Source: a virus | DNA: 58,961 nucleotides | IMG/VR virus record: IMGVR_UViG_3300046005_001450 | Coordinates: 1-58,961 of that record | Reading direction: 5' to 3' (one strand) | In this document: positions 1 to 58,961 of the stretch, one piece after another | How positions within the stretch are numbered: position 1 is the stretch's first letter | Layout of the letters: each line of letters starts with the position of its first letter | Position numbers and translations under genes: made by a program | Notes under the pieces: generated by a model | Seen by the model: only the letters and a program-made list of their open reading frames with translations | Database searches by the model: none | Told to the model about the DNA's origin: nothing

Positions 1-1
1 G

Positions 2-184
2 ATCTATAAAAAAGACATTACATTTAATGTTTTAGGTCCAGTTGGTGATGTAGTATCAGAATGGGTTGTTAAAGGTGCTTTTATCAAAACAGCAAACTTT
101 GACGATTACGATTGGTCGACATATACAGAAGCAGTTAATCTTACTATGACAATTGGTATGGATTATTGCATCTTAAATTACTAA
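2..184 (+). CDS. Tail tube protein, gp19-like (C-terminal end only)
   Basis: An open frame enters from the left edge and stops at 182-184, giving about 60 residues. The visible part reads like the C-terminus of the T4 gp19 tail tube family: a GPVGDVVSEWVVKGAFIK segment, then alternating beta-strand sequence, and the closing MDYCILNY that resembles the DY-x-LNF ending of gp19 homologues. The protein polymerises into the inner tube of the contractile tail. The position just upstream of the gp26-like and tape-measure genes fits. The start and most of the gene lie outside the window. Confidence 0.8.
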   Translation: MYKKDITFNVLGPVGDVVSEWVVKGAFIKTANFDDYDWSTYTEAVNLTMTIGMDYCILNY

Positions 185-185
185 C

Positions 186-446
186 ATGAATCAAATTCTT
201 AAACAACTAATTCAAGAATGTATTTCTGAAGCACTTGACGGAAACGTAGGTTCTGACGGAAATGTAGATCAACATAGAAATAGTGTTGATAACATGCAAC
301 GTGGTTTTGCCTATATGCTTGGTGAATTAGATGTATTAAAAGATTATAGTAAATTAACAGATAGAGAGAAATCTGAGTTTGTCTCAGGAATAAAAGGGTA
401 TATAGATCGCTATTTCTCAGATAGAACAGATGCTCCTAGAAATTAA
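186..446 (+). CDS. Small protein of unknown function (86 aa)
   Basis: Starts 1 base after the tail tube stop codon, so it is translationally coupled to it, and ends just before a strong terminator. It is hydrophilic, with a helical N-terminus (MNQILKQLIQECISEAL) and an acidic middle. No membrane segment, cysteine cluster or known motif is visible. Last gene of the tail-tube transcription unit. A tail-assembly role is possible from position only; I do not recognise the family. Confidence 0.7.
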   Translation: MNQILKQLIQECISEALDGNVGSDGNVDQHRNSVDNMQRGFAYMLGELDVLKDYSKLTDREKSEFVSGIKGYIDRYFSDRTDAPRN

Positions 447-451
447 ATAAA

Positions 452-480
452 AAACCCGATAGAAATATCGGGTTTCTTTT
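452..480 (+). terminator. Rho-independent terminator
   Basis: Perfect 10-bp stem AAACCCGATA / TATCGGGTTT (452-461 with 466-475), GAAA tetraloop, then CTTTT. It ends the tail-tube unit and separates it from the gp26-like gene. Confidence 0.9.
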
Positions 481-494
481 ACAAAAAACATAGT

Positions 495-508
495 TTCATT
501 ATATTTAT
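495..508 (+). promoter_or_regulatory. Candidate late-type promoter (TATATTTAT, no -33 box)
   Basis: TTCATTATATTTAT lies in an otherwise gene-free gap after a terminator, 24 bases before the gp26-like start. The TATATTTA core matches the stronger promoters of the window, but the TTTG-type box is not at the expected spacing. The motif recurs before other virion and lysis genes. Confidence 0.45.
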
Positions 509-531
509 ATATATAAAATTAAAATAAGTTT

Positions 532-1287
532 ATGACAGATTTAAAAATTCCAACGGAAACGGTTACATTACCATCAAAAGGTCTTGTTTACCCTGAAACA
601 TCGTTGTTAGCTAAGGGAGAAATCGAAATGCGCTACATGAGTGCACGAGATGAAGATATCTTAACTAACATTAACTTCATTAAGCAGGGAACTGCTATTG
701 ATAAATTACTAAAATCACTTATAGTAACACCAATTGATATTGATGAGTTGGTTACAGGTGATAAAAACGCAGTTTTATTTGCTGCTCGTATCTTGGGATA
801 TGGTAAAGAATATTCATTCAAATTTAGAAACGAATCAACAGGTAACGATGATGAATATTCCTTAGATTTAACTACATTAGATGAAAAACCTTTAGACGAA
901 AATATATTCGAAAAAGGTAAAAACGAATTTGAATTTCAATTACCTAAATCAAATAATACCGTAACATTTAAGTTACTAACAGGCAAAGACGATAAAGCAA
1001 TTGACGCAGAACTTAAAGGACTTCAAAAAATTGACCCAAATGGCTCATTCGAGAATACTACGCGTTTAAAGCGCATGATAATCGCAGTTAACGGCAAGAC
1101 TGACCTAGTATCGATTGTAGATTTCGTAGATAATTACTTACTAGCACCAGATTCACGAGCATTAAAAAAATATTATAACGAGATATCCCCAGATATTGAA
1201 ACTACAATAACTTTAAACAAAGATGGCTACGTTCAGGAGGGCGTAACTATCCCTATTGGGATTAGCTTTTTTTGGCCTGACGCCTAA
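532..1287 (+). CDS. gp26-like baseplate hub / tail assembly protein
   Basis: 251 aa. The N-terminus (VTLPSKGLVYPE, then EIEMRYMSARDEDIL) is typical of the T4 gp26-type baseplate protein family (Pfam T4_baseplate). In T4 this protein takes part in baseplate hub assembly. Residues ~40-110 are helical and ~120-150 beta-rich. The start follows a promoter-like motif and the GTTT-ATG context. It lies directly upstream of the tape measure, where many phages have a tail assembly chaperone pair. Its last codons contain a run of seven T residues that overlaps the next frame (see the frameshift site), so a longer form is likely. Family call is fairly secure; chaperone role is inferred. Confidence 0.75.
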   Translation: MTDLKIPTETVTLPSKGLVYPETSLLAKGEIEMRYMSARDEDILTNINFIKQGTAIDKLLKSLIVTPIDIDELVTGDKNAVLFAARILGYGKEYSFKFRNESTGNDDEYSLDLTTLDEKPLDENIFEKGKNEFEFQLPKSNNTVTFKLLTGKDDKAIDAELKGLQKIDPNGSFENTTRLKRMIIAVNGKTDLVSIVDFVDNYLLAPDSRALKKYYNEISPDIETTITLNKDGYVQEGVTIPIGISFFWPDA

Positions 1288-1534
1288 ATATCGAGAATAT
1301 CTATTTTCTAGAATACATGAAATTGTATTTTACGGAAATGGAGGATACGATTGGAATACAGTTTACAATTTGCCTATTTCGCATCGTGATTTTATATATC
1401 ATAAAATTAGAGAACATTTTGAAAAACAAAATGCTGATGCTGAAAAACAACAAAAATCTATGAAATCAGCTTCATCAACAACTGTCAAACCTCCAATGAA
1501 CCCAACCTACACAGCAAAAGCCCCACGAAAGTAG
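1256..1534 (+). CDS. Downstream tail-assembly frame, probably made by frameshifting
   Basis: Open frame overlapping the gp26-like gene by 32 bases. Its only possible start near the 5' end is a TTG without a ribosome site, so I favour expression as an extension of the upstream protein through the T7 run. The encoded segment (LTPKYREYLFSRIHEIVFYG, then YNLPISHRDFIYHKIREHFEKQ) resembles the short proteins beside gp26 in T4-like phages (gp51-like or second chaperone frame), with a Lys/Ser/Pro-rich tail. Its stop codon lies inside a terminator hairpin. Alternative: independent translation from TTG. Confidence 0.55.
   Translation: MGLAFFGLTPKYREYLFSRIHEIVFYGNGGYDWNTVYNLPISHRDFIYHKIREHFEKQNADAEKQQKSMKSASSTTVKPPMNPTYTAKAPRK
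1267..1273 (+). other. Candidate programmed ribosomal frameshift site (T7)
   Basis: Seven consecutive T residues are read as TTT TTT T in the gp26-like frame, 12 bases before its stop codon. The following open frame (to 1534) is in the +1 (equivalently -2) frame and has no ATG before about codon 70. P-site tRNA-Phe on 1270-1272 can re-pair perfectly at 1271-1273. The product would be a C-terminally extended gp26-like protein of about 335 residues. Confidence 0.6.
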
Positions 1535-1544
1535 GGCTTTTCAT
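1516..1544 (+). terminator. Rho-independent terminator
   Basis: AAAAGCCC (1516-1523) pairs with GGGCTTTT (1534-1541) around a short inner stem closed by GAAA. The stop codon of the frameshift frame (TAG, 1532-1534) is inside it. The 3' arm supplies the T run. Confidence 0.75.
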
Positions 1545-1550
1545 ATTTAT
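1542..1550 (+). promoter_or_regulatory. Candidate late-type promoter (CATATTTAT)
   Basis: CATATTTAT immediately follows the terminator and lies 18 bases before the tape-measure start. Same core as the motif at 495-508, again without a TTTG box at the usual distance. Confidence 0.35.
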
Positions 1551-1567
1551 CTATATAATACACTACT

Positions 1568-3880
1568 ATGGCTAACAATCCTAACGATCCAGATTTTCAA
1601 AAAAATAATGAAGAACTAAATAGATTTAATGATTCCTTAAAAGAATCTATAGATTTATCGAGATCTTTGTCTAGAAATATTAAATCTGTTACGGATGAGC
1701 TTAAACTTTCTAAAGGAGCTAATAGTGAACTTTATAATGATTTAGGTAGATATAATGATGCTTTATCTAAAACCATTGGTTTATCTAAAAAATTAACTGA
1801 TGGACGATTAAAAGTAAAAGATGTAGAAAAATCTATTGCTAATATTGGGCAGACTTATGCCGATTATATGGCTCGAAACAATAAGTCATTTGAAGCAAGA
1901 GGTAGATTTACTTTAAGACAAAAAGACCTTCAAGAAGAACTTCTTAAATTAGAAGATAAAGAAATTAATAGAAGACTTAGAATTGGAGAAGCTGATGCTA
2001 AAATTGATGATTTACGACAACAACTAGCTGCTACTGAAGTCGCCCGCAGAAACACTAGAGAAACTGCTGATAGAGCCCTACAAACTCAAGCGATTCGAGA
2101 TATTAAAGCAAAAATTAAATATCAAGAAGATAATATAAAGATTTTAGAAAAAGATCAAAATCAAGAAGCAAAAATTACTGCTCAAAAACAACAAACTTTA
2201 GATAAAGTTGAAGATATAATAAAATCTCATAAAGGACTCCAAAAACAATATGAAGATGAAATAAAAAAACATGAAATTCTTCTTAAACTAGCAAAAGAAC
2301 AAGATACAGTAACTAATAGAATAAGTAACACATATAAAGACATATCAAAATTACTTAGCCCATTTACTGCAATATTTGCGTTTATTAAACAAATGGCGTT
2401 TGCCATATCTGATCAAACAGTAAAAATACAAAGAGGTTTAGTTAAAACTTATGATGAAGCACTTGTTATAAGACAAGAATTTAATGCTATTGCTGTTGCT
2501 TCTGGAGATATAGCAGTTACTACTGGAAGAATGGTTGCTGCTAATGCTGAGTTAGGAAAGCAATTAGGATACAACACCCAGTTTAGTGAAGACATGAACA
2601 CTGAGTTCATTAAGTTAACTAAAACACTTGGAATTAGTAATGAATCTGCTGGAGGATTAGCAAAACTTACTAAGATATCTGGACAAGAATTTAAAGATGT
2701 TAAAAACATCATTTATCAAACTACCCAACAACTCTCAGTTCAAAATGGACTTCAACAAGATCAAGTAGAAGTTATGGATGAAGTTGGTAAAATATCTGGT
2801 CAAACATTAGCAATGTTTAAAGGTAATGTACCTGCCCTAACAGAAGCTGTTGTTCAAGCTAGATTATTAGGTACTACTTTAGAAAGCGCTAAAAAATCCG
2901 CATCTGCTTTACTTGATTTTGAATCATCTATTGAAAATGAATTACAAGCCGAATTAATTACAGGAAGACAATTTAATTTAGAACGTGCTCGTGCTGCTGC
3001 TTTAACTGGAGATTTAACAACAGAAATGAAAGAGTTAGCAAATCAAGGAATTGATTTTAATAACTACTCTAACATGAACGTTATTGCTCAACAGAAGATA
3101 GCGGATATGATGGGTAAAACTACAGATGAACTTACCGATCAGCTATTAAAACAACAATATTTGGGCATGTCACATGAACAAATTGTTTCTATGAGTGGTG
3201 AGGAAGTAGCTAAAAAAGTAGAAGCATTAAATGCTCAAGAACAATTTAATCTTGCTATGGAAAAAATGCAGGATATTGTTACAAGCTTAGTAGGAGGTCC
3301 TTTAGGACAGTTAGTTGAAGCAATGGCTAGTGCACTTTCAAGTGCTGGAGGTTTATATGGTATGATGTTAGCTATTGCTGGGGTATCACTAGGGAAAACA
3401 CTAGCAACTTTAGCAACCTTAGCAATTGAATTAGAATTATCAGCTGCTGGCGCTATTGCTACTGCTTCTGCTATATCTTTTGGTCTTGCTGCTGTTGGTA
3501 TAGTAGCGGGAATTGCTGCTATGATGGGGGCATTTGACGATGCTAAAACTGATGCCACTCAACCTACATCTGCTGGAGATATGTATTCTGCTAAAGGTAA
3601 AACTATAATATCACCTAAAGAAGGTGGTTTATTTTCATTAAGCGATAATGATGAATTTGCTGCTGCTCCAGGATTAGGAGATATGATTAATAGACCAAAA
3701 CAACAAACCGCGGTTGTTCAAGATAATTCTGCCTTATTAAATGAATTAAAAGATTTAAACAAAAACACATTAATTACTAATCAACTTGTACAGCAAAGCA
3801 ATAATAAAAAATCTGACATATATATGGGACCAGATAAAGTAGGGACCTCATTGCTTAAAAGTAATTATAGCTTAGCTTAA
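1568..3880 (+). CDS. Tail tape measure protein
   Basis: 770 aa. This protein sets tail length and is threaded through the tube. Residues 1-~240 are almost continuous charged coiled-coil sequence rich in Lys, Glu, Gln and Asn. The middle is helical with alternating Ala/Gly. Residues ~593-655 form a long hydrophobic Ala/Gly/Leu stretch able to insert into a membrane, as in many tape measures. The C-terminus (SDIYMGPDKVGTSLLKSNYS) resembles the end of other phage tape measures. Position after the chaperone-like frames and before baseplate genes supports the call. The exact T4 counterpart (gp29) cannot be shown from sequence alone. Confidence 0.8.
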   Translation: MANNPNDPDFQKNNEELNRFNDSLKESIDLSRSLSRNIKSVTDELKLSKGANSELYNDLGRYNDALSKTIGLSKKLTDGRLKVKDVEKSIANIGQTYADYMARNNKSFEARGRFTLRQKDLQEELLKLEDKEINRRLRIGEADAKIDDLRQQLAATEVARRNTRETADRALQTQAIRDIKAKIKYQEDNIKILEKDQNQEAKITAQKQQTLDKVEDIIKSHKGLQKQYEDEIKKHEILLKLAKEQDTVTNRISNTYKDISKLLSPFTAIFAFIKQMAFAISDQTVKIQRGLVKTYDEALVIRQEFNAIAVASGDIAVTTGRMVAANAELGKQLGYNTQFSEDMNTEFIKLTKTLGISNESAGGLAKLTKISGQEFKDVKNIIYQTTQQLSVQNGLQQDQVEVMDEVGKISGQTLAMFKGNVPALTEAVVQARLLGTTLESAKKSASALLDFESSIENELQAELITGRQFNLERARAAALTGDLTTEMKELANQGIDFNNYSNMNVIAQQKIADMMGKTTDELTDQLLKQQYLGMSHEQIVSMSGEEVAKKVEALNAQEQFNLAMEKMQDIVTSLVGGPLGQLVEAMASALSSAGGLYGMMLAIAGVSLGKTLATLATLAIELELSAAGAIATASAISFGLAAVGIVAGIAAMMGAFDDAKTDATQPTSAGDMYSAKGKTIISPKEGGLFSLSDNDEFAAAPGLGDMINRPKQQTAVVQDNSALLNELKDLNKNTLITNQLVQQSNNKKSDIYMGPDKVGTSLLKSNYSLA

Positions 3881-3883
3881 TTT

Positions 3884-3892
3884 AATATTTAT
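3884..3892 (+). promoter_or_regulatory. Candidate late-type promoter (AATATTTAT)
   Basis: AATATTTAT in the short gap after the tape measure, 24 bases before the next ATG. Weak evidence; it shares the core found before other late genes. Confidence 0.3.
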
Positions 3893-3916
3893 AATAAACA
3901 TTAAAACATAAATAAT

Positions 3917-4210
3917 ATGCCAACATCATTAGTAACCTTACTACAAAATCCAACATCGTACACTAATGCAGTACCTAAATGGAATGGAGGGGCAGTACCA
4001 CCAACGTTTCAACCAAACGTTAACCCAAATCCTCCAGGGTCTCGCCATGATCAATATTCAGTAAATGGAAACCCACCTATTCAAGTAATAGCAGGTGGAT
4101 TTGTACCATTTATACCAACACCATCACGTTTAGAAGAAGCCGATCCGTTAAATACGGCACCCTACAGAAACGCACCTGGACTTAAATACGTAGATTTCCC
4201 ACACCCTTAA
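3917..4210 (+). CDS. Proline-rich small virion-module protein (97 aa)
   Basis: Compact protein very rich in Pro, Asn and Gly (for example PPTFQPNVNPNPPG and FVPFIPTPSR), without predicted helices, membrane segments or cysteines. Such low-complexity extended composition is common in small baseplate or adaptor proteins. It is followed after 9 bases by a large baseplate gene. I do not recognise the family; a structural role is inferred only from position. Confidence 0.6.
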   Translation: MPTSLVTLLQNPTSYTNAVPKWNGGAVPPTFQPNVNPNPPGSRHDQYSVNGNPPIQVIAGGFVPFIPTPSRLEEADPLNTAPYRNAPGLKYVDFPHP

Positions 4211-4219
4211 TACTTAATA

Positions 4220-6289
4220 ATGGGTATATTCCAACAGGCTTCATTAACAAATCTAAGGAATTTAAGATACGGACGTGATACAATAGGTGGTGGTGATAGT
4301 GGAGCTCCATATATTACTACTGCTATTCCACCTGCTTTAGACCAACAAGCCGATCCTAACGACGCTGTAGGAATTGACGGTGGTTTAATTAGAGGAGGTT
4401 TTACAGGAGCAACAAATGCTTCTCAAAAAGATTTCATTCGTATTGGTAAATTCTTAAAAGATGCACCACAAGGTCCATTGTTTGTAATCAAACAAGTTGG
4501 ACTACAGTTGTCTAATCCACAGTTGGAAGCACCTCTAGGCGCTGGAGCTATATTAAATAATGTATTACAAGGAAACTTTAGTACACTTTTTGGAGGTGGT
4601 GATAATTTTAACGCTAATATAGGGAATACTCGTATCTATAATGGTGGTATTAATACATTACTTCAAGTTCCACTTAATGCTTTTGGAGGTCATATAACAA
4701 GACATGGTTTGTTGCCGATTCAATCCGATGATGCCAAATATGAAAATGTTGCCTTTAATAACAATCAAGAAGATCAAGGAGCTAACAATAGATTAGTTAG
4801 ATTAAAAGCTAAATTAGTAAAAAACCCGGATGCCAATATAGCTTCATACATTAGTGGTCCTGGTTCTATTGATGGTATAGGAATTACTACTATCCCATAT
4901 ATTTACAAAACATTAAGTAATCCTCAATATCTACCTTTAACTAAACCTCTTGAAATTTCACAAGATGGTTTTACTAACAACGCTGTAGATGAGAATGAAG
5001 ATTATTTATATGTACGCCCTGCTTTAAATCCAAACTATTATAATGCTCAAGGAGTATCATTACAATACTTATACAATTCTGAAGCTTTAATAGAATATAG
5101 TAATAATATTCTTCCTCCTTCTGAAGATCTAACAAATACTCTAGCTCAAAGTAATCAAATTGATCAAAATGCTATTAATTACGGGGCTGCCAAAACATAC
5201 TCAATATTACAAAGTGCTATTGATAGACAGACAAATAAAAATCAAATAGGAACAACATATTTTGAAAAAAATATAGGTACCACAGTTGGAGTAAGTCAAA
5301 TTAATAAGGCTAATCAAGCTAGTACACCTATTCGCTTTAATATAACTGGGAGATCTAAATATAAAAATTTAGATTTAAAAACATTTAATATAGATTCTCG
5401 CTTGGGTTTAAGCCAAGCTGATGGTTATAAAGATGAGGTTAATTTAACCCCACTATACTATGCTTCAGACGCTCCGGGCTCATCATATATTAAAATACCA
5501 GGAAACGCAAGACCTACTAGAGTAAGAGATTTAATCAAATTTAGAATTGAAGCAGTCGATAACGACTCTCCAACAAATAGTGTCTGGATGATCTTTCGTT
5601 CGTACCTTAAGGATATTACAGATAGTCCAAATCCGTCTTGGGGTACAGTTAATTATATAGGACGTGGAGAACCTTTTTATATTTACAAAGGATTTGAACG
5701 AAATATTTCATTTACTCTTCAAGTAGCGGCAATGTCTGAGGAAGAATTAAGACCAATGTGGCAAAAATTAAATTATCTATATTCAAATACAATGCCTGAT
5801 TATAGTAATAATATAATGAGAGCCCCATATATGCGATTAACATTAGGTGATTATATGTTCAGACAACCAGGAATAATTAAAAATTTAACATATTCTATAG
5901 GTAACGATTCACCTTGGGAGATAGCAATTGATGAACCAGAAAGTGGTGGAGATTTATATGAATTACCACACGTAATGACTATAACAATGACATTTGCTCC
6001 GGTACATGACTTCGTTCCTCGCAAATTTCCAACAATTTTAAATACAGTACCAGGTTCAGACGGAAAACCAGTAGCAGATTGGAAAAATCTACCAGCATTT
6101 ATGGGTGATAGACAAAGTAATCAAAATAAATGGTTAACAGATATATTTGGAAGTGATAATAAAATACCAGTGGGAGAAAATTCACCAGGAGTCCGCCCTG
6201 TATCAGTATTACCTACGCCTCAATTAGCCCCCGTAACGGGAGGTGCAACTATAAACGATATTGTTGCTCCCCTTAATATACCACAATAA
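4220..6289 (+). CDS. Baseplate / tail-tube junction structural protein
   Basis: 689 aa. The N-terminal half is Asn/Gly-rich and beta-like. Residues ~430-620 hold the recognisable part: a strand-rich domain with EEELRPMWQKLNYLYSN, then PYMRLTLGDYMFRQPG, then SPWEI and ELPHVMTITMTFAPVHDFVP. That succession is typical of tube-like baseplate proteins of contractile tails, which share the gp19/gp48/gp54 fold. It probably sits where the baseplate joins the tube. Its stop overlaps the next start by 1 base (TAATG), so the gp53-like protein is coupled. The exact T4 counterpart is uncertain. Confidence 0.6.
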   Translation: MGIFQQASLTNLRNLRYGRDTIGGGDSGAPYITTAIPPALDQQADPNDAVGIDGGLIRGGFTGATNASQKDFIRIGKFLKDAPQGPLFVIKQVGLQLSNPQLEAPLGAGAILNNVLQGNFSTLFGGGDNFNANIGNTRIYNGGINTLLQVPLNAFGGHITRHGLLPIQSDDAKYENVAFNNNQEDQGANNRLVRLKAKLVKNPDANIASYISGPGSIDGIGITTIPYIYKTLSNPQYLPLTKPLEISQDGFTNNAVDENEDYLYVRPALNPNYYNAQGVSLQYLYNSEALIEYSNNILPPSEDLTNTLAQSNQIDQNAINYGAAKTYSILQSAIDRQTNKNQIGTTYFEKNIGTTVGVSQINKANQASTPIRFNITGRSKYKNLDLKTFNIDSRLGLSQADGYKDEVNLTPLYYASDAPGSSYIKIPGNARPTRVRDLIKFRIEAVDNDSPTNSVWMIFRSYLKDITDSPNPSWGTVNYIGRGEPFYIYKGFERNISFTLQVAAMSEEELRPMWQKLNYLYSNTMPDYSNNIMRAPYMRLTLGDYMFRQPGIIKNLTYSIGNDSPWEIAIDEPESGGDLYELPHVMTITMTFAPVHDFVPRKFPTILNTVPGSDGKPVADWKNLPAFMGDRQSNQNKWLTDIFGSDNKIPVGENSPGVRPVSVLPTPQLAPVTGGATINDIVAPLNIPQ

Positions 6290-6600
6290 TGATATACAAT
6301 AACGCAGACATATTAACAACAACTATTGATTCCCCATTCGGTGCGGGAAAACAATACTATAAAGCTAAACAATTTCCTATCATACCACCAACGGCTAATG
6401 ATTTATATGTTGTTACTGTAGAAGGGGATAGATTAGATTTATTAGCTTATACTTACTATCAAGATGCTTCATTATGGTGGGTTATATCTGCTATAAATAA
6501 TAATTGCACATTAGGATCTATGTTTCCTGTGCCTGGAACACAATTACGCATACCTACGGATATAAATAATGTTTTAACTATATTCGGAAATATTAATTAA
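6289..6600 (+). CDS. Baseplate wedge protein, gp53-like
   Basis: 103 aa. Carries the compact LysM-like pattern of the T4 gp53 family: VEGDRLDLLAYTYYQDASLW (residues ~45-65), then WWVISAINN and a closing PGTQLRIP. In T4, gp53 bridges wedge subunits of the baseplate. The length is shorter than T4 gp53 (about 196 aa), as is usual in distant relatives. Translation is coupled to the preceding baseplate gene through a 1-base overlap. Confidence 0.75.
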   Translation: MIYNNADILTTTIDSPFGAGKQYYKAKQFPIIPPTANDLYVVTVEGDRLDLLAYTYYQDASLWWVISAINNNCTLGSMFPVPGTQLRIPTDINNVLTIFGNIN

Positions 6601-6610
6601 ATAAAATGTT

Positions 6611-9600
6611 ATGTCAATATTTAGAGAAACCTTCCCTACATTTATTCAAAACGAATTAAAACGAAGACAAGATGGGATGGCTGCTAGAACTCCCGCTTTT
6701 CTCCACCAATTAAATTCTCGCTCAGCTTGGGTAAGAATGACTTCAGGAGTTAATACTAGAGATAGTAAAGGGGGTATAACCAATGAACTAGCAAAAAACT
6801 ATGTTTTACAAGGTGGAACCTTAAATCATTCTACAAAAGAAACTAAAGATGGTATTGTAGATGTTTTTACTCAAAAAAATGGTTTAGGAAATGCATCAAA
6901 TGCCTATAGTAACAGATCTCAAGGAGGCAATTTAAACAGAACTGGTATTAGACCTATGCCGGGTATTACTAATGTAGCTATACAATCAAAGGGAGCATAC
7001 GGTTCACTTCAAGAAGCAACAGTAACATTTAATTGTTGGGATATTAAACAATTAGAAGAATTAGAACTTCTTTATATGCGTCCGGGATATACTGTACTTT
7101 TAGAATTTGGTTGGGATTTTGCTAAAATAAATGGTTATACTCCTAGCTATGATATATTAAATAAAAGCGATCTAAAATTAAATGATGCTTTTGCTCAAAT
7201 TTATGAATTAATTGATCAAAGTGGAGGAACATACGATGCCTTATTAGGGTATGTTAAAAATTATAATTGGGCTGCTAGAGATGATGGTGGATACGATTGT
7301 ACTACTTCTATTATATCACTAGGTGAAGTATTAGAATCACTTAAATGTAATTGGGTACCTGGAGAAACAATAGCATTTGATAGCTCTAACAAAGGAATAC
7401 TTCAAATACCAGGAGCTCCTTCTAATATAAATGTTGTTCAATCTTATGAAAAAGGAATTATTCCCGGATTAATCCAAGAATTATGGAACTATGCTTATAG
7501 AAGATCAGACAGATTATCAACAACTATAACTGACAGATCAGGAGACTATTATTATCTTTATAGACAAGATATTAGAGAGAATAAGGGTGATAGAGGAGGA
7601 TTAGTTAAAAACCTAGGACAAAACGATCCTAAAGCAGAAATATATATAACATTAGGTAGTTTTTGTGATTTACTTAGTACGTATGTGTTTACTAAAGGAG
7701 CTAGTAATCAACCACTTTCTGAGTTAGTAACTTATGAAACTGACTATAAATCTAAAAATTATATAAAATACGATAAGAAAAATAGCACTAACTCTCCTGA
7801 ATCATTATTTAATCCTCAAAAACCAATTAATGCATATGCTAAATCTCTTAAATGTATAGCTAGTCCTTTAGCTCTATCAACTAATCTAGGAGTATGCTAT
7901 GTTAGAAATGACAATTGGAATAACCTCTCAATTCAAGCACCTACATCACCTACACCACCTGCAAGAATAACACCTTCTAGAGATATCCAGAATGCCGTTT
8001 TTAATACCAATTTTTCTACATTAAAAAATTCTGTGCTGCCTGCAGTAGTTGAACGAATTGGTTCTAAAATGACTAGAACAGGAGATACAACATTAGGTTC
8101 TACATTTGGAGGTGGATTTGACCTTACAAATACAAAACAATATAAATATGATGGTAATTTAAAAGATGACATAACAACACTAGCTACGGATTTAGGAAAT
8201 GCTTTAGTTGGATTTACATTTCCTAGTGGAGTTCCTGAACTTGAATTTTGGAATGGAACCCGATTTTCTTCCCCTAACACAAATCCTGGATCGGGTACTG
8301 TTAATCTTTTAGATTACTTTGGAAATGTTAATAAATTATATGATCAACTATTTCGCTATGATTATGATCCCGCCCCTCCAGGGAAACCAGATATATATGA
8401 ACAAAATATTGTAGGATTTAATGAAGACCCGTTTGAAGATGGAGCTGTTTCAACTACTGATAAAACTCAAAAACAATGGTCTAAACAAGAAGTAATTGAT
8501 CTTCTTAAAACATCTCTTTCTAGTATTCCTATACAAGGAGCATTACAACAAAGTCTTATAAATCAAATCCCTGTAGTAGCAGATCAAGTTGCTAACGCAG
8601 CTTCAAATGTATCATCTAAAAGTGCTTTACCTTTTTTAGAAGATAATAATGGTGATACAAAACAATTAGGATATATTTCAAATATATATGTTAATTTAAA
8701 CTACTTATATGAACATGCAATTTCTAAAAATGTTGCTTCTAGTGATCCTCAAAATAAAAATACTATATCTATAAGGGATTATATTCAAGGAGTTATGAGA
8801 GATGTTCAAAATAGTTTAGGAAATATAAATAATTTTGATATTCAAGTAGATAATCGAAATGCTATAGGTAGAATTATTGATATTAATTTTACTGGAAGTA
8901 CAAAAGAAAAATTATTTCTTCTTCAAATGCATAATCTTAATTCTGTAGTTAGAGATTATAAATTTTCATCTAAAATATTTCCTGAAATGGGTTCTATTAT
9001 AGCTATATCTGCTCAAGATCCTGAAGGTATAGGAAAATTAGGATACGATAATGCTACTTTAGTTGCATGGAATGAAGGGATATCAGATAGATTAATACCT
9101 AAAAAGAATTTTAATTCAACTATAGAGTTAAAAAAAGATCCTAATAAACCTGATAGTCCTGCTACATTTCTTTTACCTTTTTTAACTAAGATATATAATT
9201 ATTTTCAATATATAAATGGTTCTAGTACTTTAAATAGCACAAATGATAATTTTAATTATGCTTATGGTGGGTTAGATTTTGCTTATAGAGACTTTTTAGC
9301 TAGTTTAGATAGATTTGATCCACAAAACCGTTTTAGAACTATTATACCAACAGAATTAACTATTACTTTAGATGGTATTGGTGGTATAATTATAGGAAAT
9401 TTATTTAAAATTAATCAAGACATTATACCTAAAGGATACAAAAACATAGGTAACCGAGAAATTGCATATATTGTAACTAGACTAGGACACCAACTCTCAG
9501 GAAATGACTGGACCACAGAATTAAGTGCTTATCCTGTTGTATTTGAAAATGCCACAGGAATAAAGGTTTGGAAACAATGGGATAATAACCAATATCCAGG

Positions 9601-10141
9601 AACAATTATTAAAGTAGGTAAAAATCGAATAAGGATACCAAATACAGCAGCCGCGGCCGCCAATGAATTAATAGTTTTTAATACTTTAAAAGCTGCAGGA
9701 TGGAATAAGGTACAAGTAGCAGCTGCATTAGGTAATATATCAAAAGAAACAGGAGGTTCATTTGATCCAGGAGCAGTATGGGCTAAAGATCTTAATGGAT
9801 ATCCTTCTGTAGGCTTAATCCAATGGAATGGAAAAGGTGTAGGTAACACTACAGATCCAAATGGTGTTTTTGCTATAATTGGTACAACAGTAGAAGAACA
9901 AACAAATTATTTAATTAATAAATGGCCTAATACTGCTAGATTTTTAAAAGCAACTCCTAGTACGGTAACTCCTTATACAGCAGGATTTAATTTTGCTAAA
10001 ATAGTAGAAGTATGTGCAGATTGCGGAAATTTAACAGACTACCAAAATAGCACAAGATTCCAAGCATATGAAAGAAGCACATTTGCTGAAAACTATTATA
10101 ATAGATTTAATACATCTGGAGATTCTTTATACTGGCAATAA
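6611..10141 (+). CDS. Giant baseplate hub protein with C-terminal tail lysozyme
   Basis: 1176 aa. The long N-terminal and central part is Asn/Tyr-rich beta sequence expected of a hub protein (gp27-like position, after gp53). It includes LYMRPGYTVLLEFGWDF near residue 160, a pattern shared by phage hub proteins. From about residue 1017 a separate domain begins: LKAAGWNKVQVAAALGNISK, ETGGSFDPG with the likely catalytic Glu1046, then PSVGLIQWNGKG. This matches phage tail lysozyme domains (Phage_lysozyme2 type) that open peptidoglycan during injection. Hub and lysozyme are separate genes (27 and 5) in T4; here they appear fused. The start uses a GTT-ATG context. Confidence 0.75.
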   Translation: MSIFRETFPTFIQNELKRRQDGMAARTPAFLHQLNSRSAWVRMTSGVNTRDSKGGITNELAKNYVLQGGTLNHSTKETKDGIVDVFTQKNGLGNASNAYSNRSQGGNLNRTGIRPMPGITNVAIQSKGAYGSLQEATVTFNCWDIKQLEELELLYMRPGYTVLLEFGWDFAKINGYTPSYDILNKSDLKLNDAFAQIYELIDQSGGTYDALLGYVKNYNWAARDDGGYDCTTSIISLGEVLESLKCNWVPGETIAFDSSNKGILQIPGAPSNINVVQSYEKGIIPGLIQELWNYAYRRSDRLSTTITDRSGDYYYLYRQDIRENKGDRGGLVKNLGQNDPKAEIYITLGSFCDLLSTYVFTKGASNQPLSELVTYETDYKSKNYIKYDKKNSTNSPESLFNPQKPINAYAKSLKCIASPLALSTNLGVCYVRNDNWNNLSIQAPTSPTPPARITPSRDIQNAVFNTNFSTLKNSVLPAVVERIGSKMTRTGDTTLGSTFGGGFDLTNTKQYKYDGNLKDDITTLATDLGNALVGFTFPSGVPELEFWNGTRFSSPNTNPGSGTVNLLDYFGNVNKLYDQLFRYDYDPAPPGKPDIYEQNIVGFNEDPFEDGAVSTTDKTQKQWSKQEVIDLLKTSLSSIPIQGALQQSLINQIPVVADQVANAASNVSSKSALPFLEDNNGDTKQLGYISNIYVNLNYLYEHAISKNVASSDPQNKNTISIRDYIQGVMRDVQNSLGNINNFDIQVDNRNAIGRIIDINFTGSTKEKLFLLQMHNLNSVVRDYKFSSKIFPEMGSIIAISAQDPEGIGKLGYDNATLVAWNEGISDRLIPKKNFNSTIELKKDPNKPDSPATFLLPFLTKIYNYFQYINGSSTLNSTNDNFNYAYGGLDFAYRDFLASLDRFDPQNRFRTIIPTELTITLDGIGGIIIGNLFKINQDIIPKGYKNIGNREIAYIVTRLGHQLSGNDWTTELSAYPVVFENATGIKVWKQWDNNQYPGTIIKVGKNRIRIPNTAAAAANELIVFNTLKAAGWNKVQVAAALGNISKETGGSFDPGAVWAKDLNGYPSVGLIQWNGKGVGNTTDPNGVFAIIGTTVEEQTNYLINKWPNTARFLKATPSTVTPYTAGFNFAKIVEVCADCGNLTDYQNSTRFQAYERSTFAENYYNRFNTSGDSLYWQ

Positions 10142-10153
10142 TTTAATTAATTA

Positions 10154-10627
10154 ATGAGACCAATACCTAAAAGCCGAATTCAAGAAAGTTTATATACCAA
10201 TGGTACTGGTATAGGGCAAAATATTGCTTTACGTTACATAAGTGATAAAAAACCTTATCTAGGATCATATAACATAGTTAATGGTACTAAATATTCTACA
10301 GGAAAAACATTTGATAATAATTCTCAATCATTAGAAACTTATAATGTTTTATCAAAAAATACTGCTTCTATTTTATCTGCTGGGTCCGTTCCTACTTTAA
10401 AAGATTCATTATTAAATCCTAATGTTTCCTTGTCTTCTCCTCGTTATTTTTCTAAAGACTTAAGAACTTCAAATATTTTAATTAAAGAAATAGATAAAAA
10501 CGCTTATAATCAACTAGCTGACCAATCTTCATCAAATTATCAAGTAATAATTTACGATCAAAACACTCAAACTTTAGAAGAAGTTAATAGTCAAATGCCT
10601 GGATTGACATCTTTCTTGGTTTCCTAA
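10154..10627 (+). CDS. Unknown protein at the end of the tail module (157 aa)
   Basis: Ser/Asn/Thr-rich, soluble protein with no membrane segment or Cys/His cluster. It follows the hub gene by 12 bases and ends the tail block before the promoter that serves the replication genes. The C-terminus (ITYDQ-like strand, then EEVNSQMPGLTSFLVS) may be a small beta domain. I do not recognise it. A minor virion or assembly protein is plausible from position. Confidence 0.6.
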   Translation: MRPIPKSRIQESLYTNGTGIGQNIALRYISDKKPYLGSYNIVNGTKYSTGKTFDNNSQSLETYNVLSKNTASILSAGSVPTLKDSLLNPNVSLSSPRYFSKDLRTSNILIKEIDKNAYNQLADQSSSNYQVIIYDQNTQTLEEVNSQMPGLTSFLVS

Positions 10628-10655
10628 AAATTTATTCGTACATTTAGCGAATAAA
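10615..10655 (+). promoter_or_regulatory. Class I promoter with an inverted repeat over the -7 box
   Basis: CTTG at 10615-10618, exactly 20 bases, then TACATTTA at 10639-10646, preceded by TTCG. The -7 box lies in the 9-base loop of a perfect 8-bp inverted repeat, TTTATTCG (10631-10638) with CGAATAAA (10648-10655). The repeat could be an operator or a hairpin in the 5' leader. The next ATG is at 10667. Confidence 0.65.
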
Positions 10656-10666
10656 TAAATAAGGTT

Positions 10667-11941
10667 ATGTTTTATATTATCGAGAAGGAATCTCAATTAC
10701 CGTTTTTACCGCCTTTTGATAAATGTTTTGTTCATGTAATATCGAACAATTACAATTATCACCCTGCTATATCTGAAGTATCATTAGTTTATGTTAAACC
10801 ATTTGATGATAAAGGATATATATTCTGTATTAAACATAACGAATCACTAAGTCTAAAATGGCAACCACTTAAAAAATTCCTGTCTGAAAAGGAATTATAT
10901 GCTATTGATGCAAAACACACTAAATATTTTTTAAGTGGTAAAATAAACGATATAACATTAAACAGTATTGCTAAAGGCGCTAAATTAGAGCTAAGCAAAT
11001 GTGAACCTGAAATTATGTTTGATTTTTATCGTAACCACGGTTCAATAAAGAATGTTAATGAATTAATTCCAATTTCTAAACATTATGAATATTGCGAATT
11101 ACTTTACGAGTTAGTAAAACCATATATTGATAAAAATACTGATTATACAAATAAACAAATTGATGTGTTCTTTAAAATTGAAAAAGAAGGCATTAAATTA
11201 GATCGCGAATGCTTTATTAAATACCATGAAAACCATCCTACGCCGCATTTTTCAATCAAACAAGGACGAGCTTATACTAATTATAATTTATATACTCTTA
11301 CTGGTCGCCCTTCTAATTCCTTCAATAATATAAATTATGCTGCTCTAAATAAAGAAAACGGGGAGAGAGAATGCTTTGTTCCTGGCAATGACTTATTTAT
11401 GGAGTTTGATTTTAATGGTTATCACCCTCGTTTATTAGGTGATATAGTAGGATACAAATTTGATTACGATACTAGTGTATATGTTCAAATTGCCCAAATA
11501 TTAAACGAATCCGATATATCTAAAGTAAAAGAAATTACATTTCAAAATTTATACGGAGGGATACGAAAAGAATTTAAAAACAAGCCATTCTTCAAGGAAG
11601 TAGACATGTTTACAGATAGTTTATGGGATGAAATCCAATATGGTGGTTCATTTAAAACACCATCAGGTAAAATATTTCATTTAAAAGATATTGAAAACCC
11701 AACACCACAAAAAATACTTAACTACTATATCCAGAATTTCGAAACATCGCAAAACGTAGAACAACTACATGCATTATTTGGCGAGTTTAGGCCGTTAAAA
11801 TCGCGTATAGTGCTCTATACATATGACTCCGTGCTTATAGATGTATCGCGCGAAGAAACGCAGAAAATTGGGGAGATCCTAGCTAAATTAAAATACCCAA
11901 CACGAGTAAAAACAGGAACACACTATAATAATTTAAAATAG
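10667..11941 (+). CDS. Short family-A DNA polymerase-like protein
   Basis: 424 aa. The C-terminal half carries recognisable palm/fingers motifs of family-A polymerases: YTLTGRPSNSFNNINY before motif A, FMEFDFNGYHPRLL with Asp248 (motif A), KVKEITFQNLYGG around residues 286-298 (motif B, the K-x8-YG pattern), and YTYDSVLID with Asp387 (motif C). The N-terminal ~190 residues lack an obvious 3'-5' exonuclease triad. Family-A polymerases are usually 550-900 aa, so this is a minimal form. It is striking because the window also encodes a full family-B replicase (36902-39487). It could act in repair, recombination or template switching, or be catalytically reduced. Confidence 0.75.
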   Translation: MFYIIEKESQLPFLPPFDKCFVHVISNNYNYHPAISEVSLVYVKPFDDKGYIFCIKHNESLSLKWQPLKKFLSEKELYAIDAKHTKYFLSGKINDITLNSIAKGAKLELSKCEPEIMFDFYRNHGSIKNVNELIPISKHYEYCELLYELVKPYIDKNTDYTNKQIDVFFKIEKEGIKLDRECFIKYHENHPTPHFSIKQGRAYTNYNLYTLTGRPSNSFNNINYAALNKENGERECFVPGNDLFMEFDFNGYHPRLLGDIVGYKFDYDTSVYVQIAQILNESDISKVKEITFQNLYGGIRKEFKNKPFFKEVDMFTDSLWDEIQYGGSFKTPSGKIFHLKDIENPTPQKILNYYIQNFETSQNVEQLHALFGEFRPLKSRIVLYTYDSVLIDVSREETQKIGEILAKLKYPTRVKTGTHYNNLK

Positions 11942-11955
11942 AAAAACAAACGGTT

Positions 11956-12411
11956 ATGACCCAAGAACACATATTTATGGCCAGTTATGAATTTAACGAC
12001 ATTGTTATTGATGACATGGTAGGAAATAAATTATTTTGCACCTTTATTGCTCAAGATAGATTAGATGAAGTGCTAGGTGCCCTTACAAATCGCTATTCTA
12101 TTTTATATAATAAAATATTCGTTTTATCCTCTCCGGATACTAACGAGTTGATTTTAACATATAACATTGATGTTATGAATACTACATCGAAAAATGCACT
12201 ACCTAGCACAATATTACTACATAGAAAAAAAGAATCTAATACTTTATACACAATTAATGCATTAAACGCTTTAATTCGTGAACTAAATCAAGGTGTACTT
12301 GATACTAACTACAAAGTAAACTGGCCTGACCACCGTAATGTTATATTACTTACTCAAGAAGGCGGCTTAAGAAAAGTACATACAAAAATCCACACTATTG
12401 TTGAAGTCTAA
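11956..12411 (+). CDS. Conserved phage protein of unknown function (151 aa)
   Basis: Soluble mixed alpha/beta protein lying between the polymerase-like gene and SSB, with a GTT-ATG start. The region with ILLHRKKESNTLYTINALNA followed by LNQGVLDTNYKVNW looks like a small conserved protein I associate with T4-like marine and Bacteroidota phages, but I cannot name its function. No catalytic motif is evident. Position suggests a DNA-replication accessory role. Confidence 0.65.
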   Translation: MTQEHIFMASYEFNDIVIDDMVGNKLFCTFIAQDRLDEVLGALTNRYSILYNKIFVLSSPDTNELILTYNIDVMNTTSKNALPSTILLHRKKESNTLYTINALNALIRELNQGVLDTNYKVNWPDHRNVILLTQEGGLRKVHTKIHTIVEV

Positions 12412-12443
12412 TTTGGCTTCCTAATTTTCCTTTCGTACATTTA
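12412..12443 (+). promoter_or_regulatory. Class I promoter for the SSB-UvsX operon
   Basis: TTTG at 12412-12415, exactly 20 bases, then TACATTTA at 12436-12443 with TTCG directly upstream. It starts 1 base after the previous stop codon and lies 33 bases before the SSB start. Confidence 0.75.
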
Positions 12444-12476
12444 TCTTACTTATAATTATTAAAATTAAAAAATGTT

Positions 12477-13289
12477 ATGGATTTATCTTTAATCAAATCA
12501 AAATTGGACTCTTTCCAAAGCAAAGGGCAAACCAAAGACAAAATTGACTATTCCAAAATTTTTTGGAAACCGAAAGTGGGAAAACACCAAGTTCGTATTA
12601 TTCCGTCAAAATTTAACAAGTCAACACCATTCCGTGAAGTTTATTTTCACTATGGTTACACTAAAGGACCTATTTTGGCCTTAACAAATTGGGGTGAAGC
12701 TGACCCAATCTTAGAAGCAGCACAAAAACTTCGTAAATCTGACAATCCGGATCATTGGCAAATGGCTAAAAAGATTACTCCTAAAATGAGAGTATTCGCA
12801 CCTGTTATTGTTCGTGGTGAAGAAGCATCAGGAGTTCGTTTATGGGAATTTGGTAAAGAAATTTACACCCAATTAATGAATATTGCAATGAACGAAGATT
12901 ATGGTGATTTTACGGACATTCAAGATGGACGTGATTTTATTGTTGAAGGAGTTGATGATACTGTAGCAGGTCGTAAAGTAGTTAAATGTCTTCTTACACC
13001 AAGAGTAAAAACTACACCTATTACAGATGATGCTGAAGCATTACAACTGTATTTAGACGAACAACCAGATATCTTTGCAATTAATAGAAAACATACCTAT
13101 GAAAGCTTAAATGAAATCTTCCAAAAATGGGCTAATCCTGAAGAAGATGATACTGACGAACCTATTGTTGCTAAAGAAGAAGAAGGTCTTAATGATATGC
13201 CTTGGGATGCTAAAGCAGAAACACCAGCGCCTAATTATACTTTAAGCACAAAACAACCAAAAGCAGATAAATTTAACGACTTATTTTAA
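12477..13289 (+). CDS. Single-stranded DNA-binding protein, gp32-like
   Basis: 270 aa. Coats ssDNA at the phage fork and recruits replication proteins. The N-terminal basic segment (residues 1-~20) and the KIFWKPKVGKHQVRIIPSKF start of the OB-fold are characteristic of the gp32 family, followed by PFREVYFHYGY. The Cys/His zinc ribbon of T4 gp32 is not visible here. The last ~60 residues are acidic (EEDDTDEP, KEEEGLNDMPWD) and end in KFNDLF, the usual protein-interaction tip. First gene of a unit that continues into UvsX and the exonuclease. Confidence 0.88.
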   Translation: MDLSLIKSKLDSFQSKGQTKDKIDYSKIFWKPKVGKHQVRIIPSKFNKSTPFREVYFHYGYTKGPILALTNWGEADPILEAAQKLRKSDNPDHWQMAKKITPKMRVFAPVIVRGEEASGVRLWEFGKEIYTQLMNIAMNEDYGDFTDIQDGRDFIVEGVDDTVAGRKVVKCLLTPRVKTTPITDDAEALQLYLDEQPDIFAINRKHTYESLNEIFQKWANPEEDDTDEPIVAKEEEGLNDMPWDAKAETPAPNYTLSTKQPKADKFNDLF

Positions 13290-13291
13290 TC

Positions 13292-14392
13292 ATGGCTAAA
13301 AGAACCTTAAACGATATGGCTTCGGCCGCTATAAAATCGTCTCCTGGTAAGCCATTTGATTTAGATAGTTTTAAAAAATCAAAATTCCTATCGGAGTCAT
13401 CTAAGTTTAAAAAACAACGATGGATCCCATTTTCCCCAGCTGTACAAGATGCACTCTCTATTCCAGGAATACCCATGGGCCATGTAACAATTGCTCGTGG
13501 GGGTTCCGATACAGGGAAAACTACATTATTGATTGAGGCCGCAGTGTCCGCTCAACAAATGGAGGTATTACCTGTATTTATTATTACTGAGATGAAATGG
13601 GATTTTGCTCACGCTAAGAAAATGGGACTAGAAGTAGAAGCTATTCCTGACGGAATTACAGGTGATACTATGGATTATAAAGGATTTTTCCTATATGTTG
13701 ATAGATCATCGTTAAATACTATTGAAGATGTATCTGCATTTATTGCTGATATATTGGACGAACAAAAGAAAGGTAAATTACCTTATGATTTATTATTCTT
13801 ATGGGATTCAGTTGGATCTATTCCGTGTGATATGAGTGTTAAACAAGGAAATAATAATCCTATGTGGAATGCTGGTGCTATGGCTACTCAATTTGGTAAT
13901 TTTATCAACCAACAATTTCCATTATCACGTAAAGAAAAATATCCTTACACAAATACATTATTTGTAATCAATAAAACAGGAGTACAACCGGCTTTAACCC
14001 CGATGTCACAACCTAGAATGACAAATAAAGGTGGAAACGCAATGTATTGGGATGCTTCAATTGTAATTACATTTGGAAATGTAACCAATAGTGGTACTTC
14101 TAAAATTAATGTACAGCATAAAGGTAAAAAAGTTGAATTCGCTAAACGTACTAAAATAGCAATTGATAAAATTCATGCTGATTGTGGCATAGCAACATCT
14201 TCAACTATAATCGTAACACCTCATGGATTTATACCAGATGATAATGATGCCGTAAAAGATTATAAAAAAACATATGCTTACGAGTGGTTTACAGAAGGAA
14301 CAAATGTAGAAGAACTACAAATTGTTGAAGACGCTAGTGAATGGGATGAAAGTAGAAGTATATCTCCTATGATTGAAATAGATGATAACTAA
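13292..14392 (+). CDS. uvsX: UvsX/RecA-like recombinase
   Basis: 366 aa. ATP-dependent strand-exchange protein for recombination-dependent replication and repair. Walker A is GGSDTGKTT with Lys76. Walker B is the hydrophobic strand ending in LLFLWDSVGS near residue 170. The loops with NPMWNAGAMATQFGNF and the core strand LFVINKTG follow in RecA/UvsX order. The length is close to T4 UvsX (about 390 aa). It begins 2 bases after the SSB stop codon and its stop overlaps the next start by 1 base, so the three genes are coupled. Confidence 0.9.
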   Translation: MAKRTLNDMASAAIKSSPGKPFDLDSFKKSKFLSESSKFKKQRWIPFSPAVQDALSIPGIPMGHVTIARGGSDTGKTTLLIEAAVSAQQMEVLPVFIITEMKWDFAHAKKMGLEVEAIPDGITGDTMDYKGFFLYVDRSSLNTIEDVSAFIADILDEQKKGKLPYDLLFLWDSVGSIPCDMSVKQGNNNPMWNAGAMATQFGNFINQQFPLSRKEKYPYTNTLFVINKTGVQPALTPMSQPRMTNKGGNAMYWDASIVITFGNVTNSGTSKINVQHKGKKVEFAKRTKIAIDKIHADCGIATSSTIIVTPHGFIPDDNDAVKDYKKTYAYEWFTEGTNVEELQIVEDASEWDESRSISPMIEIDDN

Positions 14393-15420
14393 TGTTTGAT
14401 AAAAAATTTCTAAGTCAACTCATAAGTACATTAGGAGAAGACAAACCAACTAGAAACAGCAGAATACTTGTTGTAGATTCCATGAATACTTTTATGAGAA
14501 ACTTCTCAACAATAAATGCAATTAACCCAGCAGGCCACCATATAGGTGGTCTGGTTGGTTATCTACGAAGTGTTGGTTACGCTATTAAAACATTCCGTCC
14601 TACTCGTGTAATACTTGTGTTTGATGGTACTGGTAGTACGCAAAATAAAAAGAATTTATACCCTGATTATAAAGGAAATAGAAATATTACCCGCATTATG
14701 AATTGGGATGTATTTGATGACAAAGAAGAAGAAAGTGATGCAATGTCTGGGCAAATGTCCCGTTTAATTCATTATTTAAAACAACTTCCTGTTAGTTTAA
14801 TATCAATTGATAAGATTGAAGCAGATGATAGTATTGGACTTATAGCAAAACATTATGAAAATGATGAAACATGCAATGAAGTTACCATTATGTCGGCTGA
14901 TCAAGATTTTTATCAATTAATTAGTGAAAAAGTACATGTGTATTCACCAACTAAACGCAAAACATACAAAGTTGATGACGTTGTAGCCGAATTTAATGTA
15001 CACCCAAATAACTTTCTATTATACAAGGCATTATTAGGTGACAATTCAGATAATCTACCAGGAATACGAGGATTAGGACCTAAAAAAATCCTTAAAATGT
15101 TTGATTTGTCTGGAGAAAGCGAATTAGATTTAAACGATATCTATGAGATAAGTGAAGATAATCAAGGAGCTAAAAATATGCATGGTGCTGTATTAGAATC
15201 TAAACAACAGTTGAGTATTAACTACCAATTAATGAATATTCGCACACCTAATATATCAGATGAAAGCAAAGAAGATATAATTAATTCATTAAATGAAGAA
15301 ATCACTCCATTAAATGTTGGAGGATTTGTAATGCTTTACGAAGCAGATGGTTTGCGAAATTCTATTGGAAATACGCATACTTGGCTTGCCGAAACCTTTG
15401 GATCCCTCATCCTAAGGTAG
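14392..15420 (+). CDS. rnh: 5'-3' exonuclease / RNase H (FEN family)
   Basis: 342 aa. Removes RNA primers and flaps during Okazaki fragment maturation, like T4 RNase H. Visible FEN landmarks are RILVVDSMNTFMRNF (first metal-binding Asp), TRVILVFDG, the arch-region YPDYKGNR, IEADDSIGLIAKHY with the paired acidic residues, IMSADQDFYQLI, and the helix-hairpin motif GDNSDNLPGIRGLGPKK. All expected metal ligands appear present. The 1-base overlap with uvsX implies coupled translation. The next promoter begins within its last codons. Confidence 0.9.
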   Translation: MFDKKFLSQLISTLGEDKPTRNSRILVVDSMNTFMRNFSTINAINPAGHHIGGLVGYLRSVGYAIKTFRPTRVILVFDGTGSTQNKKNLYPDYKGNRNITRIMNWDVFDDKEEESDAMSGQMSRLIHYLKQLPVSLISIDKIEADDSIGLIAKHYENDETCNEVTIMSADQDFYQLISEKVHVYSPTKRKTYKVDDVVAEFNVHPNNFLLYKALLGDNSDNLPGIRGLGPKKILKMFDLSGESELDLNDIYEISEDNQGAKNMHGAVLESKQQLSINYQLMNIRTPNISDESKEDIINSLNEEITPLNVGGFVMLYEADGLRNSIGNTHTWLAETFGSLILR

Positions 15421-15428
15421 TATATTTA
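15397..15428 (+). promoter_or_regulatory. Class I promoter for the helicase
   Basis: TTTGGAT at 15397-15403, with the TATATTTA box at 15421-15428. The TTTG to TATATTTA spacing is exactly 20 bases. The -33 box lies inside the end of the exonuclease gene. The helicase ATG is 23 bases downstream. Confidence 0.75.
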
Positions 15429-15451
15429 ACAAAATAAAATAAATAAAAGTT

Positions 15452-16825
15452 ATGACAACATTGAGTAAATTATCTCAGTACGGACCTACTTTCCAAACAA
15501 AAGTAATTGGTGCTTTATTAACAGATCGAGATTTCCTTATTACAATTTCCGAATCATTAAGTGATGATTATTTTGAAAATACATCTCATCAATGGGTTAT
15601 AAAAGAAATCTTAAAATACTTTAGTAAGTATCATACTGTTCCCTCAATGGAAGCTCTTAAGGTTGAAGTTCAAAAAATAGAAAACGATGTACTAAAAATC
15701 GCTATTAAAGAACAATTAGTCCAAGCTTACAGAGAATCAGAACAAACAGATGTCCAATATGTTAAAGACGAATTTTTAGGTTTCTGTCGAAATCAACAAA
15801 TGAAAAAAGCTATTATTGCTTCTACTGATTTGTTGAGTATTAATGACTTCGATTCTATTAGACAATTAATTCTTAATGCACTTAAAGTAGGTGAAATAAG
15901 ATCTATTGGTCACGAATATGAAAAAGATATTGAAACTAGATATCGTGATGATAATAGATCACCAATTCCATTTCCTTGGGCTGTTATGAACAATATTACA
16001 CAAGGTGGTTATGGTAAAGGTGAATTAGTTATTATATTCGGTAATCCGGGTGGTGGTAAATCATGGGCTATTATTGATATGGCTACACATGCTGCTAAAT
16101 TAGGATTTAATGTATTGTATTATACTTTAGAATTAAGTGAAACTTATGTAGCAAGACGTATGGATGCTAATTTATTAAGTATTCCTGTAGACCAAATTAC
16201 AATGCATCGTGAAGAAGTAGAGAAAATGGCTAATGAAATACCTGGTAAAATCAAAATCAAAGAATTCCCAGCAGGTAAAACTACATTAGATAATATTGAA
16301 CAACACATTGAACAACTTAGAACTCAATATGAATTTGTTCCTGATGTAATTTACATTGATTATATTGACTTACTTAAAAATTCATCACGAGACAGATTAG
16401 AGGGTACTGAAGATATATACACCAGTATTCGAGGATTAGCTACTGAATTAGGTTTACCTATTGTAACACCATCACAAGCAAATAGAACAGGTGCTAAAAG
16501 TGATATTATTGAAGGAGATAACATAGCAGGGTCATATTCTAAATTAATGATTGGTGATATTGTATTATCTTTAGCTAGAAATAGAAAAGATAAATTAGAA
16601 GGTATTGGACGTTGGCATGTTATGAAAAATAGATTAGGTGGTGATGGTATGACATTTGCGTCAACTATAGATACATCAATGGGTAAAATTGAAATATTTG
16701 AAGATTTTCTTGAAATAGAAACCCCTGCTTTTAATAGTAAAGTCGGCGATTACAACGCAGTAGATAAAGATGAAAAAGATTTTTTAAGAAACTTCATCCT
16801 TAATACAGATCAAGCCCCATTTTAA
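15452..16825 (+). CDS. Replicative DNA helicase, DnaB/gp41 type
   Basis: 457 aa. Hexameric 5'-3' fork helicase of the T4 gp41/DnaB family. The N-terminal helical domain (residues 1-~150) carries the QTKVIGALLTDRDFL start. The RecA-like motor has Walker A FGNPGGGKSW with Lys203, VLYYTLELSE (motif 1a), VIYIDYIDLL (Walker B), LPIVTPSQANR (motif 3) and the arginine-finger region GRWHVMKNRLGG. No separate primase gene is recognisable in this window. Alone on its transcript as far as spacing shows, with a class I promoter upstream. Confidence 0.92.
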   Translation: MTTLSKLSQYGPTFQTKVIGALLTDRDFLITISESLSDDYFENTSHQWVIKEILKYFSKYHTVPSMEALKVEVQKIENDVLKIAIKEQLVQAYRESEQTDVQYVKDEFLGFCRNQQMKKAIIASTDLLSINDFDSIRQLILNALKVGEIRSIGHEYEKDIETRYRDDNRSPIPFPWAVMNNITQGGYGKGELVIIFGNPGGGKSWAIIDMATHAAKLGFNVLYYTLELSETYVARRMDANLLSIPVDQITMHREEVEKMANEIPGKIKIKEFPAGKTTLDNIEQHIEQLRTQYEFVPDVIYIDYIDLLKNSSRDRLEGTEDIYTSIRGLATELGLPIVTPSQANRTGAKSDIIEGDNIAGSYSKLMIGDIVLSLARNRKDKLEGIGRWHVMKNRLGGDGMTFASTIDTSMGKIEIFEDFLEIETPAFNSKVGDYNAVDKDEKDFLRNFILNTDQAPF

Positions 16826-16834
16826 TGTATTTAT
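16826..16834 (+). promoter_or_regulatory. Weak late-type promoter candidate (TGTATTTAT)
   Basis: TGTATTTAT directly after the helicase stop codon, 28 bases before nrdB. Lacks the TTTG box at the usual spacing, so support is weak. Confidence 0.25.
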
Positions 16835-16862
16835 AATCCCGATTTAAAATTTAAAAACGTAT

Positions 16863-17843
16863 ATGAGAAATATTACCCAAGAGCGAGTAGTTTATAAGCC
16901 CTTTGAATACCCAGAAGCATTTGATTTTTGGATGAAACAACAACAAGCTCATTGGTTACATACGGAAGTCCCTATGATGTCTGATGTAAATGATTGGAAA
17001 CAAAATTTAAGTGAATCCGAAAAAAATGTTATAGGTTCTATACTAAAAGGATTTGCCCAAACAGAAACAGTAGTAAACGATTATTGGTCTACATTAGTTA
17101 CTAAATGGTTTAGAAAACCTGAAGTTATAGCAATGGCTGTGTGTTTTGCAAATATGGAAACAGTTCACGCTGAAGCTTATTCATTATTGAACGAAGAATT
17201 AGGATTAGATAATTTTTCTGAATTTTTAGAAGATGAATCAACAATGGCTAAAATTCAAGCATTAATGAATGTAAGAGATAAAATCGAAGATGAACCAGAT
17301 TGGAGCGAACGAGCCAAATCGCTAGCCATATTCTCAGCATTTACTGAAGGTGTTAATTTATTTTCATCATTTGCTATTCTTCTTTCATTTAAACTAAGAA
17401 ATTTATTAAAAGGTGTAGGACAAATTGTTGAATGGTCAATTCGAGACGAATCTTTGCATTCGGAAGCAGGATGTTGGTTATTTAGACAATTATTAATTGA
17501 AAAACCTGAATTAAATACTCCCGAATTAAAAGAAGCTATTAAACAAGCTGCTTTATTATCATTAAAACTTGAATTAGACTTTATTGATAAAGTTTATGAA
17601 ATGGGTGATTTAGATGGTTGCTCAAAATACGATTTAGTTAGCTTTATTAAATATAGAGTTAATACAAAAATGCAAGATTTAGGTTATGAACCCGTTGTCA
17701 ATGGAATTGATGATGCTTCAATTAAGAGAATGAAATGGTTTGACAGCTTATCAGCAGGAAAACAACATACAGATTTCTTCGCTAACCGAGTAACTAATTA
17801 TTCAAAAGGAGTCCAAAACTGGGACGCAAACGATTTATTTTAA
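16863..17843 (+). CDS. nrdB: Ribonucleotide reductase small (beta) subunit
   Basis: 326 aa. Class I beta subunit that houses the metal cofactor and radical for deoxynucleotide synthesis. Metal-ligand segments appear in family order: GFAQTETVVNDYW (Glu), NMETVHAEAYS (E-x2-H), AFTEGVNLFSSFA (Glu), and SIRDESLHSEAGCWLF (E-x2-H). The NDYW-like position and the compact length fit phage and bacterial class I enzymes. It pairs with the alpha subunit 6 bases downstream and supplies dNTPs to the neighbouring replication module. Confidence 0.92.
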   Translation: MRNITQERVVYKPFEYPEAFDFWMKQQQAHWLHTEVPMMSDVNDWKQNLSESEKNVIGSILKGFAQTETVVNDYWSTLVTKWFRKPEVIAMAVCFANMETVHAEAYSLLNEELGLDNFSEFLEDESTMAKIQALMNVRDKIEDEPDWSERAKSLAIFSAFTEGVNLFSSFAILLSFKLRNLLKGVGQIVEWSIRDESLHSEAGCWLFRQLLIEKPELNTPELKEAIKQAALLSLKLELDFIDKVYEMGDLDGCSKYDLVSFIKYRVNTKMQDLGYEPVVNGIDDASIKRMKWFDSLSAGKQHTDFFANRVTNYSKGVQNWDANDLF

Positions 17844-17849
17844 TTTTAT

Positions 17850-19562
17850 ATGGACAATAATTTAACTATCGACTACACACAGTGGGAGAGGGGTAAAGAC
17901 TACCCTGAGTATTTCGACGAAATCTCATTAGCTACAATTTCAAAAGGGTACTTGCTACCTGGAGAAACACCTAAGAAGGCTTATCGAAGAGTAGCTGTAG
18001 CGGCTTCAACTAGATTAAATAGACCTGATTTAGAAAATAAATTCTTTAAAATCCTTTGGAATGGATGGTTAGGACTTGCTTCTCCTGTATTATCAAATAT
18101 GGGTACTAGTAGAGGATTACCAATCTCATGCTTTGGAATCGACACTCCAGATTCAATTAGAGGTATTGGTTTAACTAATGCCGAATTAATGAAGCTAACC
18201 TCAGTAGGAGGTGGAGTTGGTATTAGTTTATCTAGAATTAGAGGTAGAGGAACTGAAATTAAAGGGAATGGTAAATCGGAAGGTGTAGTGCCGTGGGCTA
18301 AAATTTACGATTCAACTATTATCGCTACAAATCAAGGATCTGTACGTAGAGGTGCTGCTTCTGTTAATTTAGATATTAATCACTTTGATATTGATGAATT
18401 TTTAGAAATTCGTCGTGCTAAAGGTGATCCTAACAGACAGTGTTTAAATTTACATCAGTGTGTTGTTATAGATGATATTTTTATGAGAAAATTAGAAGCA
18501 AGAGACCAAGTAGCTATGGAGCGTTGGACTAAAATTCTAAAAGCAAGAATGGAAACGGGTGAACCTTACATCATGTTTAAAGACAATGTAAATAAACAAA
18601 ACCCAATTTCATATTTAATGAATAATCTTGATGTATCTATGACAAACATATGCACTGAGATTACTTTACATACTGATGAAGAACATTCATTTATATGTTG
18701 TTTATCTTCATTAAATTTAGCAAAATACGATGAGTGGAAAGACACAGATACTGTTCAACTATCTATTTACTTTTTAGATGGCGTGATGCAAGAGTTTATT
18801 GAAAAAACAAGTGGTAAAGAAAGTATGGTTAGAACTAATAACCATGCTAAAAAAGGTAGAGCATTAGGTTTAGGAGTAATGGGGTGGCATACGTTTCTAC
18901 AACAAAAACAAGTACCTTTCAACTCAATAGCGTCCACAGCATATACTCATAATGTATTTAGTAAAATTAAAGTTGAAGCTGAAGCTGCATCAAGACAATT
19001 AGCAGTAGAATACGGAGAGCCAGTATGGTGTCGTGGAACTGGTATGCGTAATACGCATTTACTTGCGATAGCTCCGACAGTCTCTAATAGTGTCATAACA
19101 GGCGGCATCTCTGCAGGAATTGAGCCGTTACCCGCAAATATTTACACATTTAACGGTGCTAAAGGTACATTTATTCGTAAAAATAAAGTATTAGAAGTTA
19201 TGTTAGATACTAAAGGCGAAAACAAAGATAAATGGTGGGATCAAATGCTAAGAGATAACGGCTCTGTATTAAATCTACCAGATACTGTATTAACTCCAGA
19301 TGAAAAAGAATTATTTTTAACATTCCCCGAGATTAATCAGCTAGAATTAGTTAGACAAGCCGCAATTAGACAAAGATATATAGATCAAACGCAATCTTTA
19401 AATTTATCGTTTGATCCTCAAGATTCTCCTAAATGGATTAATCAAGTTCACATAGAAGCTTGGAAATTGGGAATAAAAACATTATATTATTTAAGAACAG
19501 ATTCAGTAATTAAAGGTGATTTAGGATCACGCCAAGCAGATTGTGTATCTTGCGACGGATAA
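17850..19562 (+). CDS. nrdA: Ribonucleotide reductase large (alpha) subunit, short form
   Basis: 570 aa, clearly shorter than the usual ~750-850. The N-terminal ATP-cone activity domain is missing, so dATP inhibition through it is not expected. Catalytic features are present: GLPISCFG (active-site Cys), SMTNICTEI (N-x-C-x-E loop), ICCLSSLNLAKY (second redox Cys), the substrate loop IAPTVSNS and LYYLRTDS for radical transfer. It ends in CVSCDG, the C-terminal C-x2-C that receives electrons, for which the thioredoxin at 20198-20449 is a plausible donor. Confidence 0.92.
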   Translation: MDNNLTIDYTQWERGKDYPEYFDEISLATISKGYLLPGETPKKAYRRVAVAASTRLNRPDLENKFFKILWNGWLGLASPVLSNMGTSRGLPISCFGIDTPDSIRGIGLTNAELMKLTSVGGGVGISLSRIRGRGTEIKGNGKSEGVVPWAKIYDSTIIATNQGSVRRGAASVNLDINHFDIDEFLEIRRAKGDPNRQCLNLHQCVVIDDIFMRKLEARDQVAMERWTKILKARMETGEPYIMFKDNVNKQNPISYLMNNLDVSMTNICTEITLHTDEEHSFICCLSSLNLAKYDEWKDTDTVQLSIYFLDGVMQEFIEKTSGKESMVRTNNHAKKGRALGLGVMGWHTFLQQKQVPFNSIASTAYTHNVFSKIKVEAEAASRQLAVEYGEPVWCRGTGMRNTHLLAIAPTVSNSVITGGISAGIEPLPANIYTFNGAKGTFIRKNKVLEVMLDTKGENKDKWWDQMLRDNGSVLNLPDTVLTPDEKELFLTFPEINQLELVRQAAIRQRYIDQTQSLNLSFDPQDSPKWINQVHIEAWKLGIKTLYYLRTDSVIKGDLGSRQADCVSCDG

Positions 19563-19574
19563 AAATAAGTTATT

Positions 19575-19730
19575 ATGGAAGAAATAGATGAATATCTTAA
19601 AACGGTTGAAAGCGAATTAAATGAAATTCAAGCTAAAGTAGAAGCGAACCCTGAAGTAGCTTCTCAATATGAATCTCGCTTAATTGAATTATTTGAAGAA
19701 TTAGTATCTCAATTAACAAAAATAGAATAA
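19575..19730 (+). CDS. Small coiled-coil protein (51 aa)
   Basis: Short gene between nrdA and the QueD-like gene. The peptide (starting MEEIDEYLKTVESELNEIQA) is acidic with regular heptads of Leu/Ile/Val, so a single coiled-coil helix pair is expected. No cysteines or membrane segment. Start at ATG 19575, 4 bases before the next gene at its other end, consistent with an operon. Function not recognised. Confidence 0.65.
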   Translation: MEEIDEYLKTVESELNEIQAKVEANPEVASQYESRLIELFEELVSQLTKIE

Positions 19731-19734
19731 AGTT

Positions 19735-20196
19735 ATGAAATTTCAATCAACAAAAGTCTTTGATGGTTACTCAACAGTATTTCGTCAATGGAGAGCAGAA
19801 GGCACTCACTGTAGTTTTCTTCATGGTTATGGTATTTCTTTTAAAATTGTATTTGAAGGAGAACTTGATGAAAGAAACTGGGTGTGGGACTTTGGAGGAA
19901 TGAAAAGAGCCAAAAACACTATTGATGGTATGCCTCCTAAAGCATGGATGGACCATATGTTCGATCACACTTATATTATTGCCGAAGATGACCCATTTTT
20001 ATTAAAAGCATTAGAAATGCATGGTACAGGTATAGCACAAGTTAGAGTAGTACCAGCTACAGGAGCAGAACAATTTGCTAAATTTATCTATGATAAAACT
20101 TCTGAGTTTATTAGAATTGAAACAGATAACAGAGTACGAGTAGTAAGCGTAGAATTTAAAGAACACAGTAAAAACTCAGCAATATACACAGAATAA
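19735..20196 (+). CDS. queD: QueD-like 6-carboxytetrahydropterin synthase, divergent
   Basis: 153 aa. In the standard pathway QueD converts dihydroneopterin triphosphate to 6-carboxytetrahydropterin on the way to preQ0. Recognisable features are THCSFLHG (catalytic Cys and one His), WVWDFGGMKRA, MFDHTYI (Asp-His pair) and VEFKEHSKNSAIY (Glu near the end). Two of the three usual zinc-binding His appear replaced: the first, in the AAH position, is Phe, and the second of HGH is Tyr. It is therefore a divergent member. Coupled with thioredoxin (1-base gap) and close to the TGT-like, QueC, QueE and FolE genes. Confidence 0.75.
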   Translation: MKFQSTKVFDGYSTVFRQWRAEGTHCSFLHGYGISFKIVFEGELDERNWVWDFGGMKRAKNTIDGMPPKAWMDHMFDHTYIIAEDDPFLLKALEMHGTGIAQVRVVPATGAEQFAKFIYDKTSEFIRIETDNRVRVVSVEFKEHSKNSAIYTE

Positions 20197-20197
20197 T

Positions 20198-20449
20198 ATG
20201 AAAAAAGTAATTAGATACACGGCAGCATGGTGTGGACCGTGTAAAGTATTTGCTCCTACATTTAATAAAGTAGCAGCAGAAACACCAGGAGTACAATTTG
20301 AAACAGTTGATGTTGATTCAGGGCACCAATCAATTATGGAGAATGGGATTAGAAATGTTCCTACTACTGTAGTAATTGAGCCAAACGGAACTATTAGAAA
20401 ACAAAGTGGAAATATGAGCGCAGAAGCCTTAAAAACATTTATTGGATAA
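20198..20449 (+). CDS. Thioredoxin
   Basis: 83 aa, a short thioredoxin fold with the canonical active site WCGPC at residues 11-15 and the cis-proline region NVPTTVVIEPNG. Likely cytoplasmic. The natural partner is the phage ribonucleotide reductase encoded 640 bases upstream, which has a C-terminal C-x2-C. T4 similarly encodes its own thioredoxin (NrdC). Its stop overlaps the next start by 1 base. Confidence 0.92.
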   Translation: MKKVIRYTAAWCGPCKVFAPTFNKVAAETPGVQFETVDVDSGHQSIMENGIRNVPTTVVIEPNGTIRKQSGNMSAEALKTFIG

Positions 20450-21237
20450 TGAAAATATCACACGAACTACCGTTATCGTTATTCCCTTATAGTTTTGGAT
20501 GGAATGATTATGAGTATTGTTTACCTCATTTATTAGATAAACATGCCGATTATAGACAATTTTTCTTAGATTCTAGAGAAAGAGACCGTTTCATTATAAT
20601 GGATAACGGTTTGTTTGAGGGTGTAACACACACCATTGAAGATTTAAGAGAAAAAATCAAGTTAATTGAACCTGATATCTTTATTGTTCCTGATGAGTGG
20701 AATAATAAAACAATAACAGCTAAAAATGCTAAACATTGGAGGCAATACGAGCTACCTGAACGCACCAATTTAATGGTAGTAATGCAAGGTACTACAATAA
20801 GTGAAATTCATCAACTATACCACCACTGTGTTGACCTGGGTTATACTCACTTTGCATTTAATCATTCATCAGTAGTATATCATGAATTATGTCCTACCGA
20901 AAATTTAATAGCTAATCAAGCTGTTGGTAGAGTATTACTTCTAGAGAATATGAAGCATGAAAATTTAATTAAACCACACCATTATATCCATTTATTAGGA
21001 TGTTCGGTACCTCAAGAATTTACTCACTATAGGGATAATTGGACACCTGGTATAATTAATTCAGTAGATACTTCAAATCCTATTATATGTGGTGCTTTAG
21101 GTATTAGATATAACGAAATTGGTTTATTAGAAAAACCAACAAATAAAATTGAAGAATTTATGGAATCTGATTTAGAAGATAAATTAGAAGATATTAAATA
21201 TAATGTTCAACGTTTTAGAAATTTATGCAATAAATAG
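20449..21237 (+). CDS. tRNA-guanine transglycosylase-like protein (DpdA candidate)
   Basis: 262 aa TIM-barrel-like protein. Landmarks occur in TGT order: FIIMDNGLFEG (Asp52, like DSGGF), IFIVPDEWN (Asp82), MVVMQGTT (Gln113), YIHLLGCSVP (Gly loop) and INSVDTSNP (Asp207, the nucleophile position). No zinc-binding Cys cluster of true TGT is visible, and the length is short. With FolE, QueD, QueE and QueC-like genes around it, the best fit is a DpdA-type enzyme exchanging guanine for a 7-deazaguanine in phage DNA. Established: phages with this gene set carry deazaguanine DNA. Inferred: that this protein does it. Confidence 0.65.
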   Translation: MKISHELPLSLFPYSFGWNDYEYCLPHLLDKHADYRQFFLDSRERDRFIIMDNGLFEGVTHTIEDLREKIKLIEPDIFIVPDEWNNKTITAKNAKHWRQYELPERTNLMVVMQGTTISEIHQLYHHCVDLGYTHFAFNHSSVVYHELCPTENLIANQAVGRVLLLENMKHENLIKPHHYIHLLGCSVPQEFTHYRDNWTPGIINSVDTSNPIICGALGIRYNEIGLLEKPTNKIEEFMESDLEDKLEDIKYNVQRFRNLCNK

Positions 21238-21268
21238 TTGGATTTATAAAATAAAGTTCGTATATTTA
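21237..21268 (+). promoter_or_regulatory. Class I promoter
   Basis: GTTGGAT box at 21237-21243 and TATATTTA at 21261-21268 preceded by TTCG. Spacing from GTTG to TATATTTA is exactly 20 bases. Overlaps the last base of the TGT-like gene. The next ATG lies 25 bases downstream. Confidence 0.75.
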
Positions 21269-21293
21269 TAAAGTAAAACAAATATAAACAGTT

Positions 21294-21437
21294 ATGAGCA
21301 AAACTTCATCAAAAAACAAGTACGAGCAACTAATGGCTTGGTTACCGACTTTAGGACAATCTAAAAAGTCCGTAGTAGAAAAATCAACTACTAAATTTTC
21401 TAAAGGAGATTATTACAAACAACAAGGAGCCAGGTAA
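21294..21437 (+). CDS. Small basic protein (47 aa)
   Basis: First gene after a class I promoter, with GTT-ATG start context. The peptide is Lys/Ser/Gln-rich (MSKTSSKNKYEQLMAWLP, then a Ser/Lys tail ending QQGAR). It ends 2 bases before the next small gene, whose AAGGAG box is contained in its last codons. No known motif. Early expression is inferred from the promoter type. Confidence 0.6.
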   Translation: MSKTSSKNKYEQLMAWLPTLGQSKKSVVEKSTTKFSKGDYYKQQGAR

Positions 21438-21439
21438 TC

Positions 21440-21586
21440 ATGATTGAGATCATAAAACATAGTTTAGGATTATGTGGTGAAGGTCATGTTAGTCTTTTAA
21501 ATTGTTCTCCATTTATAGTTGGAGGAATTGGATATTTTACGTACATTAAATCAAAATTAAAATTAAAGTTATGGAAAAAGAATTAA
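21440..21586 (+). CDS. Small hydrophobic protein with LGLCGEGH motif (48 aa)
   Basis: Short peptide beginning MIEIIKHSLGLCGEGHVSLL, then a hydrophobic stretch FIVGGIGYFTYI and a Lys-rich end. The HSLGLCGEGH motif looks like a recurring small protein of Bacteroidota phages, whose function I do not know. AAGGAG at 21424-21429 is one of few Shine-Dalgarno-like boxes in the window. It overlaps the next gene by 16 bases. One weak membrane segment is possible. Confidence 0.65.
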   Translation: MIEIIKHSLGLCGEGHVSLLNCSPFIVGGIGYFTYIKSKLKLKLWKKN

Positions 21587-21798
21587 AACCTTACATGATG
21601 TCTTTGTTTGAATATCTAGGTTATGCCGCTGGTACTGAAACAGGAAAAGAAGTGTATAGCACTGCAAATAAATTGCGCGAAACTATTAGCACTCACAACA
21701 TTTCTAATCCTAAATACACGGGAAAAGTAATGTTATATCGTAGAGAATTTCTAGATGAATATTTTGGAAATAAAGTATACGAAGGAGAGAAAAAATAA
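21571..21798 (+). CDS. Unknown small protein (75 aa)
   Basis: Mixed-charge soluble protein (MEKELKPYMMSLFEYLGYAA, then helices with KLRETIS and FLDEYFG). GTT-ATG context. Overlaps the preceding small gene by 16 bases in another frame. No motif recognised. It lies in a run of three short genes before the QueC-like gene, typical of early phage regions. Confidence 0.6.
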   Translation: MEKELKPYMMSLFEYLGYAAGTETGKEVYSTANKLRETISTHNISNPKYTGKVMLYRREFLDEYFGNKVYEGEKK

Positions 21799-21849
21799 TA
21801 ACGTTTGCCTATACGTTTCAAATACCTGGCACAAATTAAATTATAAATT

Positions 21850-22773
21850 ATGTCTAAAAATCATGTAGTGGTTTCACTTTCAGGTGGAATGGATAGTAGC
21901 ACATTGTTACTACGTTGTTTAAAAGAATACTCATCTGTTACGGCCATAAGCTTTGACTATGGTCAAAAACACAGAGTAGAGCTAGAGAGAGCTCAATCGT
22001 TGGTAGATTATTTAAACGGTGCTATTAATGTTTCAACATTTGAACCTATTAAAGTAAACTATCGTCAAATCAAACTAGACGGATTAGTTGATCTACTAGA
22101 TTCAGCATTAGTAACAGGAGGTAAAGATGTACCAGAAGGTCATTACGAGCAAGACAATATGAAAGAAACAGTTGTTCCTAACAGAAACAAAATGTTTGCT
22201 TCTATTGCTCAAGCAGTAGCTTTATCCATTGCAAACCGTACAGAAGAGACTTGTGACATTGCTTTAGGTATTCACGCAGGTGATCATGCAATTTATCCTG
22301 ATTGTAGACAAGAATTTAGAGATGCAGATGATGCAGCCTTTAGAATTGGAAACTGGGATGCAGAAAGAGTAAATTATTTCTCACCTTATCTTCAAGGAGA
22401 TAAATTTGATATCTTAAAAGATGGAGAAGTATTATGTAAAGAGTTGGGATTAAATTTTGATGAAGTTTATTCAAGAACTAATACTTCGTATAAGCCAATT
22501 AAAATAGTAACTAGTGGATTTATACAGACATCCCCAGAAAATACAAACTGGACTTCACCTGTAGTGACTTGGTACTCAGATTATAAATCAGCATCTTCAG
22601 TTGAAAGAATAGAAGCATTTATCAAACTAGGAAGAAAAGATCCAGTTGCTTATGCAGACGAAACAGGACCAGTAACATGGGAGACTGCAAGAGATGCAGT
22701 TCAAAAAGTATTAACAGAACATAACCAACCCCAAACTGATGGTGTTAAGTGGACTGAAACAAGAACTTACTAA
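21850..22773 (+). CDS. queC: QueC-like 7-cyano-7-deazaguanine synthase, without zinc cluster
   Basis: 307 aa, longer than typical QueC (about 220-230). The N-terminal PP-loop SLSGGMDSSTLLLRCL binds ATP, and AISFDYGQKHRVELERA, VVPNRNKMFASIAQA and DIALGIHAGDHAIYPDCR follow in QueC order. QueC makes preQ0 from 7-carboxy-7-deazaguanine. The usual C-terminal zinc ligands (Cys then C-x2-C-x2-C) are absent: the matching stretch reads VYSRTNTSYKPI. About 80 extra C-terminal residues follow. It may be a divergent preQ0 synthase or an amidotransfer variant acting on deazaguanine. Confidence 0.75.
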   Translation: MSKNHVVVSLSGGMDSSTLLLRCLKEYSSVTAISFDYGQKHRVELERAQSLVDYLNGAINVSTFEPIKVNYRQIKLDGLVDLLDSALVTGGKDVPEGHYEQDNMKETVVPNRNKMFASIAQAVALSIANRTEETCDIALGIHAGDHAIYPDCRQEFRDADDAAFRIGNWDAERVNYFSPYLQGDKFDILKDGEVLCKELGLNFDEVYSRTNTSYKPIKIVTSGFIQTSPENTNWTSPVVTWYSDYKSASSVERIEAFIKLGRKDPVAYADETGPVTWETARDAVQKVLTEHNQPQTDGVKWTETRTY

Positions 22774-22778
22774 AAAAA

Positions 22779-22810
22779 GTAGGATATTAAAAAATAAGTT
22801 CGTATATTTA
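22779..22810 (+). promoter_or_regulatory. Class I-like promoter for the lipoprotein gene and perhaps the RNA cassette
   Basis: GTAGGAT at 22779-22785 in the position of the -33 box, then TATATTTA at 22803-22810 with TTCG upstream, 20 bases between GTAG and the -7 box. The lipoprotein ATG is 25 bases downstream. No terminator is evident before the RNA region. Confidence 0.6.
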
Positions 22811-22835
22811 AGTATAGAAATTAATAAAAACAAAA

Positions 22836-22997
22836 ATGAAAAAAGTATTTTTAACATTAGCCTTAGTGGCTTTAGTGGCAGTAAGTTGTAACAAGGTGAC
22901 TCCGTCATCTAAATTAACAACAGTAGATTCAACAAAAGTACAAGTCGATTCAGTAAGTATTGACTCAACTTCAATTGATACTACAGCTGTAAAATAA
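22836..22997 (+). CDS. Small lipoprotein (53 aa)
   Basis: MKKVFLTLALVALVAVSCNK is a textbook lipoprotein signal peptide: two Lys, a hydrophobic core, and a lipobox ending VSC at residues 16-18. The mature peptide of about 36 residues is Ser/Thr/Asp-rich with repeated VDST/IDST units (VDSTKVQVDSVSIDSTSIDT), so probably extended and exposed. It would be anchored in the host envelope. Small phage lipoproteins can block superinfection; that role is an inference. Located between the class I promoter and the RNA cassette. Confidence 0.75.
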   Translation: MKKVFLTLALVALVAVSCNKVTPSSKLTTVDSTKVQVDSVSIDSTSIDTTAVK

Positions 22998-23288
22998 AAC
23001 ACACCCCAGTAGATAGGTCCGCCAAGAAAGTCTTTAAACAACGTGGGAACTGCGGCTCTCCCAATGTGGCTGGAATGTTTTATAAAATAGTCACCCTACT
23101 CTTATAATAAGGGAATCAGTGTAGATAAACAATGCACGATTATAGGAAAGAGGGTGCTAAAAAATTACCAATGCTCGCTGTTAATTGAGAAGTAGAGTGT
23201 ATTAATTTCCGAACAAGGGTTTATAGTAGGAAGGCGTCACTTATTGCACTCAATCAGAAACCCTGAAAGACCAAGGTTGGTAAAAAAA
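22998..23288 (+). ncRNA. Unexplained, probably structured non-coding region
   Basis: About 290 bases with stops in all frames and visibly higher G+C than the flanking genes, as is usual for structural RNA in an AT-rich genome. Possible hairpins include TGGGA/TCCCA (23044-23062) and a 47-base element closed by GGGTTT/AAACCC (23218-23264). I found no match by eye to RNase P RNA, a group I intron core, 6S RNA or a tRNA. It leads directly into the tRNA-like element and may be one transcript with it. Confidence 0.4.
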
Positions 23289-23376
23289 GAATCGGTTAGT
23301 GTCAACGGGAAAGTTCCTGCTAGGGTTAACATGGACGATAAGTCTGGATGAGGGTTCGAATCCCTCACCGATTCCA
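23289..23376 (+). ncRNA. tRNA-like element without an anticodon arm
   Basis: Perfect 8-bp acceptor stem GAATCGGT (23289-23296) with ACCGATTC (23367-23374). A canonical T arm directly abuts it: GAGGG-TTCGAAT-CCCTC, 23350-23366. C374, C375 and A376 read as a CCA. Scanning every 17-base window between them gives no 5-bp anticodon arm. Instead there is a helix 299-305/326-332 around the hairpin CGGGA-AAGT-TCCTG and a small GGAC/GTCT stem. The segments TCAACGGGA and GTCTGGATG resemble the tRNA-like domain of tmRNA. Possible tmRNA relative or decoy. Confidence 0.6.
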
Positions 23377-23402
23377 AAATAAATTATTATTTATTACAAA
23401 AC

Positions 23403-23759
23403 GGGGGTGCCTGGTTTTGACAGATTACAACTAATTAATACAATCAGCCAGAGAGATAACTGTAAACTAAGGTGAATTTAATTAAATGGCAAAAACACAA
23501 ACGGTGTAGTATCTCAAGGAGACAACGCACAAATCGAAGCTAACATGAACACAGTATTCTCTTTATTGAGAAACGAAGTATTGGCAGCAGCCTAAATTAC
23601 CCAAGATTTCTCTATTAGATTAAATAGAGTGGTGGTTTCGCTAACTTAACAGTTGGCCCCAGTTGAATGATACTCCAACTTTAAAACCGTATCAAATAAG
23701 CTGTATAAATTGTATTGACTAACGCAGTCTGGACGGGAGTTCGAATCTCCCCACCTCCA
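23403..23759 (+). ncRNA. ssrA: tmRNA (phage-encoded ssrA)
   Basis: Rescues stalled ribosomes by acting as tRNA then mRNA. The 5' end GGGGGTG (23403-23409) pairs with CACCTCC (23752-23758), the discriminator is A, and CCA is not encoded. The D-loop analogue is TGGTTTTGACAG and the T arm GGGAG-TTCGAAT-CTCCC. P2 pairs 23435-23444 with 23709-23718. A tag frame ends at the stop 23593-23595, encoding GDNAQIEANMNTVFSLLRNE then VLAAA if it resumes at GGA 23518. A 7-bp hairpin (23610-23616/23623-23629) and pseudoknot-like stems follow. No SmpB gene is in the window, so the host protein would serve. Confidence 0.88.
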
Positions 23760-23787
23760 CTAATTTTTTAACTCTAAATTAATCGTT

Positions 23788-24006
23788 ATGGCAAAAACCA
23801 AACTAAATCGCACGGCAAAGCTAGCATTTTACAATGCTCGCGAGCGTAAAGACGACACAAATCGTTTAGCAGAAACTACAGGTTTCACAACTCGTTTCAT
23901 CAATTATGTAAAAAAAGGTGAAAGAAAAGTAAATGATTCATTAGCTGATGCTATGTACACTCTTTCTCGAAGACGTGCAAAAAACAGCGCAGTATCTGCG
24001 AATTAA
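23788..24006 (+). CDS. Small helix-turn-helix protein (72 aa)
   Basis: Basic protein with a compact HTH-like pattern: RLAETTGFTTRFINYVKKGE resembles a lambda-repressor-type turn (residues ~26-45), and the C-terminus is Arg/Lys-rich (SRRRAKNSA). It probably binds DNA. GTT-ATG start, first gene after the tmRNA. Similar small MAKTKLNRTAKLA proteins recur, as far as I recall, in Bacteroidota phages. The target is unknown; a switch or transcription regulator is possible. Confidence 0.7.
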   Translation: MAKTKLNRTAKLAFYNARERKDDTNRLAETTGFTTRFINYVKKGERKVNDSLADAMYTLSRRRAKNSAVSAN

Positions 24007-24019
24007 TCAATCCAAATAT

Positions 24020-24044
24020 GCCCCTCACCAGAGGGGCTATATTA
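24020..24044 (+). terminator. Terminator-like hairpin
   Basis: Perfect 7-bp stem GCCCCTC / GAGGGGC (24020-24026 with 24031-24037), ACCA loop, followed by TATATT rather than a T run. Strong G+C stem between two genes; termination efficiency is uncertain. Confidence 0.6.
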
Positions 24045-24061
24045 ATTAAAACTATTAAAAT

Positions 24062-24298
24062 ATGGACGAATTTTTAGAGTTTCCAGAGTTAACAGATGAC
24101 GAAATAGATCAAGTAATGACTGAATTTTTTGAATGGGATAGGTTGCAAGATTATGATTTTGTAAATGAATTTGACGATTTTATTTATGTTTCATATGATG
24201 AAGTTTTAAATAATCCTAATGATACTGAATTAGGTGCCTTAATTAGGAAAAGATACGTAGAAGCTCAAAATAAATTAAAAGAAAGTCCCTCATTGTAG
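24062..24298 (+). CDS. Small acidic protein (78 aa)
   Basis: Highly acidic, with Asp/Glu-rich N-terminus (MDEFLEFPELTDDEIDQVMT) and a short basic helix at the end. Acidic small phage proteins often mimic DNA or inhibit host enzymes, but nothing here proves that. Its stop codon lies in the loop of the terminator that follows. Flanked by terminator hairpins on both sides, so it is probably expressed on its own. Confidence 0.65.
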   Translation: MDEFLEFPELTDDEIDQVMTEFFEWDRLQDYDFVNEFDDFIYVSYDEVLNNPNDTELGALIRKRYVEAQNKLKESPSL

Positions 24299-24309
24299 GG
24301 ACTTTTGAT
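24282..24309 (+). terminator. Rho-independent terminator
   Basis: Perfect 9-bp stem AAAGTCCCT / AGGGACTTT (24282-24290 with 24297-24305) and a run of four T. It contains the stop codon of the preceding gene and separates the small-gene region from the lysis cassette. Confidence 0.85.
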
Positions 24310-24342
24310 ATTTATTACAAATAATGTCTATGAAAAATATGT

Positions 24343-24374
24343 TTTGCCAAGTAAGTTATATATTCATTAATTTA
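24343..24374 (+). promoter_or_regulatory. Possible promoter of the lysis cassette
   Basis: TTTG at 24343-24346 with TTAATTTA 20 bases later (24367-24374) fits the class I geometry imperfectly. A late-type GATATTTAT also lies at 24307-24315, right after the terminator. Either could serve the gene starting at 24387. Confidence 0.35.
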
Positions 24375-24386
24375 ATAAAATATATT

Positions 24387-24632
24387 ATGGCATTTAAAGA
24401 CATTTTTAAAAAATCAAACGACTACAATGAAAAAACTGTAGTAGGCTTCATATCATTTGCAGTAATGACAATAGTGATGATTGTAGATCTTGTAACTGGG
24501 TTCATGGGTCAACACCTCCCACTAAATGAATATGTATTTAATGCATTTATGTATATTACATTAGGATCATTCGGTATTGCCGGATTAGAAAAATTTGCAT
24601 CAACAGATAAGCAAAAGGAGCAGGATGTTTAG
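24387..24632 (+). CDS. Small membrane protein of the lysis cassette (81 aa)
   Basis: Two membrane segments: VVGFISFAVMTIVMIVDLV (residues ~18-37) and YVFNAFMYITLGSFGIAGL (~48-67), with charged ends, a holin-like layout. I chose ATG 24387 (MAFKDIFKK) rather than the upstream ATGs at 24324 and 24330, because the latter would add a mixed hydrophobic leader overlapping the promoter region. It overlaps the next gene by 8 bases. Located directly before another membrane protein and the endolysin, so a holin or antiholin role is likely. Confidence 0.65.
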   Translation: MAFKDIFKKSNDYNEKTVVGFISFAVMTIVMIVDLVTGFMGQHLPLNEYVFNAFMYITLGSFGIAGLEKFASTDKQKEQDV

Positions 24633-24945
24633 TGAAGGTGGAATAGTAATGATTGCAGGAATCCTATTAGGATTAGGTGTAATAGGTGGATCAGTTTATT
24701 ATGTTAATAAAATGTTTGCCACACATACTCAGGAAATCCTAGTTCGTTTTATTTTATTAATATTTACCTCATTAGTTGCATTATTTATTGTTGATAAAGT
24801 AATTGCTTGGCAGGTTAAATTATTAAGTGAGGAACAAAATTCTCAACTATTTGATTTAATTAAAACCTTGGTTCTTATGATTTTTTCTTATTACTTTGGA
24901 ACTAAAGAAGGTGTAGAAACTAATGGAGACCCTAATAAAAAATAA
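24625..24945 (+). CDS. Second small membrane protein of the lysis cassette (106 aa)
   Basis: Start at ATG 24625 is supported by AAGGAG at 24615-24620, a good Shine-Dalgarno box that is unusual for this phage. Two clear membrane segments (IVMIAGILLGLGVIGGSVYY and ILLIFTSLVALFIVDKVIA) and a third weak one (LIKTLVLMIFSYYFG), then a hydrophilic tail ending GDPNKK. Likely pairs with the preceding membrane protein as holin/antiholin. Followed after 13 bases by the endolysin. Confidence 0.7.
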   Translation: MFSEGGIVMIAGILLGLGVIGGSVYYVNKMFATHTQEILVRFILLIFTSLVALFIVDKVIAWQVKLLSEEQNSQLFDLIKTLVLMIFSYYFGTKEGVETNGDPNKK

Positions 24946-24958
24946 ATATAGATAAGCT

Positions 24959-25570
24959 ATGAGTTTAAAAAGTTTACAAGCTAAAATAGGAGTAACAGCA
25001 GATGGAGTATTCGGTCCTGGTACAATAAAAAAAGCAATGGAGTTTTATAAATTAACTCCGGTTAGAGCAGCACACTTCTTTGCTCAAACAGCTCATGAAA
25101 CAGGTGATTATAAATTATTTGCTGAAAATCTTAACTACTCTACTCAGGGGCTTCAAAACATATTTAAAAAATACTTTCCAGGTAATCTAAGTGACTTATA
25201 TGCTCGTAATCCTGAAAAAATAGCTAATAGAGTTTATGCTTCTAGAATGGGTAATGGGGATGAGAAATCAGGAGATGGGTGGAAATATAGAGGTAGAGGT
25301 GCTCTTCAATTAACTGGAAAAGATAATTATGCTGCCTTTGCTAAATATTTACAAAAACCAGAAATTATGACTACTCCTGATTTAGTAGCTACAGAATATT
25401 CATTTGAATCAGCAATGTTCTTCTTTGATAAAAACAAATTATGGTTAATATGTGATCAAGGAATTAACGATGCCGCTATATTAGCATTAACAAAAAGAAT
25501 TAATGGTGGTACTCATGGATTAGAAGACCGACAAGAAAAAACTAAAAAATATTACCAATACATTAAATAA
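24959..25570 (+). CDS. Endolysin, GH19 (chitinase-like) family
   Basis: 203 aa. Degrades peptidoglycan at the end of infection. A short N-terminal segment (LQAKIGVTADGVFGPGTIKK) looks like a peptidoglycan-binding motif. The catalytic domain shows HFFAQTAHETGDYKLFAENL with the catalytic Glu, NRVYASRMGNGDE, and WKYRGRGALQLTGKDNY with the second Glu/aromatic region, all typical of GH19 lysins. No signal peptide, so release needs a holin, which neighbouring genes can provide. Confidence 0.9.
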   Translation: MSLKSLQAKIGVTADGVFGPGTIKKAMEFYKLTPVRAAHFFAQTAHETGDYKLFAENLNYSTQGLQNIFKKYFPGNLSDLYARNPEKIANRVYASRMGNGDEKSGDGWKYRGRGALQLTGKDNYAAFAKYLQKPEIMTTPDLVATEYSFESAMFFFDKNKLWLICDQGINDAAILALTKRINGGTHGLEDRQEKTKKYYQYIK

Positions 25571-25581
25571 GTTGCTATAAG

Positions 25582-26007
25582 ATGAAAACATCACTATTAA
25601 TTACATTATCATTGACAACAGCATTAGCATTTATAGGTACATATTTTATGCATCTAACAGCAGATAATATAGATCAATTCCTAGCAGTAGGTTTAATTGT
25701 ATTTATTGATGGTTTTTTTGGAGTATGGGCAGGAGTAAAAAGAGAAGGTTTTCAAACTTGTAAAGCAATTAAAGTATTAAAAACATTTGGTTTTTGGATG
25801 GTAATGCTAGCAGCTATCTTATCAATAGAAAAAGGATTTACTGGGACTTCTTGGTTAAGTGAAACAATTATAGCCCCTTTTATGATATTCCAGCTAATTT
25901 CTATATTAAAAAATGCTTCTATGGTAGGTATAGTTAAAAATGAATTAGTTACACAAATATTAGATAGATTAGATAAACATAAAGGAGATAGAGAAATAAA
26001 TGGATAA
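25582..26007 (+). CDS. Phage holin (holin_4-like)
   Basis: 141 aa with three to four membrane segments: LLITLSLTTALAFIGTYFM, FLAVGLIVFIDGFFGVWAGV, TFGFWMVMLAAILSIEKGF and IIAPFMIFQLISILK. The charged C-terminus ends DRLDKHKGDREING. The DGFFGVWAG-x-KREGF element is the hallmark I associate with the Bacteriophage_holin_4 family. It overlaps the following spanin-like gene by 8 bases, whose start is preceded by AAAGGAG at a longer spacing. Role: pore formation releasing the endolysin. Confidence 0.8.
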   Translation: MKTSLLITLSLTTALAFIGTYFMHLTADNIDQFLAVGLIVFIDGFFGVWAGVKREGFQTCKAIKVLKTFGFWMVMLAAILSIEKGFTGTSWLSETIIAPFMIFQLISILKNASMVGIVKNELVTQILDRLDKHKGDREING

Positions 26008-26638
26008 AGTTAAAAATTTTATATTAGGATTAGATTTCAAATCAATTTTAATAATAGGGTTAATTATATTAATACTGCTAATGAGAATGTGTTCTGGAGG
26101 AGATCAAAGTTCTCACCCAATAATTAAAGTAGATGGAAAAAAATATGAACTGTTAAAACATACTATTGATACTGTTACAGTTATAAAAACTAAAGTAGAA
26201 TACCGTCCAGGAAAAACAATCTTTAAAGATCCCCCAATCTATATAACACCACCAACACAAATAGATTCATTAGCTGTAGTTAAAGAATACTACTCTAAAA
26301 TAGTATATAAAGATACTTTAAACTTAGATGAAGATGGAGGAACAATTGCTATAACTGATACAGTTTCTCAAAATAAAATTATAGGTAGATTATGGAGTGC
26401 TTCAATAAAGCAAAAAACAATTCATGATGTCACTATTGTAAAAGAATTACCTAAGACACAAGTATACATTGGTGGTACTGCTGGGTTTGATGAAGATAAC
26501 ATTGTAAATTTTGTAGGACCATCATTACTATTAAAAACAAAACAAGATCGTGTTTATTCTTTAGGAGTAGGATACGGAACAGATAAAAATGTTTCTATAC
26601 AAGCTGGTATTTATTGGAAAATAAAATTAGGAAAATAA
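26000..26638 (+). CDS. Membrane-anchored envelope protein, spanin candidate
   Basis: 212 aa. One N-terminal membrane helix (ILIIGLIILILLMRMCSGG, residues ~16-34), then a periplasmic region rich in Thr/Ile/Lys/Asp with alternating strands. The C-terminal ~60 residues (VYIGGTAGF, YSLGVGYGTD, VSIQAGIYWKIKLG) are amphipathic beta strands able to contact the outer membrane. Last gene of the lysis cassette, just before a terminator. This architecture suits a one-piece spanin that joins inner and outer membranes. I do not recognise a named family; function is inferred from layout. Confidence 0.6.
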   Translation: MDKVKNFILGLDFKSILIIGLIILILLMRMCSGGDQSSHPIIKVDGKKYELLKHTIDTVTVIKTKVEYRPGKTIFKDPPIYITPPTQIDSLAVVKEYYSKIVYKDTLNLDEDGGTIAITDTVSQNKIIGRLWSASIKQKTIHDVTIVKELPKTQVYIGGTAGFDEDNIVNFVGPSLLLKTKQDRVYSLGVGYGTDKNVSIQAGIYWKIKLGK

Positions 26639-26660
26639 AATTAAAAAACTTTATTAATAT

Positions 26661-26685
26661 AGGTTGGATTTCGTCCAACCTTTTA
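26661..26685 (+). terminator. Rho-independent terminator of the lysis cassette
   Basis: Perfect 8-bp stem AGGTTGGA / TCCAACCT (26661-26668 with 26674-26681), 5-base loop, TTTTATT tail. Its 5' arm also contains the GTTGGAT box of the next promoter. Confidence 0.85.
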
Positions 26686-26694
26686 TTATCTTTA
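26663..26694 (+). promoter_or_regulatory. Class I promoter overlapping a terminator
   Basis: GTTGGAT (26663-26669) and TATCTTTA (26687-26694) are separated with the same 20-base spacing as the other class I sites. The -33 box is embedded in the terminator stem. It would drive queE, folE and the nucleotide genes. ATG at 26708. Confidence 0.65.
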
Positions 26695-26707
26695 TAAAAA
26701 ATAGTTT

Positions 26708-27481
26708 ATGAAAAGAATAGAAGATTATAACAAAACACTTCCCATTGTAGAGCTTTATACAGCGGTACAGTCAGAAGGAAGTAGAGCAGGTTATCCAACC
26801 GTAGTAATCAGAACAACAGGCTGTACTCACAGATGTTATTTTGGTGAAGGTGGATGGTGCGATTCTTGGTACACAAGTATACATCCTGAGAAAGGACACA
26901 TTACTTTCCAAGACATTATTAACATGTATGATGCAAATCCTCACATCACAGAGATGATGTTAACAGGAGGATCACCTACAATGCATCCAGCATTAGTAAA
27001 CGAATTAACACATTTTGCACATGAAAGAAATATTTTCATTACAATTGAGACCGAAGGAAGTCATTTTCTTGAAACGGATTACCCAATTAATCTATTATCA
27101 ATCTCCCCTAAGTTCAGTAATTCAGTCCCTAAGATTGGCGTACTTACACCTCAAGGAGTCGTTACAGATGAAAAAATGATTAAACAGCATAACAAGCTAA
27201 GACTTAATTATGATGCAATTTCTAAATCAATTGCTTACCATTCTGACTATCATTTAAAACCAGTATGGGATGGAGAGGATCAAGAAGCATTAAAAGAAAT
27301 AATGGGATGTATTAAGATACTAGACATACCACAAGACAAAGTTTGGTTTATGCCAGCAGGAGATTCAAGAGAAGCTTTATTCAAATCATATCCTAAAATG
27401 TTTGACTGGGTGAGAGATAATGGTTATAGATTGACCTGGAGACCTCACATTATTGCATTTGAAGATCAAAGAGAAGTATAA
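26708..27481 (+). CDS. queE: 7-carboxy-7-deazaguanine synthase (radical SAM)
   Basis: 257 aa. Radical SAM enzyme converting 6-carboxytetrahydropterin to 7-carboxy-7-deazaguanine. The N-terminus IVELYTAVQSEGSRAGYPTV is typical QueE. The cluster motif TTGCTHRCYFGEGGWCDSWY has spacing C-x3-C-x7-C, with extra residues where the generic family has C-x3-C-x2-C. MMLTGGSPTM (SAM-binding GGxP) and TIETEGS follow. Together with FolE (27668), QueD and QueC it completes the route to preQ0. It overlaps the next small gene by 1 base. Confidence 0.9.
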   Translation: MKRIEDYNKTLPIVELYTAVQSEGSRAGYPTVVIRTTGCTHRCYFGEGGWCDSWYTSIHPEKGHITFQDIINMYDANPHITEMMLTGGSPTMHPALVNELTHFAHERNIFITIETEGSHFLETDYPINLLSISPKFSNSVPKIGVLTPQGVVTDEKMIKQHNKLRLNYDAISKSIAYHSDYHLKPVWDGEDQEALKEIMGCIKILDIPQDKVWFMPAGDSREALFKSYPKMFDWVRDNGYRLTWRPHIIAFEDQREV

Positions 27482-27696
27482 TGATACTACAAGAAGCAAA
27501 AATTACTGAAGTGGATTTATTAAATTCACTTTGGTGGCTGTGGTGTAATAATAAGATAGGATCTACTAATATAGAACTTTGTATAGAAGACTTGGATCTT
27601 GAAATAGAATTTATTACATTTAGCGGGTACAAATTTACAAGTAAAGATAAAAAAACAACTTATTCTTATGACAGAAAACAGAAAGAAAATTCATAA
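27481..27696 (+). CDS. Unknown small protein between queE and folE (71 aa)
   Basis: Begins on the queE stop codon and overlaps folE by 29 bases. It has an acidic, aromatic N-terminal part (EVDLLNSLWWLWCNN) and a beta-like second half ending in charged residues. Embedded in the deazaguanine gene run, so co-translated with it. No motif recognised. Confidence 0.6.
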   Translation: MILQEAKITEVDLLNSLWWLWCNNKIGSTNIELCIEDLDLEIEFITFSGYKFTSKDKKTTYSYDRKQKENS

Positions 27697-28363
27697 TGAT
27701 CTAGAAGTAGTTCAAGAAGGATTTGCCAATGGTGTTGCACCTGGTTTTCCTTTAGATGACAAAGCTAAAGCTAAAATGATTGAGAAAGCAGCTAAAGCTT
27801 ATGGTCAATTTTTAACAGCATTAGGTTGCGATTGGGAAAATGATCCCAATAGCGACAACACTCCAAACAGAGTAGCTAAAGCATATGTTAATGATTTATG
27901 GAAAGGTAGATATACAGCAATGTCTGAAATTACTTCATTCCCTTCTGATGGTTACGATGGTATTGTAATTGAAAGAAATATTCCATTAACTTCAATGTGT
28001 TCACATCATCACCAAACAATTGGAGGAGTAGTTCATATTGGTTATGTAGTAGGTGAAAATGGTAGAGTAATTGGTTTATCTAAACTAAATAGAATAGTTG
28101 AACTATTCGGTAGAAGAGGAGCAATACAAGAACAATTAACATCAGCTATTCACAATGCAGTAAATAAAATTTGTGAAAACAATAGAGGTGTAATTGTAAC
28201 TGTAGTAGGTACTCACAACTGTGTTTCTTGTAGAGGAGTTAGACATCAAGGTGCTTCAATGGTTACAACTAAAGCAACAGGTGTGTTTATGGAAAATGGG
28301 AATTTAGCTCGTGAAGAGTTCTTCGATTCAATCAAAATTAATAACGGTAATCACCCAGTATAA
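27668..28363 (+). CDS. folE: GTP cyclohydrolase I
   Basis: 231 aa. Opens GTP to dihydroneopterin triphosphate, the first step of both folate and preQ0 synthesis. The helical N-terminal half leads to NTPNRVAKAYVNDLWKG. Zinc and catalytic residues are all visible: LTSMCSHHHQTIGGVVHIGY (Cys and His), VIGLSKLNRIVELFGRR, and GTHNCVSCRGVRHQG (second Cys). Length is standard. A 1-base overlap with the phosphoribosyltransferase shows coupled translation. Confidence 0.93.
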   Translation: MTENRKKIHNDLEVVQEGFANGVAPGFPLDDKAKAKMIEKAAKAYGQFLTALGCDWENDPNSDNTPNRVAKAYVNDLWKGRYTAMSEITSFPSDGYDGIVIERNIPLTSMCSHHHQTIGGVVHIGYVVGENGRVIGLSKLNRIVELFGRRGAIQEQLTSAIHNAVNKICENNRGVIVTVVGTHNCVSCRGVRHQGASMVTTKATGVFMENGNLAREEFFDSIKINNGNHPV

Positions 28364-28758
28364 TGTTAAAAGTAGGAAACAAAATTTATTTAAGTTGGGA
28401 CGATGTTCAAGGACTAGTTGATAAACTATGTGAAAAAATTATTACTGAACTTCCTAATATTGATTCAATTTATGGTATTAGACGTGGCGGATTAATTCCC
28501 GCAGTAATGGTATCGCATAAACTAGATTTACCTTGGACATATGTAATGTTACCTAATACACTAGTTATAGATGATATTGCTGATACTGGGGAAACATTAA
28601 AAAATACAGTAGGTTGTCATACCGCCGTATTGCATTATAAACCTCACACTTCATGTCATATACCTAACTTATGGGCGTACGTACATGAAGGAGATGAATG
28701 GATTATTTATCCATGGGAAAGAAAAGATTCACAACCAATACAAGATTACAAAATTTAA
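28363..28758 (+). CDS. Phosphoribosyltransferase
   Basis: 131 aa. A compact type I phosphoribosyltransferase: SIYGIRRGGLIPAVMVSHKL near the N-terminus and the PRPP-binding motif LVIDDIADTGETL around residues 66-78. The C-terminal WIIYPWERKDS resembles small xanthine-guanine or hypoxanthine phosphoribosyltransferases. It may salvage purines, or act on a deazaguanine base; context next to folE and queE makes the latter an open possibility. Base specificity cannot be read from the sequence. Confidence 0.8.
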   Translation: MLKVGNKIYLSWDDVQGLVDKLCEKIITELPNIDSIYGIRRGGLIPAVMVSHKLDLPWTYVMLPNTLVIDDIADTGETLKNTVGCHTAVLHYKPHTSCHIPNLWAYVHEGDEWIIYPWERKDSQPIQDYKI

Positions 28759-28765
28759 TATAGTT

Positions 28766-29416
28766 ATGACCAAATTAGAACAAAAACAACAAGAATATAT
28801 TGATTTACTTAGAAATCAATTATTAGATATCTGTATGATGTCTAAAATTGAATTAGGAGATGATGTCATTAAAGAATTTCTCCTAATCCAAGCAGAAATT
28901 GAACACCTAAAACAACATTTAGTACCCTTCGTAGACGAAGTAGAAGAATTTAATGCCACAATGGGCAAACCAAACAATTATGAACCAATTATCCCCGAAA
29001 GAAAAGAATGGGAATTTGTATACAATTTCGTCCTTGAAGAACTTGAAGAATATAGAGAAGCTTGCGAAAGAGGAGACATCGTTGAGATTTTGGACGCTTT
29101 GTGTGATATTACTTATGTTTCCCTTGGGAACGGTGCTATGTTACATGGCCTTAAGGATAAGGTATGGCCGGCATATCAAGAGGTACAAGCATCAAATATG
29201 TCGAAAGCTTGTAAAACTGAAGACGAAGCCTTACAGACTGTCATTAAAAGAACAATCGAACAGGGCGAAGCATGTCATCACGAAAAAGTTGGAGAGTATT
29301 ATATCGTCTATAGAAGTAGAGATAGAAAAGTAATGAAAAATATAAATTACTTTAGACCCGATTTATCACAATTCTTCACTGAAGAACAACTAAGTAAATT
29401 TAACAGAATTAAATAA
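28766..29416 (+). CDS. MazG-like NTP pyrophosphohydrolase
   Basis: 216 aa. I chose ATG 28766 (MTKLEQKQQEYIDLL), with the GTT-ATG context, over an in-frame ATG upstream that overlaps the previous gene. An all-alpha NTP-pyrophosphatase core is seen in the second third: FVYNFVLEELEEYREA (E-E-x2-E) and then DIVEILDALCDITYV (E-x2-D), binding magnesium. Such enzymes hydrolyse NTPs, dUTP or related nucleotides, or lower alarmone levels in infected cells. The N-terminal 70 residues are a helical extension of unknown use. Confidence 0.8.
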   Translation: MTKLEQKQQEYIDLLRNQLLDICMMSKIELGDDVIKEFLLIQAEIEHLKQHLVPFVDEVEEFNATMGKPNNYEPIIPERKEWEFVYNFVLEELEEYREACERGDIVEILDALCDITYVSLGNGAMLHGLKDKVWPAYQEVQASNMSKACKTEDEALQTVIKRTIEQGEACHHEKVGEYYIVYRSRDRKVMKNINYFRPDLSQFFTEEQLSKFNRIK

Positions 29417-29438
29417 TTATTAACCAAAACCAAAAACG

Positions 29439-29795
29439 ATGACAATTTTAACATCAATTATTTTAGTAGCAGCTATTGTACTAGTAGCAGCATTTATTGC
29501 ATACCAAATGCAAAAAGGAACAAAACCTATGTCCGAATTTAAAGCAGACTTTGACAACAATGCCGAAGTACAAGAATTAGCAGAATTAGCTAAAGAACTT
29601 TACAACAAAGACTTACGTCCTATTGTAGCTAAAAAAGCACCTAAAACTAAAAAACCAGAATTTCCTATCGATCAACCAGTTAAGGAGGAAAAAGTAACCG
29701 AAATATCTCAACCAGTTGTAACAGTAAATGTTGAGGTAGCAAAACCGAAGAAAAAAAGAAAATATTACCCTAAAAAGAAAAAGACTCAAGAGTAA
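29439..29795 (+). CDS. Membrane-anchored Lys/Pro-rich protein (118 aa)
   Basis: One N-terminal membrane helix (ILTSIILVAAIVLVAAFIAY, residues ~3-22), followed by an acidic helix and a Pro/Lys-rich tail ending in KPKKKRKYYPKKKKTQE. A basic low-complexity tail on the cytoplasmic side could bind nucleic acid. No family recognised. Last gene of the nucleotide unit before the first glycosyltransferase block. Confidence 0.65.
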   Translation: MTILTSIILVAAIVLVAAFIAYQMQKGTKPMSEFKADFDNNAEVQELAELAKELYNKDLRPIVAKKAPKTKKPEFPIDQPVKEEKVTEISQPVVTVNVEVAKPKKKRKYYPKKKKTQE

Positions 29796-29804
29796 TATAT
29801 TTAT
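29796..29804 (+). promoter_or_regulatory. Candidate late-type promoter for glycosyltransferase block 1
   Basis: TATATTTAT directly follows the previous stop codon (29793-29795), 17 bases before the first glycosyltransferase. No TTTG box at the 20-base spacing. Confidence 0.4.
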
Positions 29805-29820
29805 CGGAAAATAAATCGTT

Positions 29821-31101
29821 ATGCCAAAACAAAAGGTTTCAAATGAAACAATATTTGTACAAATCGCTTCGTACAGAGACCCAGAATTATTATCTACTAT
29901 TAAAGATTGTTTAGCTAATGCTAAATATCCTGAAAATCTACGTATTTGTATTGCTTGGCAACACGCTGAAGAAGATGAATGGGATAATTTAGATGAGTAT
30001 AAAAACGATCCACGTTTTAAAATAATGGATATCCATTACAAAGACGCTAAAGGAGTATGCTGGGCTAGAAACAGATTACAAAGACATTATAACGGAGAAA
30101 AATATACATTACATTTAGATTCTCATCACCGGTTCTCTAAGAATTGGGATGAGACTCTAATTAATATGTTAAAAGGTCTTCAAAAGAAAGGTCATAAAAA
30201 ACCATTACTTACCGCCTATTTACCTGGATACTTCCCAAATAATGATCCTGAAGGGCGTAATAATGAAGTATGGTTTACTAATTGTGATAGATATATGCCT
30301 GAAGGTCCTATATTTATTGCTCCTGGTCACGTACCAAATTGGGAAACTATTAAAGAACCAATCCCCGCTAGATTTTATTCAGGACATTTTGGATTTACCT
30401 TAGGTGAATTTACTTATGATGTACCTCACGATCCTGAACTTTACTTCCATGGTGAAGAAACATCTATATCAGCTCGAGCATTTACTCACGGATATGATTT
30501 GTTTCACCCTCACATTCCTGTTATTTGGCATGAATATACTAGAGAAGGAAAGAAACGTCATTGGGACGATCATCAATTTTCCCCATTAGATAAAGCTTCA
30601 TTTAAAAAATATAGAGCATTATTTGGAATAGATGGTGAAAGCAGAGAAGACATGGATTTTGTCGGGCTTGACTTAGGAAAAGAACGTACATTGGCTGAAT
30701 TTGAACGTTATATTGGAGTAGATTTTAAAGGTAAACGAATTCAAAAACATACATCCGATCAAAAAATGCTTCCTATACCGGAAATGACAGAAGAAGAATG
30801 GGAATCAAATTTTGTAAACCGTTTCAAATACTGTATCGATCTTTATAAACCATCAGTACCTGATGAAGATTATGATTGTTGGGTAATAGCATTTAAAGAT
30901 AAAGACGGTGTTGAAATAGCTAGGATGGATGCCGATAAAGATGAAATTGCTAGAATTAAACAATCTAATCCTACTGGTCAATTTTATAATATATGGAGAG
31001 AATTTGACTGTTTAGAACACCCTAAAAGCTGGTTACTATGGCCACACAGTCCATCTAAAGAATGGGATCATGAAATTATAAAAAACGAAATACCTTACTA
31101 A
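29821..31101 (+). CDS. GlcNAc-transferase-like glycosyltransferase (GT60 type)
   Basis: 426 aa. N-terminal GT-A fold with IFVQIASYRDPELLSTIKDC, and the metal-binding motif HLDSHHRFSKNWD (D-x-H type) that marks the Skp1-type GlcNAc-transferase family (Pfam GlcNAc). RFYSGHFGFTLGEF and HGYDLFHPH follow. In eukaryotes this family adds GlcNAc to hydroxyproline; here the acceptor is unknown. Residues ~320-426 form a separate C-terminal domain. The next gene is a close paralogue, overlapping by 1 base, so the pair arose by tandem duplication. Confidence 0.8.
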   Translation: MPKQKVSNETIFVQIASYRDPELLSTIKDCLANAKYPENLRICIAWQHAEEDEWDNLDEYKNDPRFKIMDIHYKDAKGVCWARNRLQRHYNGEKYTLHLDSHHRFSKNWDETLINMLKGLQKKGHKKPLLTAYLPGYFPNNDPEGRNNEVWFTNCDRYMPEGPIFIAPGHVPNWETIKEPIPARFYSGHFGFTLGEFTYDVPHDPELYFHGEETSISARAFTHGYDLFHPHIPVIWHEYTREGKKRHWDDHQFSPLDKASFKKYRALFGIDGESREDMDFVGLDLGKERTLAEFERYIGVDFKGKRIQKHTSDQKMLPIPEMTEEEWESNFVNRFKYCIDLYKPSVPDEDYDCWVIAFKDKDGVEIARMDADKDEIARIKQSNPTGQFYNIWREFDCLEHPKSWLLWPHSPSKEWDHEIIKNEIPY

Positions 31102-32387
31102 TGAAAAAACCAAATAGTAGAAAAATATTCATCCACTTACCAGCATACAGAGAACCAGAATTAATTCCTACAATTAAATCTGCTTTAGAAAATGCTAAGT
31201 ATCCAAAACGTTTAGTATTTGGTATTTGTCGACAATTTAATCCTGAAGATGGATTTGATAATATTGATGAGTATAGAAACGATAAACGTTTTAAAATTAT
31301 AGATATACCTTACGAGCAAGCAAAGGGATTACCTTATGCTCGTTATCAAATTAACACATTGTTAACTGATGAAGAATATATATGTCAATTAGACTCACAT
31401 CATAGATTTGCACAAGATTGGGATGTTACCTTAATTGAAATGCACGACCAATTAAAAGCTAAGGGACATAAAAAACCTATATTAGCTGCTTATTTACCTT
31501 ATTATAATCCGTTTAATGATCCTGCTGAACGTACTATGGAACCATGGCAACAAACATTTGCTTGTTTTTATCCTCATGGAACAATTTTCATTAGACCGGG
31601 ACTATTACATGGTTGGCAGGACATGAAAGAACCACCCCCATCAAGATTTTTATCCGGGCATTTTTGCTTTGCTGATGGACATTGGGCTAAAACAGTTTTA
31701 CATGATGCTGATATCTTCTTTAGTGGTGAGGAATTAAATTTAACTGTACGTTCTTATACTCACGGTTATGATATGTTTCATCCTCATAAATTAGTAGTTT
31801 GGCATGCTACTATGAGAGAAGAACGTAGTGGTAAATTAGTATGGGACGATCAAAGTAAACGAGGTGAAGATTGGTGGTCTCAACAAGATAGTGCTAGAGC
31901 TAAAATTAGACAATTACTTCAAACCGAAGAGAATGGTTTTGATTTAACTGGGTATGATTTAGGAACAGAACGTACTTTAAAAGACTATGAAAAATATGCC
32001 GGTATTCACTTTAAAAAACGCTCAGTACAAAAATATACTTTAGATAATAATTATCCTCCTAACCCATATTATTTAGATGATCAAGAATGGGAAAATTCAT
32101 TTATGTTTTCATTCTATCATTTAATCCAATTTAGTAAAGCTACATTTAAACATGATGATTACGATTTCTGGGTTTGTGCTTTTGACGATGAAAATGGAAA
32201 AGAAGTATGGAGAGAAGATTATCAAGAACATCAAATTAAAGGAATACTTAATTCCCCTGGAGATTGGTATAATGAAGAAAAATTCTTCTTAACCGAAACT
32301 ATTCCTACTCGTTGGGTGATTTGGGCACATAGTAAATCTCAAGGATGGGTAGAGCGAATTGAAGAACAAATTAATTATAAAAAATAA
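31101..32387 (+). CDS. GlcNAc-transferase-like glycosyltransferase, tandem paralogue
   Basis: 428 aa. Matches the preceding protein along its whole length: IFIHLPAYREPELIPTIKSA, QLDSHHRFAQDWD, RFLSGHFCFADGHW and HGYDMFHPH fall at equivalent positions, as does the C-terminal domain ending in WVIWAHSKSQGW. Catalytic motifs are intact, so both copies are probably active, perhaps on different acceptors or as successive steps. Coupled to both neighbours (1-base overlap upstream, no gap downstream). Confidence 0.8.
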   Translation: MKKPNSRKIFIHLPAYREPELIPTIKSALENAKYPKRLVFGICRQFNPEDGFDNIDEYRNDKRFKIIDIPYEQAKGLPYARYQINTLLTDEEYICQLDSHHRFAQDWDVTLIEMHDQLKAKGHKKPILAAYLPYYNPFNDPAERTMEPWQQTFACFYPHGTIFIRPGLLHGWQDMKEPPPSRFLSGHFCFADGHWAKTVLHDADIFFSGEELNLTVRSYTHGYDMFHPHKLVVWHATMREERSGKLVWDDQSKRGEDWWSQQDSARAKIRQLLQTEENGFDLTGYDLGTERTLKDYEKYAGIHFKKRSVQKYTLDNNYPPNPYYLDDQEWENSFMFSFYHLIQFSKATFKHDDYDFWVCAFDDENGKEVWREDYQEHQIKGILNSPGDWYNEEKFFLTETIPTRWVIWAHSKSQGWVERIEEQINYKK

Positions 32388-33392
32388 ATGAAATTTATAG
32401 TTACAATAGCGGGCCCAACTATGATGTATCGATTAGATATTATAAAAAAATCTAGCCCGGATATTATTAAAGATTATGTAATTATTTTTACGGATAGGTA
32501 TTCTTATAATTTGTATAAGGAAAAAGGTTATCATAATGATTTTAATTTTGTTATAATAGATGATATTAGAAATAATTTTCCTATTAGTTTAGAATACGAA
32601 CAAATATTAGAATTACCTACGGAAGAAGAATACTTAAAAAATTTATATACTTTTTATAATGGTAGTAATAAAAAACTTTTTCCGTATGATATACATCGTT
32701 TCATATTACCTTATTTAGCAGAACAAAATATTTTAAATTTTGCTATTGTTGATTCTGATATGATTTTAAACAATGATAAAGATTTTTTAACCGAATATTT
32801 TAAATCGCTTCCACAATCTTACCTCTACATGCATATGCATGATTATGATCTAGAATTACAACCTAGATTATCCTTATTTCTAAAAAATCAACACCTCTAC
32901 CCAGAAATAAATTTCAACGTAGACCAAATGAATAAAGCTGATGGTTATGTTAGAGGATTTAATTTTAATTCTAAAGAAGATTTATTATTATTTTTTAATA
33001 TATGGAATAAAACAATTGAAGAATATTTTACTTCATCTGACCACGATCATAAAATTGGTGGGGGGAATCTTATTTTAGATTTAGCATTTATATGTCCTTA
33101 TGTAATGCAATTTTTTAAAAGTAAAGGATATACATTTGAAGATTGTCATATAAGCAGAGACATTCGTGGCCAAAGATGCTATCAACATTGCACCCGCCCA
33201 GAAGATACTTTTTACTTTGGAGCTAGATTTGGATGGGGTCATTATAATTTTAATTATTCTGATGTTAGTAATATTTCTAATTTTATAAAAAATAATAAAA
33301 ATCAATTAAGAGAATATTATAATAATCGTCTATCTGTAACCGGTATAACTGATACTCATGTTTATACCACAATTAATGAAAATATACAATGA
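32388..33392 (+). CDS. Glycosyltransferase-like protein (GT-A, DSD motif)
   Basis: 334 aa. Begins immediately after the preceding stop. The N-terminal half is alpha/beta with FPYDIHRFILPYLAEQ and then FAIVDSDMILNND, where DSD is in the place of the nucleotide-sugar metal motif. IGGGNLILDLAFI later resembles the acceptor region of GT-A enzymes. Tyr, Asn and Lys are abundant. The donor sugar cannot be told. It overlaps the next gene by 4 bases. Confidence 0.65.
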   Translation: MKFIVTIAGPTMMYRLDIIKKSSPDIIKDYVIIFTDRYSYNLYKEKGYHNDFNFVIIDDIRNNFPISLEYEQILELPTEEEYLKNLYTFYNGSNKKLFPYDIHRFILPYLAEQNILNFAIVDSDMILNNDKDFLTEYFKSLPQSYLYMHMHDYDLELQPRLSLFLKNQHLYPEINFNVDQMNKADGYVRGFNFNSKEDLLLFFNIWNKTIEEYFTSSDHDHKIGGGNLILDLAFICPYVMQFFKSKGYTFEDCHISRDIRGQRCYQHCTRPEDTFYFGARFGWGHYNFNYSDVSNISNFIKNNKNQLREYYNNRLSVTGITDTHVYTTINENIQ

Positions 33393-34195
33393 TCATAAAT
33401 AGAAGTAATAATATATATGATGAATTACCTAAATTTAATGTAATTCATGGATGTGGGGTTAATAATTTTAGAAATGATGAATACATTGTACCTTTTGTAT
33501 CTAAAGATATAAAAGTGGTAATGATATCTAATTTTAGGCATCAAAGTTCTTTTCCTGAACAATATGAGAATTCTGATAGATTAGATTTTACTTTTATAGA
33601 ATTACCAACTTTTAAATGTTGGATTGATAAAATAGAACCTTTACTTAATTTAGCCAAATCTATAGATAATAAATACATAATGTATTTAGATACTAGTGAT
33701 ACTGTATTATTAACTAATCTTTTAGATCCTAAAAGTTTATTAGATAAATATAAGTGTAAAGTTTTATTTAATGCTGAAGATGATTATTCTAATCCTGGTC
33801 ACCCGTGTGATCCTAAACTTTGGTTAAATGATTATCCTACTTATTATAAAGATAAGGATGCGGTAATAATAAAAAATAAATCAAATTTAGCTAGTAAGAT
33901 GAATACTAATGGGTTTACTAGATCTTTAAATGCTGGGGTATTTTTAGGAGAAAGAGAATTTTTAATAGAGGTACTTCAAAAAATACTAGATTTAATGAAC
34001 GATGATCCCTCAAAAGGATACCCATACGGGGAATCAGACGATCAAGTCCTCTGGCAACATATGATGTCTCTTTATGAAAATAATGAAATAGAAATAGATT
34101 ATTATAATTTATTTTTTCTTTGGACTCATTCTAGAAAATTTGATTTCCCTCATGACCATTGGGAGCATTTTAACTATTTCAATAACATAAATTAA
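33389..34195 (+). CDS. Glycosyltransferase-like protein (PLOD/collagen GT-like)
   Basis: 268 aa. Pattern KYIMYLDTSDTVLLTNLLDP, VLFNAEDD, FTRSLNAGVFLGE and ESDDQVLWQHM resembles the glycosyltransferase domain of procollagen-lysine modifying enzymes and related bacterial/viral proteins. The residues for metal and UDP-sugar binding would be DTSD and the later Asp pair. Donor and acceptor unknown. Linked by a 4-base overlap to the preceding gene. Confidence 0.65.
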   Translation: MIINRSNNIYDELPKFNVIHGCGVNNFRNDEYIVPFVSKDIKVVMISNFRHQSSFPEQYENSDRLDFTFIELPTFKCWIDKIEPLLNLAKSIDNKYIMYLDTSDTVLLTNLLDPKSLLDKYKCKVLFNAEDDYSNPGHPCDPKLWLNDYPTYYKDKDAVIIKNKSNLASKMNTNGFTRSLNAGVFLGEREFLIEVLQKILDLMNDDPSKGYPYGESDDQVLWQHMMSLYENNEIEIDYYNLFFLWTHSRKFDFPHDHWEHFNYFNNIN

Positions 34196-34218
34196 TATTA
34201 ATAAACTAAAAACAAAAT

Positions 34219-35028
34219 ATGAACCAAGTTGTAATAACCCTTACCACAATCCCATCTAGACTAACCCCAGAAAATTTTGAAGAGGGAATTAAAAGTAATA
34301 TTGAATCTTTATTAAATCAAGACTATGAAGGAGAATATGAAATACATTTTAATGTACCTTCTATGTTAAAACAGACTAGTACTGAATATATCATACCTGA
34401 ATGGATAAGAGAAATAGCTAATACTAATCCTAAATTTAAAATATTTGATAACTTAGAAGATCTAGGCCCTGTTACTAAAATAGTACACACTTTAAAAAGA
34501 GTAACAGACCCTGAAGCAATCCTAATAGTATGTGATGATGATTTAGTATACCACCCAGGAATGGTAGCGGAACAAGTAAAAAATCAAAACAAACATCATA
34601 ATACCGCAGTAGGATATGATGGAATAGGAGCACTTGACCCTACAATATTTAATGATATACGATATCATTATGTAGTATCGGTACCTCAAGATATAGAGGT
34701 AAACATATTGCAACATTATAAAACGGTATCATATAGACGTAGATTTTTTGGAGATGACTTTTGGGCAGATTTTGCTTCCCATTCATGGAATGATGATATT
34801 TCTGTAGCCGCTCATATGGGTAAGCAAGGTATCAAAAAACTAGTTGCTTGTTATGAACATGAAGAACCACTACTTACTATTGAAGAATGGAGAGCAAAAG
34901 GTGGTGTTACTACATTTCCTGTATTAAGACACACATCTCACGAACGAGAAGAAGGATGTACTTTATATAGAGATAATCAAGTAAACGATAACCACATGTA
35001 TTTTCATAGAGCAGGATACATCAGATAA
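34219..35028 (+). CDS. Glycosyltransferase family 2-like (GT-A)
   Basis: 269 aa. VVITLTTIPSRLTPENFEEG starts a GT-A fold; GPVTKIVHTL and AILIVCDDDLVYHPGMV hold the donor-binding DDD motif; FGDDFWADFASH and SWNDDISVAAHM look like the catalytic/acceptor loop. Cytoplasmic, no membrane segment. The sugar is not identifiable. Fifth consecutive glycosyltransferase in the block, indicating an ordered oligosaccharide rather than a single decoration. Confidence 0.75.
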   Translation: MNQVVITLTTIPSRLTPENFEEGIKSNIESLLNQDYEGEYEIHFNVPSMLKQTSTEYIIPEWIREIANTNPKFKIFDNLEDLGPVTKIVHTLKRVTDPEAILIVCDDDLVYHPGMVAEQVKNQNKHHNTAVGYDGIGALDPTIFNDIRYHYVVSVPQDIEVNILQHYKTVSYRRRFFGDDFWADFASHSWNDDISVAAHMGKQGIKKLVACYEHEEPLLTIEEWRAKGGVTTFPVLRHTSHEREEGCTLYRDNQVNDNHMYFHRAGYIR

Positions 35029-35044
35029 TACATAAAACTAAAAC

Positions 35045-36874
35045 ATGGGTATAGTTATAAAAACCGAAGATACTGCTTTTAATTTAGAAAACATTAAATC
35101 TCAATTAAGTACTTTAAGTCCTGATGAAAAAACTAAATTATTAGAATACTTATCTGCTACTCCACAACTAGATATAACAAATAATGATATAACATTAGTT
35201 ACTGGTTTATGGAATATAAGTCGAGTAGGTAGAGATTTTGATCATTACATTGAACATTTTAAAAACTTCTTAGATATTCCTATGAAGATGTTTATTTATG
35301 TTCCCCAAGAATTAGAATACTTAGTTTGGGAAAAACGTTCTAAAGAAAATACACATGTTAGAACATTTGAATTAAATAACATTAAAGATAATTTCTATGC
35401 TCCATTTTGGGATAAAACCCAAGAAATTAGAAATAATCCTGAATGGTTAAATCAAACTGGAGAACATGGATGGTTACCTAATAGCCCTCAAGCATCAAAT
35501 GAATGGTATAATCCAATTGTACAATCAAAAATGTTTATGCTTCACGACGCTAAAGTTATGAATGTATTTGATACAGATTATTTCCTTTGGTTAGATGCAG
35601 GTATCAGCAATACAGTATATGATAAACACTTTAGTTCAGATAAATGTTTAGACAAAATTACTCCATATCTAAGTACATTTTTATTTTTAAGTTATCCTTA
35701 TGAAGCAAAAGATGAAATTCATGGGTTTGATTTTAAAGCAATAAACAAATATGCTAGAGAAGAAGTAAAATATGTTTGTAGAGGCGGATTATTTGGAGGA
35801 CATAAAGACTTTCTCTCTCAAGCTAATGGAACTTATTATTCATTACTTCAAGATACATTAAATTCTGGATACATGGGTACTGAAGAGAGCATTTTTAGTA
35901 TAATGTCTCATTTAGAACCTCACATTTATAGACGTTACGCTTTAGATGGAAACGGATTAATTATAAAATTTACTCAAGCATTATTAGATGATCAAGTAGA
36001 ATTAGAAAATAATAGTACTCGTGCTCATGTTTTACCTAAAGGAATTTATACTCCACATAAAACTAAAACATCCCTCTACATGCTTACCTTTAACTTCCCA
36101 GAACAAATTAAGCATACCTTAGCTACTTGGGAAGAAAATTCATCTGATTGGCTTTCTAAACCTAGAAAAATATTATTAGACAATTCAACTGACTATGCAG
36201 CACAGGAAGATAATAAATTAGTTGCTCATCAATATGGGTTTGAATATATTTCATTAGAAGGAAACATAGGAATAAATGGTGGAAGATTATTTGCCGCTAA
36301 ACACTTTGATGAGTCTGATAGTGATTATTATTTCTTCTTTGAAGACGATATGGGGCTAAACCCAGCAAGTGATACTGGTTCATGTAGAAATGGATTTAAA
36401 AATCATATTCCTAATCTATATAAGCACGTTCACGAAATAATGGCTAGAGAAGAATTTGATTTCTTAAAACTATCATTTACAGAAGTATACATGGATAACA
36501 ATATCCAAGTATCATGGTATAATGTCCCTCAAGACTTCAGAAGTTTCCTATGGCCCGACTATGATCAACTCCCAGTTTCTGGTTTAGATCCGTATGCTCC
36601 AAGAACCAAATTTGATAAGGTAGAAGTCCACAATGAGGTATCGTATATTTCAGGAGAAATTTATTATTGCAACTGGCCTATGATTGTAAGTAGAGAGGGT
36701 AATAAGAAAATGTTTTTAGATGTAGAATGGGCTCACCCCTATGAACAAACTTGGATGAGTTATATGTTTCAAGAAACAGTTAAAGGAAATATTAAACCAG
36801 CAATATTATTAGCTTCCCCTGTATGGCATAATAGAATAGTCTATTATAAACCAGAAGAAAGACGTGAGAATTAA
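35045..36874 (+). CDS. Bifunctional glycosyltransferase (two GT-A domains)
   Basis: 609 aa with two catalytic regions. Residues ~50-330 resemble the HtrL/WlaTC family: TLVTGLWNISRVGRDFDHYI, NPIVQSKMFMLHDA, DYFLWLDAGISN and YVCRGGLFGG. Residues ~345-600 form a GT2-like domain: LYMLTFNFPEQIKHTLATW, KILLDNSTDY, YEYISLEGNIGINGG-type donor loop and YFFFEDDMGLNP with the DDM metal motif. Joining both activities in one chain could add two sugars in succession. Start at ATG 35045, 16 bases after the preceding gene. Fusion could alternatively hold one inactive domain; both motif sets look intact. Confidence 0.75.
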   Translation: MGIVIKTEDTAFNLENIKSQLSTLSPDEKTKLLEYLSATPQLDITNNDITLVTGLWNISRVGRDFDHYIEHFKNFLDIPMKMFIYVPQELEYLVWEKRSKENTHVRTFELNNIKDNFYAPFWDKTQEIRNNPEWLNQTGEHGWLPNSPQASNEWYNPIVQSKMFMLHDAKVMNVFDTDYFLWLDAGISNTVYDKHFSSDKCLDKITPYLSTFLFLSYPYEAKDEIHGFDFKAINKYAREEVKYVCRGGLFGGHKDFLSQANGTYYSLLQDTLNSGYMGTEESIFSIMSHLEPHIYRRYALDGNGLIIKFTQALLDDQVELENNSTRAHVLPKGIYTPHKTKTSLYMLTFNFPEQIKHTLATWEENSSDWLSKPRKILLDNSTDYAAQEDNKLVAHQYGFEYISLEGNIGINGGRLFAAKHFDESDSDYYFFFEDDMGLNPASDTGSCRNGFKNHIPNLYKHVHEIMAREEFDFLKLSFTEVYMDNNIQVSWYNVPQDFRSFLWPDYDQLPVSGLDPYAPRTKFDKVEVHNEVSYISGEIYYCNWPMIVSREGNKKMFLDVEWAHPYEQTWMSYMFQETVKGNIKPAILLASPVWHNRIVYYKPEERREN

Positions 36875-36882
36875 AGAAAAAA

Positions 36883-36894
36883 ATCGTATATTTA
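36883..36894 (+). promoter_or_regulatory. Promoter-like -7 box for the DNA polymerase
   Basis: ATCGTATATTTA ends 7 bases before the polymerase ATG. The -33 position reads CGTG, only a partial match. Transcripts would have a very short leader. Confidence 0.5.
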
Positions 36895-36901
36895 AAAGGT
36901 T

Positions 36902-39487
36902 ATGTATCAAGCAATTTATTACAATAGAAGCGCAAAGCAATATCATTTAAGAGATGACAAAAAAGGATGGGTTGAGTTCCAATACCGTCCTACTTGTTAT
37001 GTTGCTAACGAAAGAGGAGAATACCAAACTTTAGAAGGCAATAGAGTAACTCCAACCAAACAATACACCTACAAAGACACTAGCGCTTATGAAAGCGATG
37101 TGGACAAATTTACTCGTATTCTAGTAGATACATACTATGAATCAGATGATGTATCATCATATCAAAATATAGTTTATTTAGATATTGAGTGTGAAATAGC
37201 AGGAGCACTTACTCAAGACAGTGTTCGAAATCCTCAAGGTAAAATAACTGCTATTGCATTGTACGATAATAATTCTACAACTTATTTCTGTTATATATTA
37301 GATGAAGCACAAGCTATGACTCCTTCTGAAACAGAAGGCAGAAGCATCATACCTTGCCCATCAGAGAAAGACTTATTAGCACGATTTCTTAATAAATGGG
37401 AAGAATTAGACCCAACCATTATATCAGGTTGGAACAGCGAATTCTTCGATATACCGTACTTATATCATCGAATGGCCAAGGTATTGGGAAAAGAAGAGGC
37501 CGTGCGTATATCGCCGTTAAATCAAGTAGATGACACTGAATTCTTGGGAGTTAAAACCACTACTATAGCAGGTTTAAACCATCTTGATTATATGTTATTG
37601 TTTAAAAAATATGTAACAACTCAAGAACCATCTTATGCTCTAGGAAATGTGGGTGAAAAATATGTTAACTTAGGCAAACTTGAATATTTAGGATCTTTAG
37701 ATAAATTATTTAAAGACGATATTCAAAAGTTTATAGATTATAATATTCGAGACGTTGAAATTATTATTGAATTAGAGAAAAAACTTAAATTCATTGATTT
37801 AACAGTTACAGTGTGTCATTTATGTCATGTACCATATAATCAAATTTATATGTCAACTATGTTAAATGAAGGCGCTATTTTAACTTATTTAAAACGTAAA
37901 GGTATAGTTTCACCAAACAAACCTACAACATATAATCCTTCATTACGAGATATTAAAGAAGAATATGCTGGTGGTTATTTAAAAGATCCAACACCGGGAT
38001 TATACGAATGGGTTATTGACTTAGATTTTACATCACTGTACCCATCAATTATTCGTTCCTTAAACATAGGCATTGAAACATTAGTAGGACGTATTGTAAA
38101 TAGAGATAAATACGATAACCAATGGTCCCTTAAAGAATTAAAATTGCTCAACCCAGAAACTGAAGTTACTATTGAACGAATTAACGCTAATCGAGGAGTA
38201 GTTCGTTCTACTGTAAAAGTAGGTAAAATGGTTGAATTAATTGAACAAGAAAACTGGATTATATCTGCTCCTGGTGTTATATTTAGTAAAACTAAGGAAA
38301 GTGTAGTTTGTGAAATATTAACAGATTGGTTTAATAAAAGAAGTGAATATAAAGCGTTAATGAAAGATGCTTTTAAAGTTAAAAAAGATCCAATATTAGG
38401 AGACTTTTACAATAGAAGACAACACGCTTATAAAATTAAATTAAATGATGTTTACGGATGTTATGCTATTAATGGTTGGAGATACACGGATGGACATAAA
38501 TTTATATCTAAAGCAATTACCTTAACAGGACAACGATTAATTCAAGAATCTATTAAACATGTAAACAACTGGATGAATACCCAGATTAATACAGAAGGTA
38601 TAGATTATATTGTAACATCCGATACCGATTCACTTTTTATTCAAGTTAAAGATTTACTTAGACAGAGATATCCTGATTTAGATTTAAACAATAGAGAAGA
38701 AACAGTTAAATACGTTTTGGAGATTGCTACTGAAGTACAACAAATTGCAAATGATAACTTACATGGTTTAGTAGTTGAATTGTTTAATCTTCATGATAGA
38801 GAGCATTACTTTGATTTAAAACAAGAGGTTGTACTCGAACGAGGTTATTTTGCAGGTAAAAGACGTTACGCTCAATTTATTGTAAATAAAGAAGGTGTTC
38901 CTGTTGAAGAGTTAGATATTAAAGGTTTAGACCTAATGAAATCAAATTTTCCACCATACTTTAGAAACTTTGCAAAACAGTTACTTCAAGATATTATGTT
39001 TGGTAAACCTAAACCTGATATAGATAAGCAAATCCTAGCATTTAGAGAAAGTATAGATACAGTAGATTGGAAATTATTATTAAAACCTACTGGATTAAAG
39101 AATGTAAGTGGGTACATCGCTTCATCTCCCAGATCCGGTGAGATATTTTCTAAACTCGAAACAAAATGCCCAATCAACACTAAATCAGCTATATATTATA
39201 ATGATTTGCTTAGATTTAAAAAATTAGATAAACAATTTAATACATTCCAAATTGGAGATAAAATGTTCATTGCTTATTTAAAAGATAACCCATATAAAAT
39301 AGAAGTAATAGGGTTTAACGGATATAATGACCCTCCATTTATTACAGAATTTATAGAAAAGTATTTAGACAAAACTAAAATTTTTGATTCTATTCTACGA
39401 AATAAATTAGAAACTATTTATGATGATTTAAAGTGGGGAAAACCTATATTCAATAATAACATAAATAAATTTTTTAAATTTGGATAA
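36902..39487 (+). CDS. Family-B DNA polymerase (replicase, gp43-like)
   Basis: 861 aa, close to T4 gp43 (898 aa). The 3'-5' exonuclease is intact by motif: VYLDIECE (Asp94, Glu96), ISGWNSEFFDIPYLYHR, and FIDYNIRDVEIIIELEKK. Polymerase motifs: DLDFTSLYPSIIRSLNIGIE (motif A, Asp375), KIKLNDVYGCYAINGWRY (motif B) and VTSDTDSLFIQ (motif C, Asp574 and Asp576). GYFAGKRRYAQ matches the thumb-proximal KKRY element. First gene of the core replisome block, followed by the clamp. It is probably the main replicase, in contrast to the short family-A-like protein at 10667-11941. Confidence 0.95.
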   Translation: MYQAIYYNRSAKQYHLRDDKKGWVEFQYRPTCYVANERGEYQTLEGNRVTPTKQYTYKDTSAYESDVDKFTRILVDTYYESDDVSSYQNIVYLDIECEIAGALTQDSVRNPQGKITAIALYDNNSTTYFCYILDEAQAMTPSETEGRSIIPCPSEKDLLARFLNKWEELDPTIISGWNSEFFDIPYLYHRMAKVLGKEEAVRISPLNQVDDTEFLGVKTTTIAGLNHLDYMLLFKKYVTTQEPSYALGNVGEKYVNLGKLEYLGSLDKLFKDDIQKFIDYNIRDVEIIIELEKKLKFIDLTVTVCHLCHVPYNQIYMSTMLNEGAILTYLKRKGIVSPNKPTTYNPSLRDIKEEYAGGYLKDPTPGLYEWVIDLDFTSLYPSIIRSLNIGIETLVGRIVNRDKYDNQWSLKELKLLNPETEVTIERINANRGVVRSTVKVGKMVELIEQENWIISAPGVIFSKTKESVVCEILTDWFNKRSEYKALMKDAFKVKKDPILGDFYNRRQHAYKIKLNDVYGCYAINGWRYTDGHKFISKAITLTGQRLIQESIKHVNNWMNTQINTEGIDYIVTSDTDSLFIQVKDLLRQRYPDLDLNNREETVKYVLEIATEVQQIANDNLHGLVVELFNLHDREHYFDLKQEVVLERGYFAGKRRYAQFIVNKEGVPVEELDIKGLDLMKSNFPPYFRNFAKQLLQDIMFGKPKPDIDKQILAFRESIDTVDWKLLLKPTGLKNVSGYIASSPRSGEIFSKLETKCPINTKSAIYYNDLLRFKKLDKQFNTFQIGDKMFIAYLKDNPYKIEVIGFNGYNDPPFITEFIEKYLDKTKIFDSILRNKLETIYDDLKWGKPIFNNNINKFFKFG

Positions 39488-39510
39488 TCAAAAAATAATT
39501 ATTATATTTA
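39479..39510 (+). promoter_or_regulatory. Class I promoter for the sliding clamp
   Basis: TTTGGAT at 39479-39485 and TATATTTA at 39503-39510, 20 bases between TTTG and the -7 box. The 32-base unit is nearly identical (2 differences) to the one at 53003-53034. It ends only 4 bases before the clamp ATG, so the mRNA may be leaderless. Confidence 0.75.
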
Positions 39511-39514
39511 CAAT

Positions 39515-40255
39515 ATGATTCAAAAATTAGACTTAGTAGAAAATATTGAAAAATACTACCTTGGTGGTATTGTTGAAAGTGTTAAATGGAAAGTATCCAA
39601 TAAAAAACTTCACATTGATTTCGTATCACCACATCAAGACTTAGTAGGTCATGTTGAATGTGATATTGAATTAACTGATGGTGTTTTAGGTATATTTAAC
39701 ACTAGTAGTTTATTAAAATTGTTAAGTATTTTAGATATGGATATTCTAATTACTATTGAACAACAGTTTAAAACACCTGTAAAATTATTAATTGAGGATT
39801 CTAATTTCTCACTTCAATACTCATTAGCCGATCCATATGTTATTGCTCCCTCACCTTCAATAGACGAACCAGAATATGAAACTACGTTTACTATTGATGC
39901 TGAATTTATAACTAGATTTTCTAAAGCAAAAAGCGCATTAGGTGCGAATACTAAAGACATATGTCGAGTATCTAATACGGTGCATGAAGATGGAAATAAG
40001 CAAGTAAAGTTTATATTAGGTGAACCAACATCTCATTCTAATAAAATAGAATTCACCTGCGATGCTTCATATGAATCTGATCAGTCCAATATCCTCCCAT
40101 TTAATTCAGCTCATATTAAAGAAATTCTTAATGCTAATAAAAATGACATTACAGAAGCTAAAGGATCAATTAGTATGAAAGGGTTACTTAAATTAGAATT
40201 TATTACTGAAACTGGAGTATCAACTTATTACTTACCTGAACTAAGAACTACGTAA
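39515..40255 (+). CDS. DNA polymerase sliding clamp, gp45-like
   Basis: 246 aa, near the size of T4 gp45 (228 aa). The beta-rich two-domain pattern starts with MIQKLDLVENIEKYYLGGIV, then GVLGIFNTSSLLKLLSILD, ILITIEQQFKTPVKLLIED, and the second-domain strand ISMKGLLKLEFITETGVSTY with closing YYLPELRT. Trimeric ring that tethers the polymerase and, in T4, also activates late transcription. It sits between polymerase and clamp-loader genes as in T4-like genomes. The ATG follows the -7 box by 4 bases. Confidence 0.85.
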   Translation: MIQKLDLVENIEKYYLGGIVESVKWKVSNKKLHIDFVSPHQDLVGHVECDIELTDGVLGIFNTSSLLKLLSILDMDILITIEQQFKTPVKLLIEDSNFSLQYSLADPYVIAPSPSIDEPEYETTFTIDAEFITRFSKAKSALGANTKDICRVSNTVHEDGNKQVKFILGEPTSHSNKIEFTCDASYESDQSNILPFNSAHIKEILNANKNDITEAKGSISMKGLLKLEFITETGVSTYYLPELRTT

Positions 40256-40464
40256 TGGAACAAATGATTAAAGTAAACGATGACTTGTTCTTAATAAAAA
40301 GAACAACTAACGAATTATATGAACGTTTTGCAAGTTTATGGAATGAAACATCTATAAACCACAAAACATTTAAAAAAGATGGCCGAATGTACTTCTGTGA
40401 ACTTATAGAAGAGGCCCAAATTATAGAAGATAATATTAACCAAAAACAAGAAGAAAATGATTAA
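40255..40464 (+). CDS. Unknown small protein between clamp and GroES (69 aa)
   Basis: Overlaps the clamp stop by 1 base and the GroES start by 8 bases. Short alpha/beta protein (MIKVNDDLFLIKRTTNELYE), with an acidic Gln/Glu-rich end. No recognisable motif. Tight coupling suggests a small accessory protein of the replication or chaperone unit. Confidence 0.65.
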   Translation: MEQMIKVNDDLFLIKRTTNELYERFASLWNETSINHKTFKKDGRMYFCELIEEAQIIEDNINQKQEEND

Positions 40465-40753
40465 AGCAGTATGGGATGCCATAATTGTAAAGGCAGACGA
40501 GAAAAATGACCGTATGCATGGGAAATTTATTATTCCCGATTTAAGCCAAGAAAAAGCAATAATTGGAACAGTTACCGATGTAGGACCAGGAAAATGGAAT
40601 GCAGCTGGAACCGAAAGAGTTCCTATGTCCTTTAAAATAGGGGATAGAGTGTTATTACCTCAAGTAGGATTAACCAAACTAGAGTGGGATGGAATAGAAT
40701 ACTTAGCAACCTCAGAGGCTACAGTATTAGGATTAATTGAAGAACAAAACTAA
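40457..40753 (+). CDS. groES: Co-chaperonin GroES
   Basis: 98 aa, the standard length. It has the N-terminal strand AVWDAIIVKADE, the mobile-loop region (residues ~16-32, KNDRMHGKFIIPDLSQEK), IIGTVTDVGPGKWN, FKIGDRVLLPQVGLTKLEWD and the closing YLATSEATVLGLI. Caps the chaperonin chamber. In T4 the phage co-chaperonin gp31 is needed to fold the capsid protein; here the partner GroEL is encoded 2 bases downstream. Confidence 0.93.
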   Translation: MIKAVWDAIIVKADEKNDRMHGKFIIPDLSQEKAIIGTVTDVGPGKWNAAGTERVPMSFKIGDRVLLPQVGLTKLEWDGIEYLATSEATVLGLIEEQN

Positions 40754-40755
40754 AT

Positions 40756-42387
40756 ATGAAAACAGCCTTTAATCAAGAAGCTAAAGAGAAATTAGCAAAG
40801 GGTATTAAAACCGTAGCAGATGCTGTTGGTTCTACCTTAGGTCCATACGGACGAAATGTATTATTCCTTGACGAATATGGAAGTGTACGTAGTACAAAAG
40901 ATGGTGTAACTGTAGCTAAAGAGCTTAAAAATCTTGAGGATCCTATTGAACATATGGGTGCTCAAATGATAAAAGAAGCATCTATTAAAACGGCTGATAA
41001 AGCCGGAGATGGAACTACTACATCAACTGTATTAGCTAATGAGTTAATTCAAAAAGCATTTAGCAGTATAAACACTAATACTAATGTAGTATCTGTAAAA
41101 AAAGGTATTGAAGCCGGAGCTGCTGAGGTGTTAGCAGGTTTAAAACAAATTAAACGTGAAATTACTTCTCCTGAACAAATTAAACAGGTAGCTACTATTT
41201 CTGCTAACAATGATGAAGAAATTGGAGCATTAGTTGCTGAAGCAATGGAATTAGTAGGACAAGATGGTGTGGTAACGGTTGAAGAATCTAAAACAGGAGA
41301 AACATCATTAGAAACAGTTGAAGGTATCCAATTCGATAGAGGATACAAATCAATGTATTTTGTAACTGATAATAACTCAATGTCAGCCACATTACAAAAC
41401 CCAGTAATCTTAATTTATAACGGACGTTTAGTATCAGTTAAAGAATTACTTCCAATTCTTGAAGGTGCTTCTCAAACAGATAGTTCATTATTAATCATTG
41501 CTGAAGATATTGATGGTGAAGCATTATCTACGTTGATCGTAAATAAAATGAGAGGTATGTTAAAAGTAGTAGCAGTTAAAGCTCCTGATTTTGGAGATAG
41601 ACGTGCTGCTGTTTTAGAAGATATTGCTACTGTAACTGGTGGAACTGTAGTAACACCTGAAAAAGGTATGAAATTAGACAGATTTAATTCTGAATGGTTT
41701 GGTACTTCTAGAGTTGTAACTGTAACTAAAGATACTACTACAATTGTAGATGGTAGAGGTGAAGAAACAGCTGTTCAAGAACGCGTATCTGAACTTAAAG
41801 AGCAAATCAACAAGGCAACCTCAGCGTTTGAAAAAGAACATTTACAAGAACGTTTAGGTAAATTAGTAGGTGGTGTAGCCGTAATCAACATTGGTGGTGC
41901 TACTGAAACCGAAATTAAAGAGAAAAAAGACCGTATCGATGATGCTTTACAAGCAACAAAAGCTGCTTTAGAAGAAGGTTTATTGCCTGGTGGTGGTATT
42001 GCTTTATTAGAAGCTAGAGAAGGAATTACTCAAAACAAAACAGACGGAGGTGATTTTAACTTAGGTAAAAGAATCGTTTACACTGCTTGTGGTGCTCCAT
42101 TCTTAAAAATCCTTACAAACGCTGGTATTGAAACTACAAATGAAATAGTTTTTGATCTTCGTAAAGCTAGAGAGGATAACCCAGAAACAGGTCGTACATT
42201 TGGGTATAATATAAAAACAGAAACAGTAACAGATATGTTTGAAGCTGGTATTATCGATCCGATGAAAGTAGTACGTACCGCGTTAGCAAATGCTGTATCT
42301 GTTGCCGGGACTGTATTAATAACAGAATGTGTACTTTATAACGAACCTAAAAAAGATAAAGATGATCAACAACACCCTATGGGTTGA
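40756..42387 (+). CDS. groEL: Chaperonin GroEL, phage-encoded
   Basis: 543 aa, full length. Equatorial ATP-site features: VGSTLGPYGRNVLF, TKDGVTVAKE, AGDGTTTSTVLA, and GLLPGGGIALLEA. Apical-domain sequence such as GYKSMYFVTDNNSMSATLQN and KAPDFGDRRAAVLEDIA is well preserved. The C-terminus ends KDDQQHPMG, without the repeated GGM tail of most bacterial GroELs, so chamber lining differs. Probably folds phage proteins (capsid or replisome). Overlaps the clamp-loader start by 26 bases. Codon use looks like the rest of the phage, so the acquisition is not recent. Confidence 0.95.
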   Translation: MKTAFNQEAKEKLAKGIKTVADAVGSTLGPYGRNVLFLDEYGSVRSTKDGVTVAKELKNLEDPIEHMGAQMIKEASIKTADKAGDGTTTSTVLANELIQKAFSSINTNTNVVSVKKGIEAGAAEVLAGLKQIKREITSPEQIKQVATISANNDEEIGALVAEAMELVGQDGVVTVEESKTGETSLETVEGIQFDRGYKSMYFVTDNNSMSATLQNPVILIYNGRLVSVKELLPILEGASQTDSSLLIIAEDIDGEALSTLIVNKMRGMLKVVAVKAPDFGDRRAAVLEDIATVTGGTVVTPEKGMKLDRFNSEWFGTSRVVTVTKDTTTIVDGRGEETAVQERVSELKEQINKATSAFEKEHLQERLGKLVGGVAVINIGGATETEIKEKKDRIDDALQATKAALEEGLLPGGGIALLEAREGITQNKTDGGDFNLGKRIVYTACGAPFLKILTNAGIETTNEIVFDLRKAREDNPETGRTFGYNIKTETVTDMFEAGIIDPMKVVRTALANAVSVAGTVLITECVLYNEPKKDKDDQQHPMG

Positions 42388-43273
42388 GAAATATAGGTCA
42401 CAAACTTTAGAACAATACGTTGGAAATGAGGGTATAAAAGCCTTCATTTCTAAATGTATTACTAATAATGATATTCCTCACCTATTATTCTATGGTAAAG
42501 CAGGTACAGGTAAAACTACCTTAGCTAAATTAATCACTAGAAATATTAAATGTGATTTGATGTACATAAATGCATCGGATGAAAGAGGTATAGATACTAT
42601 TAGAGAAAAGATTGTTGACTTTGCTTCTGTAAATAGTTTTAACCCTATAAAGGTTGTTATTTTAGATGAAGCAGATTACCTTACACCTCAAGCACAAGCA
42701 GCTTTGCGTAATGTTATGGAAACATATTCTGCTAAAACTAGATTTATATTAACAGCAAATTATGCTGAGCGTATAATTGATCCGTTAAAAAGCAGATGTC
42801 AAACATTTCATATTGAACCACCAACAAAAGGTGAAGTAGCCAAACATACTGCTGGTATCTTAGACCAAGAAGGAGTGTCATATAAATTACCAGCATTAGC
42901 TGGAATAATTAAAACCTATTACCCAGATATTAGAAAAATTATTAATGTTGCTCAACAGTCAATAGATGATAATAATACATTAAATCCTGGGGCATTAATC
43001 GCCAATGTTGAAGACGTATTAAACACCATTATACTGCTGTTAAAAGCACGACCTAAGAGTGTTTGGGCAGATATACGACAAGCAGTAGTCGATGAAGATA
43101 TCAACGATTTTATACCGTTATTTACGGGATTATATGAGCGAGCAACAGAATATACTTCATCTCCTCCTGATGTAGCAATACATGCCGCCCAATATATGTG
43201 GCAAAATAACACAATAGCTGATAAAGAATTAAACTTTATGGCTTTTACATCTCAACTATTAAAAATTAAATAA
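42362..43273 (+). CDS. Clamp loader large subunit, gp44-like AAA+ ATPase
   Basis: 303 aa with start at ATG 42362 (MINNTLWVEKYR), chosen because TLWVEKYRSQTLEQYVG is the usual N-terminus of this family; longer forms would only add residues inside groEL. Walker A FYGKAGTGKTTLA (Lys51), Walker B VVILDEADYL, sensor 1 FILTANY, and the arginine-finger SRC motif (DPLKSRCQTF). Loads the gp45-type clamp with the gp62-like subunit encoded downstream. Length agrees with T4 gp44 (319 aa). Confidence 0.93.
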   Translation: MINNTLWVEKYRSQTLEQYVGNEGIKAFISKCITNNDIPHLLFYGKAGTGKTTLAKLITRNIKCDLMYINASDERGIDTIREKIVDFASVNSFNPIKVVILDEADYLTPQAQAALRNVMETYSAKTRFILTANYAERIIDPLKSRCQTFHIEPPTKGEVAKHTAGILDQEGVSYKLPALAGIIKTYYPDIRKIINVAQQSIDDNNTLNPGALIANVEDVLNTIILLLKARPKSVWADIRQAVVDEDINDFIPLFTGLYERATEYTSSPPDVAIHAAQYMWQNNTIADKELNFMAFTSQLLKIK

Positions 43274-43274
43274 A

Positions 43275-43493
43275 ATGGATCAAAAAGAATTGAACATGAA
43301 TGTGGCTTTAAAAGACACAACAGCTATTACTTGTGAAGAATGCGGGCATAGTGTATTTCAAGAAGGAGTATTACTTCGTAAAATATCTCGATTTGTAACA
43401 GGAACTTCCCAAGATGCTCTTATGCCTATACCAGTATTTGCTTGTGCTAACTGTGGACACGTGAATGCTGAATTTATGCCTAAAGATAAATAA
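43275..43493 (+). CDS. Zinc-ribbon protein (72 aa)
   Basis: Two C-x2-C knuckles, ITCEECGHSVFQE and FACANCGHVNAEF, separated by about 40 residues, form a zinc ribbon. Small proteins of this kind often sit between the gp44- and gp62-type genes in T4-like phages and probably bind nucleic acid or another replication protein. Placed 1 base after the clamp loader and 2 bases before the small subunit. Confidence 0.75.
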   Translation: MDQKELNMNVALKDTTAITCEECGHSVFQEGVLLRKISRFVTGTSQDALMPIPVFACANCGHVNAEFMPKDK

Positions 43494-43495
43494 AA

Positions 43496-43945
43496 ATGAC
43501 AGTATTTGATTGGATGAAACAGGTAACCTATATACGGGATCCTTGGCATACCTTTAGTGATGAAGACAAAGAAAGTTTTAATGTCTATATGCTTCACAAA
43601 GTTATATCAATGCATGAGCCCTATATTGAATTAGCTAACTATTTACAAACGTTATGGTTATTAACTCCTGAGCAAATCTATACTATATATTGTGGTTATT
43701 TACCTGAAAATAAAATATTTGCTAAATATATTAAATCAAGTAAAACCAAAGCAAATTATGATTTAGTTACTATATTAGCTAATCATTACCAATTATCAAC
43801 AAGGGAGATAAAATCTTATCTACATATATTAAGTGAAGATGAAATAAAAAATGTTTTAACTAGCAGAGGAATGAATGATGATGAAATACAAAAACTATTA
43901 AATGAAAAAAGTACCAAAGCATCTAAAGCCTCTACTGGAGCATAA
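43496..43945 (+). CDS. Clamp loader small subunit, gp62-like
   Basis: 149 aa helical protein. FDWMKQVTYIRDPWHTFSDE, then ESFNVYMLHKVISMHEPYIE and a later YCGYLPENKIFAKYIKSSK match the pattern of gp62 family proteins (helical, with a conserved Trp-x2-F and SM-x-E/Y). Works with the gp44-like ATPase to load the clamp. T4 gp62 is 187 aa. It overlaps the following nuclease gene by 44 bases. Confidence 0.75.
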   Translation: MTVFDWMKQVTYIRDPWHTFSDEDKESFNVYMLHKVISMHEPYIELANYLQTLWLLTPEQIYTIYCGYLPENKIFAKYIKSSKTKANYDLVTILANHYQLSTREIKSYLHILSEDEIKNVLTSRGMNDDEIQKLLNEKSTKASKASTGA

Positions 43946-44843
43946 AGCTGAAGAGATTAATTGGGAAGTGGATAAAATTGTATCTTATTCCCAATTTTCA
44001 ACTTGGAAACAATGCCCACATAAATGGAAACTTCAAAACGTAGATAAACTTAAAAATCCACCTAGTATTCATTTGATATTTGGGACGGCAATACATACCG
44101 CTTTACAACATTATTTAAAAATAATGTATGAGCAAAGTGGAGCTGCTGCTGATAGAGAAGATATAGTTCAATTATTTGAAGATAGTCTTAGAGCAGAATA
44201 TAAAAAAGGTTTTGAACAGAATAAACAAACCCATTTTTCAAATGCTGAAGAAATGGCTGAGTTTTTTGAAGATGGAAAAACAATATTAGAATACTTCAAA
44301 AGAAAAAAAGGAGGATACTTTTCAACTCGTAAAACACATCTTGTAGGAATAGAATTTCCATTATCATATGCACCACATGAAGATTATCCTAACGTTAAGT
44401 TTAAAGGATTTATTGATCTTATCTTCTATAATGAGAATTCAGAGAAGCTGTATATCTATGATATAAAAACCTCAACTCGTGGTTGGAAAGATAAAGATAA
44501 AAAAGATGAAACTAAAACATCTCAAATCTTACTTTATAAATCTTACTTTAGTAAAATATTTAATTGGGATATCGATAAGATAGAAGTTGAATTCTTTATT
44601 GTTAAAAGAAAAATTTGGGAAGAAAGTGATTTTCCCATTCCCCGAATTCAAGAATTCTTCCCACCATCAGGGACAAGAAAACGTTTGAATGCTACAGAAG
44701 CTTTTCGTACATTCATTGAAGATTGCTTCACTACAGAAGGTAAACCACAAGAAAAAGAATTTACAAAAATTGTAAGTCCGTTATGTGGGTGGTGTCAATT
44801 TAATGATAAACCTTCTCTCTGTAGTAAAGTTAATTCTTTATAA
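43902..44843 (+). CDS. PD-(D/E)XK nuclease (RecB/Cas4-like)
   Basis: 313 aa. SYSQFSTWKQCPHKWKLQNV is the typical N-terminal motif with Cys. LIFGTAIHTALQHYL, FKGFIDLIFYNENSEKLYIY (catalytic Asp) and YDIKTSTRGW (the D-x-K part) complete the nuclease core. CGWCQFNDKPSLCS near the end supplies cysteines that may hold an iron-sulfur cluster with the first Cys. A recombination or DNA-end processing nuclease is likely, linked with UvsX-type recombination. Start ATG 43902 lies inside the gp62-like gene; a later start is possible. Confidence 0.85.
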   Translation: MKKVPKHLKPLLEHKAEEINWEVDKIVSYSQFSTWKQCPHKWKLQNVDKLKNPPSIHLIFGTAIHTALQHYLKIMYEQSGAAADREDIVQLFEDSLRAEYKKGFEQNKQTHFSNAEEMAEFFEDGKTILEYFKRKKGGYFSTRKTHLVGIEFPLSYAPHEDYPNVKFKGFIDLIFYNENSEKLYIYDIKTSTRGWKDKDKKDETKTSQILLYKSYFSKIFNWDIDKIEVEFFIVKRKIWEESDFPIPRIQEFFPPSGTRKRLNATEAFRTFIEDCFTTEGKPQEKEFTKIVSPLCGWCQFNDKPSLCSKVNSL

Positions 44844-44850
44844 ATTCACA

Positions 44851-44859
44851 TATATTTAT
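44851..44859 (+). promoter_or_regulatory. Candidate late-type promoter for glycosylation block 2
   Basis: TATATTTAT in the 32-base gap after the nuclease, 17 bases before the next ATG. No TTTG box at the class I spacing. Confidence 0.4.
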
Positions 44860-44875
44860 ATCCAAATATATAATT

Positions 44876-45079
44876 ATGGCAAGTAAAAATGACAAACTTA
44901 CTCTTACAAGTGTTAAAGTACACGAAGAGTTATTCGACGACTTTAAAGTCGCTAGTATTAAAAACAAATTTAATCTACAAAAACTTACAAACCGCGCAAT
45001 GCATCTTTATTTAAACAATGATGAATTTCGCAAACAATTACACAATCACACTGAGTTAGTGTTGAGTGGCAGTCTTTAA
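44876..45079 (+). CDS. Small putative DNA-binding protein (67 aa)
   Basis: LTLTSVKVHEELFDDFKVAS followed by NKFNLQKLTNRAMHLYLNN has the strand-helix-helix arrangement of ribbon-helix-helix proteins (Arc/MetJ class). A dimeric DNA binder is plausible. It stands alone after a promoter-like motif and before the glycosyltransferase pair. No known family name. Confidence 0.6.
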   Translation: MASKNDKLTLTSVKVHEELFDDFKVASIKNKFNLQKLTNRAMHLYLNNDEFRKQLHNHTELVLSGSL

Positions 45080-45097
45080 TATCCTTTAAAATTTGTT

Positions 45098-46540
45098 ATG
45101 AAAGAAAATTACATCCCGCAAGAGAAGCGGAAAAAAATCCTGCTATTATCCGATGACATTAGAACAACATCGGGGATAGCTACAATGGCCCGAGAAATCG
45201 TATTAGGAACGTGCCATCACTACAATTGGGTAAATTTAGGAGCAACTATCCAAAATCCCGATGAAGGTAAAAAATTAGATTTAAGCGGAGATTCCAACAA
45301 CTTTGCTCAAATCACAGATGCAAACGTTATACTCTACCCATCTTCAGGGTATGGTACTATTGAAAGAATTAGAGATCTTTTAAAAACGGAAAAACCAGAT
45401 GCAATTATGTTGTTTACAGACCCTCGTTATTGGGAGTGGTTATGGATGCATGAAAGAGAAATACGTTCTCAAGTACCTATTTTATATCTTAATATTTGGG
45501 ATTCATTACCTTATCCATTATACAATAAAGGATACTATGAATCCTGTGATCTACTAATGGCTATTTCAAAACAAACTGAAAATATCAACAGATCAGTATT
45601 AGGAGAAGCAGCCCATGATAAAGTAATAGGATATGTTCCTCATGGAATTAATGAAAATGTATTTTTTCCTATTAATGAAGGGGATGAAAAATGGAATGAA
45701 CTTCAAGAGTTTAAAAAGAATTTATTTGGGATTAAAGAATATGAATTCGTATTAATGTTTAATTCACGAAATATTAGACGTAAATCATTCCCTGATACTC
45801 TTCTAGCATGGAAATTATTTGTTGACAGCCTCCCAGAGGACAAAAAAGATAAAGTAGCATTTATTGCCCACACTCAACCAGTAGATGAAAATGGAACAGA
45901 TTTACCAGCAGTAATCGAAATGATCTGGGGTAAAACACCACCTAATGTGTTTCTTACAGGATTAAACCGATTCATTCCCGAACAAATGAATTTATTGTTT
46001 AACTGTGCTGATGCTGGAATATTAATTTCATCAAATGAAGGTTGGGGATTATCATTAACTGAAGCTATGATGTGTGGTAAGCCTATTATTGCAAACGTTA
46101 CTGGAGGTATGCAAGATCAAATGCGTTTTGAAGACGAAAATGGAGATTGGATCAAGTTTACAGAAGAATTTGGATCAAACCATTTTGGAAAATATAAAAA
46201 ATGTGGAGAATGGGCCTTTCCTGTATTCCCTAGCAATATGAGCTTAATAGGCTCCGTACCAACGCCTTATATATTTGATGATAGAGCAGATTTTAGAGAT
46301 GCTGCTAATCAAATCCAAGCAATATACGATTTAAGTTCAGAAGAACGCAAACGTTTAGGAAATTTAGCACGTGAATGGACTTTATCTGATGAAGCTATGA
46401 TGACTTCAACTAATATGGGTAAAAATGTTATTAGATATATTGATCAAACGTTTGATACTTGGATACCAAGAAAATCTCATGATTTCCTTAAAATAGAAGA
46501 ATTAATCGCAAAACAAAATAAAACTGTAATTTCGTTATGA
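45098..46540 (+). CDS. Glycosyltransferase group 1 (GT-B fold)
   Basis: 480 aa. The N-terminal Rossmann domain starts KKILLLSDDIRTTSGIATMA with the glycine-rich loop, and the second domain carries FNCADAGILISSNEGWGLSL and TEAMMCGKPIIANVTGG, the E-x7-E-type donor-binding region of GT4 enzymes. Retaining transfer of an activated sugar, donor unknown. Its stop overlaps the next glycosyltransferase start by 4 bases (ATGA), so the two GT-B enzymes are coupled. Confidence 0.85.
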   Translation: MKENYIPQEKRKKILLLSDDIRTTSGIATMAREIVLGTCHHYNWVNLGATIQNPDEGKKLDLSGDSNNFAQITDANVILYPSSGYGTIERIRDLLKTEKPDAIMLFTDPRYWEWLWMHEREIRSQVPILYLNIWDSLPYPLYNKGYYESCDLLMAISKQTENINRSVLGEAAHDKVIGYVPHGINENVFFPINEGDEKWNELQEFKKNLFGIKEYEFVLMFNSRNIRRKSFPDTLLAWKLFVDSLPEDKKDKVAFIAHTQPVDENGTDLPAVIEMIWGKTPPNVFLTGLNRFIPEQMNLLFNCADAGILISSNEGWGLSLTEAMMCGKPIIANVTGGMQDQMRFEDENGDWIKFTEEFGSNHFGKYKKCGEWAFPVFPSNMSLIGSVPTPYIFDDRADFRDAANQIQAIYDLSSEERKRLGNLAREWTLSDEAMMTSTNMGKNVIRYIDQTFDTWIPRKSHDFLKIEELIAKQNKTVISL

Positions 46541-47835
46541 GTAAACCAATTTGTATAGTAAGCTGTCCTATCGACACATTTAGTGGATATGGAGCTAGAT
46601 CACGTGATTTTGTAAGATCACTTATTGCCTCTAAAGGTGAAGAATGGGATATTAGAATTTTATCCCAAAGGTGGGGACAAACCCCATTTGGAGCATTAAA
46701 TGAAAACATTCCTGAGGAAAAAGATTTAAAAGATAGAATTGCAGGAGCATTAACTATGAATCTCCCATCACAACCTGATGTGTGGATTCAAATCACAGTA
46801 CCAAACGAGTTCCAACCAGTAGGAAAATTTAATATTGGAGTAACAGCAGGTATTGAAACTACAATTTGTGATCCTACTTGGATTGAAGGATGTAATAGAA
46901 TGAACCTAATCTTAACATCATCAGATCACTCTAAAAAAGTATTTCAAGCTAGCCGATTTGAACAAAGAAATCAAGCCGGGCAACAAACAGGAGTTACTGA
47001 ATTAAAAACACCAGTTGAAATTCTATTTGAAGGTGCTGATTTAAGTAAATACTTTAAAGCAACTAAAAAGTTAGATTATGATGTGTGTAAAGATTTAGAT
47101 ACCATTCCGGAAAATTTCTGTTATCTATTTGTTGGACATTGGCTTCAAGGTGAGTTTGGAGAAGATAGAAAAAATGTTGGATATACAATTAAAGCATTCT
47201 TAGAAGTATTTAAAAATAAAAAAAATAAACCTGCTTTAATATTAAAAGTATCTCAAGGTGCAACTTCTATTCTAGATAGAGATAGAATTTTAAAAAGAAT
47301 AGATGATGTTAGAAAAACAGTAGCTGGTAAAAATTTACCCAATATTTACGTAATACACGGCGATTTAAGCGATAGTGAAATAAATGCCATATACAATCAT
47401 ACAAAAGTAAAGGCAATGGTTAATCTCACCAAAGGTGAAGGATTTGGACGACCTTTATTAGAATTTAGCGTTGTTGGAAAACCTATTATTGCTTCTGGTT
47501 GGAGTGGTCATATTGATTTCTTACCTTCAGAATTCGCAGGTTTAGTTGGAGGTTCATTACAACAAGTTCACCCAAGTGCGCACGTTCCTAATGTTATACT
47601 ACAAAATAGCCAATGGTTTAAACCAGATGACAATCAAGTAGGACATGCTTTTAATGATGTGTTTGACAAATATAAAGATTATCAAGAAAAAGCAAAACGT
47701 CTTGCTTTTAGAAATAAACAAAATTTCTCATTAGATAAGATGACTGAATCTTTAAGCGAAACATTAGTTAAATATGTACCGGAATTTCCTAAACATATTG
47801 AACTTAAATTACCAAAACTGACAAAAATAAAATAA
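46537..47835 (+). CDS. Glycosyltransferase group 1 (GT-B fold), second copy
   Basis: 432 aa. The N-terminus ICIVSCPIDTFSGYGARSRD has the GYG loop. The donor site reads MVNLTKGEGFGRPLLEFSVV and GKPIIASGWSGHIDFLP, again GT4-like with the E-x7-E pattern (E of GEGFG and LLEFS). Divergent from the preceding enzyme, so a different linkage or sugar is expected. It lies 1 base before the zinc-ribbon protein gene. Confidence 0.85.
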   Translation: MSKPICIVSCPIDTFSGYGARSRDFVRSLIASKGEEWDIRILSQRWGQTPFGALNENIPEEKDLKDRIAGALTMNLPSQPDVWIQITVPNEFQPVGKFNIGVTAGIETTICDPTWIEGCNRMNLILTSSDHSKKVFQASRFEQRNQAGQQTGVTELKTPVEILFEGADLSKYFKATKKLDYDVCKDLDTIPENFCYLFVGHWLQGEFGEDRKNVGYTIKAFLEVFKNKKNKPALILKVSQGATSILDRDRILKRIDDVRKTVAGKNLPNIYVIHGDLSDSEINAIYNHTKVKAMVNLTKGEGFGRPLLEFSVVGKPIIASGWSGHIDFLPSEFAGLVGGSLQQVHPSAHVPNVILQNSQWFKPDDNQVGHAFNDVFDKYKDYQEKAKRLAFRNKQNFSLDKMTESLSETLVKYVPEFPKHIELKLPKLTKIK

Positions 47836-47836
47836 A

Positions 47837-48268
47837 ATGGAAGATAATTTAGTAAAATGTGCTCATTGCGATGCAGAAATGTGTTATGAATATCATAATC
47901 CTCAATTTATACAATGGATGTGTTTTAACTGTGGTTACGGAAGTACTTCACATATGGTTAAGGATAGTGACTTTGTAAAATCATCTAAAGAAATATTACC
48001 TGAATTAATTAAAGATTTAGAATTTATTGATGATGCTGGATTTGTTTGGTATCCTAGTACAATTAATGTACCTGAAAAAGGAATACTATTCCCTAATGGA
48101 ACAAGCAAAGATACATGGGGGTGGTCAGTAGCACCATTAACATTAATTAAAGATGAGGAAAAGGCTAAATTCCCTAAAAATCAAACGCATAAAGTTGATC
48201 TAGCAGGTATAGAATACTTTCCAAAAGAATCATATGCATCGGCCGTTACAAGATTAAACGCATTGTAA
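47837..48268 (+). CDS. Zinc-ribbon protein of unknown function (143 aa)
   Basis: CAHCDAEMCYEYHNPQFIQW followed by MCFNCGYGSTSH gives two C-x2-C pairs for zinc. The remaining ~100 residues are a compact domain with DDAGFVWYPSTINVPEKGIL and TWGWSVAPL. The whole-protein pattern looks conserved in T4-like phages, but I know no function. Nested among glycosylation genes with 1- and 3-base gaps. Confidence 0.65.
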   Translation: MEDNLVKCAHCDAEMCYEYHNPQFIQWMCFNCGYGSTSHMVKDSDFVKSSKEILPELIKDLEFIDDAGFVWYPSTINVPEKGILFPNGTSKDTWGWSVAPLTLIKDEEKAKFPKNQTHKVDLAGIEYFPKESYASAVTRLNAL

Positions 48269-48271
48269 AAT

Positions 48272-48889
48272 ATGAAAATAAGTTATGCAATAACAGTTTG
48301 TAATGAATTAGAGGAAATAAAAAGACTAGTCAATTTCCTTCTTTTAAACAAACGAGAACAAGATGAAATAGTTATACTATTTGATAGTAAAGGTACCAAA
48401 GAAGTTTGGAATTATTTATTAGAGACAGAAGAAAAACTTACCTTTTTACATAAAGATCAATTTAATGATGACTTTGGTAAATGGAAAAATCTACTTACTA
48501 AATTATGTACTGGAGATTTTATCTTTCAAATAGATGCTGATGAGATTCCTTGCACACCTATTATAGAATCTTTACCTTTTATTTTAGAATCAAATCCTGA
48601 ATTAGATGTGTTATTAGTACCTAGAGTAAATACTGTAGAAGGACTTACACAAGAACATATACAAAAATGGGGATGGAATATAAATTCAGAAGGATGGGTT
48701 AACTGGCCAGATTATCAATGGAGAATTTATAGAAATACTTCAAAAATACAATGGGTTAATAAAGTTCATGAAAGATTAGAAGGATTTAAAAATTATACGA
48801 CTTTACCAATGGAAGAAGATTATTCGTTATATCATCCAAAGACAATCGATAGACAAGAAAAACAAAATAAATATTACGATACATTATGA
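48272..48889 (+). CDS. Glycosyltransferase family 2
   Basis: 205 aa. ISYAITVCNELEEIKRLVNF opens a GT-A fold, FIFQIDADEIPCTP holds the DAD metal motif, and INSEGWVNWPDYQWRIYRN followed by WVNKVHERLEG is the usual C-terminal region of GT2 enzymes of the LPS-core (WaaE-like) type. Short but apparently complete. Overlaps the nucleotidyltransferase start by 4 bases. Confidence 0.82.
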   Translation: MKISYAITVCNELEEIKRLVNFLLLNKREQDEIVILFDSKGTKEVWNYLLETEEKLTFLHKDQFNDDFGKWKNLLTKLCTGDFIFQIDADEIPCTPIIESLPFILESNPELDVLLVPRVNTVEGLTQEHIQKWGWNINSEGWVNWPDYQWRIYRNTSKIQWVNKVHERLEGFKNYTTLPMEEDYSLYHPKTIDRQEKQNKYYDTL

Positions 48890-49503
48890 AAGCATTAATA
48901 CCTTGTGCTGGATTCGGCACTAGAATGAGAATGGCCCCACATCAAGCTAAAGAATTAATTCCTGATGAAACTGGAGCTCCTACTATTGAATGGTCTTTAA
49001 ATATATGTAAAAAATATAATATAGAACCTATTATTATTACTCGCCCTGAGAAGGAAGAATTTAATAAGTATTTAGACCAAAAACAAATCACTTATGTGTT
49101 TGATGATGGAAACTCAGTAGGAGAATCATTATTAAAAACACAACCATATTGGGATGCAACAAATATTGTAATTCTTCCCGATACTCGTTTTGATTATCCT
49201 GAAAATTTCTTTTTAGACGTTGATAAATGTATGAAAGCAGGCAATGATTATGTATTTGGGTTATTTGAAGTATCAGATCACCAAAATTGGGGTATTATAT
49301 GTAATAATGTATTCTTTGAAAAACCTAAACATAAATTTACTGAGTATGATTATGCGTATGCTTGGGGGACTATAGCATTTAGGAAGTCTACAGGAAAATC
49401 ATTACTTGAAAATTATAATTTAGTTTCTAAACCTTTCGAATTAAAAAATGCAGGTTATCTGTTTATAGACAATTTTAGAGATATTAGTAGAAAATATATA
49501 TAA
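48886..49503 (+). CDS. Sugar nucleotidyltransferase
   Basis: 205 aa. The signature MKALIPCAGFGTRMRMAPHQ, with KELIPDETGAPTIEWSL after it, is that of NTP-sugar-1-phosphate nucleotidyltransferases. The metal Asp is in NIVILPDTRFDYP. It would activate a sugar phosphate to an NDP-sugar for the neighbouring transferases. Shorter than RfbA/GalU (about 290 aa), lacking part of the C-terminal region. The base and sugar cannot be told. Confidence 0.8.
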   Translation: MKALIPCAGFGTRMRMAPHQAKELIPDETGAPTIEWSLNICKKYNIEPIIITRPEKEEFNKYLDQKQITYVFDDGNSVGESLLKTQPYWDATNIVILPDTRFDYPENFFLDVDKCMKAGNDYVFGLFEVSDHQNWGIICNNVFFEKPKHKFTEYDYAYAWGTIAFRKSTGKSLLENYNLVSKPFELKNAGYLFIDNFRDISRKYI

Positions 49504-49505
49504 CT

Positions 49506-50150
49506 ATGGCAAACGGAATTTATAAAATAACAGAAGACTTTGAAAAAGCTTTAGCCGATTATACCGGAGCAAAATATGTAGTTACTTTAGATAATATGAG
49601 TAATGGATTATTCTTAGCATTATATTATGAAAATTACGTAAAAAAGAGTATAACTTCTCCAACAATAAAAATACCTAATAGAACTTATCCTTCTGTACCG
49701 TGTGAAATTATTCACGCTGGTTTAAAAGTAGAATTTGAACCTGTTAAAGGAAAAACTATAAAAGGAGCATATAATTTAAAAGGAAGTAATGTTTGGGATT
49801 CTGCTTTATCTTTTACAGCAGATATGTACAAATCTAAAACTCATATGTGTGTTTCATTTACAGGGCCTTACAAACATTTTAAATTAAGTAAAGGAGGAGC
49901 TATCTTAACTGATGACTATGAAGCATATCTTTGGTTCAAACGAGCTAGATATAGTGGAAGAAGAGAATGTTCATATCATGATGATAATCTAGATATGTTA
50001 GGATGGAATTTCTACATGATGCCTGAACTAGCTGCTCGAGGAATACTCCTAATGAACCAGTTCTATAACATAGATGGGACTAAAAAACATAATGCTGATT
50101 TAGAATTACCTTATCCGGATCTATCTAAGTTTGAAATTTATACTAAATGA
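49506..50150 (+). CDS. Short DegT-like PLP-dependent protein
   Basis: 214 aa. Resembles the large domain of DegT/DnrJ/EryC1 sugar aminotransferases: an N-terminal helix with LADYTGAKYVVTLDNMSNGL, IKIPNRTYPSVPCEIIHAGL, and SFTGPYKHFKLSKGGAILT, where Lys123 stands at the PLP-lysine position. Full family members have ~370 aa, so this lacks the usual C-terminal domain. It may be a minimal enzyme or a remnant acting with the 387-aa relative at 53052. Overlaps the acyltransferase gene by 4 bases. Confidence 0.65.
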   Translation: MANGIYKITEDFEKALADYTGAKYVVTLDNMSNGLFLALYYENYVKKSITSPTIKIPNRTYPSVPCEIIHAGLKVEFEPVKGKTIKGAYNLKGSNVWDSALSFTADMYKSKTHMCVSFTGPYKHFKLSKGGAILTDDYEAYLWFKRARYSGRRECSYHDDNLDMLGWNFYMMPELAARGILLMNQFYNIDGTKKHNADLELPYPDLSKFEIYTK

Positions 50151-50722
50151 AAAAAGCTTTAATAGGATTTGGAGGGCATGCTAGAGAAGTATTAGCTCAA
50201 ATAGGAGAGAATCTTATATGTTTTGTAGATGATGATTATATAATAGAAGGTACTCAACCTCTTTCTTCTTTTGACCCAACAGAATATGAAGTAATAATAG
50301 CAGTTGGGTCTTCTAAAGATAGATATGACATTGTTCAAAAACTTCCAAAACAAACAAAATACTTTACCTTTATACATCCTACAGCTCTTGTACTGGATAA
50401 TGTTGAAATAGGAGAAGGTAGTTTTATAGGAGCTTATTCAATCCTTACTACTAACATTAAAATAGGCAAACATGCTTTACTAAATAGGAGTAGTCAGATA
50501 GGACATGACTGTATAGTAGGAGATTATTTTAGTGCAATGCCTGGAGCTATTATATCCGGTAATGTAAGAATATATGATTGTGTGTATATGGGAACAAATG
50601 CTTCAATTAAAGAAAAAATAACAATACATAGTTTCACTACAATTGGATCTAATGCTGCTGTAGTAAAACACATTGAAGAACCAGGAACATACACAGGAAC
50701 ACCAGCTAAAAAAATAAAATGA
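50147..50722 (+). CDS. Sugar O/N-acyltransferase (PglD/NeuD-like)
   Basis: 191 aa. The N-terminal Rossmann-like part KKALIGFGGHAREVLAQIGE is typical of the NeuD/PglD family, and residues ~80-190 show hexapeptide repeats (VEIGEGSFIGA, IKIGKHALLN, GNVRIYDCVYMG, EKITIHSFTTIG) that build a left-handed beta-helix. It acylates a sugar nucleotide, often at an amino group made by a DegT-type aminotransferase, here encoded just upstream. The C-terminal GTPAKKIK is standard. Confidence 0.87.
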   Translation: MKKALIGFGGHAREVLAQIGENLICFVDDDYIIEGTQPLSSFDPTEYEVIIAVGSSKDRYDIVQKLPKQTKYFTFIHPTALVLDNVEIGEGSFIGAYSILTTNIKIGKHALLNRSSQIGHDCIVGDYFSAMPGAIISGNVRIYDCVYMGTNASIKEKITIHSFTTIGSNAAVVKHIEEPGTYTGTPAKKIK

Positions 50723-51396
50723 TACACATAATATATAGACATACAAGCAATGCTAGTGGTATAGGAAAAAACAGACCACATTGGTTTTCCTACGAAAAAA
50801 GTTTAAATAATATTTTATCAACAATTGATGGAATAAATTTTGTTAAATTTCATCTAGTATATGATGGTGAATATAAAGGAAATGATTCTAGAATACACCA
50901 CATAGAAAATTTTCAAGGAGGATCAGATTGGTTATCCTATGTTCATGCTTGGAATTATGCTAAAACATTACTATTAGAAGATAATGATTTAATTTACTTT
51001 GTAGAAAATGATTATGCCTTTATCCCTAATTGGCCTTACAAAGTACAAGAATTATTTAACTTATATGAAGGACTAGACTATATCACACCATATGACCACC
51101 CAGACTTCTATAATCCTAATAATTACCCGGGATTGATGACTTATATGATAGTAACGAAAACTCATCATTGGAAAACTGTCCCTAGTTCAACTGGTAGTAT
51201 TATTATATCTAAAAGAATACTAAATGAAGACTTTGATATACATACTTCTAACCCAAGTGATAGAGGTCGATTTGAATTTTTAAGTGCTACTAAAGGCAGA
51301 AATGTACTAGCACCAATACCAAGCTTAACTACACATTGTGAAGTAGAATGGTTAGCTCCTGTAATTGATTGGGAAACAATTTATAAAAATTATTAA
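50719..51396 (+). CDS. Glycosyltransferase-like protein (225 aa)
   Basis: IHIIYRHTSNASGIGKNRPH at the start, then SWL/WNYAKTLLLEDNDLIYFVENDYAFIPNW, in which ENDY holds the acidic donor-binding site. PSSTGSIIISKRIL and EFLSATKGRNVLAPIPSLTT follow. The layout fits a GT-A enzyme, but similarity is weak and no family name is certain. Overlaps the acyltransferase by 4 bases and ends 1 base before the next glycosyltransferase. Confidence 0.6.
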   Translation: MIHIIYRHTSNASGIGKNRPHWFSYEKSLNNILSTIDGINFVKFHLVYDGEYKGNDSRIHHIENFQGGSDWLSYVHAWNYAKTLLLEDNDLIYFVENDYAFIPNWPYKVQELFNLYEGLDYITPYDHPDFYNPNNYPGLMTYMIVTKTHHWKTVPSSTGSIIISKRILNEDFDIHTSNPSDRGRFEFLSATKGRNVLAPIPSLTTHCEVEWLAPVIDWETIYKNY

Positions 51397-51397
51397 T

Positions 51398-52126
51398 ATG
51401 AAAACATTAGTAGCAATACTTCAATACAACACTTATGAGCTAACAGATAGTTTATACGAAAATTTAAAACCATATGAAAAAGATATCTATGATCTAATAG
51501 TAGTAGATAACGGTTCTAACTCTGATAAAATAAGTAAATATACCACTCACGCCTTAGAACAAAATGTATTTTATGGAGGGGGTGTAAGTGTTATATTAGA
51601 TTTATTTCTTGAATCACCTCAATATGATTCTGTTATAATATTGAACAATGATTTACACTTACATGGTTATGATTATATTAAAACATTACGAGAAGAAATG
51701 TTTAAAGGTGATTTTAAGTTAATTTCCCCTTGCGTATTAGAACCTCATACAGGTGAACAGTCTATTTGGAAAACTATGAGACCTTGGCATACTGGAACTA
51801 CTCGAGAAGTATCGTACATTGATTATCAAGCTCCTATGTTCTCTAGAGAATTAGCTGAAAAAATCCATCCAATTCCTGAACAATTAATCTATGGGTGGGG
51901 TATTGACTTCCTTTCTAGTATAATATGTGAAGAAAATAATTGGAAAATGGGAGTATGTGATAAAACACCTACAATACATCTAATCAGCCAAACTCTTAAA
52001 CTAAATTCAGAATTATCCCAAGTTAGTAATTTAGCTGAAAGAAATATGTTCGAATATTTTGAAAAATCAGGAAAATTTAGTAAATTTATGGAGATCAGAA
52101 ATAAAACTCTTAATTATGAAATCTAA
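51398..52126 (+). CDS. Glycosyltransferase family 2
   Basis: Start ATG 51398 (MKTLVAILQYNTYELTDSLY) is preferred to an ATG at 51365 that lies within the previous gene. 242 aa. IYDLIVVDNGSNSDKISKYT and VFYGGGVSVILDLFLESPQY, SVIILNNDLHLHGYDYI (NND metal motif) and YGWGIDFLSSIICEE are GT2 features. Predicted to be cytosolic. Overlaps the next gene by 11 bases. Confidence 0.78.
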   Translation: MKTLVAILQYNTYELTDSLYENLKPYEKDIYDLIVVDNGSNSDKISKYTTHALEQNVFYGGGVSVILDLFLESPQYDSVIILNNDLHLHGYDYIKTLREEMFKGDFKLISPCVLEPHTGEQSIWKTMRPWHTGTTREVSYIDYQAPMFSRELAEKIHPIPEQLIYGWGIDFLSSIICEENNWKMGVCDKTPTIHLISQTLKLNSELSQVSNLAERNMFEYFEKSGKFSKFMEIRNKTLNYEI

Positions 52127-52985
52127 CACATTAGCAACACTACATATAATGTGGTACGAAAGTCAAATGATTAACGAAACATTAGACTCAATACAACAAG
52201 CAATATCAAACGCAACTCAACCTGTAGATCTGGTACTATGTTTAAATTCCCAAACATATATTGAAAAACCAGACGAAGGATTTATCCCTGAACAAATGTT
52301 TGATATATTTTTAGATCACCCTGTATTAGAAAATGCTAGTATAATAAAAAAAACAGATAGTGAACCTTTCTATAATATAGGGGATTGGGCTCGAGAAGCA
52401 TATAAGAGTGAAGCAAAGTACACAGTATGGTTAGAGAGTGATTGTTTAGTTCCTGAAGATTATTTTTTCTTATTAGAAAATATTAATATAGAACAACCAC
52501 ATCTTGTATCTTTATCAAATAGAAAAATGTGGGACTCTACTTGGGACGAAGTAGAACACCCTATCGTACAGCAAATACCAAGAACAGGACCTCCTGAAGA
52601 ACCTCAGAGAAATACACCTGAACCATTTGGAGTAGGGCATTACATAAATCAAGAAGACCTAAATAAATTTAATCAGCAATACGAACCTGTTCTAGTTAAA
52701 TTATCTCAACCTAAAGTGGATGGAGCACTAGCTGCTGTATCTAGTGACTTTCCTTACCCTTTTATAGTAGAAGGTGTTCATTTAGGTGGTCATGATTACT
52801 ATATGGAGTTGTTTATGAAAAAGAATAATATTTCTCAATACCATATTCCTACTAGACTAAAAGGACACAATTGTACACATCCTAAAAAAAGATTAGGAAC
52901 TAGTACTGCTAGAGGAGGTGTAGTATATAAAAAATACGAAAAGCAATGTAATGAGCTTATTCATAAACTAGTAACTACTGCCTAG
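52116..52985 (+). CDS. Glycosyltransferase-like protein (289 aa)
   Basis: ATG 52116 (MKSNTLATLHIMWYESQMIN) is the natural start, near the end of the previous gene. The first half looks GT-A-like: LVLCLNSQTYIEKP, YNIGDWAREAYKSEAKY and TVWLESDCLVPEDYF with ESD in the donor site. GHNCTHPKKR near the end adds Cys/His residues. Donor and acceptor unknown. A class I promoter follows it. Confidence 0.65.
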   Translation: MKSNTLATLHIMWYESQMINETLDSIQQAISNATQPVDLVLCLNSQTYIEKPDEGFIPEQMFDIFLDHPVLENASIIKKTDSEPFYNIGDWAREAYKSEAKYTVWLESDCLVPEDYFFLLENINIEQPHLVSLSNRKMWDSTWDEVEHPIVQQIPRTGPPEEPQRNTPEPFGVGHYINQEDLNKFNQQYEPVLVKLSQPKVDGALAAVSSDFPYPFIVEGVHLGGHDYYMELFMKKNNISQYHIPTRLKGHNCTHPKKRLGTSTARGGVVYKKYEKQCNELIHKLVTTA

Positions 52986-53002
52986 TATACTGCTATATAA
53001 AA

Positions 53003-53034
53003 TTTGGATAATTAAAAAATAATCATTATATTTA
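53003..53034 (+). promoter_or_regulatory. Class I promoter for the deoxysugar operon
   Basis: TTTGGAT at 53003-53009 and TATATTTA at 53027-53034, with 20 bases between TTTG and the -7 box. Nearly identical over 32 bases to the clamp promoter at 39479-39510. The next ATG is 17 bases downstream. Confidence 0.75.
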
Positions 53035-53051
53035 AAAATAAAATAAAATAA

Positions 53052-54215
53052 ATGAAAAAAATAGAGTTAATTCAAGACACAATAGATAATCAAGATATTG
53101 ATAATTTAGTAGATTGGTTAAAAACATATCCAAGATTAACAAAAGGGGATAGAACAATTGAATTTGAAAATAAGTGGAGTAATTGGTTAGGAACTAAACA
53201 CTCTATCTTTGTTAATTCGGGATCATCTGCAAATCTTTTAATGCTATACACTCTTAGAGTATTGGGAAAAATGAAAAATGATAAAGTATGCGTACCTTCA
53301 CTATGTTGGGCAACTGACCTATCACCTGTCTTACAATTAAATATGACACCTTTACTAATCGATTGTAATCTAGATAACTTATCAGTTGATTTAAATCATT
53401 TAGAAAACATATTTATTGAACAAAATCCTTCTGTTTTACTATTAGTTTCTGTTTTAGGTCTTTCTCCGGATATGGAAAAAATTGTAGAATTATGTAACAA
53501 ATATGATGTAATTCTGCTTGAAGATAATTGTGAGTCTCAAGGAACTAAATATAATGATGTTAAATTAGGTAATTTTGGATTAATGTCTTCATTTTCAACC
53601 TACTTTGGACATACAATGTCTACAATTGAAGGTGGTATTATTTCAACAAACGATGATGAAGTATATTATACATTACTTCAACTTAGAAGTCATGGATGGG
53701 ATAGAGATTTACCTAAAACTCAACAAACAAATCTTAGAGAAGAATGGAAAATATCCGAATTCTCTTCATTATATACATTTTATATTCCTGGTTTTAATTT
53801 AAGAAGTACTGATTTGCAAGCCTATCTTGGATTACTTCAATTAAATAAAGTAGATCAAATGATTAATAATAGAGCTGAGAATTTTCAATATTACAAATCA
53901 AAATTAGAAGGCAAAGTTTGGTTTCCTAAAACTTTTAAAAATGAATTTATTGCAAATTTTGCACTTCCATTTATAGCCAAAACTGCTCAAGATAGAGAAA
54001 ATCTAATCAAAGAATTAACAGATAATAACATTACCTGCAGACCTTTAATTTCAGGATCTATGGGAACACAACCTTTTTATAAAAAATTGTATGGTGAGAA
54101 AATATTACCAAACTGCTCAATTATAGATGAAAGAGGTATCTATGTACCAAATCATGATAAATTAGCTAAGGAAGATATTGATAAAATTTGTAACATTCTT
54201 TTAAAATATAAATAA
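53052..54215 (+). CDS. Histidine-type PLP sugar 3-dehydratase (ColD-like)
   Basis: 387 aa, full-length DegT-fold enzyme. FVNSGSSANLLMLYTLRVLG and VLLLEDNCESQGTKY bind PLP. At the place of the usual PLP-lysine there is His187 in TYFGHTMSTIEGGII. A His at this site marks the 3-dehydratases of 3,6-dideoxysugar synthesis (ColD of the colitose pathway, and the related RfbH/E1 enzymes), which remove a 3-hydroxyl instead of transferring an amine. ColD is about 388 aa with the catalytic His near residue 188. Gmd, two genes downstream, makes the ColD substrate. Confidence 0.82.
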   Translation: MKKIELIQDTIDNQDIDNLVDWLKTYPRLTKGDRTIEFENKWSNWLGTKHSIFVNSGSSANLLMLYTLRVLGKMKNDKVCVPSLCWATDLSPVLQLNMTPLLIDCNLDNLSVDLNHLENIFIEQNPSVLLLVSVLGLSPDMEKIVELCNKYDVILLEDNCESQGTKYNDVKLGNFGLMSSFSTYFGHTMSTIEGGIISTNDDEVYYTLLQLRSHGWDRDLPKTQQTNLREEWKISEFSSLYTFYIPGFNLRSTDLQAYLGLLQLNKVDQMINNRAENFQYYKSKLEGKVWFPKTFKNEFIANFALPFIAKTAQDRENLIKELTDNNITCRPLISGSMGTQPFYKKLYGEKILPNCSIIDERGIYVPNHDKLAKEDIDKICNILLKYK

Positions 54216-54216
54216 T

Positions 54217-55092
54217 ATGATAACATACGCACTATCTACATTCAATACTTTAAATTATTTAAAATTAGCAGTACAATCCGCTAGAGAAAACGGATATTAT
54301 AAAGACGCTTTATTCGTTATACATGCTGAGAATTGCACTGACGGTACTAATGAATGGTTAGAAGAAAATAAAGAACGATATAATTTAGAAATTTATATTG
54401 AAAAAAACGAAATACCAAGAGGTATTGGAGGTGGAATGAATTTCTGCGCTAGTAAAGTTAAAACTAAATATATTGGGTTTTTATCTTCAGATTTTTACAT
54501 GGCTAGAAATTGGGATAAAGAATTGGTAGATATATGCGAAAATAACTCACAAGACAAAATATGGTCATTTAGTTATAGAATAGAACCAGACATATTTAAT
54601 GATCCTAATAGCAGACCAGGAGTAGTAAAAGTTCCAGTTGATGCCTTTGGTGAATTTCATCATAATTTTAATAGTGACTTTTTTACAGAATGGAGTAATG
54701 AATTTGCTGCTTCAAATGATATAATGTTTGATGTTCCTCAAGGAGTAAGTGGAGTTATTAAAAAAGAAGATTGGGATTACATAGGAGGTAATGATGATAG
54801 ATTTGCACCAATGTATTGGGAAGACGCCGATATTTTTATTAGAATGTTAAATGAAGGTTTTAAATTTAAACTTACCAGTAAGTCTGTACTTTATCACTTC
54901 GCTTCTAGAACAAGCCGATTTCCCGATGATAATTTAAACCAAAGACCAGCTCATTTAGCAGCATATGAGCAAAGAAGTTTGCAACGTTTTGTAGAAAAAT
55001 ACGGAAAGTTACCATTACATGGACCTTTAGGTCAATATACGCCTATGCCTATTGCTGATAGTTCACCAAATAGAATAAATCAAAATAATTAA
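54217..55092 (+). CDS. Glycosyltransferase family 2
   Basis: 291 aa. ITYALSTFNTLNYLKLAVQS, then IYIEKNEIPRGIGGGMNFCA and YIGFLSSDFYMARNWDKEL with the SSD donor motif; PMYWEDADIFIRMLNEGFKF is the usual acceptor/catalytic ED region. A complete GT2 enzyme, cytosolic. Placed between the dehydratase and Gmd genes, so it may use the deoxysugar they produce. Confidence 0.83.
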   Translation: MITYALSTFNTLNYLKLAVQSARENGYYKDALFVIHAENCTDGTNEWLEENKERYNLEIYIEKNEIPRGIGGGMNFCASKVKTKYIGFLSSDFYMARNWDKELVDICENNSQDKIWSFSYRIEPDIFNDPNSRPGVVKVPVDAFGEFHHNFNSDFFTEWSNEFAASNDIMFDVPQGVSGVIKKEDWDYIGGNDDRFAPMYWEDADIFIRMLNEGFKFKLTSKSVLYHFASRTSRFPDDNLNQRPAHLAAYEQRSLQRFVEKYGKLPLHGPLGQYTPMPIADSSPNRINQNN

Positions 55093-55093
55093 T

Positions 55094-56059
55094 ATGAAAA
55101 CAGCGTTAATAACAGGAATAAACGGAATGGATGGAAGTCATTTAGCTGACTTTTTACTAGAAAAGGGATATACTGTCTACGGATTAGAAAGACGTAGTTC
55201 TAGTGAAAACCGAACAAATATACTACATATACAAGATAAAATTAAATTTATAAAAGGAGACTTAACAGATCAAAATTCTCTTTTAAGAGCCCTAAAAGAA
55301 GCTAACCCCGATGAAGTATATAATCTGGCTGCTCAATCATTTGTGGGAGAAAGCTGGAACACCCCAGAACAAACTAGTGATGTAACAGGATTAGGAGTGT
55401 TAAGAATGTTAGAAGCCATTCGTGAATATGGCTCGGATAAAATTAAATTTTACCAAGCATCATCCTCAGAAATGTTTGGACGTATGGTTGAAAACCCAGC
55501 AACAGAAAATACACCATTTTACCCTCGTTCGCCTTATGGTGTAGCTAAATTATATGGACATTGGATAACTAAAAATTATAGAGAATCTTATGATATGTTT
55601 ACTTGTTCTGGTATACTATTTAACCATGAATCAGAACGACGTGGTTTAGAATTTGTAACTAGAAAAATAACTAATGGTGTAGCTAAAATTCATTTAGGAT
55701 TAGCAAATCATATTTCATTGGGTAATTTAGATGCAAAACGTGATTGGGGTTATGCTCCTGATTATGTTGAAGCGATGTGGTTAATATTACAACAAGATAC
55801 ACCAGATGATTATGTTATTGCTACTAACTGCACTTATTCTATTAGAGACTTCTTAGATGAAGCATTCATAGCAATCGGAATTGCAGATTGGGAACCATAC
55901 ATTCAAATAGATCCTCAATTTATAAGACCAGCAGAAGTAGATGTGTTAAGAGGAAATGCTACTAAAGCATATAAACAATTAGATTGGTCTCCAAAAACAG
56001 ATTTTAAACAAATGGTACATATAATGGTACAAAACGATATAAAATTATTAAGTAAATAA
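55094..56059 (+). CDS. gmd: GDP-mannose 4,6-dehydratase
   Basis: 321 aa short-chain dehydrogenase. KTALITGINGMDGSHLADFL is the NADP-binding start with the Gmd-type GMDGSHL. YNLAAQSFVGESWN, YQASSSEMFGRMVE (catalytic Ser/Glu) and FYPRSPYGVAKLYGHW (Tyr-x3-Lys) follow, and LDAKRDWGYAPDYVEAMW is diagnostic for Gmd. Produces GDP-4-keto-6-deoxymannose, precursor of fucose, rhamnose, perosamine and colitose. No reductase/epimerase to finish a specific sugar is seen in this window. Confidence 0.93.
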   Translation: MKTALITGINGMDGSHLADFLLEKGYTVYGLERRSSSENRTNILHIQDKIKFIKGDLTDQNSLLRALKEANPDEVYNLAAQSFVGESWNTPEQTSDVTGLGVLRMLEAIREYGSDKIKFYQASSSEMFGRMVENPATENTPFYPRSPYGVAKLYGHWITKNYRESYDMFTCSGILFNHESERRGLEFVTRKITNGVAKIHLGLANHISLGNLDAKRDWGYAPDYVEAMWLILQQDTPDDYVIATNCTYSIRDFLDEAFIAIGIADWEPYIQIDPQFIRPAEVDVLRGNATKAYKQLDWSPKTDFKQMVHIMVQNDIKLLSK

Positions 56060-56060
56060 A

Positions 56061-56630
56061 ATGGCTCATAAAGAACAAATTGATTACGTTAACAAAATAA
56101 AAAATCAATTTCCTCAATTTTTTACCAATAAAAAAGTGTTAGGTATAGGTACCTTTAATGTATGTGGTACTGAAGATGAATATTTTGAAAATTGTGACTA
56201 TCAAGGATTAGATTTAGGACCAGGACCAGGAGTTAATATTGTTTGTCCCGCTCAAGAGTATGATGCTCCTGATAATACATTTGACATAATTATTTCATGT
56301 GAATGTTTTGAACACAATCCATTTTATAAAAAAACCATACAAAATGCTGTTAGAATGTTAAAACCAAATGGTATGTTTCTATTCACTTGTGCTACTACAG
56401 GAAGACCAGTTCATGGAATTAAATCATTAGAAGAAGAAAGTAAAAAGAAATTTACTAATTGGAAAACAATGCCCAATGTAGTTAAAGAAAACTGGGATAA
56501 TGAGTACTATAAAAATTTAACTGAAGAAGATATTAGAGAATGTCTTGATTTTGATAAAGAATTTCTTTTATATAAATTTGAAGTTGAACCTAACCATTGC
56601 GATTTATTTTTCTGGGGAATTAAAAAATAA
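56061..56630 (+). CDS. SAM-dependent methyltransferase
   Basis: 189 aa class I methyltransferase. Motif I is the glycine stretch KVLGIGTFNVCGTEDEY, motif II the acidic YQGLDLGPGPG, and FDIIISCECFEHNPFY with LKPNGMFLFTCATTG the later strands of the fold. Its place between gmd and a glycosyltransferase suggests methylation of the glycan or sugar nucleotide; a DNA or protein substrate cannot be excluded. Confidence 0.8.
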   Translation: MAHKEQIDYVNKIKNQFPQFFTNKKVLGIGTFNVCGTEDEYFENCDYQGLDLGPGPGVNIVCPAQEYDAPDNTFDIIISCECFEHNPFYKKTIQNAVRMLKPNGMFLFTCATTGRPVHGIKSLEEESKKKFTNWKTMPNVVKENWDNEYYKNLTEEDIRECLDFDKEFLLYKFEVEPNHCDLFFWGIKK

Positions 56631-56633
56631 TTT

Positions 56634-57674
56634 ATGATATCACTAATAATACCTGCTACAACATCTAATTCGAATTATAATACTAATATAGTTCGTAATA
56701 TTAGAGATTTATATCCAAATGAGAATGAAGTTGAAATTATCCTAGAAATAAATGACGAAGTTAGTTTAGGTATCAATTACAACAATGCCGTTGCTCGCGC
56801 TAATGGTGAGAAAATAATATTATTACATAATGATATGGTTCTACCTAAAGGTTTTATAGAAACCATGGATAAACATATAAGTAAACGCGTAATAACGACG
56901 TATACTCGCATAGAACCTCCTATTTATATGGACACATATCCTGGTAAGATTATTAAAGATTGTGGCTCGGATTTAGGTACATTTGATGAAAGATTATTTA
57001 GTCAACTTCAATTTGAAGAAAGTCTAGTAGATGGTGGTTCACAATTATTCTTTGGGTGTATGAAAGAAGATTACATTGGAATAGATGGATATACATTTAC
57101 TAAATTTTGTGAGGATGATGATTTACATTTAAGATACAAATTAGCAGGTTTTGAACATAAAGTATCATCAGCACATGTGTATCATTTTGTAAGCAAAACA
57201 TCTCGTGTGGGTGACTACCAGAGTATTGAAATGAAATCAAATAAAAATTTTATACGTAAATGGGGGTCTAGAACTCCTAGTGTAAAATATAACATTGCTT
57301 ATATTGTTCATAATTGCCAATTACAGGCTTTAGAAACATTAGAATTATTTTGTGATAGAATATATGTTAATGAGAAATTTGAAATTGGTAGAATGTGGGA
57401 TTATGTTGAATTAGAACAAGAAAATACGTCGTTTGATTTATCTAAACGAGTATTAACTATAAAAAATAATGATCCAATATTAGAAAATGATATTGTAGTT
57501 GAGTTTGATCTTTTAAAATTTAATCCTGAATCTTTTAATATTTTACAACAGTTGCCTAACATAATTAAAGAAAGTGGTGAGATTGGTACATTTGAATTAG
57601 ATATATTTACAATTACTATTAATTCAATGACTGAATACCAAAATGATCTAATATTTATATCAAAACAACAATAA
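56634..57674 (+). CDS. Glycosyltransferase family 2 with C-terminal extension
   Basis: 346 aa. ISLIIPATTSNSNYNTNIVR opens it; GINYNNAVARANGEKIILLHNDMVLPKGF holds the HND donor site; FTKFCEDDDLHLRYKLAGFE is the acceptor-side EDDD motif. Residues ~225-346 are an additional beta-rich domain of unknown use. Final enzyme of the glycosylation block; its stop overlaps the next start by 1 base. Confidence 0.8.
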   Translation: MISLIIPATTSNSNYNTNIVRNIRDLYPNENEVEIILEINDEVSLGINYNNAVARANGEKIILLHNDMVLPKGFIETMDKHISKRVITTYTRIEPPIYMDTYPGKIIKDCGSDLGTFDERLFSQLQFEESLVDGGSQLFFGCMKEDYIGIDGYTFTKFCEDDDLHLRYKLAGFEHKVSSAHVYHFVSKTSRVGDYQSIEMKSNKNFIRKWGSRTPSVKYNIAYIVHNCQLQALETLELFCDRIYVNEKFEIGRMWDYVELEQENTSFDLSKRVLTIKNNDPILENDIVVEFDLLKFNPESFNILQQLPNIIKESGEIGTFELDIFTITINSMTEYQNDLIFISKQQ

Positions 57675-58084
57675 TGAAAGAAATTAGTATATTAGAAGAA
57701 TTACAATTATTCTTAGAAGCAGAAGGTGAAGCAGATATTACAGCAGCCGATGCCGCTATAGAGTCAGATATGGAAAATCCTAGAACACCTAAATTAAGAT
57801 TAGATGTAAACCCAAACCCAACTAAAAAAGGTATTAAAGTACAATTTATATTACCTAAAGGATATTCTACAAATCAAAAAGAAGATTTAACTCAAAAGTT
57901 AAAAACCAAATTAAATGCAGGACTAGCTCCTCATATGTTAAGTGTAGATGTTGATTTAGATGTACCTTACGAAAATGTAATTGGATTTTTAATTAGATTA
58001 AGTAATATCAAAATGTTAGTTAAATCTGCTCTAGAAGGAGGAACAACATCTCCAAATTCAGGAGAAAATGTACCTCAAATATAA
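57674..58084 (+). CDS. Unknown protein (136 aa)
   Basis: Acidic N-terminal helix (EELQLFLEAEGEADITAADA) followed by a compact alpha/beta region with GIKVQFILPKGYSTNQKEDL and PHMLSVDVDLDVPYENVIGF. Coupled by a 1-base overlap to the last glycosyltransferase, yet its content is unlike the sugar genes. A virion or assembly protein is possible since the block probably leads into packaging genes. I do not recognise it. Confidence 0.6.
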   Translation: MKEISILEELQLFLEAEGEADITAADAAIESDMENPRTPKLRLDVNPNPTKKGIKVQFILPKGYSTNQKEDLTQKLKTKLNAGLAPHMLSVDVDLDVPYENVIGFLIRLSNIKMLVKSALEGGTTSPNSGENVPQI

Positions 58085-58101
58085 ATTTTAATAAATTAGT
58101 T

Positions 58102-58530
58102 ATGGAAAACCAAGATCCACTAAAAAAGCTTCAAGATCAAATGAAAAATTTGATTGGATCGGATAGCACTGTTAAACGTCGTAAAAAAACTAAAGAAGAT
58201 ACTCAACGAGAATTATTTTTAACTAATATACCTTTATTAGAACATATTCTTGCTAGAGGTGTCATGTTGGATAGTGATTATGGTTTTAATACTATTAAAT
58301 ACGACGAACCTTTTTATCAGATTATTGATAGTTTAATTTATATGCATTTTGATGAAGATGCTGCTGAATTGATCATGTTCTATCTATACGAACGAATAAA
58401 CCCAGATGGAACACTTAATACTGTTACTGATATAAATGGGGATGAATTTCTTTTGGAGAACGCAGAAGATCTATGGTCATTTGTACAACAAATAACAGAA
58501 GAAAATAAAGCCGACGATGCCAGCGCCTAA
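58102..58530 (+). CDS. Unknown acidic protein near the right edge (142 aa)
   Basis: Basic patch near the N-terminus (STVKRRKKTKEDTQREL), then acidic helical sequence with HFDEDAAELIMFYLYERINP. GTT-ATG start. It overlaps the HNH gene by 14 bases. The position before an HNH gene might suggest the packaging region, but no terminase motif is visible. Function unknown. Confidence 0.6.
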   Translation: MENQDPLKKLQDQMKNLIGSDSTVKRRKKTKEDTQRELFLTNIPLLEHILARGVMLDSDYGFNTIKYDEPFYQIIDSLIYMHFDEDAAELIMFYLYERINPDGTLNTVTDINGDEFLLENAEDLWSFVQQITEENKADDASA

Positions 58531-58961
58531 ACCATTAAGTAAAGAAGATATATTACGAGCAATGCGGTTTACAAAATCAAATCGCGCTGCCGCTCGATAT
58601 TTAAGTGTATCTTATCAGCATTATAAACCTTGGGCTAAACAATATAAAATAAACGATGGTGATATAGAAGCATTAACTCTATTTGATCTTCATAAAAATC
58701 AGTGCGGTAAAGGTATTCCTAAATTTTTACCTAATAGACGAAAAGATCCTAATGTTAAAGATATAATTGAAACAGGAACAGGATGGGAATCATTTACACC
58801 TGAGAAAATTAAATCTAGATTAATAGCTGAGGCATATTTAAAAGATGAGTGTTATCAATGCGGGTTTAATGAACGTAGAGTAACAGATTATAAAACACCA
58901 TTACTACTCCATTTTAAAGATGGAAATAAATGCAATTATTTATTAGATAATTTAGATTCCT
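58517..58961 (+). CDS. HNH endonuclease-like protein (cut by the window end)
   Basis: The visible 148 residues start MPAPKPLSKEDILRAMRFTK. Residues ~13-40 (RFTKSNRAAARYLSVSYQHY) look like a helix-turn-helix DNA-binding module. Near the end, DECYQCGFNERRVTDY followed by PLLLHFKDGNKCNYLLDNL gives the first Cys pair, the His, and the Asn of an HNH nuclease; the last part with further Cys/His is beyond the edge. It could be a homing endonuclease, a packaging-associated nuclease or a T4-type recombination enzyme. Confidence 0.7.
   Translation, partial: MPAPKPLSKEDILRAMRFTKSNRAAARYLSVSYQHYKPWAKQYKINDGDIEALTLFDLHKNQCGKGIPKFLPNRRKDPNVKDIIETGTGWESFTPEKIKSRLIAEAYLKDECYQCGFNERRVTDYKTPLLLHFKDGNKCNYLLDNLDS

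Follow-up and report, generated by a model that had tools for sequence, protein, structure and literature searches.

The 58,961-nt stretch of viral DNA analysed here (IMG/VR record IMGVR_UViG_3300046005_001450, hereafter the window) carries a tmRNA gene of the one-piece form on its plus strand (23403–23759), delimited by the Rfam model RF00023, by acceptor pairing for the ends and by helix covariation. RF00023 aligned with positions 23403–23762 (+) along model positions 1–374 (77.9 bits, E value 1.5e-28; gathering score used as cut-off, 47) and was the sole Rfam match above cut-off in the whole window, so that the full-length tmRNA proposed in the original prediction is borne out by a covariance model. 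ARAGORN, run over the window, called no tmRNA.

The phage encodes T4-like proteins, namely a family B polymerase, gp32-like and UvsX-like proteins and a T4 baseplate protein, together with a clamp-loader match below cut-off; its polymerase is 36.9 % identical to the best listed phage record. From the relatives described below, we infer a Bacteroidota host. The Bacteroidota-type promoter pattern occurs four times on the plus strand and nine times on the minus strand, against approximately 3.7 occurrences in plus-strand shuffles, and carries no inference about the host. Queuosine-type genes (PTPS/QueD-like, QueC-like and radical SAM) and a phage GroES/GroEL pair are also present (19735–20196, 21850–22773, 26708–27481 and 40457–42387). 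Just 5′ of the tmRNA gene lies a tRNA-like element (23289–23374) with an acceptor stem (GAATCGG/CCGATTC), a T arm (GAGGG/CCCTC) and two odd arms. It drew no ARAGORN call and only weak Rfam matches under cut-off (permuted tmRNA, 25.7 bits; tRNA-Sec, 20.2 bits); it is 85.5 % identical in two related loci (L105 and L125) with its arm sequences changed, and from its sequence it may be a real, unusual RNA.

The acceptor stem of the tmRNA comprises seven pairs, formed by a 5′ strand GGGGGTG (23403–23409) and a 3′ strand CACCTCC (23752–23758) followed by A73 at 23759, exactly the pairing and gene end first proposed. CCA is not encoded (A73 is followed by CTA), and the third pair is a G-U, with G3 on the 5′ strand belonging to the alanine identity pair G3-U70. 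U70 opposite G3, and A73, recurred in all 105 delimited tmRNAs, the window included; the delimiting script accepted only GGG with a seven-pair acceptor stem, which fixed G3 and the pairing in this set but left U70 and A73 free to vary.

The internal helices were assessed in an alignment of 30 sequences, consisting of the window and 29 sequences picked by hand, most of them among the shorter of the 74 distinct tmRNAs that had been delimited. Across the 39 proposed pairs, 97.3 % of cells pair and 19 pairs show both-sided changes (7.9 in shuffles); all 500 shuffles fell short on each of the five measures used, and sliding the helix partners by one to three columns reduced pairing to 36–54 %. Both the T arm and P2, which had been read from the letters alone, were found and both display both-sided changes. 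The 5′ strand of P2 (AATACAAT and CAGC, 23437–23448) pairs with 23709–23716 and 23700–23703, with both-sided changes at 6/8 pairs of P2a and none in the invariant P2b. The T arm (GGGAG-TTCGAAT-CTCCC, 23735–23751) is paired in 100 % of cells and has both-sided changes at 3/5 pairs. P2 is thus backed by covariation. In the part of the 3′ domain that could be resolved, two hairpins were discerned: H1, 3′ of the tag (CTCTATT...AATAGAG, 23610–23629; both-sided changes at 5/7 pairs), and H2 (CTAAC...GTTGG, 23641–23656; both-sided changes at 4/5 pairs, with pairing in just 83 % of cells). Ahead of the tag, the PK1 region holds the motif CAGAGAGATAACTGTAAACTAAGGTGAA (23449–23476) with a CAG/CTG hairpin. 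This first PK1 stem does not vary among the 30 sequences, and the conservation of the motif in our set is by selection, because most of it served as the search pattern. No second PK1 stem was found in the alignment of relatives; a GAGATA/TATCTC pairing with the tag region is available in the window, but it is not kept in the relatives and was rejected.

The resume codon of RF00023 (GCA, model positions 93–95) aligns with GGC at 23488–23490, giving a tag frame of 35 codons plus TAA (23488–23595, +; GKNTNGVVSQGDNAQIEANMNTVFSLLRNEVLAAA), a reading that also draws on the relatives and on peptide-level selection. Thirty-seven open codons precede the TAA at 23593–23595, in line with the original prediction of more than 35, and the frame cannot extend much further 5′ because the nearest in-frame upstream stop (TAA, 23479–23481) lies three codons before the GGC. 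The predicted ending NEVLAAA was likewise recovered. The proposed start was not: resumption had been placed at GGA 23518 with a tag of approximately 25 residues, a codon that is the 11th of the 35-codon frame given by the covariance model. Nor does the model place the resume codon just a few codons ahead of the stop. The AAA at the C-terminus (23584–23592), which includes the terminal AA that recurs in most of the relatives' tags, likely constitutes a proteolytic signal, judging by known ssrA tags.

AlphaFold2 modelled the tag of the window as a single helix (residues 10–34, mean pLDDT 77.9); the program is prone to predict helix for isolated peptides. Comparison of this tag with solved protein chains returned no match, and 18 tags compared with PHROGs gave no convincing match, with two weak single ones (E values 0.08 and 0.11). 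Searching public phages with the window tag (tblastn, E value up to 10) returned 29 records, all of them Flavobacterium phages, and no other protein.

Relatives were collected from IMG/VR with a strict PK1 pattern (37 stretches) and a relaxed one (at least 119 stretches). The resulting 129 tag loci comprise 124 from IMG/VR, four public phage loci and the window; 126 of the tags are complete, the other three being cut by contig ends. The complete tags reduce to 85 distinct DNAs and 82 distinct peptides, and we give counts on distinct DNA, which removes IMG/VR contigs that repeat public phages. Public records place in this group the Flavobacterium psychrophilum phages (Fipvunavirus; FpV4 group), the Cellulophaga phages Calle_1 and phi38:1 (Callevirus) and phi14:2 (Crassvirales). 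RF00023 scored above cut-off in 18 of 20 loci chosen from the PK1-pattern set.

All 126 complete tags are 24–49 residues long, with 35 the commonest length (29/85 distinct tags), and each begins with GGC, GGA or GAC (42, 25 and 18 distinct tags, respectively) 11–13 nt past AACTAAGGTGA. Part of this uniformity is due to selection, since the relaxed pattern required GRMAA 10–16 nt past the motif and our script sought G[AG][AC]A in that interval; the same start codons, in the same place, nevertheless occur in the strict-pattern loci (n=37), whose pattern left the start free. In all 85 distinct tags, both other frames are closed. The tags end in AA in 79 cases, VA in five and GV in one, the last being the Calle_1/phi38:1 tag.

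Both tmRNA ends were delimited in 105/126 complete-tag loci. Among the 21 that our script left undelimited (including L027, L061, L070, L088, L094 and L113), some are cut by contig ends and some may carry T-loop introns. Several further RNAs were noticed at or near the loci examined. One long-tag tmRNA, cut by its locus end, lies near a GOLLD RNA with tRNA genes inside and beside it (L038, 6195–6798; RF02032, 176 bits). The crAss-like phage cr128_1 has an apparent unannotated tmRNA with the short tag GNTYRAAA (L007, 2700–3420; identified by reading, with no Rfam tmRNA), a group I intron near its T arm (RF00028, 3099–3368) and a 3′ hairpin stretch shared with the window (84 % over 64 nt). In Lactococcus phage AM3, the hairpin-GTGGTGG stretch of the window tmRNA (23593–23635) is found outside a tmRNA (L009, 3001–3041), approximately 80 nt ahead of a separate one at 3123–3471.

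Within the long tags we identified a conserved inner module, which in the window is QIEANMNTVFSLL (23530–23568, +), on the basis of conserved residues with varying synonymous codons and of a core-only scan. The residues ANM occur in 84/85 distinct tags, within or near Q-[IV]-x-A-N-M-x-x-V-x-[SN]-[LI]-[LI]. When these 84 are aligned on ANM, the A, N and M are invariant, as is Q at −3 (84/84), and V at +5 is found in 83/84; L or I occupies position +8 and, apart from one M, position +9, and 79/84 have I or V at −2. The codons vary beneath these residues: Ala is GCT in 67, GCA in 10, GCC in six and GCG in one, Asn is AAC in 52 and AAT in 32, Gln is CAA in 79 and CAG in five, and at least six codons are used at +8. 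Blocks flanking the core recur in varied combinations (e.g. GDDTQEEASYEVELAVAA, NGGTEVKS.DII and VVSQGDNAQ) and look as if they have been exchanged cassette-like. The sole distinct tag without the core (L019, 2430–2793; 49 residues, VAIAA end) keeps the same RNA frame and could serve as a natural test case for the role of the core.

Selection acts at the peptide level on the tag. For 29 independent closest pairs, the in-frame pN/pS was 0.50 (pS 0.117, pN 0.058; Fisher p 6e-7), compared with 0.77 and 1.03 in the shifted frames, and the segment upstream of the core ATG taken alone gave 0.59; 355 non-independent pairs gave 0.55 in frame and 0.95 and 1.23 shifted. The distance from the resume codon to the ATG of the core takes eight values between 21 and 57 nt, and the two are in frame in 84/85 distinct tags.

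Scanning IMG/VR for the core only, with a degenerate DNA pattern free of RNA context, returned at least 119 stretches, and 29 new loci were found among those listed. By eye, 27 of these 29 read as tmRNA-type tags, some with other PK1 variants and one of 50 residues (L348), and a TTCGA T-loop sequence lies within 300 nt past the stop in 17/27; the other two (L323 and L344) are inside long unrelated ORFs. RF00023 scored above cut-off in 13 of 20 loci made up of 19 of the 29 new ones and L038, some of them truncated. Over 1.19 Mb of phage DNA, the core motif matched 125 times, 124 times in listed tags and once in a truncated tag (L098), and hence no source protein for the module was seen in that DNA. 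Phages with the module belong to at least four groups (T4-like, Fipvunavirus, Callevirus and crAss-like).

The core module is predicted to be helical. Conservation is not significantly concentrated on one helix face (moment 4.62, permuted mean 2.94; p 0.13). The mean hydrophobic moment of 81 cores is 0.37 against 0.24 for shuffled sequences, and that of the window core is reached by 14 % of its own shuffles. A survey for a partner gene beside the tmRNA, for which flanks of 3 kb on either side were available at just 24 loci, gave a best gene cluster in 21/85 loci, too few for a partner.

For comparison, host tags were read with ARAGORN at 43 of the 44 Bacteroidota tmRNA loci examined. All 43 tags are nine residues long; 24 are GENNYALAA, one of these with a double stop, and the others are close variants, in agreement with the expectation of GENNYALAA-like host tags of approximately nine residues; 15 of the 44 genomes came from a GE[NT]NYALAA-type pattern search and are thus tag-selected, while the other 29 were the top-scoring among 40 of one order drawn regardless of tag. 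At 35 residues, the window tag is approximately four times longer than the tails in these sampled hosts and, with its LAAA end, falls outside the host-type GENNYALAA class with its YALAA-like end; the description of an unusually long, atypical phage tag therefore stands. The phage and host RNAs share the one-piece form, and host tags, like phage tags, begin G-x-x-N or similar; one host RNA (L254) also resembles the phage tmRNA in its GGC resume codon past AAAC, its AA end and the absence of an encoded CCA. They differ in that the host tag has nine residues against 24–49 with a conserved module in the phages, and in that many of the phage RNAs have a shorter 3′ domain. The relaxed phage pattern matched none of 395 genomes sampled from the phylum of a Flavobacterium, and the strict pattern matched nothing in the genome_contigs collection. 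Short host-type tags occurred in eight stretches of viral contigs, and the one that was read (L313) looks like host flank. SmpB (PF01668) was found in none of 40 phage records, window included, many of which may be fragments, and in 10/14 genomes used as a control; the phages presumably rely on host SmpB, given its absence from these records.

We consider it probable that the locus encodes a functional phage one-piece tmRNA that appends a two-part tag, consisting of a host-like proteolytic end and a probable binding module. On this model, the host enzyme would presumably charge the RNA with alanine via the G3-U70 acceptor pair, and the RNA would act with host SmpB, enter ribosomes stalled on broken mRNA and move translation to the GGC at 23488. 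Ala and the 35-residue tag would be appended, with the ribosome stopping at the TAA at 23593; a tagged peptide of the Calle_1/phi38:1 type would accordingly read ...A-GNNTNAVNAQIEANMEAVNAILNLEVAVGV, with G after a single A. The AA end would keep the rescued protein a ClpXP-type substrate, while the approximately 26 extra residues between the host-like start and the AA end hold the conserved module, most likely a second binding site for an adaptor, chaperone or protease of either host or phage. The phage would thereby control the speed or place of degradation of rescued proteins in the infected cell. The combination of a long tag with an inner conserved segment suggests, at the level of sequence, that the phage steers the fate of these proteins.

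The strongest competing explanation, which we regard as unlikely, is that the module slows or blocks degradation, or that tagged peptides are decoys occupying host ClpXP; the phage would then rescue ribosomes yet spare its own truncated proteins or jam host proteolysis. In keeping with this, the tags end mostly in VAA (43/85) and just nine of the 85 in LAA, unlike the host ALAA, and a molecule like the small DS6A tmRNA has been reported to be a strong tmRNA inhibitor (PMC4131195). The terminal AA kept in nearly all distinct tags (79/85), however, resembles a retained degron.

Less probable again is that the extra codons act as a spacer in the RNA, the 3′ pseudoknot domain having been partly lost and the longer frame keeping the ring wide enough to pass round the ribosome, with the peptide irrelevant. 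The distance from the tag stop to the T loop is indeed 106–261 nt in 74 distinct phage RNAs, against approximately 250 nt in one host RNA (L254), but tag length and 3′ length are uncorrelated (Spearman 0.06, p 0.60, n=74), and a spacer would not account for core residues that are fixed over varying codons or for the low in-frame pN/pS.

It is highly improbable that the tag begins at GGA 23518, or later, where ARAGORN places its start in relatives. Among the 76 phage loci with a tmRNA call, ARAGORN put the start later than the codon used here in 67 and at that codon in nine, but the covariance model and the constant position of G[AG][AC] in relatives contradict the later start, as does the protein-level conservation upstream of the core ATG, and some relatives have no room for a GGA-like start (e.g. 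L021, whose entire tag is GKQIDANMAKVRSLITSEEVLMAA). For the Calle_1 tag, the program starts eight residues late (22 vs 30 residues), and it made no tmRNA call in 53/129 phage loci (the window's own among them); phage annotations will therefore understate such tags.

The remaining two readings are more improbable still. Were the conserved ATG of the core the start of an ordinary micro-ORF (MNTVFSLLRNEVLAAA in the window), with the tmRNA frame a mere leader, the invariance of M in 84/84 would be explained, but not that of the equally fixed Q, A and N upstream with their synonymous changes, nor a frame kept from the resume codon across all eight spacings. A by-product of prophage integration at the host tmRNA gene, in which a spare copy restores an insertion-broken host gene, is the reading that its authors suggested for Maribacter phage Panino, and tmRNA genes are known integration sites (PMC11590407); the tmRNA of Panino differs from that of the window in being permuted (RF04321). 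Against this, the phage tag is unlike every host tag read, and there is no integrase among the 49 window ORFs scanned, a part of its total.

Individual long tags have precedents elsewhere, mycobacteriophages and mycoplasmas among them, so the novelty here lies in the conserved module and its spread and not in length alone. A 25-residue tag used as a query for comparison gave no match in our search. Phage tmRNA genes as such have been described in mycobacteriophages (Bxz1 group and Wildcat), phage G and DS6A, the last with little beyond the tRNA-like domain (PMC4131195), and the tmRNA of Calle_1, here assigned to the long-tag group, is mentioned in the accessible part of one paper without its tag (PMC8776804). 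A Melnitz-like methylophage also encodes a tmRNA, but of a permuted two-piece, alphaproteobacterial type with no long tag described in the available text, and its authors propose translation upkeep or host-protein degradation; one survey counted tmRNAs in 402/18,146 phage genomes (PMC9004378). In a 2025 database with 79 phage tmRNA sequences, the commonest tag length is 10 and very short tags are reported, and its results section names no long-tag phage group (PMC11915505); in one review, tag lengths are given as '8-5', which is probably a printing error (PMC8327144). Within the literature searched, largely open-access papers, we found no description of long phage tags with a conserved module.

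Phage tmRNAs have long been catalogued without a known purpose, and a conserved tag sequence specific to phages offers a handle on what the phage gains from them. Since the long-tag group includes public phages isolated on named hosts (phi38:1, Calle_1, phi14:2 and the FpV4 group), the question is directly testable. Beyond the two-part tag itself, we tentatively raise the possibility that trans-translation has become a sorting system in these Bacteroidota phages, with the module an address read by a specific receptor alongside the degron. If this is true, every failed protein in the infected cell would bear a viral address plus a degron.
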